A stretch of DNA of 64,000 nucleotides. Source: an uncultured Clostridia bacterium (GTDB lineage: Bacteria; Bacillota; Clostridia; Lachnospirales; Anaerotignaceae). Position numbers and translations under genes: made by a program. Under the pieces are notes generated by a model. It was given only the letters and a program-made list of their open reading frames with translations. It did not search any database and was not told the origin of the DNA. The DNA is taken from NCBI GenBank assembly GCA_944383885.1, contig CALWRF010000030.1, positions 1 through 64,000 of the forward strand. The letters are read 5' to 3'. Every line of letters begins with the position of its first letter. Position 1 is the first letter of the stretch. Below are positions 1 through 64,000 of the stretch, piece after piece.

Positions 1-1047
1 GTATGCGGTCTTATTACGCCGTGGAACTATCCGCTCTTAATGGGTGTGCAGAAAATAGCTCCGGCACTTGCGGCAGGAAACACCATAGTGTTTAAGCCAA
101 GCTCGGAAACACCGCTTTCAACAGTTAAGTTTTTTGGCATACTTGCAAACGCCGGTTTTCCGGACGGAACGGTAAACCTTGTAATGGGCGGCGGAAGCAC
201 GGTAGGGAGCGAAATTGCCGAAAGCGAAGACATTGACATGGTTTCATTTACAGGCAGTACTGAAGTTGGTCAGAGCATATACCGCGCATCGGCAGGCAAT
301 GTAAAGAAAATAGGTCTTGAGCTGGGTGGAAAATCGCCTAATGTAATATTTGCTGACGCTGATTTAGACGGAGCTGTTGAGTGGGCAATGATGGGTGTGT
401 TTTTTAACCAAGGCGAGGTATGTTCTGCCGGTTCAAGAATTATAATAGAAGAAAGCATTAAAGATGAGTTTGTAAAACGCCTTAAAGAAAGGGCGGATAA
501 AATGACGCTTTCAAACGGCATTAATAACCCGGATATGGGACCGCTTATTTCAGAAAACCACATGAATAAGGTTTTAGGCTTTATAGAGCAGGCTAAAAAA
601 GAAAGGGCAGAAGTTGTATGCGGCGGATACAGATATATGGAAAACGGCTGCGATAAAGGTTATTTTGTACGCCCTACGATACTTGATAATGTGTCATCTG
701 ACAATACAGCGGTTAAAAACGAGATATTCGGTCCTGTTGTTACAATACAGACATTTAAAACAGAAGAAGAAGCTGTTGAAATGGCTAATGATACGGAATT
801 TGGTCTTGCGGGCGCGGTGTTTACAAAAGACGGCGCAAGGGCGCTCAGGGTTGTAAAAGAAATAAGAGCCGGCATAATGTGGGTTAACTGCTATAACCCG
901 GCTTATGTTGAAGCTCCGTGGGGCGGATACAAAAAAAGCGGTGTAGGCCGTGAGCTTAGTTTTGATGGGCTTGAAGAATATACCGAAACTAAACAGATAA
1001 CAATTAATCTTAATCCGGGAGAACTGGGCTGGTATGAAAAGAGATAA
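1..1047 (+). CDS. NAD(P)-dependent aldehyde dehydrogenase, 5'-truncated by window edge
   Basis: The frame is open from base 1, so the true start lies upstream. It opens with the family signature TPWNYPLL, followed by the KPSSETP cofactor-binding stretch, the FTGSTEVG turn, the catalytic glutamate in LELGGKSP and the catalytic cysteine in NQGEVCSAG. The end, WVNCYNPAYVEAPWGGYKKSG, resembles the betaine-aldehyde dehydrogenase branch. ALDH enzymes oxidise aldehydes to carboxylates using NAD(P)+. The substrate cannot be told from sequence, and no choline or betaine genes are visible downstream. About 348 of the usual roughly 490 residues are present. A strong intrinsic terminator follows 18 bases after the stop, so this is the last gene of its transcript. 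Confidence 0.93.
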   Translation, partial: VCGLITPWNYPLLMGVQKIAPALAAGNTIVFKPSSETPLSTVKFFGILANAGFPDGTVNLVMGGGSTVGSEIAESEDIDMVSFTGSTEVGQSIYRASAGNVKKIGLELGGKSPNVIFADADLDGAVEWAMMGVFFNQGEVCSAGSRIIIEESIKDEFVKRLKERADKMTLSNGINNPDMGPLISENHMNKVLGFIEQAKKERAEVVCGGYRYMENGCDKGYFVRPTILDNVSSDNTAVKNEIFGPVVTIQTFKTEEEAVEMANDTEFGLAGAVFTKDGARALRVVKEIRAGIMWVNCYNPAYVEAPWGGYKKSGVGRELSFDGLEEYTETKQITINLNPGELGWYEKR

Positions 1048-1065
1048 ATAGGAATAATACAGCTG

Positions 1066-1097
1066 AAAAAGTATCCGATAAAACGGATACTTTTTTT
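1066..1097 (+). terminator. Intrinsic terminator of the aldehyde dehydrogenase gene
   Basis: Arms AAAAAGTATCCG and CGGATACTTTTT pair perfectly around a short ATAAAA loop, and the right arm runs into a seven-T tract. It lies just after the stop codon of the dehydrogenase gene. Confidence 0.9.
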
Positions 1098-1554
1098 AGT
1101 TATATTAAAATTTTTAATTTAAAAAGATATTTTTAAGACTTATAACAATACTGCTTCAACGCTGCTTTTTGAAAAATACGGCAGCACAGGCGCATTGTTT
1201 TTTGTTTTTCAGCTCATATAGGGTATTTTATGCTGCATGGACAGTTTTTTAAATCTGTGCTGCTATAAAAGCCTTGGAATTATAAATTTCGGAACTATGC
1301 TGTTTTTATTAAATTATGCCGTTTTATTTTTTACTTATGAATTAATTATATTAATAATTTGCAATTTTATACGCTGCGTTAATATTTACAGTTTATTCTA
1401 ATATTTGCATATAAAAATAACACGAATCGAAACAAAAATAAAAATAAAATATTTTTACGTATTTAATTAAACAGCAGTATTATTTTAACTGTGCCTGTAA
1501 TTTTCTTTCTTATATATATATCAAAAAAGTACATAAATATTTACTATCTATTCG
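1098..1554. other. AT-rich intergenic region, no gene
   Basis: No open frame with a ribosome binding site was found. The part from about 1140 to 1280 is richer in GC and has a 9-base inverted repeat, GCAGCACAG at 1181-1189 and CTGTGCTGC at 1255-1263, with further GCTGC words between and around the arms. The rest, about 1300-1554, is nearly pure A/T. No DnaA-box cluster was seen, so an origin is not supported even though gyrB and gyrA follow. Confidence 0.5.
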
Positions 1555-1583
1555 TTGTTAAAAACGCATTTTAATGGTATAAT
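1555..1583 (+). promoter_or_regulatory. Sigma-A-type promoter for gyrB-gyrA
   Basis: TTGTTA at 1555-1560 is followed after exactly 17 bases by a consensus TATAAT at 1578-1583. A TG pair one base upstream makes it an extended -10 element. Initiation would fall near 1590, giving a leader of about 220 nt before gyrB. Confidence 0.75.
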
Positions 1584-1589
1584 AATACT

Positions 1590-1808
1590 AATATAAAAAT
1601 TGCCTTTTGTGAAAAACCGGTGTTTTTTTGTTTAATAATTTTTATTCAGGCAAATATTTATGCCTGTTTGAAATAATTTTGCGGCATATAAGTTTAAGCT
1701 GAAAAATATCGGTTATTTTTTTGTACGGTGTTTAGGCGGATTTAATAATAATTCCGCTTATATGGCTGATATGGTAATAACACATTTTTAGTATTGGGGA
1801 GATAAAAT
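1590..1808 (+). other. Long structured 5' leader of gyrB
   Basis: The roughly 220-nt leader holds several hairpins: AAAAAC/GTTTTT near 1611-1628, CAGGCA (1647-1652) with TGCCTG (1661-1666), and AGGCGGA (1734-1740) with TCCGCTT (1753-1759). CATATAAG (1685-1692) can instead pair with CTTATATG (1757-1764), which shares bases with the last hairpin, so the two folds exclude each other. No known riboswitch class is recognised. The SD (GGGGAGA, about 1796) lies just below these structures. Confidence 0.4.
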
Positions 1809-3713
1809 ATGGCTCAGGATTATAATGAAAATCAAATCCAAGTTTTAAAAGGGCTTGAAGCTGTGCGTAAAAGACCGGGCATGTACATAGGCTCTACAAG
1901 CGCCCGCGGGCTGCACCATCTTGTATATGAAATTGTTGATAACTCTGTTGATGAGGCGTTGGCAGGCTTTTGTACTGAAATTGACGTTATAATTGAAAAA
2001 GACGGTACGGTTACTGTAAAAGACAACGGACGCGGAATACCTACAGGCATTCATCCTGAAGAAGGCAAACCGGCTGTAGAAGTGGTTTTTACCGTGCTTC
2101 ATGCCGGCGGAAAGTTCGGAGGCGGCGGATACAAGGTTTCCGGAGGGCTTCACGGCGTAGGCGCGTCAGTTGTTAACGCTTTAAGCGAGTGGCTCAAGGT
2201 TGAGATTCACCGCGACGGCAGAATAGAAAAACAGGAGTATCACAGGGGCGAGACTGTTACGCCGCTTATAGACGGCGGAGAAACGACTCACAGAGGCACT
2301 ATAGTGCGTTTTAAGCCTGATTCTGAAATATTTGAAGAGACAGAATTTGACTTTGATACCCTTGCCACAAGACTCAGGGAAACAGCTTTTTTAACCAAAG
2401 GCTTAAAAATTAATATTGAGGATAAAAGAGAAGGCAGGGAGCAGAAGAAATCGTTCCATTATGAAGGCGGCATTAAGGAGTTTGTTCAATACCTTAATAA
2501 AAGCAAAACGCCTATTTATAACGAAGTTTTTTATGCCGAGGGAACAAAAGACGATATTTATGTTGAGATAGCCTTCCAGCACAACGACGGATTTAATGAG
2601 AGCATACACACATTTGTTAATAACATTAATACAACCGACGGCGGCACGCATTTAGAAGGTTTTAAAACAACCCTTACAAAAGTAATAAACGACTATGGCA
2701 GGAAAACCGGCATACTTAAAGAAAACGACAAAAACCTTACGGGCGATGATGTAAGGGAGGGAATTACGGCTGTTGTAAGCATTAAAATAGGCGAGCCGCA
2801 GTTTGAAGGTCAGACAAAGACAAAACTGGGCAACAGTGAGGCTAAAAGCGCCGTTATTTCTGTTTTTTCCGAAAAACTTACTTATTTCCTTGAAGAAAAT
2901 CCATCTGTAGGTAAAGTTATATTTGAAAAAGCCCTTATGGCTTCAAGGGCGAGGGACGCGGCTAAAAAGGCAAGGGAGCTTGTAAGAAGGAAAACGGGTC
3001 TTGATACAACAAGGCTTCCGGGCAAGCTTACCGACTGCTCAGACCGCAACCCTGAAAACTGCGAAATTTATATTGTAGAGGGAGATTCCGCCGGCGGCAG
3101 CGCTAAAAAAGCGCGCGACCCTAAAACACAGGCTGTTCTGCCTTTAAGGGGAAAAATACTTAATGTGGAAAAAGCACGTCTTGACAGAATACTGAACAGT
3201 GACACTATCCGTTCTATGATTACCGCTTTCGGAACCGGAATTTCAGAAGATTTTGATATAGAAAAACTGCGTTACCACAAGATAGTTATTATGACTGATG
3301 CCGATGTAGACGGCGCCCATATAAGAACGCTCCTTCTGACTTTCTTTTACCGCTATATGAGACCTCTTATTGAAAACGGCAAGGTATATATTGCCCAGCC
3401 GCCTCTTTACAGGGTAGAAAAGAATAAAGAGCATTATTACGTTTATAACGATGAACAGCTTGAGGAGCTTTATAACAGGATAGGCAGAACGGGAATTAAA
3501 GATGTGCAGCGTTATAAAGGTCTTGGGGAAATGGACTTTGACCAGTTAAGGGATACAACTATGGACGTTAAGCACAGGATACTTAAAAAAGTGGAGCTTA
3601 ACGACGCTGTAGAAGCTGATGAAATATTCAGTATGCTTATGGGCGATGAAGTGGAGCCGAGAAGGGAATTTATAAACGAAAACGCCAAATATGTTGAAAA
3701 CCTTGATTTTTAA
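1809..3713 (+). CDS. gyrB: DNA gyrase subunit B
   Basis: GyrB is the ATPase subunit of the A2B2 topoisomerase that introduces negative supercoils. The 634-residue length is normal for the Gram-positive short form. The GHKL ATPase domain opens with [19 protein letters not shown] and contains DNSVDEA, DNGRGIP and [14 protein letters not shown]. The TOPRIM domain has [14 protein letters not shown] and the metal-binding DADVDGAHI. The C-terminus ends in the GyrA-contacting YKGLGEMD region. ATG start with SD GGGGAGA seven bases upstream. gyrA follows after 49 bases and is almost certainly co-transcribed. Unlike many Firmicutes, no recF is visible upstream within the window. Confidence 0.98.
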
Positions 3714-3762
3714 CATTAAATTAAGCGTGTAATCCCTTATTTTGTTTGAAAGGAAGTTAAAA

Positions 3763-6276
3763 ATGAGTGAAAACCAGATAGACAAAATGGTCACTGTCGA
3801 TATAAACAAAGAAATGAAAAAGTATTATATCGAGTATGCCATGAGTGTAATTATAGCAAGGGCGCTGCCTGATGTACGCGACGGTCTTAAACCGGTTCAA
3901 AGGCGTATTTTGTATTCAATGAACGAAATGAACCTTGACCCGTCAAAAGGCTACAGGAAATCGGCTCGTATTGTAGGCGATACAATGGGTAAGTACCACC
4001 CGCACGGCGACAGCTCCATATACGAAGCTATGGTGCGCATGGCGCAGAATTTTTCAATGCGTTATATGCTTGTTGACGGGCACGGCAACTTTGGCTCCAT
4101 AGACGGCGACGGCGCTGCTGCGAGCCGTTATACAGAGGCGAGAATGAGCCGTATAACGGCTGAAATGCTTGCTGATATTGATAAAGATACTGTTGATTTT
4201 GTACCAAACTACGACGGCAACGAAAAAGAGCCTGTTGTGCTTCCGGCAAGAATACCTAATCTGCTTGTAAACGGCTCATCAGGTATAGCAGTTGGTATGG
4301 CTACCAATATACCGCCGCATAACTTAGGCGAGGCTATAGACGGTGTTGTTAAAATAATAGACAACAAAACAGCCGGACGCGATACTGATGTGGAAGAGCT
4401 TATGGAAGTTATAAAGGGACCCGACTTCCCTACAGGAGCCAATATTCTGGGAAAAAGCGGCATAAGAGCCGCGTATAGAACAGGCAGAGGCAAAATAATA
4501 ATCCGCAGCGAGGCTGAAATAGAAAGCCTTCCAAACGGAAGGGAAAGAATAGTTGTTACAGAAATACCGTATCAGGTAAATAAGGCGCGTCTTGTTGAGA
4601 AAATAGCGGAGCTTGTAAAAGATAAAAAAATAGAAGGCATAAGCGATATACTTGATGAATCAGCCGGCGACGATATTAAAATAACTATAGACATTAAAAA
4701 AGACTGCAATGCCAATGTGGTTTTAAACCAGCTTTATAAATATACGCAGCTTCAGGAAAGCTTTGGTGTTATTATGCTTGCTCTTGTAGACGGCAAGCCT
4801 GAGATACTTAACCTTAAAGACATGCTTACCCTTTACCTTAAACATCAGGAAGAAGTTGTTACACGCCGCACAAAATTTGACCTTGATAAAGCGGAAAAGA
4901 GAGCGCATATATTAGAAGGTCTTATGATTGCCATTGACAATATAGACGAGGTAATTAAAACCATAAGGGAAAGCTACGACAATGCCAAAGAAAGACTTAT
5001 GGAGCGTTTCGGTCTTTCGGAACTTCAGGCTCAGGCAATACTTGAAATGCAGTTAAGGCGTTTGCAGGGTCTTGAAAGGGAAAAGATAGAAGAAGAACAC
5101 AAAGCGCTTTTGGAGAAAATAGCTTACTTTAAAGCTATACTGGCAGATGAAAACAAGCTTTTCGGCGTTATTAAAGACGAAATTTTAGCTGTTAAATCTA
5201 AATATGCCGATGAACGCCGCACAAAGATTATAAATAATCCGGGAGATATTGATATTGAGGATTTAATAGAGGAAGAAGTAAGTGTTATAACGCTTACTCA
5301 TAAAAATTATGTTAAAAGAACAGCCCTTGACACTTATAAGAGCCAGAACAGGGGCGGAAAAGGAATTATAGGCATGCAGACCCGCGAGGAGGACTTTATA
5401 AAAGACCTTTTTGTCGGCTCATCGCATGATACACTGCTTTTCTTTACAAATTTAGGCAGGGTATATAAGCTTAAAGCCTATGAAATACCGGAAGCCGGCA
5501 GGACAGCAAGAGGCATAGCTATAGTAAACCTTATTGAGATAATGCCGGGTGAGGAAATAAATGCCGTAATACCTGTAAATGAGTTTAAGCCTGACCAGTA
5601 CCTTGTTATGATAACAAAACAGGGCATTATTAAAAAGACTGATATGATGAGCTACTCAAATATCAGAAAGGGCGGTCTTAATGCCATAAACCTCAGAGAT
5701 GATGACCAGCTTATATCCGTAATGGTAACAGACGGAAAACGCGATATATTTGTTGCAACCCATGACGGAATGGGCATTAAGTTTAATGAAGATGACGCAC
5801 GCCCTATGGGCAGAACGGCAACAGGCGTACGGGCTATTAAGCTTAGGGAAAATGACTATGTTGTTTCAGCCGGACTTTGTGATGAGAGCATGCAGGTGCT
5901 TAATGTAACGGAAAACGGCTATGGAAAGAGAACGAATATAAACGAGTTTAATCTGCAAAAACGCGGCGGCATGGGAGTTAAAATCCATAACATAACTGAT
6001 AAGACAGGTAAAATAACAAGCACGCTTATGGTTGCCGACGGTGAGGAAATAATGCTTATTACATCTGAAGGGGTTATAATAAGGCTTAGGGCTGAGGATA
6101 TTTCAACTGTAGGCAGGGCAAGCCAAGGTGTTAAGCTTATTAATTTAAGCGATGGCGTAAATGTTGCCGGAGCAGCTAAAATAGCCGCAGACCAGTTGGA
6201 AGAAGAAGCTGAGCAGTCTGCTGAAAAAGCTGACGGCAATCCAAATGTAAATCAGGAAGGAAAACCGGAAGAATAA
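3763..6276 (+). CDS. gyrA: DNA gyrase subunit A
   Basis: GyrA carries out DNA cleavage and religation. The frame is open from a TTG at 3742, but ATG 3763, preceded by GAAAGGAAG, gives the expected N-terminus and a protein of 837 residues. The catalytic tyrosine is Tyr123 in [10 protein letters not shown]. The quinolone pocket reads [17 protein letters not shown] with Ser84 and Glu88, the wild-type pair of Gram-positive gyrases. The C-terminal domain has the six-bladed beta-pinwheel repeats, with a GyrA-box-like RGGKGIIGM element, and then an acidic tail rich in Glu, which is common in Clostridia. A strong terminator follows. Confidence 0.98.
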
Positions 6277-6301
6277 AAGTAAAAAAATTAAGCAAGACAT
6301 A

Positions 6302-6341
6302 AAAACACGGAAAGCTTTATATCAGCCTTCCGTGTTTTATT
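6302..6341 (+). terminator. Intrinsic terminator after gyrA
   Basis: AAAACACGGAA and TTCCGTGTTTT form the stem around an A/T-rich loop (6302-6340), with a short T-rich tail. It closes the gyrB-gyrA transcript and faces the convergent secG gene. Confidence 0.85.
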
Positions 6342-6359
6342 TGCATGTAATTTAGCTGA

Positions 6360-6393
6360 AAAATAAAAAGACGCGGAAAACGGGTTCCGCGTA
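6360..6393 (-). terminator. Intrinsic terminator of secG
   Basis: Read on the minus strand, ACGCGGAA and TTCCGCGT form a stem around a CCCGTT loop and run into CTTTTTATTTT. It starts about 13 bases past the secG stop codon. Confidence 0.85.
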
Positions 6394-6405
6394 TAAAAGG
6401 CAATA

Positions 6406-6654
6406 TTAAACTATAAAGTTAATTACTATACCTAAAATAATAAATACAGCGCCTAAAATCTTTGTATATCTTTCAAGAGCGCCTTCCATTGAACTGCCTC
6501 TGTTTTTGCTCCAGTATGAGTCAGGGTTAGAAGCTGAGCCGCTTATAGCACCAAGACCAGCTGCGCGTCCGCTTTGAAGAAGGACTATAATACATAAAAG
6601 AATGCCTACAACAGCCATACATACGGCAAGAACAATAAATATAGTTGAACTCAT
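6406..6654 (-). CDS. secG: Preprotein translocase subunit SecG
   Basis: SecG is the small accessory subunit of the SecYEG protein-conducting channel in the cytoplasmic membrane. The 82-residue protein has two membrane helices flanking the family signature LLQSGRAAGLGAISG. The frame is open upstream to 6702, but ATG 6654 has an SD GGAGGAAAG at good spacing and matches the usual N-terminus. The gene is monocistronic, with its own promoter and a terminator on the minus strand. The rnr-smpB-ssrA genes that often follow secG in Firmicutes are absent. Confidence 0.95.
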   Translation of the reverse strand: MSSTIFIVLAVCMAVVGILLCIIVLLQSGRAAGLGAISGSASNPDSYWSKNRGSSMEGALERYTKILGAVFIILGIVINFIV

Positions 6655-6690
6655 ATTGCTTTCCTCCATATCTAATAAAATGATAACATT

Positions 6691-6719
6691 ATTATACCAC
6701 ATCAGCTGTAAAACAATCG
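6691..6719 (-). promoter_or_regulatory. Probable secG promoter
   Basis: On the minus strand a consensus TATAAT (complement of 6691-6696) has a TG one base upstream, giving an extended -10. The -35 region (GATTGT) is weak, as is usual when the -10 is extended. The rest of the spacer up to the dctP terminator, 6720-6941, is AT-rich with no gene. Confidence 0.55.
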
Positions 6720-6941
6720 ATGTTCAGGCATTATTAAAAAAAACAACTACGTTTTAACAGTAAGCGGTTTAATTCAAAGGCGTGTGTCTAAAAATAACTG
6801 CACAGAGCCTTTATACCAATCTGTATCATTATATCATAGTTATATTGCCCAATCAATAATAAAACAATTAAAAATACGGCAAAACAACAGAACATACTTT
6901 TATAACATACTTTTATAACTTATTTTCGCTGTGTTTTAAAA

Positions 6942-6980
6942 CAAAAAAACAGCGCCTGTTATTTTTTAAGCAGACGCTGT
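6942..6980 (-). terminator. Intrinsic terminator of the TRAP binding-protein gene
   Basis: On the minus strand ACAGCGTCTG pairs with CAGGCGCTGT (one mismatch) around a 12-base loop and runs into a seven-T tract. It lies 35 bases past the dctP stop. Confidence 0.85.
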
Positions 6981-7015
6981 GAGGATATATTTTTTAAGTA
7001 TTTGCCTTTGGATTA

Positions 7016-8092
7016 TTATTCCATAGAACTAATTATTTCCTGTACCTGGGCAAGTATATCAGGGTTAACCTGACCTGCTTCTGTACCTGTAAATTCATCG
7101 TAAACAGGCTGAACGGCTTCTTTAAACAAAGCCTTGTCAACTTCATTAATAATCATGCCTTCGTCAGCAAGTGTCTGCTGAAGCTCTGTGTTCATGTCGT
7201 CAAGGCACTGTCTTTCATAAGTGGCAGCTTCGTTTGCAGCTTCCTGTATAACAGTCTGGCTTTCCTCATCCATTGAGTTGAAGTAGTCAGTAGCTATGAA
7301 TAAAGGAGCCGGAGCGTAGAAATGACCTGTCATTGAGAGATATTTCTGTATTTCAAAGTATTTGTTTGTATCTATTATTGCAAGAGGGTTTTCCTGAGCG
7401 TCAAGTGTTCCCTGCTGTAAAGCTGTGAAAAGCTCGCCCATTGCCATAGGAGTAGGGTCAGCGCCCATTACAGAAAATGAAGCCATGTGGATAGGACTTT
7501 CCATTGTTCTTATTTTAATGCCTTTAAGGTCTTCCGGTTTTTCTATAGGACGAACATTGTTTGTAACATTCCTGAAACCGTTTTCAAACCACGCAAGACC
7601 TTTAATGCCCTGGTCGTCAACGCTGTGGAGTATTCCAAGACCAAGCTCGCTGTCGCATGCAGCTCTTGCCTGTTCTGTAGTATCAAAAAGGAAAGGAAGG
7701 TCAAAAACGAGAAACTGGTCTGTAAAACTGGACAGTACGGCAGTTGAAACAAGGACCATTTCCTGCGAGCCGAGCTGAAGGGCTTCAACCATATCTCTTT
7801 CATTGCCTAACTGTGAATTGGCAAAAACATCAATGGTAATTTTGCCGTTTGATTTTTCAGAGGCAATCTCAGCCATCTTTTTTAAACCCATTTCATAAGG
7901 ATGGGTACTGGCAAGAACATGACCTACGCGGATATGATACTCCGCTTCGCCTGTAGAAGCTGTTTCTCCGGAAGCTGAGGCGGAACCTGAGTTATTGCCG
8001 GAAGAAGATGATGAGCCTGATGAAGTACAGCCGGCAAAAGCGGAAACGGTGAAGGCTGCAACTGCAAGAAGCGCCAAAATTCTCTTTTTCAT
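7016..8092 (-). CDS. dctP: TRAP transporter solute-binding lipoprotein, DctP family
   Basis: DctP proteins capture C4-dicarboxylates or other organic acids outside the cell and deliver them to a DctQM membrane symporter. The N-terminus is a lipoprotein signal (MKKRILALLAVAAF, lipobox AFAGC), then a Ser/Gly-rich linker to about residue 50. The mature fold starts at RVGHVLASTHPYEMGLKKMAE, with LKGIKIRTMESPI (carrying the arginine that grips the ligand carboxylate) and the GTLDAQENP helix. Length 358 is normal. No dctQ or dctM lies in the window: a terminator and secG are downstream, a divergent transporter upstream. It is either an orphan or served by a distant permease. The ligand cannot be inferred. 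Confidence 0.9.
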   Translation of the reverse strand: MKKRILALLAVAAFTVSAFAGCTSSGSSSSSGNNSGSASASGETASTGEAEYHIRVGHVLASTHPYEMGLKKMAEIASEKSNGKITIDVFANSQLGNERDMVEALQLGSQEMVLVSTAVLSSFTDQFLVFDLPFLFDTTEQARAACDSELGLGILHSVDDQGIKGLAWFENGFRNVTNNVRPIEKPEDLKGIKIRTMESPIHMASFSVMGADPTPMAMGELFTALQQGTLDAQENPLAIIDTNKYFEIQKYLSMTGHFYAPAPLFIATDYFNSMDEESQTVIQEAANEAATYERQCLDDMNTELQQTLADEGMIINEVDKALFKEAVQPVYDEFTGTEAGQVNPDILAQVQEIISSME

Positions 8093-8133
8093 AATTATTT
8101 ACCCCCTCTAAAAAATAATAACTTAAAACTTGA

Positions 8134-8169
8134 TGTCTGTAGCATACTACAAACATGGATTTATTGCAA
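8134..8169 (-). promoter_or_regulatory. dctP promoter with an inverted-repeat operator over the -10
   Basis: On the minus strand TTGCAA (8164-8169) and TATGCT (8141-8146) are separated by exactly 17 bases. The -10 lies in the centre of an imperfect palindrome, TGTCTGTAG at 8134-8142 and CTACAAACA at 8147-8155 (8 of 9 bases match). A repressor bound there would block the promoter directly. The regulator is not encoded nearby. Confidence 0.6.
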
Positions 8170-8366
8170 TATATTTGAATAAATTATCACAATAATAGTT
8201 AATTGGTACAAAATTGCAAAAATGCATTATATTGAAAATTTACATAAAAAATAAAATTTTTTAATGTAAAAGCATAAAATTTTGTAAAATTAGTGGATTT
8301 AATAAAGAAATTATTGTTAAATTTTAATTTTATTAGAATACAGTATACATATAATTAATTTATCGA

Positions 8367-8395
8367 TTGTTTAATTATTCACTAAAATGTATTAT
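8367..8395 (+). promoter_or_regulatory. Possible promoter of the AEC transporter gene
   Basis: TTGTTT (8367-8372), a 17-base spacer and TATTAT (8390-8395) fit sigma-A spacing. The surrounding region 8170-8520 is so AT-rich that chance matches are likely. Nothing else was recognised in this 445-base divergent spacer apart from the dctP promoter. Confidence 0.4.
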
Positions 8396-8537
8396 TTTAC
8401 ATTTAATGTGAATTTAATTTTAAGATTTTTGCTGTTGCGTAACATGCATATTTAATAATATATTTTGCTATTATTTGTATTTTTATATATAATAAATTAA
8501 TGTGTTGTGTTATTTTCTGTTTTGGGGGTGCGTTAAT

Positions 8538-9455
8538 TTGGTAAATGTTTTATGCAAGGCATTATCTTTTTTGGTTATTATATTTTTGGGATATATACTC
8601 AAAAAGCGTGGGACTTTTAAAGAGGGGTTCAGAGATGCAGTTACATTTATAGCGCTTAATTTAACTTTGCCGGCTGCTATAATTTCAAGTTTTGTGTCCT
8701 TTGAGAAAAACAACTCACTTTTCCTGCTTATGATTATGGGGCTTTTAATTAATTTTTTCATGCTTTTTGCAGGCTTTATATTCTCGTTAGGCAAAGAAAG
8801 GGATATTAAGGTTTTGTATATGATGAACTGTCCGGGATACAATATAGGCTCATTTTGCATGCCGTTTATACAAGGCTTTTTAGGTCCGCAGGGCGTTGTG
8901 GCAACATGTATGTTTGATACGGGAAACGCCCTTATGACATGCGGCGGAAGCTATGCCGTTACAAGCGCGTGCCTTGGAAGAAGCGGGGAAAAATTCGGTT
9001 TTACCGATTTTATTAAAAAAATGCTCTGCTCGGTGCCTTTTGACACATACATAATAGCCATACTTCTTGCTGTGTTTAATATTAAAATTCCTGAACCTTT
9101 GGGTAATTTCATATCAACTACGGCTTCAGCCAACGGCTTTATGGCAATGCTTATGCTGGGGCTGAGCCTTGATTTTAACATAGACAGAAAATACTATGGC
9201 GAAATAGGGCGCATGCTTTTTATTAAATATTTAATTTGCGCCGTTTTGGCGTTATTGATATATTTTGTACTGCCTTTTGACGCAATGATAAAACGTGTGC
9301 TTACTATTGTTGTTTTTTCGCCTACATCGGCTCTTGTACCGGCGTTTACCCAAAAACTTGGTTCAAATACTGAAGCAGCCGCGTTTGCCGGTTCTGTTTC
9401 AATAGTAATAAGTATTGTAATTATGGTTGTGCTTGTAACAGCAATTAATATCTAA
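8538..9455 (+). CDS. AEC family (auxin efflux carrier-type) transporter
   Basis: A hydrophobic protein of about 305 residues with some ten predicted membrane helices in two halves. The start of the first half, ALSFLVIIFLGYILKKRG, and the NLTLPAAIISSF motif are typical of the AEC/YfdV-MdcF family. Bacterial members move small organic acids such as malonate or malate. The frame is open from a GTG at 8502, but TTG 8538 has GGGGGTG seven bases upstream and removes an atypical extension. A DUF1653 gene follows after 14 bases, evidently in the same transcript. The neighbouring divergent dctP also suggests organic-acid handling, but the two are not demonstrably linked. Confidence 0.85.
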   Translation: MVNVLCKALSFLVIIFLGYILKKRGTFKEGFRDAVTFIALNLTLPAAIISSFVSFEKNNSLFLLMIMGLLINFFMLFAGFIFSLGKERDIKVLYMMNCPGYNIGSFCMPFIQGFLGPQGVVATCMFDTGNALMTCGGSYAVTSACLGRSGEKFGFTDFIKKMLCSVPFDTYIIAILLAVFNIKIPEPLGNFISTTASANGFMAMLMLGLSLDFNIDRKYYGEIGRMLFIKYLICAVLALLIYFVLPFDAMIKRVLTIVVFSPTSALVPAFTQKLGSNTEAAAFAGSVSIVISIVIMVVLVTAINI

Positions 9456-9469
9456 GGGGTGATTTAAGT

Positions 9470-9703
9470 ATGGATAGGGACATAAAAGCTTTGCGCCCTT
9501 ACAGGCATTTTAAGGGCAGGCTTTATTATGTGCACAGTATTGGCGAGCATAGTGAAACCGGCGAACTTATGGTAACTTATCAGGCGCTTTATCCGCCTTA
9601 CAAGTTTTATATAAGACCGCTTTTGATGTTTGCCTCAAAAGTTGATTTTGAAAAGTATCCACAATCAAAACAGCAGTACAGGTTTGAACTATATGAAGGT
9701 TGA
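9470..9703 (+). CDS. DUF1653 family protein
   Basis: A 77-residue protein that matches the DUF1653 pattern through most of its length: YRHFKGRLYYVHSIGEHSETGE, then VTYQALYPPYKFYIRPLLMF. Members are small beta-rich proteins of unknown function, common across bacteria. SD AAGGGGTGA precedes the ATG. It is translationally close to the AEC transporter gene and is followed by a strong terminator, so the two form a short operon. Confidence 0.85.
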   Translation: MDRDIKALRPYRHFKGRLYYVHSIGEHSETGELMVTYQALYPPYKFYIRPLLMFASKVDFEKYPQSKQQYRFELYEG

Positions 9704-9713
9704 TTATATTATG

Positions 9714-9765
9714 TAAATATACTATATAATTTAAACATAATATATAATTCTAAATATACTATATA
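9714..9765 (+). repeat. 15-bp direct repeat pair
   Basis: TAAATATACTATATA occurs twice, at 9714-9728 and 9751-9765, between the DUF1653 stop and its terminator. The copies are identical, but the context is very AT-rich and no function is evident. Confidence 0.45.
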
Positions 9766-9774
9766 TTGATTTTA

Positions 9775-9820
9775 TAAGCTATTTAACACTACATATTGTT
9801 GTTAAATAGCTTATTTTATT
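9775..9820 (+). terminator. Intrinsic terminator of the AEC-DUF1653 operon
   Basis: TAAGCTATTTAAC (9775-9787) pairs perfectly with GTTAAATAGCTTA (9801-9813) around a 13-base loop, followed by TTTTATTTT. Confidence 0.8.
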
Positions 9821-9865
9821 TTAAATGTTATGTAAATTTTAACAAATTGTAAATATTATGTAAAA

Positions 9866-9908
9866 TTAGCACTCAACGCTTGACATGGCTAATAAGAAGT
9901 GCTATTAT
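9866..9908 (+). promoter_or_regulatory. hsp20 promoter with separated CIRCE-type half sites
   Basis: A consensus TTGACA (9880-9885) and TATTAT (9903-9908) with a 17-base spacer form a strong sigma-A promoter. TTAGCACTC (9866-9874), the exact left arm of CIRCE (the HrcA operator), lies directly before the -35. The inverted partner AGTGCTA (9898-9904) overlaps the -10. The TAGCACT and AGTGCTA arms are 24 bases apart, whereas canonical CIRCE has 9 between its arms. HrcA-type control is inferred, not proven. Confidence 0.65.
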
Positions 9909-9928
9909 ATGTCTTGTAAAAAGAAAGA

Positions 9929-9959
9929 GGCTTAAAGGAATAAAAAAAGCCAATTCCTT
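9929..9959 (+). promoter_or_regulatory. Interleaved hairpins in the hsp20 5' leader
   Basis: GGCTT (9929-9933) can pair with AAGCC (9947-9951), and AAGGAAT (9935-9941) with ATTCCTT (9953-9959). The pairs interleave, so they form alternatives, or less likely a pseudoknot, within the first 50 nt of the transcript. Confidence 0.35.
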
Positions 9960-10015
9960 AAATAATAAATTAATTGATTATGTAAAGTATTTAGACACTA
10001 TAGGAGGTATGACTT

Positions 10016-10465
10016 ATGATGATGCCAAGACTTTTTGGAGAAGATTTATTTGATGACTTTATGACACCTTTTGAGAACAGCTTTTTTACAAACCATAATC
10101 CGCTTATGGGCAAAAGGGAACGTAATATGATGAAGACTGATATTAAAGAAAAAGATGAAAACTATGTTCTTGATATGGATCTTCCAGGCTGCAAGAAAGA
10201 AGATGTTTCACTTAAACTTGAAGACGGCTATCTTACAGTAGGCGCTCAGAGAGCTGTTGATAAAGATGAAAAAGATGATAATGGCAACTATATCAGACGT
10301 GAGAGATATTCAGGCAGCTGCCAGAGAAGCTTTTATGTAGGCACAAATGTTCAGGAGAGCGACATTAAAGCTAAGTTTGATTCAGGTATCCTTCATGTTG
10401 AGATTCCTACAGATAAAATGAATAACGCAATTGAAAAGAAAGGCTATATAGCTATTGAGGGCTGA
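10016..10465 (+). CDS. Hsp20 / alpha-crystallin family small heat-shock protein
   Basis: Small heat-shock proteins are ATP-independent holdases that bind unfolding proteins as large oligomers. The 149-residue protein has a short N-terminal arm (MMMPRLFGEDLFDDFM, phenylalanine-rich), then an alpha-crystallin domain from about residue 39 (TDIKEKDENYVLDMDLPGC) to about 137 with VSLKLEDGYLTV, RRERYSGSCQRSFYV and the closing AKFDSGILHVEIP. This is the Hsp18 type common in Clostridia. Three consecutive ATG codons follow an excellent SD (AGGAGG at 10002-10007). The gene is monocistronic, with a CIRCE-like promoter and a strong terminator. Confidence 0.95.
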   Translation: MMMPRLFGEDLFDDFMTPFENSFFTNHNPLMGKRERNMMKTDIKEKDENYVLDMDLPGCKKEDVSLKLEDGYLTVGAQRAVDKDEKDDNGNYIRRERYSGSCQRSFYVGTNVQESDIKAKFDSGILHVEIPTDKMNNAIEKKGYIAIEG

Positions 10466-10514
10466 TAACCGATAAAACAAATAGTTTAAGTTTTAAATAA
10501 TTAAATAACAATTA

Positions 10515-10545
10515 GCCGCCGGATTTTATCCGGCGGCTTTTTTAT
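10515..10545 (+). terminator. Intrinsic terminator of hsp20
   Basis: GCCGCCGGA (10515-10523) and TCCGGCGGC (10529-10537) form a perfect 9-bp GC-rich stem with a five-base loop, followed by a seven-T tract. Confidence 0.95.
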
Positions 10546-10630
10546 TATATTTTAATATTATTTCCCTGCCTTAATATATTCTCCCCTGTAATATTAGCTC
10601 ATTTAATATAACTTATAATCATAGTAAAAA

Positions 10631-10831
10631 ATGTATAAGCCCGTGTGCCGGTACGGCATGGAGCATGGCATTATACAATGCGTTTTATTCCGTCAGCAAA
10701 AGTCCAGCGGCATCGGAATCCTTAAAAATACCGTGCAGGATACCGCGCTTAAACTGGACAGCGCTGAGCTTATCAAAATGATAAAGCAATGGAATATTTT
10801 TGCCAATCAGCTACTCAGTGAAAAATTATAA
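10631..10831 (+). pseudogene. Unrecognised 66-codon open frame, possible gene remnant
   Basis: The frame encodes MYKPVCRYGMEHGIIQ at its start and ends QWNIFANQLLSEKL. There is no SD before the ATG and no promoter or terminator of its own. The segment 10640-10800 is clearly richer in GC than the spacer around it, as coding DNA would be, and the last 35 residues look like an amphipathic helical protein tail. It may be what is left of a larger gene. No family is recognised and no function is proposed. The rest of the spacer between hsp20 and the antiporter gene is AT-rich without features. Confidence 0.25.
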
Positions 10832-10910
10832 ATTGCCTTTATAACTGAAAGCTGTTTTAAATACACTGAATTTTTATTAAAATGCATAAAATAATATTAT
10901 TTTATTAATT

Positions 10911-12515
10911 TCATGCGGCGTTCTTTTTTGACTCGGCGAAAACAAGGATATCGCCGGAAAGAATTATTGTGTTTCCTGTAGGTATTATAGTGTCAAGACC
11001 GCGTTTTATCAATATAACAAGCTTGCCGTCAGGCTTTGACACTTTATAAAGAGGCATATTGGCGATTTTATCATTGCGACCAATGACCTTTTCATAAACA
11101 TGTATGTTTTCCCTGTCTTCAAATGCCCTTGCGGATAAAACAAGTGTATCGCCGGCAAGGAGTTTTGTACTTCCGTTAGGCACAATAGTTGCGTTATCAC
11201 GAATAATCATAACAATAAGTAAATCTGTAGGAAGCGCAAGTTCGCTCAATGTGCGGCCGCACCATGAATGGGCGTTGTTTATAAGTACTTTAATAAAATC
11301 AATATCACTTTCTTCTTCATAGTCGTTGAATGTTTTGCTTACGTCCGCGTTTTCATCTATCATTGAAAGCTTGGAAGAAACCCATGGAAGAAGTGTGCCC
11401 TGTATGGATATTGATAATAAAACTATGCAGAATACCAAATTAAATAAGTTGTAAGTAGTTCCTGCGCCCTTGATTACAGCTGAAATAGCAAAAACTATTG
11501 ACGCAACACCCCTGAGACCTGCCCATGATACAACAGTAAACTGGCTTAAAGACCTTCTGAAAGGCAGGAGCAGCACTCCTACAACAATAGGTCTTGCTAT
11601 CAATGTTAAAAATACCATAATACAAAGCGCCGGAAGCAGAACTGACGGCAGATTTACAGGTGTTACCAAAAGTCCTAATAAAAAGAAGATTATAACCTGA
11701 GCTATATCGGTTACCACATCAAAAAAGTGCACCATATATTTTTTTTGCGCAAGCTCAGTGTTTCCAAGATATATACCGCATAAATAAACGCTTAAATATC
11801 CGTTTCCGTCAAACATTGATGGAAGCGCGTATGAAACAAGTATAATGCCGAATAAAAATACTGTCCTGCTCTGCTGCGATTCAAAAAAGTTTTTTCCCAA
11901 GAACCAAACAGCTAATTTTGCGATTATCAGACCGCTTAATATGCCAAGAGCAATCTGCTTAAAAAGCAGTGTGGCTATTGATACATCTTCTCCATACATA
12001 ATTGCAAGCACAACTGTAGTCAGCATGTATGACATAGGGTCGTTTGAGCCGGATTCTACTTCCAAAAGTGAGTCAGTGTGATATTTTAATGCCAGCTTTT
12101 TTGAACGGAGTATGTTGAAAACTGATGCGGCGTCAGTAGAAGAAATAACAGAGCCTATTAAAAGGCTTTCAAGCAGTGGAAGTTTTAAAACAAAATGCGC
12201 AAATATACCTACAACACCTGCCGTACCTGCAACGCCTAATGTTGAAAGCAGTACGGAAGGAAGTACAACCGGACGGGCTGCCTGTAAATTAGTGCCAAAT
12301 CCGCCGTAAAACATAATAAATATTAAACTTGCCGAACAGATAGTATTTACAATTTCATAATCGTTAAAAGATATGTGCAGCGGTCCGTTTTCGCCAAAGC
12401 ACATGCCCAAGGCAATAAATACTATAAGCGACGGGATTGGAAGTTTATCCAAAAACTTGTTCATTAGTATACAAATTAAAATAGCTGCTCCTATGAGCAA
12501 AAGTCCTGCGTTCAT
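10911..12515 (-). CDS. CPA1-type potassium (or sodium)/proton antiporter with C-terminal RCK_C domains
   Basis: A 534-residue protein with about 12 membrane helices to roughly residue 390: AILICILMNKFLDKLPIPSL at the start and the transport-site region ISSTDAASVFNILRS and LEVESGSNDPMSYML, where conserved aspartates bind the cation. The soluble tail, about residues 400-534, holds two RCK_C/TrkA-C-like repeats, LPTDLLIVMIIRDNATIVPNG and LVILIKRGLDTIIPTGNTI, each ending in a GD-x-LV strand. This is the CvrA/NhaP2 architecture, in which RCK_C often senses nucleotides, including c-di-AMP in Firmicutes. A c-di-AMP phosphodiesterase, PgpH, is encoded at 58.8 kb, so regulation by c-di-AMP is a fair guess but not shown. 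Single-gene transcript on the minus strand. Confidence 0.88.
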   Translation of the reverse strand: MNAGLLLIGAAILICILMNKFLDKLPIPSLIVFIALGMCFGENGPLHISFNDYEIVNTICSASLIFIMFYGGFGTNLQAARPVVLPSVLLSTLGVAGTAGVVGIFAHFVLKLPLLESLLIGSVISSTDAASVFNILRSKKLALKYHTDSLLEVESGSNDPMSYMLTTVVLAIMYGEDVSIATLLFKQIALGILSGLIIAKLAVWFLGKNFFESQQSRTVFLFGIILVSYALPSMFDGNGYLSVYLCGIYLGNTELAQKKYMVHFFDVVTDIAQVIIFFLLGLLVTPVNLPSVLLPALCIMVFLTLIARPIVVGVLLLPFRRSLSQFTVVSWAGLRGVASIVFAISAVIKGAGTTYNLFNLVFCIVLLSISIQGTLLPWVSSKLSMIDENADVSKTFNDYEEESDIDFIKVLINNAHSWCGRTLSELALPTDLLIVMIIRDNATIVPNGSTKLLAGDTLVLSARAFEDRENIHVYEKVIGRNDKIANMPLYKVSKPDGKLVILIKRGLDTIIPTGNTIILSGDILVFAESKKNAA

Positions 12516-12713
12516 CGCCTGCCCCCTTAATACTTAAAATTCTCTTATACTGTACATAACATTATTTGATATAATATAATAGTAATACATAATAATTTTT
12601 GCCGTCAAGTTATAAAATAATTAATAATTATAATAAACAATAATTATTAATATTCAATAAATTTTATTACAATAAAAAATTAAATTTACAGTTTTTACTT
12701 TACATAAAATCTA

Positions 12714-12742
12714 TTGACATAAATATTTTTAAATATTATAAT
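12714..12742 (+). promoter_or_regulatory. Perfect-consensus sigma-A promoter before yitT
   Basis: TTGACA (12714-12719), exactly 17 bases, then TATAAT (12737-12742), the best match to consensus in the window. Transcription should start near 12749, immediately before a strong hairpin. Confidence 0.85.
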
Positions 12743-12763
12743 TATCATATACTAAAAGAGCAG

Positions 12764-12810
12764 GACGTTTGCGAATCATAAAAATATATGATTTGTAAGC
12801 GTCTTTTTTT
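12764..12810 (+). terminator. Leader terminator between the promoter and yitT (attenuator or small-RNA end)
   Basis: Arms 12764-12780 and 12787-12803 pair over all 17 positions (14 Watson-Crick, three G-U) around AAAATA and run into seven Ts (12804-12810). It lies only about 15 nt after the predicted transcription start and 33 bases before the yitT start. Most transcripts would therefore end as a roughly 60-nt RNA unless read-through is regulated. No known riboswitch fold fits the few bases before the stem. Confidence 0.75.
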
Positions 12811-12842
12811 GTCTTAAAAATTAAGGAAGGAGATGTTTTAAT

Positions 12843-13688
12843 ATGAAAAACAGAGAGCTGCTGTTAGATATGTTATGGGAAGTTTTGGGAAGCGCGCTTA
12901 TAGCTTGTGCAATTTATAACTTTGCGGTATACGCCGGATTCCCAATGACTGGGTTTTCGGGCATAGCGCTTATATTTTACAGGCTTTTTAATCTTCCTGT
13001 AGGTCTTACAACTATAATTTTAAATATTCCTGTTGCGGTGCTGTGTTACAGGCTCATAGGCAGTGAGTTTATGGTAAAATCAATACGCTGCATGGTTATA
13101 TCATCTCTTTTTATAGACTATATAGCTCCGGCATTTCCTGTATACACCGGAAGCAGAATGTTAGCCGCTGTATCAGCCGGCGTTTTAGGAGGAATGGGGT
13201 ATGCTGTGATTTACGCAAGGAAATCGTCTACAGGCGGCTCCGACTTTATAATAATGGCAGTTAAGGCGTTAAAGCCGCATATAAAACTCGGCACAATAGC
13301 GTTTCTTTCGGATATAGGTATAATACTTGCCGGCGGAATTATATTTAAAGATATTGACGGCATAATATACGGAATGATTATTAATTTCCTTTTTGCCGTT
13401 ATGGTTGACAAAACAATGAATATGCTTAACTCAAAAAAAGTCGGGTTTGTGGTAACAGAAAACGGCGAAGAGCTTTGTGATGCCATAAACAGCTGTTCCG
13501 GCAGGGGCTCTACAATACTTTACGGCAGGGGAGGGTATAAAAAAGGTGAAAAACAGGTTGTTCTTGTAGCCTGCAGCGATAAAGAAATGACAGATATAGA
13601 AAAACAGGTTAAAAACACGGACTGCCGGTCTTTTATGATTGTTATGGATTCATCTGAGGTGCATGGAGAAGGATTCAGAGTGATTTAG
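12843..13688 (+). CDS. YitT family membrane protein (DUF161 / DUF2179)
   Basis: The 281-residue protein has five to six membrane helices in its first two-thirds, including the family glycine-rich stretch GFPMTGFSGIALI and RKSSTGGSDFIIMAVK. A soluble DUF2179 domain follows from about residue 200, marked by GRGSTILYGRGGYKKGEKQV and ending in SSEVHGEGFRVI. YitT proteins are universal in Firmicutes but their substrate is unknown. SD GGAAGGAG precedes the ATG. Expression is likely controlled by the terminator in its leader. A terminator-like hairpin lies about 110 bases downstream. Confidence 0.9.
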   Translation: MKNRELLLDMLWEVLGSALIACAIYNFAVYAGFPMTGFSGIALIFYRLFNLPVGLTTIILNIPVAVLCYRLIGSEFMVKSIRCMVISSLFIDYIAPAFPVYTGSRMLAAVSAGVLGGMGYAVIYARKSSTGGSDFIIMAVKALKPHIKLGTIAFLSDIGIILAGGIIFKDIDGIIYGMIINFLFAVMVDKTMNMLNSKKVGFVVTENGEELCDAINSCSGRGSTILYGRGGYKKGEKQVVLVACSDKEMTDIEKQVKNTDCRSFMIVMDSSEVHGEGFRVI

Positions 13689-13798
13689 CGTTAAAAAATA
13701 TATGTGTTTTAAAGCGGAATTTTATTTAAGCATATTGTTTCACAAATGATTTTAATAAAATTTATTGCTGAAATATGCTGATTGATTTTATTATCCGT

Positions 13799-13836
13799 GG
13801 CAAAAGCGGCATGGCTTGAAGTATTGCCGTTTTTTG
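13799..13836 (+). terminator. Terminator-like hairpin downstream of yitT
   Basis: A GCGGCA / TTGCCGT stem with flanking A and T runs (GGCAAAAGCGGC paired with GCCGTTTTTTGC, with bulges) ends in a six-T tract. It sits 110 bases past the stop, in a 450-base spacer that is otherwise AT-rich and without a gene. Confidence 0.55.
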
Positions 13837-14040
13837 CTCTCTTATGTTTTTTATAGACCGTATGAAGAAAAATTATATTTTAGGTTAATTAAAAATAAGT
13901 TTAAATGTTATTTTTTAAATATGATATATTTATATTCTTTAGTTTTGAATACGCAGTTTACAGCAGGAAAAAATTAGACATGTTATGGATAATTTAATAA
14001 TAATGCAGAATAAGGCAGATGTTTATTATAAACAAACCTA

Positions 14041-14070
14041 TTGAAAGATACCCTAAAAAGGATATATACT
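14041..14070 (+). promoter_or_regulatory. Probable promoter of the lepB-tmk-holB cluster
   Basis: TTGAAA (14041-14046), an 18-base spacer and TATACT (14065-14070) lie 70 bases before lepB. The six genes to rsmI follow with short gaps or overlaps and could all be read from here. Confidence 0.55.
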
Positions 14071-14138
14071 ATTATAATATAGGTTTATTGTTATATATCA
14101 TATTTAATGATTTTACTGCCTTTGGGAGCTGAACTAAT

Positions 14139-14642
14139 TTGAAAAAAGACTTGATAATTAAACTTTCAGGAGAGCTTTTTGAGGCGGCTGTCATAGTGCT
14201 TATACTGTATTATGTTATTTTCCCTGTAAAAATAACGGGCAACTCAATGCTTGAAACTTTGCAAAACGGCGACAGAGTGCTTATAAGCCGCGCGGCTGCG
14301 TACTTGAATTTATACGGCAAAAATGACATTGTTATTATGGAATATAATAACGGAACTGAGGATATTGAAATAGTTAAACGGATAGCCGCCGTTGGAGGCG
14401 ATACCGTATCAATAAAAGACGGTGCTTTATACATAAACGGCAATTTAATTGATGGCTATAAATGCAGCGTCACAGAAAACTCAGAGTTTACTTTAGAGGA
14501 AAACCAGTTTTATGTCCTTGGAGATAACGCTGACGAAAGTATCGACAGCCGGTATTTTGGTCCTGTAACAAAAAGCAGTGTAAAAGGTCTTGTGCTGCTT
14601 AGGATTTATCCTTTTGACCAAATACATTTTTTAAAGGGCTGA
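14139..14642 (+). CDS. lepB: Signal peptidase I
   Basis: This membrane serine protease removes signal peptides from secreted proteins. The 167-residue protein is the compact Gram-positive form, with one N-terminal membrane helix (residues 13-30). The catalytic Ser36 lies in GNSMLETL, the general-base Lys80 in VKRIAAVGGD, and the conserved GDNADESIDSRYFGPV box lies near the C-terminus. The start is TTG with SD GGGAGCT eight bases upstream. It sits 24 bases before tmk. A signal peptidase in front of tmk is not the Bacillus arrangement, but the tight spacing suggests co-expression. Confidence 0.93.
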   Translation: MKKDLIIKLSGELFEAAVIVLILYYVIFPVKITGNSMLETLQNGDRVLISRAAAYLNLYGKNDIVIMEYNNGTEDIEIVKRIAAVGGDTVSIKDGALYINGNLIDGYKCSVTENSEFTLEENQFYVLGDNADESIDSRYFGPVTKSSVKGLVLLRIYPFDQIHFLKG

Positions 14643-14666
14643 TTAAAATACGAAAGGTTTTATAAT

Positions 14667-15302
14667 ATGGATAAAAGAGGGAAGTTTATAACTGTAGAAG
14701 GAACTGACGGCTCAGGCAAAAGCACACAGCTTGAGCTTTTAAAAGAATATTTTGCGCATAAAGGAACAGCCGCAGTTTTTGTAAGGGACCCGGGCTCAAC
14801 ATCAATAGGTGAAAAAATACGTTCTGTAATACTTGACGCTCAAAATGCTGATATGAGTGACGAAACAGAAGCGCTGTTATATGCCGCGTGCCGTATTCAG
14901 CTTGTAAACGAGGTAATACTGCCAAAGCTTGAAATGGGCGTAAATGTAATATGCGACAGGTTTGTGGATTCCAGCATTGCATATCAGGGCTTTGCAAGAG
15001 GTTTGGGACAGGAAAAAATAGAGCTTATAAACAGCTTCGCCTTGGAAAAATGCGCGCCTGATTTAACTATATTTTTTAATATTCCGCCTGAAAAGGGGAT
15101 ACTGAGAAAAAACAGCCAAAAAGAACTGGACAGAATAGAAAAGGAATCGCTTAACTTCCATAAAAAAGTATATAGCGGATACTTGAGCCTGTTAAACGCG
15201 TATCCCCAGAGAATACGCTCAATAGACGCGTCGCTTTCAGTTGATGAAGTGTTTAATAATGTTAAGAATATTATTGAAGCCATGGGGTGGTGGCATGCCT
15301 GA
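14667..15302 (+). CDS. tmk: Thymidylate kinase
   Basis: It phosphorylates dTMP to dTDP with ATP for DNA synthesis. The P-loop is GTDGSGKST (residues 12-20). The substrate-binding DRF segment reads CDRFVDSSIAYQGFARGLG. The usual REPGGT loop appears as RDPGST, so the phosphate-clamp arginine is kept but the neighbouring glutamate is an aspartate and one glycine a serine, a mild deviation. 211 residues is a normal length. The stop overlaps the holB start by 8 bases, which indicates translational coupling. Confidence 0.96.
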   Translation: MDKRGKFITVEGTDGSGKSTQLELLKEYFAHKGTAAVFVRDPGSTSIGEKIRSVILDAQNADMSDETEALLYAACRIQLVNEVILPKLEMGVNVICDRFVDSSIAYQGFARGLGQEKIELINSFALEKCAPDLTIFFNIPPEKGILRKNSQKELDRIEKESLNFHKKVYSGYLSLLNAYPQRIRSIDASLSVDEVFNNVKNIIEAMGWWHA

Positions 15303-16284
15303 TTTTAAAGATGTAGCAGGTCATGAAAGGATAGTAAACAGCCTTAAGGAAAGCATTAAAGGCAGTATGGTATCCCACGCGTATATTTTCAGCGGACTTA
15401 AAGGCTCAGGCAAAAAACTTATTGCAGACGCCTTTGCCAAAGCTTTAAACTGCCAGGATATGCAAAACGGGGAAAGCTGCGGCAAATGCCATTCCTGCCT
15501 ACAGTTTGAAAGCCGGAATAATCCCGATGTGTTTTATGTAAAAGCTTCCAAAACAAAGAGCATAAGCGTAGATGACATAAGGGAGCAGGTAGTGGAAAAA
15601 ATTAAAATAAAGCCTTACATCTATAAGTATAAAATATTTATTATAGATAAAGCCGATACGCTTACTGTTCAGGCTCAGAACGCCCTGCTTAAAACATTAG
15701 AGGAGCCGCCGGAATATGCTGTTATAATGCTTTTAACCCAAAATATAGAAAGCTTCCTGCCCACAGTTCTTTCACGCTGCGTTGTAATGAAGCTGCGCCC
15801 TATAAGCGCTGATAAAATAAAGGAATATATCATGGCTTTTAAAGGCTTAAATGAAGCGGACGCCGGATTTTATTCCCAGTACTGCGGAGGAAGCATAGGC
15901 GAGGCGCTTCATCTTTCAGAAGATGAGGAGTTTTATGCCATGCGGCAGGATGTTATAGGCTGCCTTAATAAATTAGACAGCCTTGATACGGCTTCTGTAA
16001 TGCTTATGGCAAAGGATATTGAAAAGTATAAGCAATATACTGAGCTTTTCGATATAATGTATATGTTCTACAGAGATGTGCTCTGTTACAAAGTACTAAA
16101 AGATGAAAACAGGATAATAGAAAAAGACAAAACAGAAGATATTAAAAGACAGGCAAAAATACTTGATGAAAAAGTAATTTCAAGACGCCTTGAGGCGGTA
16201 ATTAATGTAAAAAAGCAGTTAAAGCAGAATACGCCTTTTCAGCTGTCTGTGGAAGTGCTTTTTATTAATATGAAGGAGAACTGA
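15295..16284 (+). CDS. holB: DNA polymerase III subunit delta'
   Basis: Delta' is part of the clamp loader that places the sliding clamp on DNA. The frame is open from 15241, but ATG 15295, inside the end of tmk and preceded by GGGGTGG, gives the standard N-terminus MPDFKDVAGHERIV and 329 residues. The zinc module Cys53, Cys62, Cys65, Cys68 and the LLKTLEEPPE and LSRC motifs (sensor/SRC) are present. The P-loop reads GLKGSGKK, with Lys instead of Thr/Ser, and Walker B reads IIDKAD. This fits delta' as the ATPase-inactive stator. The ricT gene follows after one base. Confidence 0.93.
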   Translation: MPDFKDVAGHERIVNSLKESIKGSMVSHAYIFSGLKGSGKKLIADAFAKALNCQDMQNGESCGKCHSCLQFESRNNPDVFYVKASKTKSISVDDIREQVVEKIKIKPYIYKYKIFIIDKADTLTVQAQNALLKTLEEPPEYAVIMLLTQNIESFLPTVLSRCVVMKLRPISADKIKEYIMAFKGLNEADAGFYSQYCGGSIGEALHLSEDEEFYAMRQDVIGCLNKLDSLDTASVMLMAKDIEKYKQYTELFDIMYMFYRDVLCYKVLKDENRIIEKDKTEDIKRQAKILDEKVISRRLEAVINVKKQLKQNTPFQLSVEVLFINMKEN

Positions 16285-16285
16285 A

Positions 16286-17182
16286 ATGACTGAGGTAGTT
16301 GGTATTAGGTTTAAAAAAGCCGGTAAGGTTTATTATTTCGACCCTGACGGAAATATATTTGAAGACGGAAGCTATGCTATTGTTGAAACAGCAAGAGGCG
16401 TTGAATACGGACAGGTTGTTAAAAAGAACATGTTTGTTGAGGATTCAGAAGTTTTTCAGCCGCTTAAAAAAGTAATAAGACTGGCAACGGAAGATGACGC
16501 GCTCCAGCAGGCGGAAGACAGGGAAAAAGAAAAAGAAGCTTTTTCAATATGCGAAGAAAAAATAGCAAAGCACGGTCTTGACATGAAGCTTATTGACGTT
16601 GAAATTACGTTTGACCATAACAAGCTTATTTTCTATTTTACATCAGACGGGCGTGTGGACTTTAGGGAGCTTGTAAAAGAGCTGGCTTCAATATTCAGGA
16701 CAAGGATAGAATTAAGGCAGATAGGTGTTAGAGATGAGGCTAAAATGCTTAACGGTATAGGAATTTGCGGCAGAACACTTTGCTGCGCCACGTTTTTAGG
16801 CGATTTCTACCCGGTTTCAATTAAAATGGCAAAAGAGCAGAATCTTTCATTAAACCCTACCAAAATAAGCGGTATATGCGGCAGGCTTATGTGCTGCCTT
16901 AAATACGAGGAAGAAGCTTATGAGGAGCTTAATAAAAACATGCCCGACGTAGGGGATATTATATCTACGCCTGACGGAACAGGCGAAATTCTTTCTGTAA
17001 ATGTTTTAATGCAGAATGTAAAAGCCGCAGTTAAAAAACACGAAAACGACGCGCCTACTATTAATTACTATGCAGTAAAAGAAATTGAAGTAATTAAAGC
17101 TAAAAAACAAAAGTCCAGTAACGGGCATGATAAAAAGAATGATGATGACTATATTAGTGATGAGGAACTGAATTTGGAATGA
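16286..17182 (+). CDS. ricT: RicT / YaaT-type PSP1 domain protein
   Basis: The PSP1 protein RicT (YaaT in Bacillus subtilis) is a subunit of the Ric (Y) complex that activates mRNA maturation by RNase Y and supports sporulation and competence there. The 298-residue sequence starts VVGIRFKKAGKVYYFDP and has the cysteine set C161, C166, C167 and C198, C203, C204 in GICGRTLCCATFLGDF and GICGRLMCCLKYE, which in the family binds an iron-sulfur cluster. The tail is charged and probably disordered. The position next to holB is conserved in Firmicutes. No RicA or RicF gene is in the window. Confidence 0.92.
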   Translation: MTEVVGIRFKKAGKVYYFDPDGNIFEDGSYAIVETARGVEYGQVVKKNMFVEDSEVFQPLKKVIRLATEDDALQQAEDREKEKEAFSICEEKIAKHGLDMKLIDVEITFDHNKLIFYFTSDGRVDFRELVKELASIFRTRIELRQIGVRDEAKMLNGIGICGRTLCCATFLGDFYPVSIKMAKEQNLSLNPTKISGICGRLMCCLKYEEEAYEELNKNMPDVGDIISTPDGTGEILSVNVLMQNVKAAVKKHENDAPTINYYAVKEIEVIKAKKQKSSNGHDKKNDDDYISDEELNLE

Positions 17183-17191
17183 TTGATAATT

Positions 17192-17929
17192 ATGGATGTT
17201 GAAATAAAGGATTATGAAAGAGTCGATGATTTGCACCGCAACGGTTATCTTCTGATTCAAGACCCAAAAAGGTTTTGTTTCGGCGTAGACGCCGTTTTGC
17301 TAAGTGGTTTTGCAGCAGCGAAGAAAGGCGATAATGTGCTTGATTTAGGCACGGGGACAGGTGTTATACCTATACTTATGAGCGCTAAAACTAAGGCAGC
17401 GCATTTTTCGGCATTGGAGATACAGCCGGAAAGTGCCGAAATGGCGCGCCGCAGCGTGCTCCTTAATGATTTGCAGGACAAAATTGATATAGTTGAAGGC
17501 GACATAAAAAAGGCGGCTGAAATATTTAAGCCGTCATATTTTGATGTAATAACAACAAATCCGCCATATATGAATTTTGAAGGCGGAATTAAAAACAGTT
17601 TTGACCCCAAAACCATAGCGCGCCATGAAGTTTTATGTTCCCTTGACGATATAGCCTCAGCGGCGCAGAAACTTTTAAAATTCGGCGGGCATTTTTATAT
17701 GGTTCACCGTCCGCACAGGCTTACGGATATTATGTGCACATTAAGGGAACACAAAATAGAACCAAAAAAGATACGCTTTGTACAGCCTTATGCCAGCCGT
17801 GAGCCTAATATGGTTCTTGTGGAAGGCGTAAGGAGCGGAAAGCCAATGGTTAAAGTTATGCCGACACTTGTTATATATAAAGACGACGGCACATATACAG
17901 ATGAAATAATTGATATTTACTACAACTGA
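17192..17929 (+). CDS. tRNA1(Val) adenine-N6 methyltransferase, TrmN6 / YabB family
   Basis: A class I SAM-dependent methyltransferase of about 245 residues: motif I is VLDLGTGTGVIPILM and motif IV is TTNPPYMNF, the NPPY tetrad of N6-adenine methylases. The early RFCFGVDAVLLSGFA is typical of TrmN6/YabB, which modifies A37 of valine tRNA in Escherichia coli. A TTG at 17183 touches the ricT stop. ATG 17192 gives a more usual N-terminus and is preferred, although its SD is weak, as expected for coupled translation. The place between ricT and rsmI matches yabB in Bacillus; the neighbouring yabA and GIY-YIG gene are missing. Confidence 0.85.
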   Translation: MDVEIKDYERVDDLHRNGYLLIQDPKRFCFGVDAVLLSGFAAAKKGDNVLDLGTGTGVIPILMSAKTKAAHFSALEIQPESAEMARRSVLLNDLQDKIDIVEGDIKKAAEIFKPSYFDVITTNPPYMNFEGGIKNSFDPKTIARHEVLCSLDDIASAAQKLLKFGGHFYMVHRPHRLTDIMCTLREHKIEPKKIRFVQPYASREPNMVLVEGVRSGKPMVKVMPTLVIYKDDGTYTDEIIDIYYN

Positions 17930-17962
17930 CATACCCATAGGCATAAAGGGGAGAATTTAATT

Positions 17963-18811
17963 TTGTACGGTACATTATACTTATGCGGAACGCCTATAGG
18001 CAATTTGGGCGATATAACATTCAGGGCTGTGGAAATGCTCAAAAATTGTGATTTAATAGCTGCTGAGGATACACGAAACACTTTAAAGCTGTTAAATCAT
18101 TTTGATATACAAAAAAGCCTTGTAAGCTACCATGAGCACAACAAGGCGCAAAAAGGTCCGGAGCTTATAGAAAAGCTTAAAAACGGCGTTAATATAGCCC
18201 TTGTAACAGATGCCGGAATGCCGGGAATATCAGACCCGGGGAGCGATTTGGTGCGTCTTTGCCAAAAAGAAGGCGTGCCTGTAACAGCATGCCCGGGACC
18301 TACTGCTTTTTCAACAGCTCTCGTGCTTTCGGGTATGGATTCAAGAAGGTTTGTGTTTGAGGGCTTTCTGCCGGCGGATAAAAAAGAAAAGGCACATGTG
18401 CTTGAATCAATAAAAAAAGAAGAAAGAACTATAATTTTTTACGAGGCGCCTCACCGCCTTAAATCAACACTTAAAGAGATATACCAAACTGTAGGCACAA
18501 GACAGGCAGCCTGCGTACGTGAAATTACAAAAAAATTCGAGGAAGTAAAAAAAGACAGTATTGAAAATTTAATCCAATACTATTCTTTAAATGAGCCTAA
18601 AGGCGAGTTTGTGGTTTTAATAGAAGGCTTAGACCCGAAAGAAATTAAAAAGGAACAGATATCATTTTGGGAAAACATACCTGTTGAGGAACATGTTAAA
18701 AAATATATAGATAACGGCATGAGCGAAAAAGACGCCATGAAGCAGGCGGCTAAAGACAGGGGAATTGCCAAAAGAGATATTTATGCCGTATTAAAAGGCA
18801 ATAGAGCATAA
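17963..18811 (+). CDS. rsmI: 16S rRNA (cytidine-1402-2'-O)-methyltransferase
   Basis: RsmI 2'-O-methylates C1402 in the decoding centre of 16S rRNA. The 282-residue protein is a tetrapyrrole-methylase-fold enzyme with the start LYLCGTPIGNLGDITFRA, the AAEDTRNT loop, VTDAGMPGISDPG and FYEAPHRL. The start is TTG with SD AAGGGGAGAA. The C-terminus has the small helical tail usual in this family. An A-tract repeat separates it from the downstream decarboxylase gene. Confidence 0.95.
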   Translation: MYGTLYLCGTPIGNLGDITFRAVEMLKNCDLIAAEDTRNTLKLLNHFDIQKSLVSYHEHNKAQKGPELIEKLKNGVNIALVTDAGMPGISDPGSDLVRLCQKEGVPVTACPGPTAFSTALVLSGMDSRRFVFEGFLPADKKEKAHVLESIKKEERTIIFYEAPHRLKSTLKEIYQTVGTRQAACVREITKKFEEVKKDSIENLIQYYSLNEPKGEFVVLIEGLDPKEIKKEQISFWENIPVEEHVKKYIDNGMSEKDAMKQAAKDRGIAKRDIYAVLKGNRA

Positions 18812-18817
18812 AACCAG

Positions 18818-18872
18818 AAAAAAGTTAGAAAAAGTTAGAAAAAGTTGTAAAAAGGTTATAGAAGTTAGAAAA
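18818..18872 (+). repeat. Phased A-tract tandem repeat (10-bp period)
   Basis: AAAGTTAGAA is repeated exactly at 18821-18830 and 18831-18840, then AAAGTTGTAA at 18841-18850, with another AAGTTAGAAA copy from 18862. The A5 runs recur every 10 bases for four turns, the classic arrangement for intrinsically curved DNA. It ends at the SD of the decarboxylase gene. Confidence 0.7.
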
Positions 18873-18888
18873 ATGCGAGGAAATAAAA

Positions 18889-20298
18889 TTGGCTGCTAAA
18901 TTATATGACAAACTTATTGATTACAGCAAAAATGGAAGGTATCCTTTTCACATGCCGGGTCATAAAATGGGACGCGGAATAGACATAAAAGACGTTTTTG
19001 CCATGGATATAACAGAAATTGACGGTTTTGACAATCTGCATAACCCTTCAGGGATAATTAAAAAAGCCCAAGAGGACTATGCGTCGTTATTTGGCGCAAA
19101 GCACACATTTTTTGCCGTAAACGGCGCTACAGGTGCGTTGCAGGCAGCTATAATGGCTGTATGCGGTCCTGATGATAAGGTTATAATGGCAAGAAACTGC
19201 CACAGAAGCGTTTACAGCGCCATGATATTAACAGGCACAAGAACGGTATATATTATGCCGCAGTACAGCTGCATAAGCGACCTTCCGGGCGGCGTAACGC
19301 CTGAAAGCGTTGAGAAAGCCGTTAAAGAAAACCCCGACGCGAAGGCTGTTGTTATAACAAGCCCTACAGCGGAGGGCATTGTATCTGATTTAAGGGCGGT
19401 TGCCGAAATAGTACACAAAAACAATATGGTTTTAATTGCCGACGAGGCGCATGGGGCGCATTTTATATTCAGCGATAAATTTCCTGAAGCAGCCCTTAAA
19501 GCAGGCGCTGATATAGTTGTCCAAAGCGCCCATAAAACACTGCCGTGCCCTACCCAAAGCTCTGTTATACATATAGGTTCAGATTTGGTTGACAGTGAAA
19601 AAGTAAGGGAAGCCCTTTCCATAATAGAAACATCAAGCCCGTCTTATATTTTTATGGGAACATTGGACTGGTGCAGGGAATATCTTGAAAGAGAGGGCAG
19701 TAAGTTGTATTCTGGGTTTACTGAGTTTTTAATTAACCAACGGGGACGCCTTTCATGTCTTAAAAACATGCGGCTTTTAGATAAAGACGTATGCGGAAAA
19801 TACGGTATAAAAGACATAGATATATCCAAAATAGTAATATCATCGCAAAATGTAAATTGTGTTGAAATAGCTGATATACTGCGTAAAAAATACAACATGG
19901 AAATGGAAATGGGCTGTCATGGGCATTTTATGGCTATTTGCACTATAAGCGATGAAAAAGAAAAAATAAAAGACCTTGTAAACGCCATAATAGAAATTGA
20001 CAAAGAAATCATACCTGACAGGAGCCGTAAACAAGTTTTAAAATTTACAAGCCTTAACAGAGTTGTATCATTAAGGAACGCGTACTACTCAAAAGCGGAA
20101 GATGTGCCTTACAGCGAAGCTGAGGGGCGTGTAAGCGCCGAATTTTTAATTCCGTACCCGCCGGGAATACCTGTTATTTCCCCTGGAGAGCTTATTACAA
20201 AAGAAGCGCTGGAAAATATACGCCTTTTGTATGAAAGCGGTGTTGAAATTACAGGAGTTAAGTACCAAAGACTTGAAAAATTGCGAGTTTTGAGTTAA
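18889..20298 (+). CDS. Orn/Lys/Arg decarboxylase family PLP enzyme
   Basis: A fold-type I PLP enzyme of 469 residues, the short YaaO/SpeA-like form of the arginine/lysine/ornithine decarboxylases. Seen are the N-terminal FHMPGHKMG, DNLHNPSGIIKKAQ, the cofactor region TGALQAAIMAV, ADEAHGAHF, and the Schiff-base lysine (Lys216) in QSAHKTLP. Such enzymes make agmatine or cadaverine and so feed polyamine synthesis; which amino acid is used cannot be read from the sequence. TTG start with SD CGAGG. In Bacillus the homologue yaaO lies next to tmk, so the linkage is conserved although the order differs. Confidence 0.9.
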   Translation: MAAKLYDKLIDYSKNGRYPFHMPGHKMGRGIDIKDVFAMDITEIDGFDNLHNPSGIIKKAQEDYASLFGAKHTFFAVNGATGALQAAIMAVCGPDDKVIMARNCHRSVYSAMILTGTRTVYIMPQYSCISDLPGGVTPESVEKAVKENPDAKAVVITSPTAEGIVSDLRAVAEIVHKNNMVLIADEAHGAHFIFSDKFPEAALKAGADIVVQSAHKTLPCPTQSSVIHIGSDLVDSEKVREALSIIETSSPSYIFMGTLDWCREYLEREGSKLYSGFTEFLINQRGRLSCLKNMRLLDKDVCGKYGIKDIDISKIVISSQNVNCVEIADILRKKYNMEMEMGCHGHFMAICTISDEKEKIKDLVNAIIEIDKEIIPDRSRKQVLKFTSLNRVVSLRNAYYSKAEDVPYSEAEGRVSAEFLIPYPPGIPVISPGELITKEALENIRLLYESGVEITGVKYQRLEKLRVLS

Positions 20299-20357
20299 TG
20301 TATGATTTATAGAGGTTTTTTGATTCGCTTAAAAGCAGATGGAACGGAGGTAGTATT

Positions 20358-20765
20358 ATGCTTGAGAGTTTTATGAATCTTACTTATATGGATTATATAT
20401 ATGCTGCCCTTACGGCATTTGTCATCACTCAGATGATATTAAGCTTGGGCTGGCTTAAACGCGGTTTAGAGCGTTCAAAGGATAGGCTTAATTCGCAAAA
20501 CGAAGCTGAAAGACTGGCTGTTATTAAACAATGCAGGAGCATGTTCCCTTTGGAAACAGTTAATTTCCGCGGCAAAGTTTTTACAACAGGCATGAAGGTA
20601 AGAATTACAACACTTCAAAAACGCATTATAGAAGGCGAAATTATAGGCAAAAATGATAAAGATATACTTTGCATTATGACAAGCCAGCATATTATAGCCC
20701 ATGAGCTTAATAAGATAGAAGATATAACAGAACTGGCAAAAGATTTAAGGCTGAACGGAAGATAA
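20358..20765 (+). CDS. Hypothetical membrane-anchored protein
   Basis: A 135-residue protein of no recognised family. Residues about 11-32 (YIYAALTAFVITQMILSLGW) form one membrane helix. The next part is charged and helical (KRGLERSKDRLNSQNEAERL). The last 70 residues look like a small beta domain (VNFRGKVFTTGMKVRITTLQ). SD ACGGAGG before ATG is strong, and codon use matches neighbouring genes, so it is a real gene. It follows the PLP decarboxylase after 59 bases and ends at a terminator, so it is probably the last gene of that transcript. Confidence 0.8.
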   Translation: MLESFMNLTYMDYIYAALTAFVITQMILSLGWLKRGLERSKDRLNSQNEAERLAVIKQCRSMFPLETVNFRGKVFTTGMKVRITTLQKRIIEGEIIGKNDKDILCIMTSQHIIAHELNKIEDITELAKDLRLNGR

Positions 20766-20781
20766 CAAATTAAACCGCAGG

Positions 20782-20822
20782 ACAGGGTTTCTCGGCTTTA
20801 CGCTTTGGAACCCTGTTTTTAA
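20782..20822 (+). terminator. Intrinsic terminator
   Basis: ACAGGGTT (20782-20789) pairs with AACCCTGT (20809-20816) around a 19-base loop and is followed by five Ts. It ends the tmk-to-hypothetical gene block. Confidence 0.8.
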
Positions 20823-20867
20823 TAATATTATAATTAATTTAAAGTATGGCATTGCATAAATTATAAC

Positions 20868-20886
20868 GGCGCGGGGCGCCTTTTTT
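20868..20886 (+). terminator. Second short GC-rich terminator
   Basis: GGCGC (20868-20872), loop GGG and GCGCC (20876-20880) are followed by six Ts. It is about 50 bases after the first terminator and may be a back-up or the end of a short unseen transcript. Confidence 0.65.
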
Positions 20887-20944
20887 ATTTGCACTTTTAC
20901 CAGTATTTTAATGTTATTCTAACTCTATTTAAGGCTCTGTTTAC

Positions 20945-20973
20945 TTGATAATTTATAAATGTTGGGCTATAAT
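20945..20973 (+). promoter_or_regulatory. Sigma-A promoter of the large activase-like gene
   Basis: TTGATA (20945-20950), exactly 17 bases, then consensus TATAAT (20968-20973). The leader to the ATG at 21051 is about 70 nt. Confidence 0.75.
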
Positions 20974-21050
20974 TAAAGCTCAAATGGTTTTCAGATAAGA
21001 ATGATTACAATTTAATCCAATTTATTAAATAAAATTTTAGGAGGAATACA

Positions 21051-24000
21051 ATGAGCTTTTTTGACAGAACGCGCATTGGTATTGATATAGGCTCCACAAC
21101 TGTTAAGGTAGTTGTTGTTTCTCAAAAAGGTGAGATACTATTTTCGCAGTATAAAAGGCATTTTTCGGAAATAAAAGAAACACTTGAAGATTTGATTCAT
21201 CAGGCGCATGAAGCCGTTGGAGATGTTTCTTTTTCAGCTATGATGACAGGAAGCGGAGGAGTAGCAATATCCGATGTACTTGGCATTGAATTTATACAGG
21301 AGGTTGTGGCAACGGCTAACGCTATAGAAACTGCCGCGCCTAAAACCGATGTGGCTATTGAACTTGGCGGCGAGGACGCCAAAATTATATACTTTAAAGG
21401 CGGAATTGAGCAGAGAATGAACGGCGTTTGCGCCGGCGGAACGGGCTCTTTTATAGACCAGATGGCGGCTCTTTTGCAGACAGACGCTTCAGGTCTTAAC
21501 GAATACGCTAAAAAATACAATGTAATTTATCCTATTGCTTCAAGATGCGGTGTTTTTGCAAAAACAGACATTCAGCCGCTTATTAACGAGGGCGCCGCTA
21601 AAGAGGACTTGGCGGCTTCAATATTTCAGGCTGTTGTAAACCAGACTATAAGCGGTCTTGCCTGCGGTAAGCCAATAAGGGGCAATGTGGCATTTTTAGG
21701 CGGTCCGCTGCACTTTTTATCGGAATTAAGACAGAGATTTATAGAAACTTTAAAATTAACAGATGAAACGGCTATTATACCGGAAAACAGCCATCTTTTC
21801 GCTTCTTACGGCGCAGCATTAAGCGCTAGGCAGGAAAGTGCTGTTATGGATTTTGAAACACTGGAAAATAAGCTTGCTTCTATGACGGCTCTTAAAACCG
21901 AAGTAAGCCGTTTGGCGCCGCTTTTCAGGGATGAAAAAGAATACAACGATTTTAAAAAGCGCCATAATGAAGAAAAAGTAGGCCGCGCAGATTTAAAGAT
22001 ATATTCAGGCGACGCGTTTTTGGGAATTGACTGCGGAAGCACCACAACAAAGATAGCGCTTATTTCAGATGAAGGAAAGCTTCTTTACTCATTTTATGCT
22101 TCAAACGAGGGCAGTCCGCTTAACGTAGTTATAAACGCGTTAAACGCACTTTATGCCGTAATGCCTCAGGGCATAACAATAAGAAATTCATGTGTTACAG
22201 GCTATGGCGAGGGTCTTATTAAAGAAGCCCTTATGGTGGATTTGGGATACATAGAAACAGTTGCCCATTATAAGGCTGCTGCGTTTTTCAGACCTGATGT
22301 TGACTTTATACTGGATATAGGCGGACAGGACATGAAATGCCTCAGGATTAAAGACGGGGTTATAGACAGCGTGCTTTTAAATGAGGCATGCTCCTCGGGC
22401 TGCGGCTCGTTTATAGAAACATTTGCAAAATCACTTAATTATTCAGTTGAGGATTTTGCTAAAATCGCGCTTTTTGCCAAAAATCCTATTGACTTAGGCT
22501 CAAGATGCACGGTGTTTATGAACTCACGTGTTAAACAGGCACAAAAAGAAGGCGCGCAGGTTGGAGATATTTCAGCCGGTCTTGCATATTCAGTTATTAA
22601 AAACGCTCTTCTTAAAGTTATAAAAATTTCCGACCCTAAGGCGCTGGGAAAGAGCATAGTTGTTCAGGGCGGCACATTTTATAATGACGCAGTTTTAAGA
22701 AGCTTTGAGTTTATAAGCGAAAGAGAGGCTGTACGCCCTGATATAGCAGGTCTTATGGGCGCTTTCGGCGCGGGGCTTATAGCAAAGGAAAAATATTATG
22801 AGGGTTATGAAACAACCCTTATTTCAAAAGAGGCTATGAACAGCCTTAAAATAAAGACAACTCATACACGCTGCGGCGGCTGCGCAAACAACTGTCTTCT
22901 TACTATTAACACATTCGACGGCAGCAGAAGATTTATTACAGGCAACCGCTGTGAAAAAGGTGAAGGAAAGCATGACAGCAGAAAAGATGTGCCTAACCTT
23001 TTTGAGTATAAGAAAAACAGGCTGTTTAATTATGAGCCGTTAACACCTGAGGAATCCCGCAGAGGCGTTATAGGCATACCGCGTGTGCTTAATATGTACG
23101 AGGATTACCCGTTCTGGCATACATTCCTTACAAACCTCGGCTTTTCGGTTAAGCTTTCACCGTTTTCAAGCAAGGAAATTTATGAGGAAGGCATAGAGTC
23201 AATACCAAGTGAGTCGGCATGCTATCCGGCTAAAATAGTCCATGGTCATATTATGCACCTTATAAATGAGGGTGTTAAAACAATATTCTATCCGGCTGTT
23301 GTATACGAAAGACCTGATATTAAAAACTCAGATGAATGCTATAACTGCCCTATTGTCGCGTCATACTCAGAAAATATTAAAAACAACGTAGAGGATTTAA
23401 GGGAAAAGAACATAACATTTATGAACCCTTTTATCTCATTTAAAAACAAAGAAGCCCTTGCTGACAGGCTGGCAGACGTATTTGAGCCTTTTGATGTAAC
23501 AAAGCAGGAAATAAAAGAAGCTATTGAAATGGGCTGGGACGAATGGACACGTTTCCGTGAGGATATGCACCGCAAAGGCGAAGAAACCCTTGAATATATA
23601 GAAAAACATCATATTAAAGGTATTGTGCTTGGCGGAAGACCGTATCATATAGACCCTGAAATAAACCACGGCATACCTGAGCTTATAGCCGGCTTTGGTC
23701 TTGCCGTGCTTACGGAAGACAGTGTGGCATGGAAAGGCGAGCTTGAAAGACCGCTTGTTGTACGTGACCAGTGGATGTATCATTCCAGACTGTACGAGGC
23801 TGCGGCTTTTGTTAAGACAAGAAGCGATTTGGAATATGTCCAGCTTAATTCATTCGGCTGCGGACTTGACGCTGTAACAACAGACGAGGTTAAAGACATA
23901 CTTAACGCGGCGGGAAAGATTTACACAACACTTAAAATAGACGAGGTTAATAACCTTGGCGCCGCAAGAATAAGAATACGCTCACTTATAGCCGCTATGG

Positions 24001-25343
24001 AAGACAGAGACGCAAGGGGCGTAAAGCCTGTAAAAGGCAACGCGGCTTTAAGGCGTAAAGTGTTTACAGCCAAAATGAAGAAGGACTATACGCTTTTGTG
24101 CCCGCAGATGGCGCCTATACATTTTGACATATTAAAAGAAGCGTTTAAAACAAGCGGTTATAAAATAGACGTAATGCCGGCTATAGACAAAAGTTCCATT
24201 GATACAGGTCTTAAATATGTCAATAACGACGCATGCTATCCGGCGCTTATTGTTGTAGGGCAGATTATAAATGCCCTTAAAAGCGGTAAGTATGATATAA
24301 ACAAAACAGCCGTTTTAATGAGCCAGACAGGCGGCGGCTGCCGTGCCTCAAACTATATAGGCTTTATCCGTAAGGCGCTTAAAAACGCAGGCATGGAAAA
24401 TGTGCCGGTTATATCTGTAAGCGCAGGGCTTGAAAAAAATCCGGGCTGGAAATATTCACTGCCGCTGCTTAAAAGAGCGCTTCAGGCGTTTGTATACGGC
24501 GATTTATTTATGAGAGTGCTTTATAAAGTGCGCCCTTATGAAAAAGTTAAAGGCTCCGCCAATGCTTTATACAGGAAGTGGAACGAAAAAGTTAAGTTTG
24601 ATGTAAGAACAGGCAGCAACTTTAAAGCAAATATTGAAGGCATAGTGCGTGATTTTGATAATTTTGAGATAAACACCGATGTTAAAAAGCCTAAAGTTGG
24701 TGTTGTAGGCGAGATACTTGTTAAATTCCACCCTACAGCCAATAATGATTTGGTAGGTTTAATAGAAAAAGAAGGCGCTGAAGCCGTAGTGCCGGACCTT
24801 CTCGGGTTTGGTCTTTACAGTGCCTATAACTCAGTGCAGAAGCATAAATATCTTGGCGTAAGCGCTAAGGCAAGCGTTGTTGGAAAAAGTATTATAGCCC
24901 TTATTGAGCATTACAGAAAGCCTATGATAGACGCTCTTAAAAAAAGCCGCAGGTTTAATGCTCCTGCAAGGATAGAAACACTTGGAAAATACGCCGAGCC
25001 TATTGTTTCTCTCTGCAACCAGACAGGTGAAGGCTGGTTCCTTACAGGCGAAATGCTGGAGCTTATACACGACGGTGTAAATAATATTGTCTGCACACAG
25101 CCTTTTGCGTGTCTTCCTAACCATATAGTGGGCAAGGGCGTTATTAAGGAAATTAAAAGGAAAAATCCTCTTGCCAATATTGTGGCTGTTGACTATGACC
25201 CGGGCGCAAGTGAAGTAAACCAGCTTAACAGAATTAAGCTTATGATGGACGCGGCGCGTAAAAACCTTGATAAAATTGAGGAAACTAACAGCTCCAATGT
25301 AATAAGAGTGCCTTTAAGCGGCAGAAAAGCACTGCATGCGTAA
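21051..25343 (+). CDS. Double acyl-CoA dehydratase activase / HgdB-like fusion protein (1430 aa)
   Basis: A very large protein with four parts. Two BcrAD/BadFG ASKHA ATPase domains lie at about residues 8-265 ([23 protein letters not shown]) and 320-600 ([22 protein letters not shown]). Each keeps both cysteines that hold the bridging [4Fe-4S] cluster in 2-hydroxyglutaryl-CoA dehydratase activase: C127 and C166, C447 and C486. Then come a CGGCANNC motif near residue 607, a DUF2229 region from about 671, and an HgdB-like region from about 1010 with ACYPA motifs. Known relatives are called activase-related or CoA-substrate-specific activases; some related reductases carry double-cubane clusters. 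The reaction is unknown, and no dehydratase genes lie nearby. Strong promoter and terminator make it a single-gene transcript. Confidence 0.9.
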
Positions 25344-25371
25344 TAAAAAAATAAGCAGTTGAAATAATTAA

Positions 25372-25409
25372 AGCGGCAGAAACTTCAGTTTAAGTTTCTG
25401 CCGCTTTTT
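25372..25409 (+). terminator. Intrinsic terminator of the activase-like gene
   Basis: AGCGGCAGAAACTT (25372-25385) and AAGTTTCTGCCGCT (25392-25405) pair perfectly over 14 bp around a six-base loop, followed by five Ts. Confidence 0.95.
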
Positions 25410-25545
25410 GCTGTGATTAAAATACGGAATAAGAAATTAAATTTTATAAATGAAGCCGCTTATGAGAGTACATACGCATATAACAGAAAACTATAATAAA
25501 AAAACGAATTTAAAAGTTATAAAAAGATATAAGAAGTTATAAAGA

Positions 25546-25583
25546 AAGCACAAAGTTTTAGATATAAAACTTTGTGCTTTTTA
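25546..25583. terminator. Bidirectional terminator upstream of the next minus-strand stop
   Basis: AAGCACAAAGTTTTA (25546-25560) and TAAAACTTTGTGCTT (25565-25579) pair perfectly over 15 bp, with a T tract on the plus side and T-rich sequence on the minus side. It mainly serves the minus-strand gene that ends at 25605. The stretch 25500-25545 before it has A-rich AAGTTATAAA repeats. Confidence 0.8.
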
Positions 25584-25604
25584 ATTATTTTATTAAAATA
25601 TAAA

Positions 25605-26057
25605 TCACTGTTTAGGCTGGTTTTTTTTGAGCCATAAAGATACTTTCTGACCGATTGTCTTTTTCTTTTTGTCTTCAAGATTCATGCCTATTACACGTGA
25701 TATATAAATACCGGCAAGCTCTACTTTAATTGTTTTCTTGTCAGGCAGAACGTCATAAACATTTTTATCGCATAAAAGAGTTGTAATCTGAGGTCCAACT
25801 TTTGCCTTTACAATAGGCATTTTACGTATATGTGCTGTTTTAGGCAGTTTTTCGTATATATATTTAGGCAGGTTCTGAGGTGAAGGCTTTTCTAATCTTT
25901 TATCTATAACAAGTATAGGCGTTACGGTTTTATACTGGTTTATAAAAGACTGTGCCTCAAGATTTTTGGCATAGTTTTTTTTGCCAAAATGGTACATTAA
26001 AGCAATAATAATTACTACAATTACCGATATAATGATAACAATATCACCAAACGTCAT
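25605..26057 (-). CDS. Hypothetical protein with one N-terminal membrane helix
   Basis: A 150-residue protein of no recognised family. Residues 5-24 (DIVIIISVIVVIIIALMYHF) are one membrane helix. The remainder is a basic soluble domain, QYKTVTPILVIDKRLEKPSP and PIVKAKVGPQITTLLCDKN, ending in a lysine-rich tail. The topology suggests a membrane-anchored domain facing the cytoplasm. SD AAGGAGG precedes the ATG, and a strong terminator follows, so it is a real single-gene unit. It is divergent from the cardiolipin synthase gene and could share its control region. Confidence 0.8.
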   Translation of the reverse strand: MTFGDIVIIISVIVVIIIALMYHFGKKNYAKNLEAQSFINQYKTVTPILVIDKRLEKPSPQNLPKYIYEKLPKTAHIRKMPIVKAKVGPQITTLLCDKNVYDVLPDKKTIKVELAGIYISRVIGMNLEDKKKKTIGQKVSLWLKKNQPKQ

Positions 26058-26273
26058 TTTATTTCCTCCTTAAAAATCACTTAAATACAATTTTAACATA
26101 TAATCCGTATTTATGAAATAGGAATTTTAAAATAGCCGCAAAAAAAGCTTAAAAATTTATGCCGCAAAATGTTATCAGCTATAATTATGAGTGTTTAAAA
26201 AAACAGATGTATTATATATTTGTTCTTTATGTTATACTAAATAAAGTATTTTAAAAACGAAAGGAGATATATT

Positions 26274-27737
26274 GTGGATACTTGGAGCATAGTTGTTTCT
26301 ATTATCAGTTCCTTATTTTTGCTTAACGTAGCATTGGCGGCAACCGTAGTGTTTTTTGAGCGAAGAAGCCCGTCAAGCACATGGGCATGGCTCTTTGTGT
26401 TGTTTTTTATACCTGTTGCAGGTTTTTTTATATATCTTGTTTTCGGCAGGAACACAGGCAAAAAGAAGGCTTTCGGACCTAAGATAATAAAAGATGAGCA
26501 TACGTATATAGAGTTTATTAAAAAACGCGACAGCCTTGTGGACGAGGTGGAAACCCAGCTTTTCAGCAATGACGGAATAAAGCTCGGCAAGACGTATAAA
26601 CACCTTTTGGATTTTGCCACGCTTAATTTAAACAGCGGCAGCTGGATGACATACCATAATAAGGCAGTGTATTTTACAGACGGCAATAAAAAGTTTGAAT
26701 CCCTTATAAACGACATACGCGCCGCTGAAAAATTCATACACCTTGAGTATTATATATTCAGGGGCGATAATTTGGGAAAACGTATTGTTAGGGAACTTTC
26801 ACAAAAGGCGAGGCAGGGCGTTCAGGTACGGCTTATGTACGATTTTATGGGAAACATTGCGCTGCCTAAAAACTTCTTTAAAGAATTAAGGGATTCAGGC
26901 GGAAAAGTATGCGCGTTCATACCATCTTTTTTTATACGGCTTAACTACAGAAATCACAGGAAAATAGCTGTTATAGACGGAAAAACGGGGTATGTCGGCG
27001 GTTTTAATGTAGGAGATGAATATATTGGCCGTGTAAAACGCTTCGGATACTGGCGCGACACACATGCCAGGTTTGAAGGCGATGTTGTGGACCAGCTTCA
27101 GCTCAGGTTTATGATGGACTGGAATTTCTGCTCGGAATATAAGTTTAGCATTGACAGTTTTTATTATCCGGTAAAAAATATTAAAGAGTACCTTCCTGCC
27201 CAGATAGTCTCTTCCGGACCGGACACAAGATGGCATAATGTCCGCAACAGTTACTTTAAAATGATAAATGAAGCGGAAAAAAATATTTATATCGAAACTC
27301 CGTATTTCTCGCCTGACGATTCCATACAGGAAGCGCTTAAAATAGCGGCACTTTCAGGAATAGACGTAAGGATTATAATACCGGCGCATCCGGATCATTT
27401 ATTTGTTTACTGGGCGAGCATGTCATACTTGGGCGAGCTTTTGGAAGCCGGCGTTAAATGCTATCAGTATGAAACAGGTTTTATACACAGCAAAACAATA
27501 TTTGTAGACGGCATTGTAGGCACTATAGGCACTGCCAATATGGATGTAAGGAGCTTTTCTCTTAATTTTGAGGTAAACTCTTTTATATTTGACGAAAAAA
27601 AGGTTTCGGAACTTGAAAACGTGTTTTTAAATGATTTGAAAGACTGCACTGAAATAACATACGAGAAATATCTTAAACGCGGCAAAATATTTAAAATACG
27701 CGAATCGGTATCAAGGCTTATATCACCAATGTTATAA
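26274..27737 (+). CDS. cls: Cardiolipin synthase
   Basis: It condenses two phosphatidylglycerols into cardiolipin and glycerol at the membrane. The 487-residue protein has two N-terminal membrane helices (IVVSIISSLFLLNVALA and WAWLFVLFFIPVAGFFIYLVF), then two phospholipase-D domains with the paired catalytic HKD motifs HRKIAVIDGKTGYVGG and HSKTIFVDGIVGTIGTAN. The start is GTG with SD AAGGAGAT. An extended -10, TG-T-TATACT, lies at 26230-26238. The acyl-ACP thioesterase gene follows after 24 bases, so both lipid genes are probably one transcript. Confidence 0.95.
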   Translation: MDTWSIVVSIISSLFLLNVALAATVVFFERRSPSSTWAWLFVLFFIPVAGFFIYLVFGRNTGKKKAFGPKIIKDEHTYIEFIKKRDSLVDEVETQLFSNDGIKLGKTYKHLLDFATLNLNSGSWMTYHNKAVYFTDGNKKFESLINDIRAAEKFIHLEYYIFRGDNLGKRIVRELSQKARQGVQVRLMYDFMGNIALPKNFFKELRDSGGKVCAFIPSFFIRLNYRNHRKIAVIDGKTGYVGGFNVGDEYIGRVKRFGYWRDTHARFEGDVVDQLQLRFMMDWNFCSEYKFSIDSFYYPVKNIKEYLPAQIVSSGPDTRWHNVRNSYFKMINEAEKNIYIETPYFSPDDSIQEALKIAALSGIDVRIIIPAHPDHLFVYWASMSYLGELLEAGVKCYQYETGFIHSKTIFVDGIVGTIGTANMDVRSFSLNFEVNSFIFDEKKVSELENVFLNDLKDCTEITYEKYLKRGKIFKIRESVSRLISPML

Positions 27738-27761
27738 ATAAAACAGAAGGGTTTGACGCAG

Positions 27762-28511
27762 ATGGATTATAAATTTAAGTGGAACAATACAGTTTCTTAT
27801 TACTCAGTTGACAGCAAAATGAACGCTACTTTAAGCGCTGTTATGGCGTATTTCCAGGAAATAGCTATTATGCACTCCGATGAAGCAGGATACAGCATAG
27901 AAAAGCTTGCAAAACAGGATTTAGGCTGGGTTATTACAAACTATCACATAGTTATAAATAAAATGCCCAAATGCGGTCAGAAGCTCATATTAAAAACGTG
28001 GTCAAGCGCTATTAAGCACTTTCAGGCTGAAAGAAGCTACACGGCAGAAGATGAAAATGGCAATATACTTATAAAGGCGTCTTCAAGATGGGTGCTTATT
28101 GACCTTAAAAAGCGTTCTTTCGTGCCTGTAAACAGCGACATGGAAAAGGCATATAAAACAGGGGCGCCGCCGGCTGTAGAAAATGAAAAGTATAAAATGC
28201 CTAAAGAAAGGCAGATGTTTGTTTCCGAATTTGTTGTTGAAGTTACAAGAAGTCAGACAGACACAAACGGACATGTTAACAATACCCAGTACGCGGCATG
28301 GGCAAGCGATATGGTGCCTGATGAGATATACAACAGATTCAGATGTGTTGATTTTAAAATAGTTTTCCGTAAAGAGAGCGTAAAAGGCGAAAAAATTACA
28401 TTAAAAACGTATATAAACAGTATATCTGAAAATGAAACCGAAACAGTAACTGATTTTATCAATGCTGACGGTAGCGTAATATGCACTGCCTCTTTTGTAT
28501 ACCTCCGGTAA
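27762..28511 (+). CDS. Acyl-ACP thioesterase (FatA/FatB type)
   Basis: It hydrolyses acyl-ACP to free fatty acid and ACP. The 249-residue protein is a double hot-dog enzyme: first domain NNTVSYYSVDSKMNATLSAV with FQEIAIMHSDEAG, second domain carrying the catalytic DTNGHVNNTQYAAW segment with Asn and His. A TTG at 27753 lies too close to the SD AGAAGGG, so ATG 27762 is preferred. Its place after cardiolipin synthase suggests control of acyl-chain supply to lipids. Its 3' end overlaps the convergent YhhN-like gene by 53 bases. Confidence 0.92.
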   Translation: MDYKFKWNNTVSYYSVDSKMNATLSAVMAYFQEIAIMHSDEAGYSIEKLAKQDLGWVITNYHIVINKMPKCGQKLILKTWSSAIKHFQAERSYTAEDENGNILIKASSRWVLIDLKKRSFVPVNSDMEKAYKTGAPPAVENEKYKMPKERQMFVSEFVVEVTRSQTDTNGHVNNTQYAAWASDMVPDEIYNRFRCVDFKIVFRKESVKGEKITLKTYINSISENETETVTDFINADGSVICTASFVYLR

Positions 28512-29055
28512 ATATAAGCATTTGGCTTATGCCGTAAAATATCCAAATAAAAGGGCGTATTGTTTGGGAGGGGCAGATATAGTTTGCAGCTACTAAAATA
28601 TCGCACAGCGCAAAAGGTATAAAAGATATGAAAATTTCGGTTTTTTTAAGCTTATATACAATAAATATATGATAGTAAAATAAACAGGCATATATCAGAT
28701 ATACAGACGGTATGCCTGTTTTATTTACGGCAAAAATCAATAAAAATGCAATGGGCGGCATTAAAGATGCGCTGTTTTTACTGTTACGAAGTATAAAAAC
28801 ATACATTGCGGCGCAGAAAAAAGCTACACCAAGTTCATAATTAAAAGTAAAAAGCAGCATATAATCAGCCGGCAGTATGCAGGCTTCGGCTAAAAAAAGC
28901 AGCGTGTCGCCGTATATAAATGAGTATGCGGCAACACATATTACAAAAAAATATTTTAAACAGTCATTATAAAAACATGGATAAAATATATCCGTAAAAA
29001 CAAATATAACATAAATAATAAAAAGAAAAATTTTAAACTGCCTGTAATTCTTTAT
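28459..29055 (-). CDS. YhhN/TMEM86-like membrane protein without a normal start codon
   Basis: The open frame runs on the minus strand from 29055 (just after an in-frame TGA at 29056-29058) to 28459, about 198 codons, all hydrophobic. Features of the YhhN/lysoplasmalogenase family are visible: GDTLLFLAEA, then LGVAFFCAAMYVFILRN, and at the end ALCDILVAANY with RPFIWIFYGISQ. The only ATG in this stretch is at 28860 and would delete about 65 residues with the family GD motif. Another ATG at 29076 is in frame but meets the TGA after six codons. Either a rare start near 29055 (GGAAGTGG lies upstream) or a recent nonsense mutation is implied. It follows malQ and overlaps the thioesterase gene. Confidence 0.55.
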   Translation of the reverse strand: MKNYRQFKIFLFIIYVIFVFTDIFYPCFYNDCLKYFFVICVAAYSFIYGDTLLFLAEACILPADYMLLFTFNYELGVAFFCAAMYVFILRNSKNSASLMPPIAFLLIFAVNKTGIPSVYLIYACLFYYHIFIVYKLKKTEIFISFIPFALCDILVAANYICPSQTIRPFIWIFYGISQMLIFTGGIQKRQCILRYRQH

Positions 29056-29118
29056 TCAGACCACTTCCCGGCGCATATTTGGGTTTGCGGCTCAAAGGCA
29101 GTTTAATTCATGCTTTTA

Positions 29119-30723
29119 TCAGACAGCTTTTTTATCCGGCATGTTGCGCTTAAATATTCTGTTGAAATATTTAAGAGTAAGGGCATATTCATCGGTTAAA
29201 TCCTCTGCTTTAAAGCGCCATGCCCAGTTGCCGTTTTCCGTACCAGGAGTATTCATTCTTGCATAAGACGGAAGCGAAAGCACATCCTGAAGAGGAAATA
29301 CAGCAGTGTTGGCGCAGGATGAATAGGCAAGGCGTATTAAATCCCAAGCGGGATTGTTTCCGTCAGTATTCATGTAACGTCTTAAATAGTCCCGGCAGAA
29401 TTCCGATGTGTTTTCATACCAGCCTCTTGATGTGTCGTTATCATGGGTGCCGGTGTATACAACACAGTTTTTATCGTAATTGTGAGGCAGATAGCTGTTA
29501 TTTTCGCTGTCATCAAAAGCAAACTGAAGTATTTTCATTCCCGGAAGACCGGTTTTAAGCCTTAGGTCCGCAACCTCATCTGTTATTATGCCCAAATCTT
29601 CAGCAATAAACGGGCAGGAGCCTAATTCTTTTTTTACAGCGTTAAAAAAATCTTCTCCGGGACCTTTAACCCATGAGCCTATTGTGGCGTCAGGCATTCC
29701 AAAAGGTATGGCGTAATAGCTTTCAAAACCGCGGAAATGGTCTATTCGTATTATATCCGTAAGTTTAAGGCAGTTTTTAATCCGGTTTATCCACCATTGA
29801 TAACCGGTTTTTTTGTGCTTGTCCCACGCGTAAAGAGGGTTTCCCCATAACTGACCTGTAGGGCTGAAATAATCCGGCGGCACACCAGCGCACTCTTTGG
29901 GAAAGCCGTTTGAGTCCAGATTAAAAAGCTCTTTGTTTTCCCATACATCGGCGCTGTCCCAAGCCACAAATATAGGTATGTCGCCTATTATTGATATATT
30001 ATACTTATGGGCATAGTGTTTTACGGACTGCCACTGCTTGAAAAATTTATACTGCAAAAATGCATAGAACTCAATTTTATCTTTAAGCATAACAGTATAT
30101 TTTTCCAAAGCGCTTTTGCTGCGGTTTAATATGTCCTTATCCCAAGTTACCCAAACGGCGCCGTAATAATAGTCATTCTGGATATTTTCAGGAAGAAAGC
30201 CGTTTGTAAGGGAACGGAATTTTTTTAAATCATCGCTTTCAAACTCGTTTTTCCTTTTTTCTATGTAATAGTCTTTAATTGCGGCAAAAAGGCAGCAGCC
30301 ATCCAGCCAGAACGCATTATTTTTTTTAAAACGCGCATAATCCTTATTAAGTGCTGATACTTTTGAGAAACGGTTAAATGCTTTTTTAAAAAGCGACATT
30401 TTATATTCTATTACTTTACCGTAATCAACATTATCCTGCGGAAAGTCAGGTATATTTTCAATATCTTTTTGCGTAAGGAGCGAGTCTTTTAAAAGAAGGT
30501 CGGGGCTGATTAAGTAATAATTGCCCGCAAAAGATGAATAGCTTTGATATGGTGAGTTTTTAAAGCCTGTAGGACCAAGAGGAAGCACCTGCCATATTTT
30601 TTGACCGGCATTATGCAAAAAGTCGATAAAATCGTAAGACGCACGGCCGAAATCCCCTATTCCATATCGGCTTGGCAGCGATGTAGGATGAAGAAGTATG
30701 CCGCTTTTTCTTAAATTTTCCAT
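29119..30723 (-). CDS. malQ: 4-alpha-glucanotransferase (amylomaltase)
   Basis: A GH77 enzyme that transfers alpha-1,4-glucan segments between malto-oligosaccharides, in glycogen or maltodextrin use. The 534-residue length is typical. Seen are SGILLHPTSLPSRYGIGDFG, WQVLPLGPTGFKNSPYQSYS, the nucleophile Asp328 in RIDHFRGFE, the acid/base Glu375 in AEDLG and the transition-state aspartate in GTHDNDT. ATG with SD GGAGGAA. No other glycogen or maltose genes lie in the window, so it stands alone except for the YhhN-like gene downstream. Confidence 0.97.
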   Translation of the reverse strand: MENLRKSGILLHPTSLPSRYGIGDFGRASYDFIDFLHNAGQKIWQVLPLGPTGFKNSPYQSYSSFAGNYYLISPDLLLKDSLLTQKDIENIPDFPQDNVDYGKVIEYKMSLFKKAFNRFSKVSALNKDYARFKKNNAFWLDGCCLFAAIKDYYIEKRKNEFESDDLKKFRSLTNGFLPENIQNDYYYGAVWVTWDKDILNRSKSALEKYTVMLKDKIEFYAFLQYKFFKQWQSVKHYAHKYNISIIGDIPIFVAWDSADVWENKELFNLDSNGFPKECAGVPPDYFSPTGQLWGNPLYAWDKHKKTGYQWWINRIKNCLKLTDIIRIDHFRGFESYYAIPFGMPDATIGSWVKGPGEDFFNAVKKELGSCPFIAEDLGIITDEVADLRLKTGLPGMKILQFAFDDSENNSYLPHNYDKNCVVYTGTHDNDTSRGWYENTSEFCRDYLRRYMNTDGNNPAWDLIRLAYSSCANTAVFPLQDVLSLPSYARMNTPGTENGNWAWRFKAEDLTDEYALTLKYFNRIFKRNMPDKKAV

Positions 30724-30846
30724 ATTATTCCTCCGTTTATAGTAAATTAGAACAAGTTCCAGATTAAGTACAGTATATAATGATATATTTTACAAAAAAT
30801 ATTTGTGCAATACAATAATTTTGTAGTTTGGGAGGCTTGGTTTATA

Positions 30847-31206
30847 ATGAAAAAGCTTTATTTAGTATTAGCTCTTTCAGCTCTGAGCGTATCTTTCAGC
30901 GGCTGTTCTTCAGACTCGGCGCAGAACAATCTTTCAAGAGCAATTGACGGCACTGAAAGAGCTGTTGAAAGAGGTGTTGACGATGTTAAAAACGGGGTAT
31001 ATGATACAGTAAACGATGCTGAAAGAGGCTGGGACAACGGCACAATGACAAACGGTTCGCATTCTGAATACTACAGCGACAATTATACAGGTTATGACGA
31101 CTACTATAACGGCGGAATAAGCGGCACAAAATACGGTGACGACAGCGGTTATCAGGGATATTATGACATTAATTACAATAACCGCAATACTGGCGCAGTA
31201 AATTAA
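30847..31206 (+). CDS. Small putative lipoprotein, Tyr/Asn/Gly-rich
   Basis: The frame is open from 30805, but ATG 30847 behind GGGAGG gives a proper lipoprotein signal, MKKLYLVLALSALSVSFSGC, with the lipid cysteine at residue 20. The 119-residue precursor has a short amphipathic part (NLSRAIDGTERAVERGVDDV) and a low-complexity tail rich in Tyr, Asn, Gly and Asp. Clostridia often have such short surface lipoproteins of unknown role. It is a single gene between malQ (divergent) and secA, and a GC hairpin without a T tract lies just after its stop. Confidence 0.8.
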   Translation: MKKLYLVLALSALSVSFSGCSSDSAQNNLSRAIDGTERAVERGVDDVKNGVYDTVNDAERGWDNGTMTNGSHSEYYSDNYTGYDDYYNGGISGTKYGDDSGYQGYYDINYNNRNTGAVN

Positions 31207-31214
31207 AACAATAA

Positions 31215-31235
31215 ATCCGGCATTTATTGCCGGAT
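31215..31235 (+). terminator. GC-rich hairpin after the lipoprotein gene, weak terminator
   Basis: ATCCGGCA (31215-31222) and TGCCGGAT (31228-31235) pair perfectly around a five-base loop, 8 bases after the stop. There is no T tract, so it may act as an mRNA 3' stabiliser rather than an efficient terminator. Confidence 0.5.
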
Positions 31236-31438
31236 ATACATAAACAGCGTATTAATGTGTTTGTATACGGTTTATATACTTATAAATGTGTTTAAAATAG
31301 TTAAAATATTGTAAACAATGCGTTTTTTATTTTAAATTTTATTGCGGCACAGGGTTTTATCTGATAAACTATGTTAATAGTGGTTTAGCATGTTTAAAAA
31401 TTGATACAATTTATATAAATTTTGAGGTGACTTATAAA

Positions 31439-34036
31439 ATGGGATTACTGGAAAAAATATTCGGTAACTACAGCGCAAAGGAGATAAAAAAAATAAATCC
31501 TATAGTTGACAAAATAGAGTCATATAAGGACGAATACGCGGCTCTTTCCGATGAAGCGCTGAGGGCTAAGACTGACGAGTTTAAGGAGCGGTACAAAAAC
31601 GGCGAAAGCCTTGACGATATTCTTCCGGAAGCTTATGCTACAGTCAGGGAGGCTGCTTTCAGGACACTTGGTTACAGGCATTTCAGGGTACAGCTTTTAG
31701 GCGGCGTTGTGCTGCATCAGGGTCGTATTGCGGAGATGAAAACAGGTGAAGGCAAGACGCTTGTGGCAACCCTTCCGTCATATCTTAATGCATTAACAGG
31801 CAGAGGAGTGCATGTTGTAACAGTTAACGATTACCTTGCTAAGCGTGACGCCGAGTGGATGGGGCAGGTTCACAGGTTTTTAGGTCTCAGCGTAGGCGTT
31901 ATACTTAACAGCATGAATAATCTTGAAAGACACATGAATTATGACTGCGACATTACTTACGGCACAAACAATGAGTTTGGTTTTGACTACCTTCGTGACA
32001 ATATGGTTGTAAGGAAAGAAAACATGGTTCAGCGCGGACTTAACTTTGCGCTTATTGATGAGGTTGACTCAGTGCTTATTGACGAGGCAAGGACGCCGCT
32101 TATTATATCAGGCAGCGGCGCTAAAAGCACACAGCTTTATCATGTAGCTGACCAGTTTGTTAAAATGCTCAAAAAAGGTCGTATAGTTAATGAGGAAGAA
32201 GCCCTTAACCCTATACTTAAAGAGGATATAGTGGAAGAAGGCGACTTTGTAGTTGATGAAAAAATGAAAACCGTTACCCTTACGCAGCAGGGTGTAGAAA
32301 GAGCTGAAAAGTTCTTTAAAATAGAAAACCTTACAGACCCTCAAAACATGGAGATACTTCATCATATAAACAACGCTCTTAAAGCCAACTATCAGATGAC
32401 AATAGATAAAGACTATGTTGTTAAAGATGACGAGGTAATGATTGTTGACGAGTTTACAGGCCGTATTATGCCGGGCAGAAGGTATTCCGACGGTCTTCAT
32501 CAGGCTATAGAGGCTAAGGAAAATGTTAAAGTAAACAAAGAAAGCAAAACTCTTGCTACAATCACATTCCAGAATTTCTTTAATAAATACGCTAAAAAAG
32601 CAGGCATGACAGGTACAGCGCAGACGGAAGAAGCTGAGTTCAGGAATATATACAATATGGACGTTGTGCAGATACCTACCAACCTTCCTGTTATAAGAAA
32701 AGACCTTACAGATATAGTTTATAAAACCCAAAGGGCAAAATTTAAAGCAGTTGCCAACGATATAGAGCAGACCCACGCAAAAGGTCAGCCTGTGCTTGTA
32801 GGCACAATTTCAATAGAAAAATCTGAAGAATTAAGCTCCATTCTTAAAAAGAGGGGCATACCGCATCAGGTGCTTAATGCCAAATATCACGAAAAAGAAG
32901 CTGAAATAGTAGCTCTTGCAGGTCAGAAGGGCGCTGTTACAATAGCCACAAACATGGCTGGGCGTGGTACTGATATTAAGCTGGGCGAAGGCGTAAAAGA
33001 GCTTGGCGGTCTTAAAATAATAGGTACTGAGCGCCATGAGTCAAGACGAATTGATAACCAGCTTAGAGGCCGTTCAGGTCGTCAGGGCGACCCAGGCGAG
33101 TCAAGATTTTATATCTCCCTTGAGGATGACCTTATGCGCCTTTTCGGCGGTGAGAAGACTATGAAAATAGTAGAGACTCTTGGTCTTGATGAAGATGACC
33201 CTATTGAAAATTCAATGCTCGGCAAGGCTATTGAAAACGCCCAGAAGAAAGTGGAGGGCAACAACTTTGCAACCCGTAAACATCTTCTTGAGTACGACCA
33301 AGTTATGAATGAGCAGAGAGAAACTATTTACGGCGAAAGAAGAAGAGTGCTCTTTGGCGAAAATCTCCGTGACAGCGTTATTAACATGATTAAAAATGTC
33401 ATAGATTCAGCTGTTGAAAAGAGCGTAGGTTCTTCAACATATCCTGAAGAATGGGATTTAAAATCGCTTAATGAGTATTTGCTGCCTATTATGCCTGTAG
33501 AGCCTGTTAAGCTTTCAGATGAGGATTTAAAATCAATTACAAAAGAAAAGCTTGAGGAAAGGATATTTGAAAACGCAAAAGCTCTTTATGAGGCAAAAGA
33601 GAAAGAAATTAACGCTACTGCCGAAGAAGGCGAAAAAGAAGAACGTATGCGCGAGCTTGAAAGATATATTATGCTCCGCGTTATAGACCAGAAATGGATG
33701 GACCATATAGACGATATGGACCAGATGAGACAGGGCATAGGTCTTCATGCCTACGCGCAGAGGGACCCGCTTATTGAATATAAATACGTAAGTTTTGACA
33801 TGTTTGAGGAGCTTAATATGAATATCCAGATTGAAACTGTAAGAGCGCTTATGCATGTTAGAATAGTTCAAAAGCCTGTAGAGCTGAAAGAAGAAGAAAG
33901 GCAGACATTTACAAACAAAGACGATACGCTTAAAAAAGAGCCTAAAAAGAATGCTGATGCAAAGGTTGGCAGGAACGACCCATGCCCTTGCGGAAGCGGC
34001 AAAAAGTATAAACACTGCTGCGGCAAAAACGCTTAA
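31439..34036 (+). CDS. secA: Preprotein translocase ATPase SecA
   Basis: SecA drives protein export through SecYEG by ATP hydrolysis. A GTG at 31427 is in frame, but it forms part of the SD GAGGTG, so ATG 31439 is the start (865 residues). Seen are the Q motif near [20 protein letters not shown], Walker A MKTGEGKT, Walker [17 protein letters not shown], the PPXD segment, GTDIKLG and [11 protein letters not shown] in NBD2. The C-terminal zinc SEC-C tail, [17 protein letters not shown], binds SecB-like or ribosomal partners. A terminator separates it from prfB, a gene order shared by many Firmicutes. Confidence 0.98.
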
Positions 34037-34103
34037 TTAAATGCAGTGAATTTATAAAGGCAATTAAAGAAAGTTTTAAAAACTGCGCAGGATATATAAC
34101 TAA

Positions 34104-34136
34104 AAAATCCGCCCGTACAAACGGTCGGATTTTTGC
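34104..34136 (+). terminator. Intrinsic terminator between secA and prfB
   Basis: AAAATCCGCCCGT pairs with ACGGTCGGATTTT (one mismatch) around an ACAA loop and ends in five Ts. Read-through into prfB is likely partial, because no strong promoter is visible between it and the prfB start. Confidence 0.8.
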
Positions 34137-34189
34137 CTGTAACAGTGTTAGAATAATAAAATAATACACAAATAAAGGGAGTTGAAAAA

Positions 34190-35294
34190 ATGTTTGAGCT
34201 TGACCAGATAAGCAATGAGCTTTCGGCTTATAACGAAAAATTAGAGGAAATGGGGAATTTACTTTGACATCGCTAATTCAAAGGAAAAAATAAAAGAACT
34301 TGAGGAATTAGCGGCAGACCCTGACTTTTGGAACGATATGGAAAAGAGCAAAAAAGTGCTTAAACAGACAAGCGCTCTAAAAGCTAAGGTTGAAGGCTAC
34401 GAAAACCTTGTAGGGCAGTATGAGGATATTAATACACTTATAGAAATGGGCAACGAGGAAGAAGACGAGGAGATAGTAGCTGAAGTAAAGGAACTTAAAG
34501 AGGAATTTATATCAAAGTATAACGAACTTAAAATAAGCACGCTTCTTGACGGCGAATACGATAAGGAAAACGCTATTGTTACACTCCATGCAGGAGAAGG
34601 CGGTACAGAGGCGTGCGACTGGGTAAGCATGCTCTTTAGAATGTACACCAGATGGGCAGAGAAAAAAGGATTTGATGTGGAAACACTCGACTATCTTGAA
34701 GGCGATGAGGCAGGCATTAAATCTGTTACTATCCAAGTAACAGGCGAAAACGCCTACGGATACCTTAAAAGTGAAAAAGGCGTTCACAGACTTGTAAGGG
34801 TTTCGCCTTTTGACTCGGCAGGCAGAAGACACACATCTTTTGCTTCATGTGATGTAATGCCTGAAATTGACGATGATGTAACTATAGAAATCAATCCGGA
34901 CGATATAAGGGTAGATACTTATCGCTCCAGCGGCGCCGGCGGACAGCATATCAACAAAACATCTTCTGCTATTCGTATTACTCACTTCCCTACAGGAATT
35001 GTTGTTCAATGCCAGAACGAAAGAAGCCAGCACAGCAACAAGGATACGGCTATGAAAATGCTTAAAGCCAAACTTTTGGAGCTTAAAATAGAAGAGCAAA
35101 TGAAAAAGCTTGCGGAAATCCGCGGTGTCCAGAAGGAAATAGGCTGGGGCAGCCAGATTAGAAGTTATGTATTTATGCCTTATACCCTTGTTAAAGACAA
35201 CCGGACAGGCGAGGAAACAGGTAATGTTCAATCTGTTATGGACGGAAACATTGATAACTTTATAAACGCCTACCTGAGCTGGATACACAGCTGA
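34190..35294 (+). CDS. prfB: Peptide chain release factor 2 (programmed +1 frameshift)
   Basis: RF2 releases peptides at UGA and UAA. Translation starts at ATG 34190 (SD AAAGGGAG), reads 25 codons to CTT 34262-34264, and meets an in-frame TGA at 34265-34267. A +1 shift there continues at GAC 34266 to the stop at 35294, for 367 residues in total. The specificity tripeptide SPF lies in [13 protein letters not shown] and the catalytic GGQ in [12 protein letters not shown]. The shift makes RF2 autoregulatory: low RF2 allows more shifting. Gene order secA-prfB is conserved. The RluA-type gene follows 18 bases later. Confidence 0.97.
34252..34268 (+). promoter_or_regulatory. prfB programmed +1 frameshift site
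   Basis: The slippery CTT TGA C is intact. The internal SD-like GGGG (34252-34255) lies six bases before CTT, whereas the Escherichia coli signal AGGGGG has a three-base gap. The stimulator is thus shorter and displaced by one codon. Confidence 0.9.
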
Positions 35295-35312
35295 TTTTAA
35301 TGAGGTTTTGAA

Positions 35313-36281
35313 ATGAAGGAAATTAAAATAAGCCAAAAAGAGGAAAACCAAAGACTGGATAAATTTCTGCTTAAATACTTTAACAAAGCGCCTAAGTCAT
35401 TTATATATAAAATGCTTAGGAAAAAGCGTATTAAGTTAAACGGCGCTAAAGCCGCAGGCAGTGAAATAATAACAAACGGCGATATTTTAAGTCTGTACCT
35501 TTCAGAAGAAACAATGGATTCTTTTATGGAGGCAAAAGAAGTCAGCAGGGCACAGAGGCATTTCGGCATTGTATATGAAGATGATAATTTGCTTATTGTG
35601 TCAAAACCAGCAGGTCTTTTAACCCACCCGCAAAGCCCTCAGGACAAAGAAACGCTTATAGACCAAATATTATACTACCTTTACGAAAAAGGCGAATACA
35701 GCGCAGATAAAGAGGCTTCTTTTACACCTGCTGTATGCAACAGGCTGGATAGGAACACAGGCGGTATAGTAATAGCCGGCAAAAATTTGCAGGCTGTTCA
35801 GGCAGTTAACAAGGCTATTGCCCAAAAGCGCATACAGAAGTTTTATGTTACAATGGTGCGCGGCGAGTTAAACGAAAGCAAAGAGTTTTACGGTTATCAT
35901 GTAAAAGACGAGAAAACAAATACGGTTAAAGTGCTTAAAAAAGAAACACCGAATGCAAGCGCCATTTACACCAAAGTTAGACCTTTAAAAGTAAAGGACG
36001 GATTTTCACTTTTGGAAGTTGAGCTTATAACAGGCAAAAGCCACCAGATTAGGGCTCATCTTAAAGCAATGGGGTATTCTGTTGTAGGCGACAGGAAATA
36101 CGGCGATGAACGCGTAAATAAAAGGGTAAGGGAAAAATTCGGATTAAACAACCAGTTTTTATACGCCTGCCGTGTGGTATTTAACGAAAAAGACGGTTAT
36201 ATATCATATCTTTACGGAAAGGAATTTTCATCTAAACTGCCAGATAATCTTGAAGTGGTAAAAAGGGCATATTTTGATTAA
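35313..36281 (+). CDS. RluA family pseudouridine synthase (RluC/RluD type)
   Basis: It isomerises uridine to pseudouridine in 23S rRNA or tRNA. The 322-residue protein has an N-terminal S4 RNA-binding domain (RLDKFLLKYF to about residue 65), then the catalytic domain with VYEDDNLLIVSKPAGLLTHP, the catalytic aspartate in NRLDRNTGG and the closing TGKSHQIRAHLKAMGYSVVGD. Length and S4 domain match RluC/RluD, but the target uridine cannot be assigned. SD GAGG. It forms a run with prfB and the nucleotidyltransferase gene. Confidence 0.93.
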   Translation: MKEIKISQKEENQRLDKFLLKYFNKAPKSFIYKMLRKKRIKLNGAKAAGSEIITNGDILSLYLSEETMDSFMEAKEVSRAQRHFGIVYEDDNLLIVSKPAGLLTHPQSPQDKETLIDQILYYLYEKGEYSADKEASFTPAVCNRLDRNTGGIVIAGKNLQAVQAVNKAIAQKRIQKFYVTMVRGELNESKEFYGYHVKDEKTNTVKVLKKETPNASAIYTKVRPLKVKDGFSLLEVELITGKSHQIRAHLKAMGYSVVGDRKYGDERVNKRVREKFGLNNQFLYACRVVFNEKDGYISYLYGKEFSSKLPDNLEVVKRAYFD

Positions 36282-36300
36282 TAAAAAGTGAGGAATACAA

Positions 36301-37035
36301 ATGAAAGCTATAATACTTGTAGCAGGATACGCCACAAGGCTTTATCCATTAACACTTAATACACCAAAGGCGCTTTTGCCTATAAACGGCAAGGCTATTG
36401 TTGATTATATTGTTGACCAGATACAGACAATAGATGCCATAGATGAGATATATGTTATTACTAACCATAAATTCGCGGACCAGTTTGATTCATGGGCAGA
36501 TACACATACAAGCAAAAAGCCTTTGACAATAATAGACGACGGCACTGTTTCTGAAGAAACAAGGCGCGGAGCTATAGGGGATATATTATATATAATAGAG
36601 CGCGAAAAAATTGATGATGACGTTATGATAATAGCCGGCGACAATTATTTTACATACAGCCTTGAGGATTATTATAACTTCTTTGTAGAAAAGGACAGCG
36701 ACTGTGTATGTGTTAAGGCTTTTGACAACAAGGAAATGCTTAAACAGTTTGGTATTGCCCTTTTGGACGATGAGTCGAAGGTTATTGATATTGAAGAAAA
36801 ACCGGAAAACCCTAAATCAAACAATGTAGTTTATGCCACATATATTTATAAAAAAGAGACGGTGCCTCTTTTTAAAAAATATATTGATGAAGGCAATAAA
36901 CCTGATGCTCCGGGCAACTTTGTTGTATGGCTCCATACAAGAAAGCCTGTTTATGCCTATAAGTTTAATGAGGAATGTTATGATATAGGCACGCCTGAGA
37001 GCTATAAGTTTGTATGCGGTTTATTTAAAAAATAA
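36301..37035 (+). CDS. Sugar-phosphate nucleotidyltransferase (NTP_transferase family)
   Basis: The 244-residue protein begins with the signature AIILVAGYATRLYPLTLNTP KAL (G-x-x-TR-x-P with the catalytic lysine), followed by the metal-binding aspartate in MIIAGDNYF and the IEEKP sugar-site motif. Such enzymes couple a sugar 1-phosphate to an NTP, for example glucose-1-phosphate with dTTP. The substrate is uncertain because no sugar-modifying genes are near. The catalytic domain is present without the C-terminal beta helix. SD GTGAGGA. It ends at a large bidirectional terminator. Confidence 0.9.
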   Translation: MKAIILVAGYATRLYPLTLNTPKALLPINGKAIVDYIVDQIQTIDAIDEIYVITNHKFADQFDSWADTHTSKKPLTIIDDGTVSEETRRGAIGDILYIIEREKIDDDVMIIAGDNYFTYSLEDYYNFFVEKDSDCVCVKAFDNKEMLKQFGIALLDDESKVIDIEEKPENPKSNNVVYATYIYKKETVPLFKKYIDEGNKPDAPGNFVVWLHTRKPVYAYKFNEECYDIGTPESYKFVCGLFKK

Positions 37036-37042
37036 TTATCTG

Positions 37043-37093
37043 ATATTTGAACAATAAAAAAAGCCCTTTGGGCTTTTTTTATTGTTCAAATAT
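37043..37093. terminator. Bidirectional terminator, 24-bp perfect inverted repeat
   Basis: Arms 37043-37066 and 37070-37093 are perfectly complementary over 24 bases with a TTT loop, including the GGGC/GCCC core and A7/T7 tracts. It serves both the plus-strand nucleotidyltransferase gene and the minus-strand DUF1294 gene. Confidence 0.97.
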
Positions 37094-37097
37094 TTTA

Positions 37098-37436
37098 TTA
37101 ATTACTGTAAAAAAAATCGTTTTGGCTTTCAGGCATGAATAAAAACACAGACTCATTTTTGTATATAAATGTATTTAACAGAAATGCAACAAGAGCCAAA
37201 TGCAGTATTAAAGAGAGCGCAAATATTATTTTAAAGCTCCATTTACGGTTTTTGTGATGAAAAAGATACATTGCGGCAAAACCGCCTATTGCGCCGCCTA
37301 ATAAAGAAAGGATAAAAAGAGTTGACTCAGGTATACGCCACAAACCCTTAACTGCTTTAGCCTTATCAATTGCCATAGCCAGAAACAATATAACATTAAT
37401 GGCTATATAGTAGGTTAAAATAATTTTTACAAGCAT
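37098..37436 (-). CDS. DUF1294 family membrane protein
   Basis: A 112-residue protein with about four membrane helices. The family signature is clear: the early DKAKAVKGLWRIPESTLFILSLLGG followed by FHHKNRKWSFK. DUF1294 proteins are small membrane proteins of unknown role, sometimes fused to cold-shock domains; here the domain stands alone. The ATG lies one base after the mgsA stop, so the two are translationally coupled. It is the last gene of the shape/division transcript. Confidence 0.9.
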   Translation of the reverse strand: MLVKIILTYYIAINVILFLAMAIDKAKAVKGLWRIPESTLFILSLLGGAIGGFAAMYLFHHKNRKWSFKIIFALSLILHLALVAFLLNTFIYKNESVFLFMPESQNDFFYSN

Positions 37437-37437
37437 T

Positions 37438-37833
37438 TTACTTTACTACGTTTCTCCAGTCAAGGTCGCCGCGGTCTAAAGCAAGAAGCAGTATTTCAGC
37501 TGTTGCCAGATTGCTGGCTAAAGGTATATTGTGTATGTCGCAAAGCCTGAGTATGCTGTTAATACTTGGCTCATAGCTTTTTTGTGATACTGGATCACGT
37601 AAAAATATTACAAGGTCTATATCATTACTTGCCACTTGGCTGCCTAACTGCTGTTCACCGCCAAGGGGACCTGCTAAATATTTGTGTACTGTAATGTTAG
37701 CCGCTTCTTCCACAAGGCGACCTGTTGTACCTGTAGCGTACAATGTATGCTTTGACAATATGTGCCTGTACGCGATACAGAGATTTTCCATGAGTTTCTT
37801 TTTGTTGTCATGCGCTATTAATGCTATATTCAC
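37438..37833 (-). CDS. mgsA: Methylglyoxal synthase
   Basis: It converts dihydroxyacetone phosphate to methylglyoxal and phosphate, a bypass of lower glycolysis when phosphate is short. The 131-residue protein has IALIAHDNKK, the phosphate-binding TGTTGRL, GPLGGEQQLGS, the catalytic aspartate in FLRDP and the C-terminal NIPLASNLATAE with ALDRGDLDW. The start is five bases after the rodA stop, so it is the tenth gene-scale unit in the mre-min-rodA run. A tie to rodA is common in Clostridia, but no functional reason is known. Confidence 0.97.
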   Translation of the reverse strand: MNIALIAHDNKKKLMENLCIAYRHILSKHTLYATGTTGRLVEEAANITVHKYLAGPLGGEQQLGSQVASNDIDLVIFLRDPVSQKSYEPSINSILRLCDIHNIPLASNLATAEILLLALDRGDLDWRNVVK

Positions 37834-37838
37834 TTATT

Positions 37839-38978
37839 TCAAACCTCCTCAAATAAAGATTTAGAGCGTTTAAGACCTATATTAAGCACAAGTCCTATAG
37901 ACGCCATATTAGTCCACATAGAGCTTCCTCCATAGCTTACAAAAGGCAGTGACATACCAGTATTTGGCAGTATGCCGGTAGCTACGCCTGTGTTTACAAA
38001 TGTCTGAAAAGCTATCATGCCCGCTATTCCGGCTGCTACGAGCTGAAGAAAACTGTCCCGGCAGTTCATTGCCGTTAATGCACATCTGAAAACTATAAAA
38101 AACTGGAAAACTAAAACACCGACACAGCCAATAAACCCAAATTCCTCACCTATTACTGAAAATATAAAGTCGTTATACGGCTCTGGGAGGTAGCTGAGCT
38201 GGTTTAATGTGCCCTCATAAAGACCTTTGCCCATTAACTGCCCTGAACCAATAGCGCTTATGGATTTAAGTGTTTGATAGTAATTATCAGGGTCGGCTTC
38301 CGGCTTAAGAAATGTGAGTATACGTGTTATCTGGTGCGGACGCAGTATTTTATCTATTATAACAGGGTCCTCGCGCAGTATATCCCAAATTACGAAAAGC
38401 AGTATTGGTATTATAATGGCAAAAGCTATGCTGATATATTTATAATCCAGCCCGGCGACAAATATCTCAACAGCCAGTATGGCTATTAAAACAAGGCTTG
38501 CCGAAAGAGATGGCTGTTTTTGTATAAGCACTAAAGGTATAGCGGTAAATACGCATACTTTCAAAAGTATATTTTTATTATTAATCCTTTGCCTGTTTTT
38601 GTCAATAACTTTTGCCAGGCAAAATATCATTATAAGTTTTGAAAACTCCGATGGCTGTATGCCTACCGGTCCAAAATATATCCAGCGCGTAGCGCCGTTA
38701 GCCGAGTGACCTACAAGCAGCACCGCTGCAAGCAAAAGCACATTCAGCACATATATTTGTTTGTATAACCCGGCAAAAAAATCAATATTAACATAGGCAG
38801 CTGCAAACATAATAAATATGCCTACTATTACCCATGCTATCTGGGAGTAATAGGTGGACCGGCTTTCACCTAAGTTGATGTGTGTAGCCGAGCCTATACA
38901 TATTATGCCGAATATTGAAAGAGCTATTACAGCGCCTATAAGCCACCAGTCAAGGTTTTTAAATCTTTTTAAACGCAT
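37839..38978 (-). CDS. rodA: SEDS peptidoglycan glycosyltransferase RodA
   Basis: RodA polymerises lipid II into glycan strands for side-wall growth together with PBP2. The 379-residue protein has about ten membrane helices, starting DWWLIGAVIALSIFGIICIGSA, and SEDS motifs RWIYFGPVGIQPSEFSKL, QKQPSLSASLVLI, LGEEFGFIG-like VIGEEFGFIG and TGILPNTGMSLPFVSYGGSS. It could in principle be FtsW or SpoVE, but linkage to mreBCD and PBP2 supports RodA. It follows minE after a 68-base gap with a hairpin, so part of its expression may be set there. Confidence 0.93.
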   Translation of the reverse strand: MRLKRFKNLDWWLIGAVIALSIFGIICIGSATHINLGESRSTYYSQIAWVIVGIFIMFAAAYVNIDFFAGLYKQIYVLNVLLLAAVLLVGHSANGATRWIYFGPVGIQPSEFSKLIMIFCLAKVIDKNRQRINNKNILLKVCVFTAIPLVLIQKQPSLSASLVLIAILAVEIFVAGLDYKYISIAFAIIIPILLFVIWDILREDPVIIDKILRPHQITRILTFLKPEADPDNYYQTLKSISAIGSGQLMGKGLYEGTLNQLSYLPEPYNDFIFSVIGEEFGFIGCVGVLVFQFFIVFRCALTAMNCRDSFLQLVAAGIAGMIAFQTFVNTGVATGILPNTGMSLPFVSYGGSSMWTNMASIGLVLNIGLKRSKSLFEEV

Positions 38979-39001
38979 TTGTCATATTCTCCGATATTAA
39001 A

Positions 39002-39034
39002 AGGCAGGCTGAGCCCTTTAGCCAGTCTGCCTGA
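39002..39034 (-). terminator. Hairpin between minE and rodA, partial terminator
   Basis: On the minus strand AGGCAG-A-CTGGC pairs with GCTCAG-C-CTGCCT (one mismatch and a wobble) and is followed by TTTTAAT. It could reduce transcription of rodA-mgsA relative to minCDE. Confidence 0.5.
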
Positions 39035-39046
39035 ATTAACTGTCTT

Positions 39047-39337
39047 TTAGTTTGCATTCCTTCGCATACTTTTAATAGGAATATTGGCGTAAAGTACGGG
39101 AACAGTACCGGAATTGTCTTCGGAACGTGTCTGAGTTATATTTATATCAAGCTCATCTTCATCTATTTCCATATAGTTGGATATTACTTTTATAATATCG
39201 CCTTTAAGCATTTCCAGTACTTGTGACGAACAGTTTACGCGGTCATGAACAAGAACAAGCTTAAGCCTGTCTTTTGCCACTGTACCGGAGGAAGGTTCTT
39301 TCTTTTTAAGAAAACTGAATAAATCAAACAGATCCAT
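39047..39337 (-). CDS. minE: Cell division topological specificity factor MinE
   Basis: MinE stimulates the MinD ATPase and drives Min oscillation, which confines division to midcell. The 96-residue protein has the basic/hydrophobic start MDLFDLFSFLKKKE (membrane-binding), the MinD-contact helix RLKLVLVHDR and the dimer part LEMLKGDIIKVISNYMEIDE. A GTG at 39346 overlaps the SD AGGAG, so ATG 39337 is taken. MinE (rather than DivIVA with MinJ) is typical of Clostridia that keep the oscillating system. Confidence 0.95.
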   Translation of the reverse strand: MDLFDLFSFLKKKEPSSGTVAKDRLKLVLVHDRVNCSSQVLEMLKGDIIKVISNYMEIDEDELDINITQTRSEDNSGTVPVLYANIPIKSMRRNAN

Positions 39338-39422
39338 TTTAATCACTCCTGTCGAAAACTATATAAATCCCGAAATATTAGAAATGAACCGGGAAATTTG
39401 TTTTATGGCATAAGGCTGTGAA

Positions 39423-40220
39423 TCAGCCTTTATGGAATAATTTTTTAAGCTTGTTCATAAAAGTTTCTTCCTGTTTAAATTCCATGAAAGGCACATCATT
39501 GCCTAATATTCTTTGTGTTATGTTGCGGTAAGCCTGTCCGGCTTTTGAGTTTTCAACTGTAACAGCAGGCTCGCCTTTATTTGTCTGTACTACTATTGAT
39601 TCATCATCAGGCACAACGCCTATTATGTCTATAGCGAGTATTTCTGTTACATCGTCTAAACTCATCATATCGCCTCTGTCAACCATGTCAGGACGCACCC
39701 TGTTAAGTATAAGCGATGGATTTGTAAGCTCGTTTGCCTCAAGAAGACCTATTATCCTGTCGGCATCTCTTACAGCTGATACCTCAGGCGTTGTAACTAC
39801 AAGCGCACGGTCCGCACCGGCTATGGCGTTTTTAAAGCCTTGTTCTATACCGGCAGGGCAGTCAATAATTATGTAATCAAATTCTTCTTCTTTAAGGTTT
39901 TCACAGAGCTTCTGCATTTGCTCAGGAGAAACAGCGTCTTTGTCCCTTGTCTGAGCCGCCGGCAGAAGATAAAGCCCTGCGTAGCGCTTGTCTTTAATAA
40001 GAGCCTGTTTAAGCCTGCATTTTCCTTCTACAACATCAACAAGGTCGTATACTATTCTGTTTTCAAGACCCATTACAACATCTAAGTTTCTAAGACCGAT
40101 ATCAGCGTCTACAAGTGCTACTTTTTTGCCCGATATTGCAAGGCCGCAGCCTAAATTGGCGGAAGTTGTTGTTTTGCCAACACCGCCTTTTCCGCTTGTT
40201 ATAACTATTACTTCTCCCAT
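39423..40220 (-). CDS. minD: Septum site-determining ATPase MinD
   Basis: A ParA-family ATPase that binds membrane in the ATP state and recruits MinC. The 265-residue protein has the deviant Walker A GKGGVGKTT, switch I DADIGLRNLDVVMGLE and switch II IIIDCPAGIEQGF. The end, ETFMNKLKKLFHKG, is the amphipathic membrane-targeting helix. SD GGGAGGA. It follows minC after a 225-base AT-rich gap that may hold an internal promoter; minE follows after 85 bases. Confidence 0.98.
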   Translation of the reverse strand: MGEVIVITSGKGGVGKTTTSANLGCGLAISGKKVALVDADIGLRNLDVVMGLENRIVYDLVDVVEGKCRLKQALIKDKRYAGLYLLPAAQTRDKDAVSPEQMQKLCENLKEEEFDYIIIDCPAGIEQGFKNAIAGADRALVVTTPEVSAVRDADRIIGLLEANELTNPSLILNRVRPDMVDRGDMMSLDDVTEILAIDIIGVVPDDESIVVQTNKGEPAVTVENSKAGQAYRNITQRILGNDVPFMEFKQEETFMNKLKKLFHKG

Positions 40221-40445
40221 TTGTTATCCTCCCAGCATTTTAAGCTTATATTGCCAAGTTCTGATTAAAATCAAATATTTCGGTTTATTATTTACAAATA
40301 ATTCTATATAAATCTATATTAACAAATATGTAAATAATTTGCATTAGTTTTTTATAGCAAATTTTAAAAATAAATAATATAATTCGACTAAAAATTACAA
40401 TATATTATACATAACCCCATAAAAAGATACACAAAAACAGTATAA

Positions 40446-41018
40446 TTATTCAAAAGGAGAAACGTATATTTTACCGTCTTCCACATAAGCGTATTCCGGC
40501 TTGCGGTTTACTTTGGAATCGCCGTCAGGAAATCTTGTTATAATATTGCCTATCCTAAGCTGAACAGGTATAAGGTTTAAGGCAAATACAAAAGCGTCTG
40601 TACTGCCTTTGCAGCCCGCATGGGCTATGCCCTTTAAAGCACCTAATATAAGTATATTGCCTGTAGCTTTTACTTCGGCGCCGGGGTTAACGTCGCCTAA
40701 AATTACAAGGCTTCCGTCATATTCCATAAACATGCCGCTTCTGAGGTTGCCTTTATGGAATTTTGTTGCATGTTCCTTTATTGAAAACTCTTTTTCTATT
40801 AAGCTGCTTATTTTTTCCTCTGTAACGCTTTGACTCACGCTGTCTTTTGAGTTTTCGGTATTATCAGCATTCACGTTGTTTGACTGCGCCTCATTTTCAG
40901 CCTCTGCCTTTTCAATTATTTTTTCAACAGACTGTCCCTTTTGGCTAAGACCTATATCAGGGCTTTCGTCCTCAAGGGGAGAGTTATTTTTATCTTTATC
41001 CGTTACAAAAGTAATCAT
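40446..41018 (-). CDS. minC: Septum site-determining protein MinC, divergent N-terminus
   Basis: MinC inhibits FtsZ ring assembly away from midcell. ATG 41018 has an excellent SD (GGAGGAG). The 190-residue protein ends in a clear MinC C-terminal beta helix (about residues 86-190: FHKGNLRSGMFMEYDGSLV, GDVNPGAEVKATGNILILG, GIAHAG), which binds MinD and dimerises. The first 85 residues, however, are Asn/Ser/Glu-rich and look disordered (EAENEAQSNNVNADNTENSK) instead of the folded MinC_N domain that acts on FtsZ. The protein is also shorter than usual MinC (about 210-230). Gene order minC-minD-minE supports the name. Confidence 0.88.
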   Translation of the reverse strand: MITFVTDKDKNNSPLEDESPDIGLSQKGQSVEKIIEKAEAENEAQSNNVNADNTENSKDSVSQSVTEEKISSLIEKEFSIKEHATKFHKGNLRSGMFMEYDGSLVILGDVNPGAEVKATGNILILGALKGIAHAGCKGSTDAFVFALNLIPVQLRIGNIITRFPDGDSKVNRKPEYAYVEDGKIYVSPFE

Positions 41019-41119
41019 ATATAAAATCTCCTCCATAATATATTTGTTTATATTATACTGTTATTGTCAAATAACTTCAAGTTTTAGGGCATTTTGAGGT
41101 ATTTTGTTTAATTGCTTAT

Positions 41120-43912
41120 TTATTCTGCCAAAGAAATATCCATATAGCTGTTTTCAGGCTCATAGTTTAAGCCCATGTATTCGCCTATTATTTCCCTGCC
41201 GACTACAGCCGCAGGAGAAGATGACGCTTCGCCGAAAGGTATCATTACAGTTATGGCAATCTGTGGGTCTTCGTAAGGCGCAAAGCCTACAAACCATGTA
41301 TGCGAGCTTCTTGAAAGACTCTCCTGCGCTGTGCCGGATTTAGCCGCCACATTAACAGGGAAATTACGGAACACATTCCTAAGTGTGCCTTTTGGTCCGT
41401 TTGTAACAAGAAGCATGCCTTCATATACAGCTTCAAGATTTTCAGGAGCGATTTCAATCTGCTGCTCTATTTCAGGTTCTTTTTGGAGCGTAATTTCGCC
41501 GTTTGAAGCCTGAACCTTGTCTATTACATGGTATTTATAGCGTGTGCCTCCATTTGCGAGGGTTGCTATATATTTTGTCATAACAGCCGGAGTAAAGTTG
41601 TTTACGGACTGACCTATAGCGGCTCTTATTGTATCGCCGTCTGTCCAGCGGGTCTGGCTTGTTGTAGCGTCAGGGTTCTGCCATTTTATTGTTTCTTCTT
41701 TATATTCAGGAGAAGCCATATTTGATGCGCTTTCTTCAAGCTCTATGCCTGAAACGGTATTAAGCCCGAAAGCTTCCATGTATTGGTTAAGCTTTGCTAT
41801 GCCTTCCTCTGTTGAGCTTTCATCACTGTTTCCAAGGCGGTAAGCCGTTTCATAAAAGAAATAGTTGCATGAAACTTCCAACGCCTCTGAAACATTAATA
41901 AAACCGTGAGTATATCCGCTTGAGTAGCTCCAGCATCTTGCGTAAGGTGTTCCGGCTTTTGTAAAGCTTCCCAAGTCGCGTATAGTGCTTAAAGGCGAAA
42001 TAACACCTGTTTCAAGACCGGCGATTGCCGTTACCATTTTAAATGTGGAGCCGGGCGCTTTTTTCTGTTTAAGCGGACGGTTTACAAGCGGTGTTGTAGG
42101 GTCATTCAACAGTTTGTTGTAATAATCGTTATCAAAGTTATTTACAAGCCTGTTGTTGTCGTAAGACGGATATGTTACAAGGGCAAGCACCTCGCCTGTA
42201 TCAACGCTTGACACTACTACTGAGCCGGAGCAGGGGTCAAGATTTGTCTGAGAAGGGTGAAGCTCCCGGCTTTCGAGTTTTTCTATTATAACGGAAAGAG
42301 GGGAGCGCCTGCCGTTTTTAATGCTGTTTATATATTCCTCATCACCGGTTAATAAGCTCTGTTCAAAAAGCAGCAAAGTCATATCTCTTGTGGATATGGT
42401 CCCGTTTTCTATGCCGGATGTTATAACAAGCTTAGCTGTATCAGAAGCGTTTTCGTCTTCCGGGTTAAAGTCTGGATACTGTGCTTTAATCATATTATAT
42501 ATATTTTTTGAGATATCATCTTGTGAAGAATATATTTTGCTTAAAGATATATTATTGCTGTTTACCATTGATATAAACAGCTCTTTTAAAGATATAGGGT
42601 TATCTTTGGAGCTTGTAGCCTGAAGTTTATTTATAAGCGTCTGGGCTAAAGCCTCCTCAAGGTAATTGTAAGAGGCTATTTGAAGCTCTTTGTCTATGGT
42701 TAAAAATACGTTGCTGCCGGAAACAGGTTCTTTTGTTTCAATAGTGTTTATCCTGCGGCCGGAAGCGTCTACTTCTACGAGGCTTTCTCCGTCCTCGCCT
42801 CTTAAATCAAGTTCAAAGAGGTTTTCAACTCCTATTTTGCCTATAATATCATTGGCGGTATAGCCGTATTCCTTAAACTTTTCATATTCAGTGTCGTTAA
42901 TTTTTCCTATATAGCCGATTATATTTGAAAAATATTCTCCGTCAGGATATTCCCTTAATGAATCGGTATATATTGTAACTCCGGGAAACTTGCCGTTATT
43001 TTCCTCAATGGAAGCTACTGTTTCGTCCTTAACATTAATAGCAACTGTTATCGGCTGGTATTTCCTGTAACGCATTAAATAAAGGGAATAGCGTATAGCT
43101 ATGGCGTCGCGTTTTATATCGTCTGAAAGACACTGCGGAATTTCAAAAAAGTCTATTAAATATTCCACGGTTTCATCTGCCGTATAGCCGTACTGCTCTT
43201 CATCCATGGCAATACTCTGTTTAAATGACTGTTCTTTAGACTCATTTCCGTCGAATAAAAAAGCATAAGGCTTCGTCTGGCTTATAGGCAGGTCATCGCT
43301 TATTGTTTCGCCGTTGGCATTTAAAATATCTATAAGTGAAAGTATCATTAAATTTTTATCAGAACAGCTTATGCTTAATGTTATAAACTTACGTTCCTCG
43401 TCTTCTGTAAGACCTTCAGGGACTTGGTATTCTTCCAAAAAATAATCATATAACTCATCGGCAGTATATTTTGCCTGTTTTTTGCTTAATCCTATGGAGT
43501 CTTTCCATGCAGTTTCTTCTTCCTCAGATGAAAAAGTGAAGCTTTTAGGATTAGTTTTAGTTATAGGCAGCGTATCTGTTATGGAATCGCCGTTGGATTT
43601 TACAAAGTCAAGTATTGACTTTGGGCGGTTTGATAAAGGCGCAGTTACGCTGTCATCGAATTTTATAGAAAAAGCCGCCTCGTTTACAGCAAGTGGGCGG
43701 CCGTACCTGTCGTAAATCATGCCGCGGGAGGCAGGAATAGTTATATTCTGCATAACACTTGTTGTAAGGTCCTGCTGATAAGTTTCTCCATGAACTATCT
43801 GCAAAGCAAAAAGGCGTATTACTATAAATGTAAAAAGCACAAATACGCCTGAAAGCATTATAAATATACGGCTTTTGGTAAATTCAGTTATGCGTTCAAA
43901 AAATCTTTTCAT
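41120..43912 (-). CDS. mrdA: Penicillin-binding protein 2 (class B transpeptidase), enlarged
   Basis: PBP2 crosslinks peptidoglycan in the elongasome with RodA. It has one N-terminal membrane helix (residues 17-40), the PBP dimerisation region with ITIPASRGMIYDRYGRPLA, and the transpeptidase domain with Ser622 in STFK, SCN (681-683) and KSG (858-860). At 930 residues it is much longer than Escherichia coli PBP2 (633). Two features explain this: a tandem duplication of a roughly 85-residue module (about 100-183 and 193-278), and a helical insertion at about 420-555 between the dimerisation and catalytic regions. The gene lies between mreD and minC. Confidence 0.95.
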   Translation of the reverse strand: MKRFFERITEFTKSRIFIMLSGVFVLFTFIVIRLFALQIVHGETYQQDLTTSVMQNITIPASRGMIYDRYGRPLAVNEAAFSIKFDDSVTAPLSNRPKSILDFVKSNGDSITDTLPITKTNPKSFTFSSEEEETAWKDSIGLSKKQAKYTADELYDYFLEEYQVPEGLTEDEERKFITLSISCSDKNLMILSLIDILNANGETISDDLPISQTKPYAFLFDGNESKEQSFKQSIAMDEEQYGYTADETVEYLIDFFEIPQCLSDDIKRDAIAIRYSLYLMRYRKYQPITVAINVKDETVASIEENNGKFPGVTIYTDSLREYPDGEYFSNIIGYIGKINDTEYEKFKEYGYTANDIIGKIGVENLFELDLRGEDGESLVEVDASGRRINTIETKEPVSGSNVFLTIDKELQIASYNYLEEALAQTLINKLQATSSKDNPISLKELFISMVNSNNISLSKIYSSQDDISKNIYNMIKAQYPDFNPEDENASDTAKLVITSGIENGTISTRDMTLLLFEQSLLTGDEEYINSIKNGRRSPLSVIIEKLESRELHPSQTNLDPCSGSVVVSSVDTGEVLALVTYPSYDNNRLVNNFDNDYYNKLLNDPTTPLVNRPLKQKKAPGSTFKMVTAIAGLETGVISPLSTIRDLGSFTKAGTPYARCWSYSSGYTHGFINVSEALEVSCNYFFYETAYRLGNSDESSTEEGIAKLNQYMEAFGLNTVSGIELEESASNMASPEYKEETIKWQNPDATTSQTRWTDGDTIRAAIGQSVNNFTPAVMTKYIATLANGGTRYKYHVIDKVQASNGEITLQKEPEIEQQIEIAPENLEAVYEGMLLVTNGPKGTLRNVFRNFPVNVAAKSGTAQESLSRSSHTWFVGFAPYEDPQIAITVMIPFGEASSSPAAVVGREIIGEYMGLNYEPENSYMDISLAE

Positions 43913-43934
43913 AAATTTTATTCACCACAAATTT

Positions 43935-44459
43935 TTACTTAATACTAAAAAGCTTGCGTTTATGTTTCTCGGACTTTTCTATCCAGTCGTTTATTGAAAA
44001 GAGCAGGCGGTAAATTATTATGGATACAACTGCTGTGTATACTGCTTCAGGCAGTATAATGTTAACCAAAAAGTAGAAGTAGTTCAAATATCCGTCAAAA
44101 AACGCGCCGGTAAAAAATACAGCGCTTTCATATATCAGTGTGCCTGTAAAGCAGAGAAAAACCGGAAGGGCATAATTTTCCCTGTAATAATTATGATTAA
44201 ACCTTCCGGTTATGTAGCCACTTAAAACGCCTAAAAGAGCGTAATACCCCAATGAATTGCCGAAAAAAATGTCCTGCAAAATTCCTGCTCCAAAGCCTGT
44301 TAAACAGCCTTCAAGACGACCTCTTAAAAGGGCAATTGAAATTATAACGGCAAGAGCCGTATTTGGTATAACCGAGTTAATTCTAAAATATTGCAGTACT
44401 GTGCTTTGGAAAATTAAGTTAAAAAGCAGTACTATAAATATAATAACGGCTCTTTTCAT
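43935..44459 (-). CDS. mreD: Rod shape-determining protein MreD
   Basis: MreD is the polytopic membrane partner of MreC in the elongasome. The 174-residue protein has five to six membrane helices, with the family features FQSTVLQYFRINSVIPNTAL and FGAGILQDIFFGNSLGYYALLG. Its ATG overlaps the mreC stop by one base (TAATG), so translation is coupled. The basic end NDWIEKSEKHKRKL is cytoplasmic. PBP2 follows after 22 bases. Confidence 0.93.
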   Translation of the reverse strand: MKRAVIIFIVLLFNLIFQSTVLQYFRINSVIPNTALAVIISIALLRGRLEGCLTGFGAGILQDIFFGNSLGYYALLGVLSGYITGRFNHNYYRENYALPVFLCFTGTLIYESAVFFTGAFFDGYLNYFYFLVNIILPEAVYTAVVSIIIYRLLFSINDWIEKSEKHKRKLFSIK

Positions 44460-45367
44460 TATTCATCACCTGCTGACTGATTTTGCGTATCGGCTGAAGA
44501 GGGCGTCTGCTGTGTTTCTTCAGACAAAGATGAGGTCTGGGCAAAACTGTCTGTAATTACAAGAAGTGTGGATATATGCTTAAAATCCACTGACGGTTCT
44601 ATAACAGCGTATTTTGTAAGACCGTTTTCATCAGTTACTACTTCATTAACATAGCCTATGGTAATGCCCGAAGGGTAAATGTCGCTTAAATAAGAAGTAA
44701 CTATTTCATCGCCTTTCATTATTTCACTTTCGGCATCAATATATTCCATTTTGCAAAGACCATCATTCATAAGGGTATAATCGCCCTTAACTACACCTAA
44801 ATCACCTGTCCTAAGGCTCATGGCTGAAACAGAAGAACGGCTGTCCAGTATAGACTCAACTTTGGAATAGATATACCCGCATTCAGTTATCCTGCCCACA
44901 AGACCGCCTGCGTCGGTAAGCGCCATATCAGGTGCTAAACCGTCTTTTGTACCTTTATCAATTGTAAAAGTAAGAAACCAGTTGCCCGGGTCTTTTGCTA
45001 TTACATTTGTGCCTGTTGTTTCATAGTCAGGATATTTTTGGGATATATCCAAAAGCGCTGAAAGACGTTTATTCTCTTCTTCATACATTGAAAGACGCTT
45101 ATTTTCAGCTTCCAAAAGCTCAACTTGCGCCTTTAATTCCTCATTTTCAGATGTAATATCCGTTTCGTCCCTAAATGATGATATTTTATCTGAAAACCAT
45201 GAGCTTACGCTTGTGGATATGTTCTGTGCCGGTGTTACTATAAAGCCTAATATATTATCTATAGGCGTAGCCTTGCTTTTTCTGCCTACAGTAAAAAAGG
45301 CAAGTATTATAAGCAAGGCTATTACCAGATATAAAATTTGTTTTTTGTAAGTGTTAAAAAAGTTCAC
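44459..45367 (-). CDS. mreC: Rod shape-determining protein MreC
   Basis: MreC bridges MreB filaments and the periplasmic-side PBP2. The 302-residue protein has an N-terminal membrane helix (residues 9-26), a coiled coil (about 72-108, SENEELKAQVELLEAENKRL) and the two-lobed beta domain (TGTNVIAKDPGNWFLTFTID, VGRITECGYIYSKV). A Ser/Gln-rich tail ends it. The start is GTG with SD GGAGTG nine bases upstream. It follows mreB after 16 bases. Confidence 0.94.
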   Translation of the reverse strand: MNFFNTYKKQILYLVIALLIILAFFTVGRKSKATPIDNILGFIVTPAQNISTSVSSWFSDKISSFRDETDITSENEELKAQVELLEAENKRLSMYEEENKRLSALLDISQKYPDYETTGTNVIAKDPGNWFLTFTIDKGTKDGLAPDMALTDAGGLVGRITECGYIYSKVESILDSRSSVSAMSLRTGDLGVVKGDYTLMNDGLCKMEYIDAESEIMKGDEIVTSYLSDIYPSGITIGYVNEVVTDENGLTKYAVIEPSVDFKHISTLLVITDSFAQTSSLSEETQQTPSSADTQNQSAGDE

Positions 45368-45383
45368 TCTTTAGCACTCCTTG

Positions 45384-46412
45384 TTACATTCTGAGTTTTT
45401 TAGGGGAAACAAGGACTTTGCGCAGTGTGTCTATATGCTCAAGAACTATGCCTGTACCCATTACAACACAGTTTAAAGGCTCATTTGCTATGTGCACCGG
45501 CATGCCTGTTTCGTTTGTAATAAGCTGGTCAAGACCGGAAAGCAGCGCGCCGCCGCCTGTAAGAGTAATGCCAAATTCCATAATATCTGCGGCAAGCTCA
45601 GGAGGGGTAGCCTCAAGAGTCTGTTTAATGCAGTCCACAATGGCTGTAATAGGCTCTGAAATAGCCGTGAGTATTTCGTTTGATGTAATGGTAATTGTTT
45701 TAGGAAGACCTGATACAAGGTCGCGACCGCGTATATCCATTGTTTCTTCCTCACTTTTAGGGAATGCGCAGCCGATTTTTATTTTAATTTCCTCAGCTGT
45801 TCTTTCGCCTATGGCGAGGCTGTATTCTCGTTTAATATATCCTATTATATAAGAGTCAATTTCATCACCTGCAACACGGAGCGATGTGCTTGTAACTATA
45901 CCGCCAAGGGAGATAACAGCAACCTCGCTTGTACCGCCGCCTATATCAACAACCATGCTTCCTGTAGGTTCTTCAACAGGAAGACCGGCGCCTATGGAAG
46001 CTGCCATTGGTTCTTCTATAAGGTAAGCGTCGTTGCTTTTTGCCCCTGCCGCAACGGAAGCTTCCATAACGGCGCGTTTTTCAACTTCCGTAACGCCTGA
46101 AGGCACACATATAACAACCCTTGGTTTAGGTCCGAACATTGAACGGGCGTAAGCCTTATCTATAAAGTATCTGAGCATTGCCTGCGTAATGTCGAAATCA
46201 GCTATAACGCCGTCTTTCATTGGTCTGATAGCGACAATATTTCCCGGCGTGCGGCCTATCATATCTTTGGCTTCGTTTCCTACTGCCAGAACTTCCTTAG
46301 TAAGTGTATTTATAGCTACAACCGATGGCTCATTAACAACTATGCCTTTGCCTTTAACATATACAAGGGTGTTAGCTGTTCCAAGGTCGATTCCCATATC
46401 TCGTGCAAACAT
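45384..46412 (-). CDS. mreB: Rod shape-determining protein MreB
   Basis: A bacterial actin that positions the elongasome under the membrane. The 342-residue protein has phosphate 1 [19 protein letters not shown], connect and phosphate 2 [18 protein letters not shown] and the adenosine loop [14 protein letters not shown]. Start ATG with SD AGGAGGA. It is the first gene of the run to DUF1294, with a promoter about 175 bases upstream. Linkage to mreC and mreD separates it from the Mbl and MreBH paralogues. Confidence 0.98.
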
Positions 46413-46586
46413 TCAAATTCCTCCTGTGGGTAATCATAAGATTTTAATTGACTGTGTAATTTTAAAAATTAAGTTTTATTTTTTCTAAAGTTAAATGTTA
46501 GTTAAAAATCCACAGGAAATCCGCAAGAAACCAGTTAGTGACTATTTGGAAATCCATTGGAAATTTGTATAAAATACCACACTAAT

Positions 46587-46615
46587 ATAATAACTCCAAA
46601 AAAAATGTTTTTCAA
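46587..46615 (-). promoter_or_regulatory. Promoter of the mreB operon
   Basis: On the minus strand TTGAAA (complement of 46610-46615), exactly 17 bases, then TATTAT (46587-46592). The leader to mreB is about 170 nt and holds two GGATTTCC words. The upstream stretch 46616-46820 is AT-rich and holds nothing recognisable. Confidence 0.6.
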
Positions 46616-46823
46616 TAGAAACACCGTTTTGACTTAAAAGCTTAAAAGTAATTTAACAATTTATACATTAATTGTTAAAATTAAGAACTTTGATTTAATA
46701 ATTATGATTTATAATACTGTTTTTTTTATACATTAAATTAAAATTTTTGGATTTTAACCGCATATTAAATTTTATAATAGATTTTGTAAAATTCAATAGT
46801 AAATTTTAAATTTAAGAATAAAA

Positions 46824-46849
46824 AAGCGGAAAACTGATGTTTTCCGCTT
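46824..46849 (-). terminator. Intrinsic terminator of the DUF4321-maf operon
   Basis: AAGCGGAAAAC (46824-46834) and GTTTTCCGCTT (46839-46849) pair perfectly around a four-base loop and, on the minus strand, run into six Ts. It separates maf from the mre operon. Confidence 0.92.
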
Positions 46850-46858
46850 AAAAACATA

Positions 46859-47458
46859 TTATTTCCAGAAATCTGTAATATCAATGCCATGGTCTTTAAG
46901 AGCTCTGTACAATATTGAAACAGGAAGCCCTATTACTGTTTCAGGTGTGCCCTTAATGTGGTCTATAAATATGGAAGCCTTTCCCTGTATAGCGTATCCG
47001 CCGGCTTTGTCGGTATATTCGCCTGTTGAAAGATATTTTTCTATCTCTTCTGTAGAAATAGGATTAAAACATACTTCCGCAGCATCAACATAAGATTCAA
47101 ATTCACGGTTACCGTTTTCGTCTATAAAAAACACAGTAATGCCGGTGTAAACAGTATGGTTTTTGCCGCTGAGAAGGCGGAGCATTGAAGCAGCTTCATC
47201 ATGGTTCTGCGGTTTGTTTAATATTTTTCCCAGATAGGTAACTACAGTATCAGCGCCTATTACAACAGCAGGACCTTCTGTATTTTCAGCTACAGCTGAA
47301 GCTTTGCGGTGTGAAAGTATTTTAACCCACTCATAAGGCGATTGTTCAAGTTCCATATATTCTTTGGCGCCGCTCGGAATTACTTCAAATGGAATGGAAA
47401 GTCTTTCAAGTATCTGTCGTCTTCTTGGAGATTGCGAAGCAAGAATAATTTTATACAT
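46859..47458 (-). CDS. maf: Maf family nucleotide pyrophosphatase (septum formation protein Maf)
   Basis: Maf proteins hydrolyse non-canonical or excess dTTP/UTP to monophosphates and in Bacillus affect septum formation. The 199-residue protein starts IILASQSPRRRQILERL (phosphate-binding) and has VVIGADTVV with the conserved aspartate, LNKPQNHDEAASMLRLLSG and DKAGGYAIQGKASIFID. The long form with YAIQGKAS matches the YhdE/YceF-type dTTP/UTP branch. Maf next to mreBCD is a very common order in Firmicutes, although here a terminator separates them. Confidence 0.95.
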   Translation of the reverse strand: MYKIILASQSPRRRQILERLSIPFEVIPSGAKEYMELEQSPYEWVKILSHRKASAVAENTEGPAVVIGADTVVTYLGKILNKPQNHDEAASMLRLLSGKNHTVYTGITVFFIDENGNREFESYVDAAEVCFNPISTEEIEKYLSTGEYTDKAGGYAIQGKASIFIDHIKGTPETVIGLPVSILYRALKDHGIDITDFWK

Positions 47459-47507
47459 AATACCGTCTCCTTGTATGTTTAAAATTATGATTTAATACAT
47501 TTGCCGT

Positions 47508-47768
47508 TTATAAAAATTTATATATTACGGCAGCTATAAAAAAGCCTATAAGACCGGCTATTGTTATTTTAACAGTAAAAGCAAACTGTAAAACAATAAC
47601 ACCTATGTCAAGTATAAAAGGCGATGTAATGCCGAAGGATTTACCGTAGCCAAGCCACGAAAATGAAGGGATTCTGCCAAACATATCCCCTATAAACCCT
47701 CCTAATACAATGCCAGCTATAAGAAGCAGTATAAGAACAAGAGTGCTTTTGTTTTGTAGTTTCCTCAT
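47508..47768 (-). CDS. DUF4321 family membrane protein
   Basis: ATG 47768 with SD GGAGGTGG gives 86 residues; the frame is open further, to 47798, but without an SD. Two or three membrane helices surround GLVLGGFIGDMFG-like sequence (IVLGGFIGDMFGRIPSFSWL) and FTVKITIAGLIGFF, the pattern of the small DUF4321 family found next to maf in Clostridia. The role is unknown. Linked to maf by 49 bases. Confidence 0.85.
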   Translation of the reverse strand: MRKLQNKSTLVLILLLIAGIVLGGFIGDMFGRIPSFSWLGYGKSFGITSPFILDIGVIVLQFAFTVKITIAGLIGFFIAAVIYKFL

Positions 47769-47803
47769 AATCCACCTCCGGTCTGAGCTTTTGCTCAATA
47801 GAT

Positions 47804-47832
47804 ATTTTAATAGAAAAGACTCAAATATTCAA
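47804..47832 (-). promoter_or_regulatory. Promoter of DUF4321-maf
   Basis: On the minus strand TTGAAT (complement of 47827-47832), 17 bases, then TAAAAT (47804-47809), 35 bases upstream of the start. A small TGAGC/GCTCA hairpin precedes the SD. Confidence 0.55.
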
Positions 47833-47955
47833 TAGAATTTATTATATTAAAAAAATATTATAGAAATTGCTGTAATTAAGCTGTATATAAATAAATTAAA
47901 AAAACAATAAGCGCCTAAATTTATAATAAATGAAAAATATTATCTTTAACCTGTG

Positions 47956-48006
47956 TTGACAAATAACAACTAACGTGTTACTATCCATATAGTTAGTTTA
48001 CACTAA
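47956..48006 (+). promoter_or_regulatory. DUF3793-flavodoxin promoter with overlapping dyads
   Basis: TTGACA (47956-47961), 17 bases, TACTAT (47979-47984). A near-palindrome ACTAAC-GT-GTTACT lies inside the spacer, and a perfect TTAGT-TTAC-ACTAA (47993-48006) covers the start region. AACTAAC (47968-47974) also matches GTTAGTT (47992-47998) in inverted order. Such crowding suggests tight repression. Metal-responsive control is inferred from gene content only. Confidence 0.6.
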
Positions 48007-48044
48007 TAAGAATTATCTTAAACTAATAACGGAGGTGTTTATTT

Positions 48045-48605
48045 ATGTCTTACTTTGAGGAACAGCTTATTTTGCATGCTTCGCCTGTTATAAGCGGCTT
48101 AAAAGCGTCAAATATGTTTTCAATACCAATAAAGGCGGCAGGCAGCGTTAGGAATGATTTTTGCACTTACTGCAAAATTTTATCTGAAAAAGGCATTAAA
48201 ATGCGTTTTTTATATGCTTTAGCCGATAAAGTTCATGTTTTTGTCTATAATGTAAAACTTATTAAAGAAATAATAAGCGACTCAAATGTTAAGGCATTTT
48301 TATTAAAATGCGGTTATCCGCCTAAAAGCAGTATAACGGATATGATTAATTTTTTGAAAGTCAGAATAAACAATAATAAAAGCTTTCCGCATGAAATAGG
48401 GTTTTTCTTTGGATATCCAAAAGACGATGTATTTGAGTTTATATATAATGACGGCAAGAATTATAAGTTCTGCGGCTGTTGGAAAGTGTATACCAATGAA
48501 TCAAAAGCCGTTGAATTGTTTAGTTTATACAAAAAAATACGCGACAGCTATTTAACCATGGCAAAATCAGGCGTACCGGTAAGGAAAATAATATCGGCTG
48601 CATGA
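48045..48605 (+). CDS. DUF3793 family protein
   Basis: A 186-residue soluble protein of the DUF3793 family, identified by ILHASPVISGLKASNMFSI at the start, the central LLKCGYPP and FPHEIGFFFGYPKDDVFEFI, and FCGCWKVYTNESKAVELFSLYKK. The function is unknown. DUF3793 genes often lie beside flavodoxin and iron-uptake genes in gut Clostridia, which suggests a role under iron limitation. SD CGGAGGTG. It is 29 bases before the flavodoxin gene and shares its promoter. Confidence 0.9.
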   Translation: MSYFEEQLILHASPVISGLKASNMFSIPIKAAGSVRNDFCTYCKILSEKGIKMRFLYALADKVHVFVYNVKLIKEIISDSNVKAFLLKCGYPPKSSITDMINFLKVRINNNKSFPHEIGFFFGYPKDDVFEFIYNDGKNYKFCGCWKVYTNESKAVELFSLYKKIRDSYLTMAKSGVPVRKIISAA

Positions 48606-48634
48606 TTTGTATATAATTTAAAGGAGGATTGCAA

Positions 48635-49045
48635 ATGGCAAAAGCAGCAGTAATTTATTGGAGCGGCAGTGGGAACACTGAGGCTATGGCAAATGAAATT
48701 TATGACGGAATGAAAGCGGGCGGTTTAGACTGCGAGCTTTACAATGTGTCTGATTTTAAAGGCAATATTGCTGACTATTCCAAAATAGCTTTGGGCTGCC
48801 CGGCTATGGGTGATGAGGTTTTGGAAGAAAGCGAGTTTGAGCCGTTTTACAGCAGTATAAACATAGCTGGTAAAAAAATCGCAATATTCGGTTCTTACGG
48901 CTGGGGCGACGGGCAGTGGATGCGCGATTGGGCTAAAGACGCTTCTTCAAGAGGCGCAGCCCTTTTTGATGATGGGCTTATGGTAAACGGTGCTCCTTCC
49001 GGCAGTGAATGCAGGGATTATGGAGAGAGGTTTGCACAGTTTTAA
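48635..49045 (+). CDS. Flavodoxin
   Basis: A short-chain flavodoxin of 136 residues, an FMN electron carrier that replaces ferredoxin, often under low iron. The phosphate loop is SGSGNTEAMA (residues 10-19), the two isoalloxazine-contact loops are LGCPAMGDEVLE and GSYGWGDGQWMRDW. A TTG at 48629 lies inside the SD region, so ATG 48635 (GGAGG upstream) is used. It is co-transcribed with the DUF3793 gene and ends at a terminator. The adjacent Rnf complex uses ferredoxin or flavodoxin as donor, so a physiological link is possible. Confidence 0.95.
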   Translation: MAKAAVIYWSGSGNTEAMANEIYDGMKAGGLDCELYNVSDFKGNIADYSKIALGCPAMGDEVLEESEFEPFYSSINIAGKKIAIFGSYGWGDGQWMRDWAKDASSRGAALFDDGLMVNGAPSGSECRDYGERFAQF

Positions 49046-49103
49046 AAAACAGGCAGTATACGTTTAATTAAAATCCGCATATCATATACTTATATAAAGC
49101 AGG

Positions 49104-49130
49104 CAGGCGCAGTTAATATGCGCCTGTTTA
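49104..49130 (+). terminator. Intrinsic terminator after flavodoxin
   Basis: CAGGCGCA (49104-49111) and TGCGCCTG (49119-49126) form a perfect 8-bp stem with a seven-base loop, followed by TTTATTTA. Confidence 0.85.
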
Positions 49131-49192
49131 TTTAGTTTAATATGTTTTAGAGGTTGTATTTTTTAAGTATACTTAATTAATAAAAAGCAATA

Positions 49193-49220
49193 AAAAAGAC
49201 GGGAATTAACCCGTCTTTTT
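49193..49220. terminator. Terminator of the rnf operon (bidirectional)
   Basis: AAAAAGACGGG (49193-49203) and CCCGTCTTTTT (49210-49220) pair perfectly around AATTAA. T tracts lie on both strands. It is 10 bases past the rnfB stop. Confidence 0.92.
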
Positions 49221-49229
49221 ATTTAGAAA

Positions 49230-50132
49230 TTATTCGCTCTTTGGCGCATCGTCTTTTTTAGCTTCTTCAGCGGCAGGAGCGGCAGCCTTTGCAGCAGCTT
49301 CTTCAGCAGCTTTTTTAGCAGCCATAGCTTCTGCTCTTTCATTCTTAATAGCGTGTTTTGGACACTTCATAGCACAAAGACCACAGTCTTTACACTTTGA
49401 GTAATCAATAACAGCTACGTTGTTTTCTACATGGATAGCGTCGAACTTACAGTTCTTTTCGCATATCTTACAGCCGATACATCCTGTTGAGCAGTTAGCG
49501 TTAACTTCTTTGCCAGCGTCTTTAGAGTTGCATCTAACAGCTGTTTTCTTTGATTTTGGTTTGAAAGCGATAAGTCCTTTAGGGCAAGCTTTAACGCATT
49601 TACCGCAGGATACGCATTTTTCTTCATCTACAACAGCTACGCCGTCTACAACAGATAAAGCGCCGAAATCGCAGACATTTACGCATGTGCCAAGACCAAG
49701 ACAGCCGTAAGTACAGCCTTTAGAGCCGCTGCCTGCAAGCTGGGAGGCAAATACACAGTCTGAAATACCTTCGTATGTATATTTGCTCTTAGCGTTTGAG
49801 CAGGTACCGTTACATTTAACAAAAGCAACCTGCGGTTCAGTATCTGCAGCTTCAACACCCATTATGGCAGCTACTTTGTTAGCTACTTTTGAACCGCCTA
49901 CCGGGCAGGCGTTAACAGGAGCTTTGCCTTCAGCAATAGCTGTGGCGCAGCCTGAACAGCCAGGGTAACCGCAACCACCGCAGTTAGCGCCAGGAAGAAC
50001 AGATAATATTTCTCCTACTTTTGGGTCTTCTTCTACTGCGAATATTTTAGAAGCATAACCAAGGAAGCCGCCGAATACAACGCCTAAACCGGAAATGCTG
50101 GCAACTGCAGTTACTATATTAATGATTTCCAT
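49230..50132 (-). CDS. rnfB: Rnf complex subunit RnfB (polyferredoxin)
   Basis: RnfB takes electrons from reduced ferredoxin for the membrane-bound ferredoxin:NAD+ oxidoreductase. The 300-residue protein has an N-terminal membrane helix (about 5-28), the four-cysteine FeS domain (C51, C54, C59, C76 in CGGCGYPGCSGC...C) and ferredoxin-type clusters in CVSCGKCVKAC, CIGCKICEKNC and CKDCGLCAMKC. The last 35 residues are an Ala/Lys/Glu-rich tail (AAKKAAEEAAAKAAAPAAEE), which is unusual and probably disordered or helical. Last gene of the rnfCDGEAB operon. Confidence 0.96.
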   Translation of the reverse strand: MEIINIVTAVASISGLGVVFGGFLGYASKIFAVEEDPKVGEILSVLPGANCGGCGYPGCSGCATAIAEGKAPVNACPVGGSKVANKVAAIMGVEAADTEPQVAFVKCNGTCSNAKSKYTYEGISDCVFASQLAGSGSKGCTYGCLGLGTCVNVCDFGALSVVDGVAVVDEEKCVSCGKCVKACPKGLIAFKPKSKKTAVRCNSKDAGKEVNANCSTGCIGCKICEKNCKFDAIHVENNVAVIDYSKCKDCGLCAMKCPKHAIKNERAEAMAAKKAAEEAAAKAAAPAAEEAKKDDAPKSE

Positions 50133-50151
50133 TATTTAGTTCCCTCCCTGA

Positions 50152-50730
50152 TTAAAGTTTGATTAATCCCGAGAAGCCTAAGAAGGATACTGACATAAGT
50201 CCTGCGCCTATAAGGGCAAGAGGGAATCCGTCAAATGGCTTAGGGATATCGTTATAAGCAATTCTTTCGCGGATACCGGCAAAAAGCACGATTGCGAAAG
50301 CAAAACCGCCGGCACCACCAATACCGTTTACAATGGCCTCAATAAAGTTGTAGCCATTCTGCATGTTTGTAACAGCACATCCTAAAACTGCGCAGTTTGT
50401 TGTTATAAGAGGAAGGTAAACACCAAGTGCCTGATAAAGGGAAGGCGAACTCTTCTTAATAAACATCTCTATAAACTGAACGAGAGCAGCAATAACAAGG
50501 ATGAACGCAATATTATAAAGATATTCAAGTCCAAGCGGAACAAGAATAAGGTTGTAAATGAGCCATGTAGCTGCGCAGGCAAGAACTATAACGAAAATAA
50601 CCGCAATACCCATGCCGGCTGCTGTCTCAACCTTTTTAGAAACACCAAGGAAAGGACAGATGCCTAAGAACTGTGAGAATATGTAGTTATTTACAAATAT
50701 TCCTGCTAATAACAATAATATTAATCGCAT
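50152..50730 (-). CDS. rnfA: Rnf complex subunit RnfA
   Basis: An integral membrane subunit with six helices; RnfA and RnfE form inverted pseudo-twins around a membrane iron-sulfur site. The 192-residue protein has the early LGICPFLGVSKKV (with the cluster-ligand cysteine) and TTNCAVLGCAVTN in the second half. SD AGGAGGGG. It lies between rnfE and rnfB with gaps under 20 bases. Confidence 0.97.
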   Translation of the reverse strand: MRLILLLLAGIFVNNYIFSQFLGICPFLGVSKKVETAAGMGIAVIFVIVLACAATWLIYNLILVPLGLEYLYNIAFILVIAALVQFIEMFIKKSSPSLYQALGVYLPLITTNCAVLGCAVTNMQNGYNFIEAIVNGIGGAGGFAFAIVLFAGIRERIAYNDIPKPFDGFPLALIGAGLMSVSFLGFSGLIKL

Positions 50731-50744
50731 TTTTTCCCCTCCTA

Positions 50745-51359
50745 TTATTCTTCTTCCTCAACTGGTTTTTTGCTGGCTATGCAGTGTTTGAATATAGCCA
50801 TGAAAATACCAAGTGTGAAGAACGCGCCAGGAGCCATTATCATAAGAAGTGTCTTAGGGAATGCTTCCGGCATAATTGTCATTCCGAGTATTGTTCCTGA
50901 ACCGAGGAGTTCACGAATAGCACCCATAATGGCAAGAACCATTGTAAATCCAAGACCATTGCCTAAACCATCGAAGAATGACGGCACAATACCGTTTTTA
51001 GAAGCAAAACCTTCAGCTCTGGCAAGGATAATACAGTTAACAACTATAAGAGGTATGAAAAGTCCAAGGGCGTCATTAATTGCAGGTAAGTATGCCTGTA
51101 AGAGAAGCTGTACTATTGTAACGAATGACGCGATAACTACGATAAAGCAAGGTATACGAACAGTGTCCGGTATAAACTTACGAAGAAGTGAAATAACAAC
51201 ATTTGAGCCTACAAGAACGGCTGTTGTTGAAAGACCCATTCCTAAACCGTTTATAATGCTTGTTGATGTTGCAAGAGTGGCGCACATACCGACAACCTGA
51301 ATAAGAACAGGGTTATCGAATAAAATACCATCTCTTAAAACCTTAAGGTTTTTACTCAT
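50745..51359 (-). CDS. rnfE: Rnf complex subunit RnfE
   Basis: Membrane partner of RnfA with six helices. The frame is open from 51389, but ATG 51359, with SD GGAGGTG, overlaps the rnfG stop by one base and gives 204 residues. It has NPVLIQVVGMCATLATSTS with a cluster cysteine and LIVVNCIILARAEGFASKN. The C-terminus KPVEEEE is acidic. Confidence 0.96.
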   Translation of the reverse strand: MSKNLKVLRDGILFDNPVLIQVVGMCATLATSTSIINGLGMGLSTTAVLVGSNVVISLLRKFIPDTVRIPCFIVVIASFVTIVQLLLQAYLPAINDALGLFIPLIVVNCIILARAEGFASKNGIVPSFFDGLGNGLGFTMVLAIMGAIRELLGSGTILGMTIMPEAFPKTLLMIMAPGAFFTLGIFMAIFKHCIASKKPVEEEE

Positions 51360-51904
51360 TACTGTGCACCTCCGTTTTCTGCTACCCAAGTAATAGCGTC
51401 GTTAACGCCTACTGTGACAGCTCTTGATGTGATAGTGGCACTTGTTATTGATTGAACCTGACCACCGTCTTTATCAACGGCAAGAGTACCGCTCATGCCT
51501 GTGTACTGCTCATAAAAGTCAGGGCTTGTAGCAAGGGCGCCAAGACCAGGTGTTTCTGAAAGAGAAAGTATTCTAACGCCTGTTACTGTGCCTGTTGTAT
51601 CAACGCCGACCATCATCTGTATGCCGCCGCCGAAACCGTTTGATGTACAGCTTATAACATAACCCATTACATTGCCGCTGGAATCTTTACCAACTGTAAC
51701 GCCTGTTACTGTACCGGATAAAGGAGCATCTGCCAATTCTTCAAACTGCGCGTCAGGAAGAACAGCAGCCATAGCTTCGTCTTGTGTTTTCTTAGCCTGA
51801 GCGGCTATAGGCGCCTTTGTAACCTCTGAACAAATACCAAGGCAAAGGGCACATACAAAACATATTACAAACAATCTAATTGCAGGTGTTGTTATCTGTT
51901 TCAT
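51359..51904 (-). CDS. rnfG: Rnf complex subunit RnfG (covalent FMN)
   Basis: A flavoprotein exposed outside the membrane. The 181-residue protein has one N-terminal membrane helix (about 8-27), then an FMN-binding domain, with PGLGALA and the phosphoester-flavin threonine within QSITSATITSRAV (S-x-AT pattern that is flavinylated by ApbE). Its ATG overlaps the rnfD stop by four bases. No apbE gene is in the window. Confidence 0.95.
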   Translation of the reverse strand: MKQITTPAIRLFVICFVCALCLGICSEVTKAPIAAQAKKTQDEAMAAVLPDAQFEELADAPLSGTVTGVTVGKDSSGNVMGYVISCTSNGFGGGIQMMVGVDTTGTVTGVRILSLSETPGLGALATSPDFYEQYTGMSGTLAVDKDGGQVQSITSATITSRAVTVGVNDAITWVAENGGAQ

Positions 51905-52869
51905 GCTTTCTTCGCCTCCTTTGTTTTTGGAAGTGCGCCGAATATCTTACCTACTGTAAACCTGTCAATAAGTGGTACAGCAAGGTTAGAGATAAGTATT
52001 GAGTATGAAACGCCTTCCGGATAACCGCCGTAAACTCTGATAAGATATGTAATAAGACCGCAAAGGCAAGCGTATATTATCTGACCTTTAGGTGTCATAG
52101 GAGATGTGGTATAGTCTGTAGCCATGAATATTGCTCCAAGGAAAAGACCGCCTGTAAATATTTCGTATACAGGCATTCTTGTGCCATATCTGCCGAAAAC
52201 AGCTGTAAGTATAAATACTACTGCTGTGTAAATAACTGGAATTCTCCAGGAAATTACTTTTTTAATTAAAAGATAGATAAAACCGATTACAAGAGCTATA
52301 GCGCATGTCTCACCTATACATCCGCCTATGCCGGAACCTGTTATTACCTGTGTAAGTGTAGGAAGACCAAGGTCTGATACAGCTGCGCCGTCTTTTAATG
52401 TTTTAAGAAGTGCTAAAGGCGTAGCTGTTGTAACACCGTCTACTGTCCATGTTGTCATGGCTGTAGGATATGATGCTAAAAGGAACGCTCTGGCAATAAG
52501 AGCTGGGTTAACAAAGTTCTGACCGATGCCGCCGAAGAGCTGTTTTGCTATTAAAATAGCAAATGCACTTCCTACAATAGGCATCCACCAGCTTGCGCCT
52601 ACAGGTAAGTTAAGCGCAATAAGAAGACCTGTAACTACGGCACTCAAATCGTCTATTGTAACGGTTTTCTTCATTAATTTCTGATAAAGGTATTCAAAGA
52701 AAACGCTTGACACTATTGAAATAGCGATAAGAAGGAGCGCCTTAATACCGAAAAATACAATACCCATCACTGTAGCAGGAACAAGAGCTATTATTACATC
52801 GCGCATAATGCTCTGTACTGATTCGCTGGAACGGACGTGAGGGGTTGACGATACTACTATATTATCCAT
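51901..52869 (-). CDS. rnfD: Rnf complex subunit RnfD (covalent FMN)
   Basis: A polytopic subunit, related to NqrB, that carries a covalent FMN and takes part in ion translocation. The 322-residue protein starts with VVSSTPHVRSSESVQSIMRDV, has about nine membrane helices and the conserved MATDYTTSPMTPKGQ. SD GGGGGAG. Whether the pump moves Na+ or H+ cannot be decided from these motifs. Confidence 0.96.
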   Translation of the reverse strand: MDNIVVSSTPHVRSSESVQSIMRDVIIALVPATVMGIVFFGIKALLLIAISIVSSVFFEYLYQKLMKKTVTIDDLSAVVTGLLIALNLPVGASWWMPIVGSAFAILIAKQLFGGIGQNFVNPALIARAFLLASYPTAMTTWTVDGVTTATPLALLKTLKDGAAVSDLGLPTLTQVITGSGIGGCIGETCAIALVIGFIYLLIKKVISWRIPVIYTAVVFILTAVFGRYGTRMPVYEIFTGGLFLGAIFMATDYTTSPMTPKGQIIYACLCGLITYLIRVYGGYPEGVSYSILISNLAVPLIDRFTVGKIFGALPKTKEAKKA

Positions 52870-52888
52870 TATTTTTTCTCCCCCTTAA

Positions 52889-54271
52889 TTACTTCTTAGC
52901 TTCTGCGGCTTTCTTTTCAGCTTCAGCTTTGGCTTTTGCTGCCGCTGCTGCCGCCGCTTTTTTGCCGGCTTCTATTTTCTTTGTTGCTCTTATGGACTGA
53001 GCAAGCTGTCTTTTAGCTGGACATTCGTATGAACAGCTGCCGCACTCAATGCAGTCAAGACCATGATTTGCAACAAAAGCCTCGCCATCGCCCCTGATAG
53101 CAAACTGGTTAAGCATAAACGGCTGAAGACCCATTGGACAGTGGTCAACACATTTAGCGCAACGGATACAGTTTCTCTCAGGCGGTATGTACGCCTCAGC
53201 CGGTGTAAGGCACAGAAGGGCTGATGATGTTTTTGTTGTTGCAACATCAAGAGTATACATAGTAGGTCCCATCATAGGACCGCCGGCTATCATTTTAGCT
53301 GGCTCTACTTTAAAGCCGCCTATCTGCTCCATAAGGTCTTTGAATGTCATGCCTACACGAATCTGGTAGTTGCCAGGATTTGCCGGAGCGCCGCCTGTAA
53401 CTGTAACTACCCTTCTCATTATAGGTCTGCCTTCTGCTACGGCGTTGTAAATGCTGATGACTGTATCGACATTATCTACAATGCAGCCTACTGAAGCAGG
53501 AAGGGCGCCTGATGGAACTTCTCTTTTTGTAATAGCATAAATAAGGTGTTTTTCTGAGCCTTGAGGGAATTTTTTCTGAAGGGAAGCTACCTCAATGTTA
53601 GGTATGTCCTTTACCATATCGCTGAGAAGCTTTATAGCTTCAGGTTTATTGTCCTCAATGCCTATAACGCCTTTTGCGTTAGGATGGAGCTTAAGCATAA
53701 TCTGAAGACCCTTTATAAGTCTTTCAGGCTGTTCAAGCATAAGACGGTAGTCGCATGTAAGGTAAGGCTCACACTCCGCGCCGTTTACAAGGATATAATC
53801 AATTTTTGTTCCCGGAGGCGGGGCTAATTTTACATGTGTAGGGAATCCGGCACCGCCGAGACCTACTACACCGCCGTTTTTAATTGCGGCGATTATTTCC
53901 TCATTTGTCATCTGAGTATAATCTCCGCCTTTCATGCCCTCGTACTCTGTCATTTTGCCGTCGTTTTTAATAACTACGGCAAGGCTTTTTGCGCCGCCAG
54001 GAGTAAGTACAGGTCTGATATCAGTAACTTCGCCGGATATACTTGAGAAAATAGGTGAGCAGATGAAGGCTTTTGCTTCGCCGATTTTCTGACCTACCTT
54101 TACATAGTCTCCTTTCTGGACGCATGGCTCACATGGGGCACCGATGTGCTGTGACATTGGGAAAAACAATTCGGAATTTTCCTTTGGGAGTATAACCTTA
54201 ATGGCTTTGTCCTGTGTAAGGGCTTTGCCATCTGGCGGATGTACTCCACGTTTGAACGTTAAAGTTTGCAT
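52889..54271 (-). CDS. rnfC: Rnf complex subunit RnfC (NADH side)
   Basis: RnfC binds FMN and NAD+ at the cytoplasmic face. The 460-residue protein starts FKRGVHPPDGKAL, has the nucleotide region GGVVGLGGAGFPTHVKL and the acidic NGAECEPYLTCD, a SLBB-type domain, and two ferredoxin-type clusters, CIRCAKCVDHC and CIECGSCSYEC. It ends in an Ala/Lys/Glu-rich tail (AAAAAAAKAKAEAEKKAAE), like RnfB. First gene of the operon, with SD GGGGG. The leader upstream has a GC-rich structured island. Confidence 0.97.
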   Translation of the reverse strand: MQTLTFKRGVHPPDGKALTQDKAIKVILPKENSELFFPMSQHIGAPCEPCVQKGDYVKVGQKIGEAKAFICSPIFSSISGEVTDIRPVLTPGGAKSLAVVIKNDGKMTEYEGMKGGDYTQMTNEEIIAAIKNGGVVGLGGAGFPTHVKLAPPPGTKIDYILVNGAECEPYLTCDYRLMLEQPERLIKGLQIMLKLHPNAKGVIGIEDNKPEAIKLLSDMVKDIPNIEVASLQKKFPQGSEKHLIYAITKREVPSGALPASVGCIVDNVDTVISIYNAVAEGRPIMRRVVTVTGGAPANPGNYQIRVGMTFKDLMEQIGGFKVEPAKMIAGGPMMGPTMYTLDVATTKTSSALLCLTPAEAYIPPERNCIRCAKCVDHCPMGLQPFMLNQFAIRGDGEAFVANHGLDCIECGSCSYECPAKRQLAQSIRATKKIEAGKKAAAAAAAKAKAEAEKKAAEAKK

Positions 54272-54347
54272 ATTATCCCCCTCTGTTCTTGTGATTTTTA
54301 CACATGAAAAAGTGTAAAGAATGTAAGGTTAAAAAGATTATAACTGC

Positions 54348-54397
54348 ATAAGCAAAGGCGTGGAAAGGTACGTCCAACCGAGCCAAGCCCAGCTTAT
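54348..54397 (-). ncRNA. GC-rich structured element in the rnfC leader
   Basis: A 50-base GC-rich island in an AT-rich 444-base divergent spacer, closed by ATAAGC (54348-54353) and GCTTAT (54392-54397). On the minus strand (the rnfC sense) it holds four G runs, GGG-CTT-GG-CTC-GG-TT-GG (complement of 54374-54390), a possible two-tier G-quadruplex, and a TGGA/TCCA stem. It lies 77 bases before the rnfC ATG, with a TTTACAC/GTGTAAA hairpin between. No known riboswitch class was recognised. Confidence 0.4.
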
Positions 54398-54658
54398 AAT
54401 CAACATTTCTATTTTAATACAAAAACCAATATCCAACAACATATTTTTGTATTTTTTTAAAAATTTTTGCTTATTAAATTTATATGCATAAAACAGGCTT
54501 TTGTATTATTCAATTAGAGTTTACTATTTTTTTCTCATATTGTAAACGGAAATTTATGTAGTTGAAAAACAGTTTCACTTATAGTCAAAACAAAAAACTC
54601 TGTATGTCATGTTTTGAACAGCTGAGTTTTATTTTGTGCGATTTTGATATTTAATCAG

Positions 54659-54687
54659 TTGGCGGTTTGGGTTATAGGTAGTATAAT
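54659..54687 (+). promoter_or_regulatory. Sigma-A-type promoter of rpoN
   Basis: TTGGCG (54659-54664), exactly 17 bases, then TATAAT (54682-54687). The SD of rpoN begins about 15 bases downstream, so the leader is very short. Confidence 0.65.
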
Positions 54688-54715
54688 AAATGTATATCCA
54701 TGGGAGGTGAATGCA

Positions 54716-56074
54716 GTGAATCTTGTGCTTAATACAACCCAAAAGCTGCTTATAAGCCAGAAAATGCTTCAATCCACAACGATACTTCAGATGAGCACGG
54801 CTGAACTTATGGATTATGTAAACACACTGACTGAGGAAAACCCTGTACTTGAGGTTAAAAATAAATATGACTATGACCAGTTGCCCGCAGATGTTTTAAG
54901 AAGAAAAATTGAGTACCTTGATTCTTCCGACGAGCAAAACAGGCTGTACTACCGTCAGGAAAAAGACGATGAAGATGAAAACGACATGTGGAAGTTCCGT
55001 CAGGGCACCGAAGAGAGTCTTGCGGAATTTATTATAAGCCAGATAAATGTGCTTAAAATATCTAAAAAGGAAATGGCGGTATGCGGCTTTATAGCAGGCT
55101 GTCTTGATGAGTCGGGATATTTAAGGCAGACTGACGGGCAGATAGCAAAAAGCCTTAATATAACTGAATATGAGGCACAAAAAGCGGTTGGAATTGTGCA
55201 GAGCCTTGAGCCTGCCGGAGTATGCGCCAGAAATTTATCGGAATGTTTAGCGCTTCAGATTCAAAGACTGGGTATAGAAAATGATGTTTTAAACGCAATT
55301 GTAGAAAATTATCTTGAACTGGTAGGCAAAAACCAGCTCCAGCTTATAGCAAAAAAAATAAAAGCCGCTCTTGAGGAGGTAAGCGCCGCGGTAGGAATAA
55401 TTAAAAACCTTAATCCAAAGCCGGGCAGCGGCTTCATATCCAGCGGCAGTGTGGAATATATAGTGCCGGATGCGGTAGTTACGGGCGGCAACGGTGAATA
55501 CGCCGTAACGCTTAACGACTCTTTTTCGGCTGCGGTTAATATAAGCGGTTTTTATAAAGACATACTTAAAGGCGAAGGGGAAGGCGAGGCAAAGGAGTTT
55601 GTTCATTCTAAAATACGACAGGCGCAATGGGTTGTCAAATGCATCTCAAAAAGAAGGGAAACCCTTTATAACATTATAAGCGCTATTGTGCGTGAACAGA
55701 CGGAGTTTTTTGATAAAGGCGAAGGGTATATAAAACCTCTTGCCTTAAATGACATAGCAGTTGAAGCCGGTATACATGAATCAACTGTAAGCCGTACAGC
55801 AAGGGGAAAATACATACAGTGCAGGCATGGGGTTTATCCGCTTAACTACTTTTTCAGGCAGGCGGCAGCTGAGGCTTTCGGTCAGGGTGTTACACAGGAA
55901 AAAATACAGGCGATGATAAAAAACCTTATAGACAAAGAAGACAAATCAGCGCCTTTAAGCGACAGAAAAATAGCAGAGGAGCTTCTTGCCATGGGCGTTG
56001 GCATATCCAGAAGAACAGTTGCAAAATACAGGGGAATAATGGGCATAAACGGCATAAGCGGCAGAAAATGCTGA
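54716..56074 (+). CDS. rpoN: RNA polymerase sigma-54 factor
   Basis: Sigma-54 directs RNA polymerase to -24/-12 promoters that need an AAA+ activator. GTG 54716 with GGGAGGTG upstream gives the family N-terminus MNLVLNTTQKLLISQKMLQS (region I, glutamine-rich) and 452 residues; an upstream frame from 54644 lies over the promoter. An acidic linker (KDDEDENDMW) is region II. The core-binding region and the HTH (LNDIAVEAGIHESTVSRTARGKYIQ) follow, and the RpoN-box near the end reads SRRTVAKYRG instead of the canonical ARRTVAKYRE. No sigma-54 activator gene is in the window. Confidence 0.95.
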   Translation: MNLVLNTTQKLLISQKMLQSTTILQMSTAELMDYVNTLTEENPVLEVKNKYDYDQLPADVLRRKIEYLDSSDEQNRLYYRQEKDDEDENDMWKFRQGTEESLAEFIISQINVLKISKKEMAVCGFIAGCLDESGYLRQTDGQIAKSLNITEYEAQKAVGIVQSLEPAGVCARNLSECLALQIQRLGIENDVLNAIVENYLELVGKNQLQLIAKKIKAALEEVSAAVGIIKNLNPKPGSGFISSGSVEYIVPDAVVTGGNGEYAVTLNDSFSAAVNISGFYKDILKGEGEGEAKEFVHSKIRQAQWVVKCISKRRETLYNIISAIVREQTEFFDKGEGYIKPLALNDIAVEAGIHESTVSRTARGKYIQCRHGVYPLNYFFRQAAAEAFGQGVTQEKIQAMIKNLIDKEDKSAPLSDRKIAEELLAMGVGISRRTVAKYRGIMGINGISGRKC

Positions 56075-56170
56075 GTATAAAGCTTTAAGCAGTTATTTTT
56101 AATGTTTTTATTAGCATATCGGAAAGCAGGATTTTGCTGGAAAAAAATTAAAAAAGTAAAAAAAGTTAAA

Positions 56171-56218
56171 AAACAGGTTTGGCAGTGTTAAAATTTATGC
56201 CTTGCCTGTTTTTTTGCG
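56171..56218 (+). terminator. Intrinsic terminator after rpoN
   Basis: ACAGG..GGCA pairs with TGCC..CCTGT (two internal mismatches) around an A/T-rich loop, ending in seven Ts. The stretch just before it, 56142-56170, is A-rich with repeated AAAAAAGTTA-like words. Confidence 0.75.
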
Positions 56219-56304
56219 CTTGTTTTTAATTGATTAATCCCAGGTATCAGGAAGGGGCATGCGGCATAAGTTTAAAGGAAGGAATTAAAAAGGCGTGGTT
56301 TAAT

Positions 56305-56574
56305 TTGGTTAGGAATATTAGAAAAACTTTTGCCGATGCATTTGAGCTTCCGGCTGAAGCCGTAAGCGCTATGCCTGTTGTTACTTTAACGGGGCAGGTA
56401 GAGATGATAATTGAAAATTACGGCGGCGTTGTTGAGTATTCATCTGAAAAAATAACGCTCGCAACAGCCTGCGGCGTATTGAATATTGAGGGCAGGGAAC
56501 TTGATATAAAATATATGAATTCCCAATGCGTAACGGTTACGGGCGTTATATGCTCTTTTATGTTTGTTGAATAA
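56305..56574 (+). CDS. yqfC: Sporulation protein YqfC
   Basis: A small protein required for sporulation in Bacillus, encoded before yqfD. The 90-residue form has LPAEAVSAMPVVTLTGQVEM, IENYGGVVEYSSEKITLAT and GVLNIEGRELDIKYMN, matching the YqfC family in length and order. The start is uncertain: the frame is open from TTG 56230, but TTG 56305 (with GGCGTGG just upstream) gives the usual length. The gene lies 29 bases before yqfD, so both are co-transcribed, in Bacillus by sigma-E; no such promoter was confirmed here. Confidence 0.85.
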   Translation: MVRNIRKTFADAFELPAEAVSAMPVVTLTGQVEMIIENYGGVVEYSSEKITLATACGVLNIEGRELDIKYMNSQCVTVTGVICSFMFVE

Positions 56575-56603
56575 AACGCCTTTAATAAGGAGGCTTTTGA
56601 AAT

Positions 56604-57821
56604 ATGTTCTCACCTGTATGGAATTATTTGAAAGGATATGTTATTATAAAGGCATCGGGCTTATCAGCCGGCAAATTTATAAATATGACGTCATATTACG
56701 GCATAAATCTATGGGATATAAAAAATGATGGCAAGGCGTATTATATAAAAGCCGACATAAAAGACGCCGATGAGCTGAAGGAAATTTCAAGAAAAAGCGG
56801 CTGCCGCACCGAAGTAATAAAGTATAAGGGTCTGCCTGTTTTAATAAGGAAGATAAAAAAAAGGAAGGCTTACGCTTTAGGCGCGTTTATATTTGCGGCG
56901 CTGCTTTATTTTTTATCCGGTTTTGTGTGGACTGTTAAAGTTGAAGGCAATTACAGAGTGCCGGCGGAAGATATAAAACAATTCTGCCGGCAAAACGGCA
57001 TTTACCCCGGAGCATTAAAAAAGAATATAGAACAGGCAGATGCTGCGGAATTGATAATTGCAAATTTTAAGGATATAAGCTGGGCTTCTGTAAGCGTTAG
57101 GGGAACTGAGGCTGTAATCTCCGTAGCGGAAACAATACCGGAGGTCAAAATTATTGATAACTCATACGCATGTGATATAATATCCGATATGGATGGTATA
57201 ATAGAAAATATAACTGTTATAAGCGGGACACCCCTTGTAAGGGCAGGTGATGTTGTAAAAAAAGGCGATGTGCTTGTTTCAGGCAGGCTTGAGATAAAAG
57301 ACGGCGAAGAGGTAAAGGGAGAAAAATATGTTAAAGCTGAAGCCTACATACGCGCCCAAACAGTACATAAGCTTATTTTAAAGGTTAATTTAAACCAAAA
57401 AATCAAACAATATACCGGCAGAAGCACAAAAAAAGCAGAAATATGGCTTTTGGGCAAAAAAATTGAGATTGGCTTTGATACCGGATATAATAATTATGAT
57501 AAAGAGCTTTTCAGCGACTTTAGTTTAAAAATAGGTGATTATAAAGCGCCTTTTTCAATAAAGGTATACAGTATTAATGAGTATGAAACTGTAACTAAGC
57601 GCATTACCGAAAATCAGGCTGAAAAAAAAGCGAGGGATTACCTTGAGGCTGAGGAAGAAGAACTTTTCGGCATTGAGTCTTATGTAACAGATGAAAAAAT
57701 AAGCGGCAGTGTTCAAAAAGACAGCTATGTCTATACTGCATTTATTACAGTATCCCAGAAAATAGGTGTTGAAGACCGAGCCGGGTATAATAACGGTACT
57801 TTACGAGGTGAAAATAATTAG
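56604..57821 (+). CDS. yqfD: Sporulation protein YqfD
   Basis: A 405-residue membrane protein of the YqfD family, needed for sporulation in Bacillus. One membrane helix lies at about residues 88-110 (AYALGAFIFAALLYFLSGFVW), after a cytoplasmic YqfD N-terminal domain. The external part begins TVKVEGNYRVPAEDIKQFCR and has ISWASVSVRGTEAVISVAE and GDVVKKGDVLVSG. SD AAGGAGG. The stop overlaps the phoH start by one base. The gene supports an endospore-forming host. Confidence 0.93.
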   Translation: MFSPVWNYLKGYVIIKASGLSAGKFINMTSYYGINLWDIKNDGKAYYIKADIKDADELKEISRKSGCRTEVIKYKGLPVLIRKIKKRKAYALGAFIFAALLYFLSGFVWTVKVEGNYRVPAEDIKQFCRQNGIYPGALKKNIEQADAAELIIANFKDISWASVSVRGTEAVISVAETIPEVKIIDNSYACDIISDMDGIIENITVISGTPLVRAGDVVKKGDVLVSGRLEIKDGEEVKGEKYVKAEAYIRAQTVHKLILKVNLNQKIKQYTGRSTKKAEIWLLGKKIEIGFDTGYNNYDKELFSDFSLKIGDYKAPFSIKVYSINEYETVTKRITENQAEKKARDYLEAEEEELFGIESYVTDEKISGSVQKDSYVYTAFITVSQKIGVEDRAGYNNGTLRGENN

Positions 57822-58837
57822 TGGAAAACGAAGCAGTATTTTCTGTTGAAAACAGTGAAATTTCAGCTGTTTTCGGACAGTTTGACAAAAATGTCAAAAA
57901 AATAGAAAAAGAGTTTGATGTAAAAATTGTAAACAGAGGCGACTATATAAAAATTAACGGTCAAGACGTAACAGGAGCAGCCAAAACAATAGAGTGCCTT
58001 ATAAATTCAGTAAAAAACAATATAGAAATTACAGAACAGTCTTTAAACTACACAATAGATTCAATTAAAGAGCATAAGGAAGAAAACGCCGAAGGCATAG
58101 AAGGCATAGGAAGCGATATAATATGCCTTACGGTAAACGGTCGTCCCGTGCGTGCCAAAACAATGGGGCAGAAGAAATATGCCGACTCAATAAGAAAGAA
58201 CACTGTTGTTTTCGGTATAGGTCCGGCAGGAACGGGAAAAACATATCTTGCCATGGCTCTTGCCATAAACGCCTTTAAAAACAACGAAGTAAACCGTATT
58301 ATACTTACAAGACCGGCTATAGAGGCAGGGGAAAAACTCGGTTTTCTTCCAGGTGACCTGCAGCAGAAGGTAGACCCGTATTTAAGACCGCTTTACGACG
58401 CCCTTTACGAAATTATGGGCGCTGATAACTTTATTAAAAACATGGAAAAAGGTCTTATAGAAGTAGCGCCTTTGGCTTATATGAGAGGTCGTACGCTGGA
58501 TAATGCCTTTATTGTACTTGATGAAGCCCAGAACACTACCCCGGAACAGATGAAAATGTTCCTTACAAGAATAGGTTACGGCTCAAAAGCCGTTATTACA
58601 GGAGATATAACGCAGATAGACCTTTCTGAAGGCAAAAAAAGCGGTTTAAGCGAAGCGGCGGAAATATTAAAAGGCATAGAAGGCATAGACATTATTACCC
58701 TTACTAACAAAGACGTTGTAAGGCATCCGTTAGTTCAAAAAATAATACTTGCCTATGAAAAGCATGATTTGGCTGTTAATAAAAAACGTGAAGAAAAAGC
58801 GTCACGCCAGCATGGCTTTATGGGAAAGCGAAAGTGA
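57821..58837 (+). CDS. phoH: PhoH family protein (RNase/ATPase-like)
   Basis: A cytoplasmic P-loop ATPase of the PhoH family, of uncertain role (RNA metabolism is suspected). The 338-residue protein has a KH-like N-terminal part, then Walker A GPAGTGKTYLAMALA (about 134-148), ILTRPAIEAGEKLGFLPGDL, Walker B FIVLDEAQNTTPEQMK and TGDITQIDL. GTG start with GAGGTG upstream, overlapping yqfD. Its order before pgpH and ybeY is the classic Firmicutes arrangement. Confidence 0.95.
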   Translation: MENEAVFSVENSEISAVFGQFDKNVKKIEKEFDVKIVNRGDYIKINGQDVTGAAKTIECLINSVKNNIEITEQSLNYTIDSIKEHKEENAEGIEGIGSDIICLTVNGRPVRAKTMGQKKYADSIRKNTVVFGIGPAGTGKTYLAMALAINAFKNNEVNRIILTRPAIEAGEKLGFLPGDLQQKVDPYLRPLYDALYEIMGADNFIKNMEKGLIEVAPLAYMRGRTLDNAFIVLDEAQNTTPEQMKMFLTRIGYGSKAVITGDITQIDLSEGKKSGLSEAAEILKGIEGIDIITLTNKDVVRHPLVQKIILAYEKHDLAVNKKREEKASRQHGFMGKRK

Positions 58838-58843
58838 TAAAAT

Positions 58844-61060
58844 ATGAAAAAAATATTCAAGCCTTTAGTTAATTTTACAGGTAAAAAGTTTAATACGGCG
58901 CTGTTTTTAATAGCGTTTGTATTTACTGTATTGGTTATTTTTTCCGGTGCTTTTGCGCCTAAATCAGAAAAAATAAATATAGGCGATATTTCGCCTAAAA
59001 GATATGTGGCTACACGGAGTGTAGAAAACACTGTTGAAACACAAAAGCTTATTAAAGAGGCTAAAGACAGTGTAGGCAATCTTTATAAGCACGACCCTAA
59101 TGTAGCGGTAAATGCCGAAAAGCAGATAGACGAAATGTTTGCCGCAATAGATGAGGGCATAGCCCAGATGAAGGAAAATGCCCAGAAAGAGGCAGCTTGG
59201 AAAAACGCCATAAGCAAAGTAGGCGCGGAAGATGGGAATTACGAAAGCGCGCAGCCGGAGTATGACTATGACTTAAATATAACTCTTGGCATACCGGTGC
59301 ATTTTACATCAAGCCAGTATCAGGCGTACGACAGTCTTTCTGACAGTGATAAGGAGCTGTTTATTGGGGATATAAAGTACGGCGTTAATTATGCTTTTGA
59401 ACAGGGAATAACCGATGATACACGTCAGGGCACAATTGAAAAGGTTGAAAACATAGTAAACGAAACCCAATGGAGCGATACTTTAAAAGCTATGGCTTAT
59501 ACAATATCAGACGCCGTTATTGTGCCTAACCTTGTCCTTGACGAAGACGCCATTGAGGCAGCCAAGGAACAGAAGGCTTCCGAAGTTGAGCCTGTTATGG
59601 TGCTTAAAGACCAGAAAATAGTTGACAGCGGAGAGGTTATAACAGCTGAGGCATACGCCATACTTACTTCCTTAAACCTTATAAACACTGGTTCAAGCGG
59701 AAATATTATACACATGGCAGGCAGCATTATTATTGCGGCGCTTTGTTTTGCGGCAGCTGGTATTTATCTTTATACACTGCAAAAAAGAGCTATGGGTCAG
59801 AATAATTCGGCTGTGCTTTTGTTTTTTATATATATCCTTTCTATGGTTATACTTTTTGTAACTGAAAAGTTTGAAAATTACGCTTTAGTGCCGCTGAGTG
59901 TTTTTGCCATGCTTACATCAATACTTATTAAGCCTAAAATAGCCATAGCACTTAATGCTTTTATATGCATTATAGGCACGTTTGTATTTAACGGCGACGT
60001 ATACTGCCTTATATACTTTTTGATAACAGGCAGTTTTGCGGCAGTTTTGGTGCAGTACACACAAAAACGCACAATGGTTCTGCTGGTATCTATTGCTATA
60101 GGCGCTATAAATATGGCTGCATATTTCGGAATAGAAATTTTTTCGTCTGGGTATTCGCCTAAGGTGCTCACTGAAAGCATTTATGCCTGCGCCACGGGAA
60201 TAGTTTCGCTTGTTATGGTCATAGGAAGCCTTCCGCTTTGGGAAGGCGTTTTCGGAATGAATACAAAGTTTACACTGGCGGAGCTGTCTAACCCGAACAA
60301 CGAGCTTATGAGGAGGCTTATAATAGAAACACCGGGGACATACCATCACAGTCTTATTGTGGCTAATTTAGCTGAAACGGCAGCGTATGAGATTTACGCC
60401 AACGAAACATTGGCTAAAGTCGGAGCGCTTTTCCACGATATAGGAAAGCTTAAAAACCCGCAGTATTTCAGTGAAAACCAGTTTGCCGTTAATATACATG
60501 ACAAGCTTGACCCGTATATAAGCGCTGAAATAATTATAAACCATGTAAAAGACGGCGTGGAACTGGCGGAACACGCCGGGCTGCCTAAAGTTGTTAAGGA
60601 TATAATCCAGCAGCACCACGGCACAACACTTGTTAAATATTTTTATGTAAAATGTGTTAAAGAAAAAGAAAGTGCCGGGGAGATAGTCCATGAGAGGGAT
60701 TTCAGGTACCCGGGACCCATACCGCAAAGCAAGGAAGCCGCTGTTGTTATGCTTGCAGACACTGTTGAGGCGGCTGTAAGAAGCTTCATTTCTTCAGGCA
60801 ACGACCCATCGGGAATAGAAGAGCTTGTCAATAAGCTTTTTAAGGACAAGCTGGACGACGGGCAGCTTAACGACTGCCGTTTGGACCTTAAAGAGATAGA
60901 GATAATTAAAAAATCATTTATGAAAATGTTCAACGGCATGTATCATCACCGGGTAGCCTACCCTAAAGATGAGGAAATTAAAGCCGCGAGGGAAAAAGAG
61001 GCTGTCCTTGAAAGGGAAGAAGAATTAAAGGGGGAAAAGTCCGATGACAGTGCTCATTGA
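58844..61060 (+). CDS. pgpH: c-di-AMP phosphodiesterase PgpH (7TM-HD protein)
   Basis: A membrane enzyme that degrades the second messenger c-di-AMP to pApA. The 738-residue protein has an N-terminal membrane helix, a large extracellular 7TMR-HDED domain (about 45-280), seven membrane helices (about 285-475) and a cytoplasmic HD domain with TYHHSLIVANLAE, FHDIGK (about residue 530) and HHGTT. Context: YitT and RCK_C antiporter genes elsewhere in the window belong to families tied to c-di-AMP or ion balance. Its end overlaps ybeY by 17 bases. Confidence 0.94.
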   Translation: MKKIFKPLVNFTGKKFNTALFLIAFVFTVLVIFSGAFAPKSEKINIGDISPKRYVATRSVENTVETQKLIKEAKDSVGNLYKHDPNVAVNAEKQIDEMFAAIDEGIAQMKENAQKEAAWKNAISKVGAEDGNYESAQPEYDYDLNITLGIPVHFTSSQYQAYDSLSDSDKELFIGDIKYGVNYAFEQGITDDTRQGTIEKVENIVNETQWSDTLKAMAYTISDAVIVPNLVLDEDAIEAAKEQKASEVEPVMVLKDQKIVDSGEVITAEAYAILTSLNLINTGSSGNIIHMAGSIIIAALCFAAAGIYLYTLQKRAMGQNNSAVLLFFIYILSMVILFVTEKFENYALVPLSVFAMLTSILIKPKIAIALNAFICIIGTFVFNGDVYCLIYFLITGSFAAVLVQYTQKRTMVLLVSIAIGAINMAAYFGIEIFSSGYSPKVLTESIYACATGIVSLVMVIGSLPLWEGVFGMNTKFTLAELSNPNNELMRRLIIETPGTYHHSLIVANLAETAAYEIYANETLAKVGALFHDIGKLKNPQYFSENQFAVNIHDKLDPYISAEIIINHVKDGVELAEHAGLPKVVKDIIQQHHGTTLVKYFYVKCVKEKESAGEIVHERDFRYPGPIPQSKEAAVVMLADTVEAAVRSFISSGNDPSGIEELVNKLFKDKLDDGQLNDCRLDLKEIEIIKKSFMKMFNGMYHHRVAYPKDEEIKAAREKEAVLEREEELKGEKSDDSAH

Positions 61061-61514
61061 CAACAGAACGGATTTTAAAATTACGCCTGAAACGGAAAAA
61101 CTTTTTAACGATGTTATAGCGGAAAGCTTAAGATACGAGGAGTTTGACCCTCAGTGTGAAATAAGCCTTTCTATTGTAAATAACGATGAAATACAAAAAA
61201 TAAATAAGCAGTACAGGAACATAGACGCGCCTACGGACGTTCTGAGCTTTCCTCTTCTTACATTTGAGGAAGGGGAATGTGCCGATGTAAACGAAAAAGA
61301 TGAAATTATGCTTGGTGATATTATAATTTCAATAGAAAAAGCTGTTTCACAAGCTGAGGAATACGGTCATGGCTTAAAAAGGGAACTTGCTTTTTTAACG
61401 GCGCACAGCATGCTTCATCTTATGGGGTACGACCATATTGAAGATGAAGAGAGAGAGGAAATGTTTAAAAAACAGGAAGATATATTAAATAACTTAGGCA
61501 TAACACGGGGATAA
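61044..61514 (+). CDS. ybeY: Endoribonuclease YbeY
   Basis: A single-strand endoribonuclease for 16S rRNA 3' maturation and ribosome quality control. The 156-residue protein has the zinc motif H-x3-H-x5-H in HSMLHLMGYDH, and NKQYRNIDAPTDVLSFP. The ATG lies inside the pgpH end, so the two are translationally coupled. The usual dgkA gene is missing between ybeY and cdd. Confidence 0.97.
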   Translation: MTVLIDNRTDFKITPETEKLFNDVIAESLRYEEFDPQCEISLSIVNNDEIQKINKQYRNIDAPTDVLSFPLLTFEEGECADVNEKDEIMLGDIIISIEKAVSQAEEYGHGLKRELAFLTAHSMLHLMGYDHIEDEEREEMFKKQEDILNNLGITRG

Positions 61515-61529
61515 AAGAAGGTGAAAGCT

Positions 61530-61910
61530 ATGGATAACGCCCAGCTTATTAAACTGGCGCAAAAAGCAGCGAAAAACGCTTATGCGCCTTATTCTGATTT
61601 TAAAGTTGGCGCGGTGCTTTTGTGCAGAAACGGCAGTGTGTATACAGGCTGCAATGTGGAAAACAGCTCTTACGGCGCTTCAAACTGTGCCGAAAGGACG
61701 GCGGTGTTTAAGGCTGTTTCTGAAGGCGAGCGTGATTTTGTAAAAATAGCCATAGTTTCAGAAAAGGGCGGTTTAACATTTCCATGCGGTATATGCCGGC
61801 AGGTTTTAAGCGAATTTATGCAAAACGGCAGCATTGTGCTGTATTCTGAAAAAGAGGGCATAAAAGAGTTTGAGTTAAAAGAACTTTTGCCGCATGGCTT
61901 TAAACTGTAA
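61530..61910 (+). CDS. cdd: Cytidine deaminase
   Basis: It deaminates cytidine and deoxycytidine for pyrimidine salvage. The 126-residue protein has the substrate segment YAPYSDFKVGAVLL, the zinc cysteine and catalytic glutamate in NCAERTAVFKA and PCGICRQVL. ATG 61530 with SD GAAGGTG; a GTG at 61521 is part of the SD. It is placed between ybeY and era as in many Firmicutes. Confidence 0.97.
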   Translation: MDNAQLIKLAQKAAKNAYAPYSDFKVGAVLLCRNGSVYTGCNVENSSYGASNCAERTAVFKAVSEGERDFVKIAIVSEKGGLTFPCGICRQVLSEFMQNGSIVLYSEKEGIKEFELKELLPHGFKL

Positions 61911-61935
61911 TTGTTTTGATTGACAGGTGATATTA

Positions 61936-62514
61936 TTGGATTTAAACTGGGAAGAACTTGAAGGCATGTGTATTAACTGCTGCAAATGTGCTTTAAGCCA
62001 AAACAGGCATAATGTGGTAATAGGCAAAGGCTCTAAAAAAGCGGATATTATGTTTATAGGCGAAGGTCCGGGAGAGCAGGAGGATTTGCAGGGGGTGCCT
62101 TTTGTGGGCGCTGCCGGGCAGCTTTTGGATAAAATGCTTATTGCCGCAGGTCTTGATGAAAATGATTATTATATTACAAATGTAGTAAAATGCAGACCGC
62201 CTCATAACAGAGACCCTTTAGAAGAAGAACAGGGAGCCTGCATAAACTATTTAAGGCGTCAGTTTCTGCTTGTTCGTCCTAAAATTATAGTATGTTTAGG
62301 CAGGATTGCAGCAAAAGCAGTTATTAACCGCGATTTTAAAATAACTAAAGACCGCGGTATATGGATTGAACGAAAAAATACATACATGATAGCAACATTC
62401 CATCCTTCGGCTGTTTTAAGGGATATGACGAAGAAAAAGCCGGCTTGGGAGGATATGAAAGAAATACGCAGAAAACTTTTGGAACTGAGGAAGGAGCAGC
62501 AGTTTGAAGGATAA
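61936..62514 (+). CDS. Type-4 uracil-DNA glycosylase (iron-sulfur)
   Basis: Family 4 UDGs remove uracil from DNA and carry a [4Fe-4S] cluster. TTG 61936, with AGGTGA five bases upstream, gives 192 residues; a GTG at 61927 is also in frame. The CINC pair is at Cys12/Cys15, with later cysteines in NVVKCRPP and QGACINYL. The active site is GEGPGEQEDLQG, and the uracil pocket motif is HPSA. The end overlaps era by 11 bases. Confidence 0.93.
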   Translation: MDLNWEELEGMCINCCKCALSQNRHNVVIGKGSKKADIMFIGEGPGEQEDLQGVPFVGAAGQLLDKMLIAAGLDENDYYITNVVKCRPPHNRDPLEEEQGACINYLRRQFLLVRPKIIVCLGRIAAKAVINRDFKITKDRGIWIERKNTYMIATFHPSAVLRDMTKKKPAWEDMKEIRRKLLELRKEQQFEG

Positions 62515-63409
62515 ATTTTACTCGGGTTTTGTTTCGCTTATAGGCAGACCTAATGTAGGCAAGTCAACGCTTATGAATTATTTAATAGGTGAGAAAATAG
62601 CTATTATTTCACCAAAGCCGCAGACAACCCGGAATAAAATACACGCCATACTTACAAAAGACGATTTTCAGGTAATATTTATTGATACGCCTGGAATACA
62701 CAAGCCTAAGTATAAATTAGACAACTATATGATTAAAGCGGCTGAAACAACATTTGGCGAGGTAGACGCGGTGCTTATGGTTACAGAGCCGTTGGGTCGT
62801 ATTCTGCCTGAGGACGAAAACATAATAGGACGGCTTAAAAAAATTAAGACGCCTGTTATACTAATTATAAATAAAATCGACTGTTTTGATGAAGAAAAGG
62901 TGCTTAAAACAACTGAAATTTTCAGCAAAGCATATAATTTTGCCGATATAGTGCAGGTTTCAGCTGTAAGCGGTAAAAACACCGACGAGCTTATGAAGGT
63001 AATTAAAAAATACCTGCCGGAAGGTCCTAAGTATTTCCCTGACGATATGGTTACGGACCAGCCGGAAAGGCAGATAGTTTCAGAGCTTATAAGGGAAAAG
63101 GCATTAAAGCTTTTAAGAGATGAGATACCCCACGGAATGGCTGTGGAAGTAAGCTCTATGAAAAAGCGCCCTGACAGAAACCTTGTTGATATTCAGGCTG
63201 TTATATACTGCGAAAAGGAATCCCACAAGGGAATTATAATAGGAAAAGGCGGGGATATGCTTAAAAAAATAGGCACTCTTTCAAGGCAGGACATAACGGC
63301 TCTTTTAGGCAGTGAAGTTAATTTGCAGCTTTGGGTTAAAGTTAAGAAAGACTGGCGTGATAGTGATTACCTGCTTAAAAATTTTGGCTATGACGCCAAA
63401 AATATATAA
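62504..63409 (+). CDS. era: GTPase Era
   Basis: Era binds 16S rRNA and assists 30S assembly. The 301-residue protein has G1 GRPNVGKST (residues 14-22), G3 DTPGIHKPK, G4 NKID and G5 SAVSGKN, then a C-terminal KH domain with ESHKGIIIGKGGDMLKKIG. TTG start with SD GGAAGGAG, overlapping the udg gene. The following recO gene is the usual neighbour. Confidence 0.98.
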   Translation: MKDKFYSGFVSLIGRPNVGKSTLMNYLIGEKIAIISPKPQTTRNKIHAILTKDDFQVIFIDTPGIHKPKYKLDNYMIKAAETTFGEVDAVLMVTEPLGRILPEDENIIGRLKKIKTPVILIINKIDCFDEEKVLKTTEIFSKAYNFADIVQVSAVSGKNTDELMKVIKKYLPEGPKYFPDDMVTDQPERQIVSELIREKALKLLRDEIPHGMAVEVSSMKKRPDRNLVDIQAVIYCEKESHKGIIIGKGGDMLKKIGTLSRQDITALLGSEVNLQLWVKVKKDWRDSDYLLKNFGYDAKNI

Positions 63410-63420
63410 GAGGCATGCTC

Positions 63421-64000
63421 ATGGCTGAGGAAACATTCGACGGTGTTGTGCTTAGGGAAACGCCTTTGGGCGAAACGGGCAAGCGCCTTGTGGTTTTAGC
63501 CAAAGACTTGGGCAAAATAACAGTATCTGCTAAAGGCGCCAAAAGCGCCAAAAGCCGTCTTTCAGCGCCAAGCCAGCTTTTTTCATACAGCTCATTTACA
63601 GCTTATAAAAACCGAAATTTTTATAACGCATCGCAGGCTGATATTATAGAGTCATTTTACGCATTAAGAAGTGATATGGAAAAGTTCGCTTACGGCTCTT
63701 TTATATGTGAACTGACTGAAAAATCCGTGCCTGATGAAATGGAAAGCAACCGCATACTTCATCTTCTGCTTATAACATTTGCCGTTATGGCTTCAACTTC
63801 TTTCAGCCCAAGACTGGCTTCGGTTATATTCCAGATTAAGCTTTTGGGAATAATGGGGCTTATATCCGGAGGAGATAACTGCGCTGTATGCTCCAAAAAT
63901 ATTGAAAATGAGGAGAGTTTTTTTAGTATAAGAGGCGGCGGAATAATATGCAAAGACTGTGTTAAAAACTCAGGCGGCGGATACCCTGTTACAAATGGAG
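63421..64000 (+). CDS. recO: DNA repair protein RecO, 3'-truncated by window edge
   Basis: RecO anneals strands and loads RecA in recombinational repair. The frame is open to the window end (about 193 codons). The OB-fold start is FDGVVLRETPLGETGKRLVVLAKDLG, then SAKGAKSAKSRLSAPSQLFSYS. The zinc module begins with CAVCSKN and CKDCVKN. ATG 63421 is seven bases after AAGAGG; an in-frame ATG at 63415 is also possible. The gap to era is only about 10 bases. Confidence 0.93.
   Translation, partial: MAEETFDGVVLRETPLGETGKRLVVLAKDLGKITVSAKGAKSAKSRLSAPSQLFSYSSFTAYKNRNFYNASQADIIESFYALRSDMEKFAYGSFICELTEKSVPDEMESNRILHLLLITFAVMASTSFSPRLASVIFQIKLLGIMGLISGGDNCAVCSKNIENEESFFSIRGGGIICKDCVKNSGGGYPVTNG

Follow-up and report, generated by a model that had tools for sequence, protein, structure and literature searches.

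What does a short GC-rich block do in front of the operon for Rnf, which is among the main respiratory ion pumps in many anaerobes and whose operon control is poorly known? In the window, meaning the whole 64,000-nt stretch of DNA that was analysed, NCBIfam matches place rnfC-D-G-E-A-B on the minus strand from 49230 to 54271, and the block lies in the AT-rich spacer between rnfC and the divergently oriented sigma-54 gene rpoN. An earlier note on this DNA had read the block as a structured island in the rnf leader, with a possible G-quadruplex and a cation-sensitive fold. The block was therefore followed through the window and through related genomes as to its fold, its position relative to the promoter, its distribution and the ways in which it might act.

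The GC-rich block and its place in the predicted rnf message

On the plus strand, as the earlier note had described, the 50-base block is framed by ATAAGC (54348 to 54353) and GCTTAT (54392 to 54397); its GC content of 52% compares with 28% for the spacer (54272 to 54643). Across the whole window, 8.8% of 50-nt stretches are equally GC-rich, and the block stands out against its spacer alone. Its assignment to the leader of rnfC also stood, with the distance to the rnfC start (54271, minus strand) corrected from 77 to 76 nt. Read on the rnf strand, the block folds into a hairpin, H1, with the apex GGU-[UGGACGU]-ACC. The fold energy of the window sequence alone was weakly below that of shuffled sequences (z of -1.15, and in a second run z of -1.70 with p of 0.064); the case that H1 is more than a chance fold comes from its relatives and not from the window sequence alone.

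Table 1. Coordinates of H1 and of neighboring features in the window.
Feature	Position	Strand	Basis or remark
rnfD, rnfG, rnfE, rnfA, rnfB	49230..52869	-	TIGR01946, TIGR01947, TIGR01948, TIGR01943, TIGR01944, each above cut-off
rnfC	52889..54271	-	TIGR01945, 509 bits, E 6e-153
Shine-Dalgarno region of rnfC, AGAGGGGGAU	54275..54284	-	
Second hairpin H2 (UUUACAC/GUGUAAA), upstream of the Shine-Dalgarno	54297..54318	-	By eye and family shuffles
3' flank of H1 (UAUGCAGUUAUA with last stem bases)	54339..54347	-	Partly common to the family's hairpin-less leaders
Leader hairpin H1, outer stem AUAAGC/GCUUAU	54348..54397	-	Fold, homologs, covariation
H1, inner stem GGGC/GCCU and UGG/CCA, internal loop, apical stem GGU/ACC		-	
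H1 apical loop UGGACGU	54370..54376	-	U-G-R-R-C-G kept in 13/14 homologs
5' flank of H1, GUUGAUU, predicted first mRNA bases	54398..54404	-	Position conserved across the family
Predicted -10 box TAAAAT	54411..54416	-	TAAAAT or TAGAAT in family leaders
Predicted -35 box TTGTTG, 17-nt spacer	54434..54439	-	
rpoN (sigma-54), divergent neighbor	54716..56074	+	TIGR02395, 389 bits

A -10 box pattern (TAAAAT or TAGAAT) was found in 50/55 family stretches upstream of rnfC, and 49 of these 50 leaders (45/46 distinct) carried TTG 17 nt before it. From the -10 spacing, the +1 position was predicted at 54404, upstream of the hairpin; the hairpin is therefore predicted to be contained in the rnf message, where it begins ~7 nt from the predicted 5' end. 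The claim that the rnf leader holds a structured element was supported, on the rnf strand and downstream of a conserved promoter (TTG-17-TAAAAT). A transcription start downstream of 54348 had been named in the earlier note as grounds for giving up the idea; the rival internal promoter there, TTTCCA-18-TATAAT, was unconvincing, with TATAAT in that place in 6/14 homologs.

Two further features of the leader were recorded. The Shine-Dalgarno of rnfC is an unusual GGGGG run (CAGAGGGGGAUAAU-AUG); GGGGG occurs within the last 20 nt of the rnfC leader in 51/55 family leaders and 15/40 leaders from other families, versus 5/31 of the window's ORFs that were sampled, among them rnfC. H2 is found family-wide with a changing stem sequence (mean z of -2.55 over 49 leaders, 90% of them below -1), and for this hairpin the rnf strand was not favored over the antisense strand (17/49 leaders).

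Distribution of the hairpin among relatives

A match to rnfC was obtained in 57 of the 58 family genomes, and 55 upstream stretches were collected, a set that leaves out two fragments (G010 and G079) and includes one stretch holding only 27 nt. Through identity of this upstream DNA, several of the genomes could be tied to records under the names Candidatus Neoanaerotignum tabaqchaliae, Lachnospiraceae bacterium NSJ-143 (a cultured carrier with the leader of G004), Tyzzerella sp. An114, and Clostridium sp. MD294; the family is probably that around Anaerotignum. With the leader as the query, BLASTN gave matches in 22/59 genomes at E 0.1, the long ones in the genus of the window only. A homologous hairpin of about 45 to 52 nt of RNA was found before rnfC in 14/58 family genomes from six genera, with one copy per genome. 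The model that includes the flanks (R1) produced a single match away from rnfC in the 58 family genomes, which was weak (G076, E 0.136). Searches with the flanked model found 14/392 genomes at the order level, all of them the same carriers as in the family, and 1/391 at the class level, namely, the genome of the window itself.

The hairpin-only model (R2), of which the window sequence is itself a part, matched exactly 54348 to 54397 at an E value of 4.8e-14. Its strong matches (E at most 5.6e-6) fell in 13/58 family genomes, all before rnfC. By eye, 15 weak R2 matches away from rnfC, G076 among them, looked like coding sequence or terminators; this reading left out the family matches L173, L174, L177, and L178 (E 0.28 to 0.99). 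No such hairpin was seen by eye in 40 rnfC leaders from other families, and 44/58 family genomes were without a recognisable copy, so Rnf does not need the hairpin. It is a matter of one copy, one operon, and one small clade.

Some hairpin-less leaders have features of their own. The spot between the promoter and the core leader looks as if it accepted structured inserts. Two leaders from another family, f12 (L121 and L123), have their own GC-rich hairpin-like stretch, unrelated in sequence, between AAGGA and TCCTTAAG. In genus g9, the hairpin-less leaders L064, L065, and L067 contain an inverted repeat, AATAACTG/CAGTTATT, near the predicted start, which changes in step to AATAGCTG/CAGTTATT and AATAAATG/CATTTATT. 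As a structure, the conserved core of the hairpin-less leaders was weak (44-nt stretches, mean z of -0.63, 35 leaders).

Pairing, strand, and loop in the homologs

Fold energies lay below the mean of dinucleotide shuffles in all 14 homologs (z of -1.40 to -4.05), and a Fisher test that took one median p from every genus gave 3.7e-5 over the six genera. The pairing of the two arms was then examined by exchanging them between sequences. Among 10 of the 14 homologs, native arms had a mean energy of -18.2 kcal/mol compared with -13.0 kcal/mol for the chimeras, an average cost of ~5 kcal/mol, and 0/100,000 random matchings were as good as the native one. When all 14 sequences were included, 148 chimeras between genera were formed, and 92% of them folded less well than the average of the natives from which they were built.

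Covariation was assessed in a hairpin-only alignment of 11/14 homologs, from which three were omitted: G003 as a near-copy of the window sequence, G002 for its additional indels, and G017 because it lacks the loop motif. Here, 85.2% of cells were paired versus 75.9% in shuffles, the covariation score was 0.383 versus 0.227, and both sides had changed in 7/16 pairs, amounting to 20 cells. Pairing, covariation score, and double-change cells were each reached by 0/500 shuffles; the number of double-change pairs alone was less striking, with 68/500 shuffles as high. Sliding the partners against each other dropped the pairing to 27 to 51%, and RNAalifold on the same alignment returned 10 pairs, 4 of them with double change. 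A MAFFT alignment of all 14 sequences gave no consensus structure, and in the model-fitted alignment A3 the count was weak (78.3% paired, 18/500 shuffles as high); in our reading, both alignments mis-set the variable arms. Structure kept by compensatory change, as looked for in a cis-regulatory leader RNA, was thus found by covariation in 11/14 homologs and by arm swap in 10/14. Conservation in relatives had been proposed in the earlier note as a check, and on this point the paired bases passed, by compensatory change, whereas the G runs failed, as 3/14 homologs keep the four-run motif.

The fold was stronger on the rnf strand than on the antisense strand in 14/14 homologs, by a mean of 7.0 kcal/mol, which points to the rnf transcript rather than to the DNA or the rpoN side; an element belonging to rpoN was rejected on this strand bias. 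At the level of sequence comparison, the block was shown to be an RNA hairpin of the rnf strand that is kept by compensatory change and only before rnfC.

The best-kept part of the hairpin is its loop. The motif U-G-R-R-C-G was present in 13/14 homologs, the exception being G017, with a 13-pair stem and no loop motif. Between genera, identity was 0.82 in the loop block versus 0.43 and 0.27 in the inner arms. The loop reads UGGACG in six of the 14 sequences, those of the window's own genus, and GAA or GAG in the others. In all 13 leaders with the motif, the loop starts 26 to 28 nt after the predicted +1 (sd of 0.63); distances that vary in these leaders are the 3' arm (18 to 25 nt) and the stretch from the loop to the ATG of rnfC (89 to 112). 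A Levene test of this contrast in spread gave p of 0.0016, a value that is uncorrected for kinship and optimistic since the sequences are related.

How the hairpin may act

Several ways of acting were looked for in the leader. No intrinsic terminator or attenuator, looked for as a GC stem with a run of U behind it, was found in 54200 to 54800; an AU-rich stem before UUUUU was visible by eye in the closest relatives, of the same genus, only. The full-leader fold had suggested masking of the ribosome site; this was rejected, as leaders paired with the initiation region less than their shuffles did, and pairing with the ribosome site was not above shuffles (mean z of +0.63, 49 leaders). A pseudoknot between the loop and the leader was likewise rejected, with no common partner across 13 leaders. 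With no terminator, masking, or loop partner found, what remains is action at the 5' end or via a partner. In addition, a conserved loop at a fixed spacing asks for more than a stem, namely, recognition by a protein or a small RNA, or some function early in transcription.

The explanation that we prefer, holding it with about as much confidence as doubt, is that of a lineage-specific hairpin that acts in cis from the 5' end of the mRNA for rnfCDGEAB, combining protection of this end with a loop that would be read by a trans-acting factor. Transcription would start near 54404; the hairpin, only a few nucleotides behind that start, could protect the AU-rich leader against decay that depends on the 5' end (RNase J type). 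The loop, at its fixed distance from the start, would serve a trans-acting protein or small RNA as its docking site, and this partner would raise or lower the output of the rnf message or the time for which it lasts. As far as was found, the hairpin would act neither by masking of the ribosome site nor by a terminator. Most likely, it tunes how long or how well the rnf messenger is used.

Parts of this explanation have precedent. The aprE leader is an example of a 5'-terminal stabilising stem-loop of Gram-positive mRNA. H1 resembles the aprE type in lying near the 5' end, here a predicted one, with an ordinary Shine-Dalgarno further down; it differs in having an apical loop whose sequence is shared across genera and whose distance from the promoter is fixed. 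According to a review, 5' structures strongly stabilise mRNA in Bacilli, and a hairpin ~7 nt from the 5' end occupies the classic place of a stabiliser against 5'-to-3' decay in Gram-positive bacteria (PMC3997798). Regulation of the same operon has been reported in other Clostridia: in the accessible portions of the sources, rnf is regulated by the protein RseC in Clostridium ljungdahlii (PMC9124969), and translational control of rnf in acetogens appears as a ribosome-profiling effect that is unexplained, its cis features unknown (PMC10684804). These cases concern a protein regulator or the ribosome-profiling effect, and the same portions describe no leader RNA. The papers that we searched do not describe a leader RNA of rnf.

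More tentatively, H1 could represent a new leader-RNA class dedicated to Rnf, in which the fixed-distance loop would be read by a dedicated RNA-binding protein, a small RNA, or the departing RNA polymerase. A rival reading, clearly less likely than the preferred one, is a passive hairpin that stabilises the mRNA or serves as a spacer, its loop owing its retention to nothing more than recent descent or loop stability. Such a hairpin would fit the way in which the stem is kept while its sequence drifts, and larger, non-homologous hairpins do occupy the same spot, from promoter to core leader, in four other leaders: L030 (G031), L044 (G069), L045 (G028), and L054 (G081). It fits less well with a loop that was preserved between genera while the inner arms fell to the identities given above, and with the nearly fixed distance of that loop from the predicted start. 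A stabilising role by itself does not explain the conserved loop.

A riboswitch, that is, a small ligand-binding aptamer sensing a metabolite or ion linked to Rnf, was considered unlikely. It would account for a conserved loop and structure in the leader of an ion-pump operon, and H1 shares with the riboswitch and leader families of Rfam 15 the form of a structured leader before one operon. However, it matches none of them, whether the whole window is scored at the gathering threshold or 54250 to 54720 at E 5, in agreement with the earlier note, which knew of no fitting riboswitch class. Known aptamers have far more conserved bases than the rnf hairpin, in which only about six bases of the loop are conserved. 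Neither of the usual expression platforms, a terminator or a masked ribosome site, was found, nor was a conserved pseudoknot partner, and strong model matches stood before no other gene in the 58 family genomes. Sensing of a cation, as the earlier note had inferred, gained no support.

An operator or promoter element that acts as DNA close to the start of rnf, common to the divergent rpoN, appears quite improbable. The loop and apical stem do form a short dyad at a fixed spacing from the promoter, and rpoN adjoins rnfC in 44/55 family loci; however, the bases of the stem change together and are not themselves preserved, the rnf strand contains G-U pairs, and the antisense fold is the weaker one throughout.

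Two further readings are barely credible. A G-quadruplex with cation-dependent folding was suggested by four G runs (GGG, GG, GG, and GG), which are indeed present on the rnf strand of the window copy, but the homologs that keep them are all of its own genus, none of the 14 has four runs of three or more, G4Hunter scores range from 0.01 to 0.30, and several of the runs are arms of the conserved helix. A CsrA site made up of the GGA of the loop and the GGGGGA of the ribosome site would suit the window's genome, which has csrA, and the six UGGACG loops of its genus, but not the other loops, and 7/14 hairpin genomes lack a csrA match, three of these being at least 98% complete. In the family as a whole, csrA (PF02599) is patchy, with matches in 25/58 genomes and several copies in some.

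H1 is accordingly filed as a cis-acting leader hairpin, a known kind of element, without a family name. Its confinement to six genera gives it a modest reach unless the partner of the loop is more widespread. Being small and sharply delimited, with a loop that is well defined, it offers a concrete target for deletion, for mutation, and for use as bait. Should H1 represent the dedicated leader-RNA class considered above, the hairpin would be a point at which a respiratory ion pump is controlled at the level of RNA.
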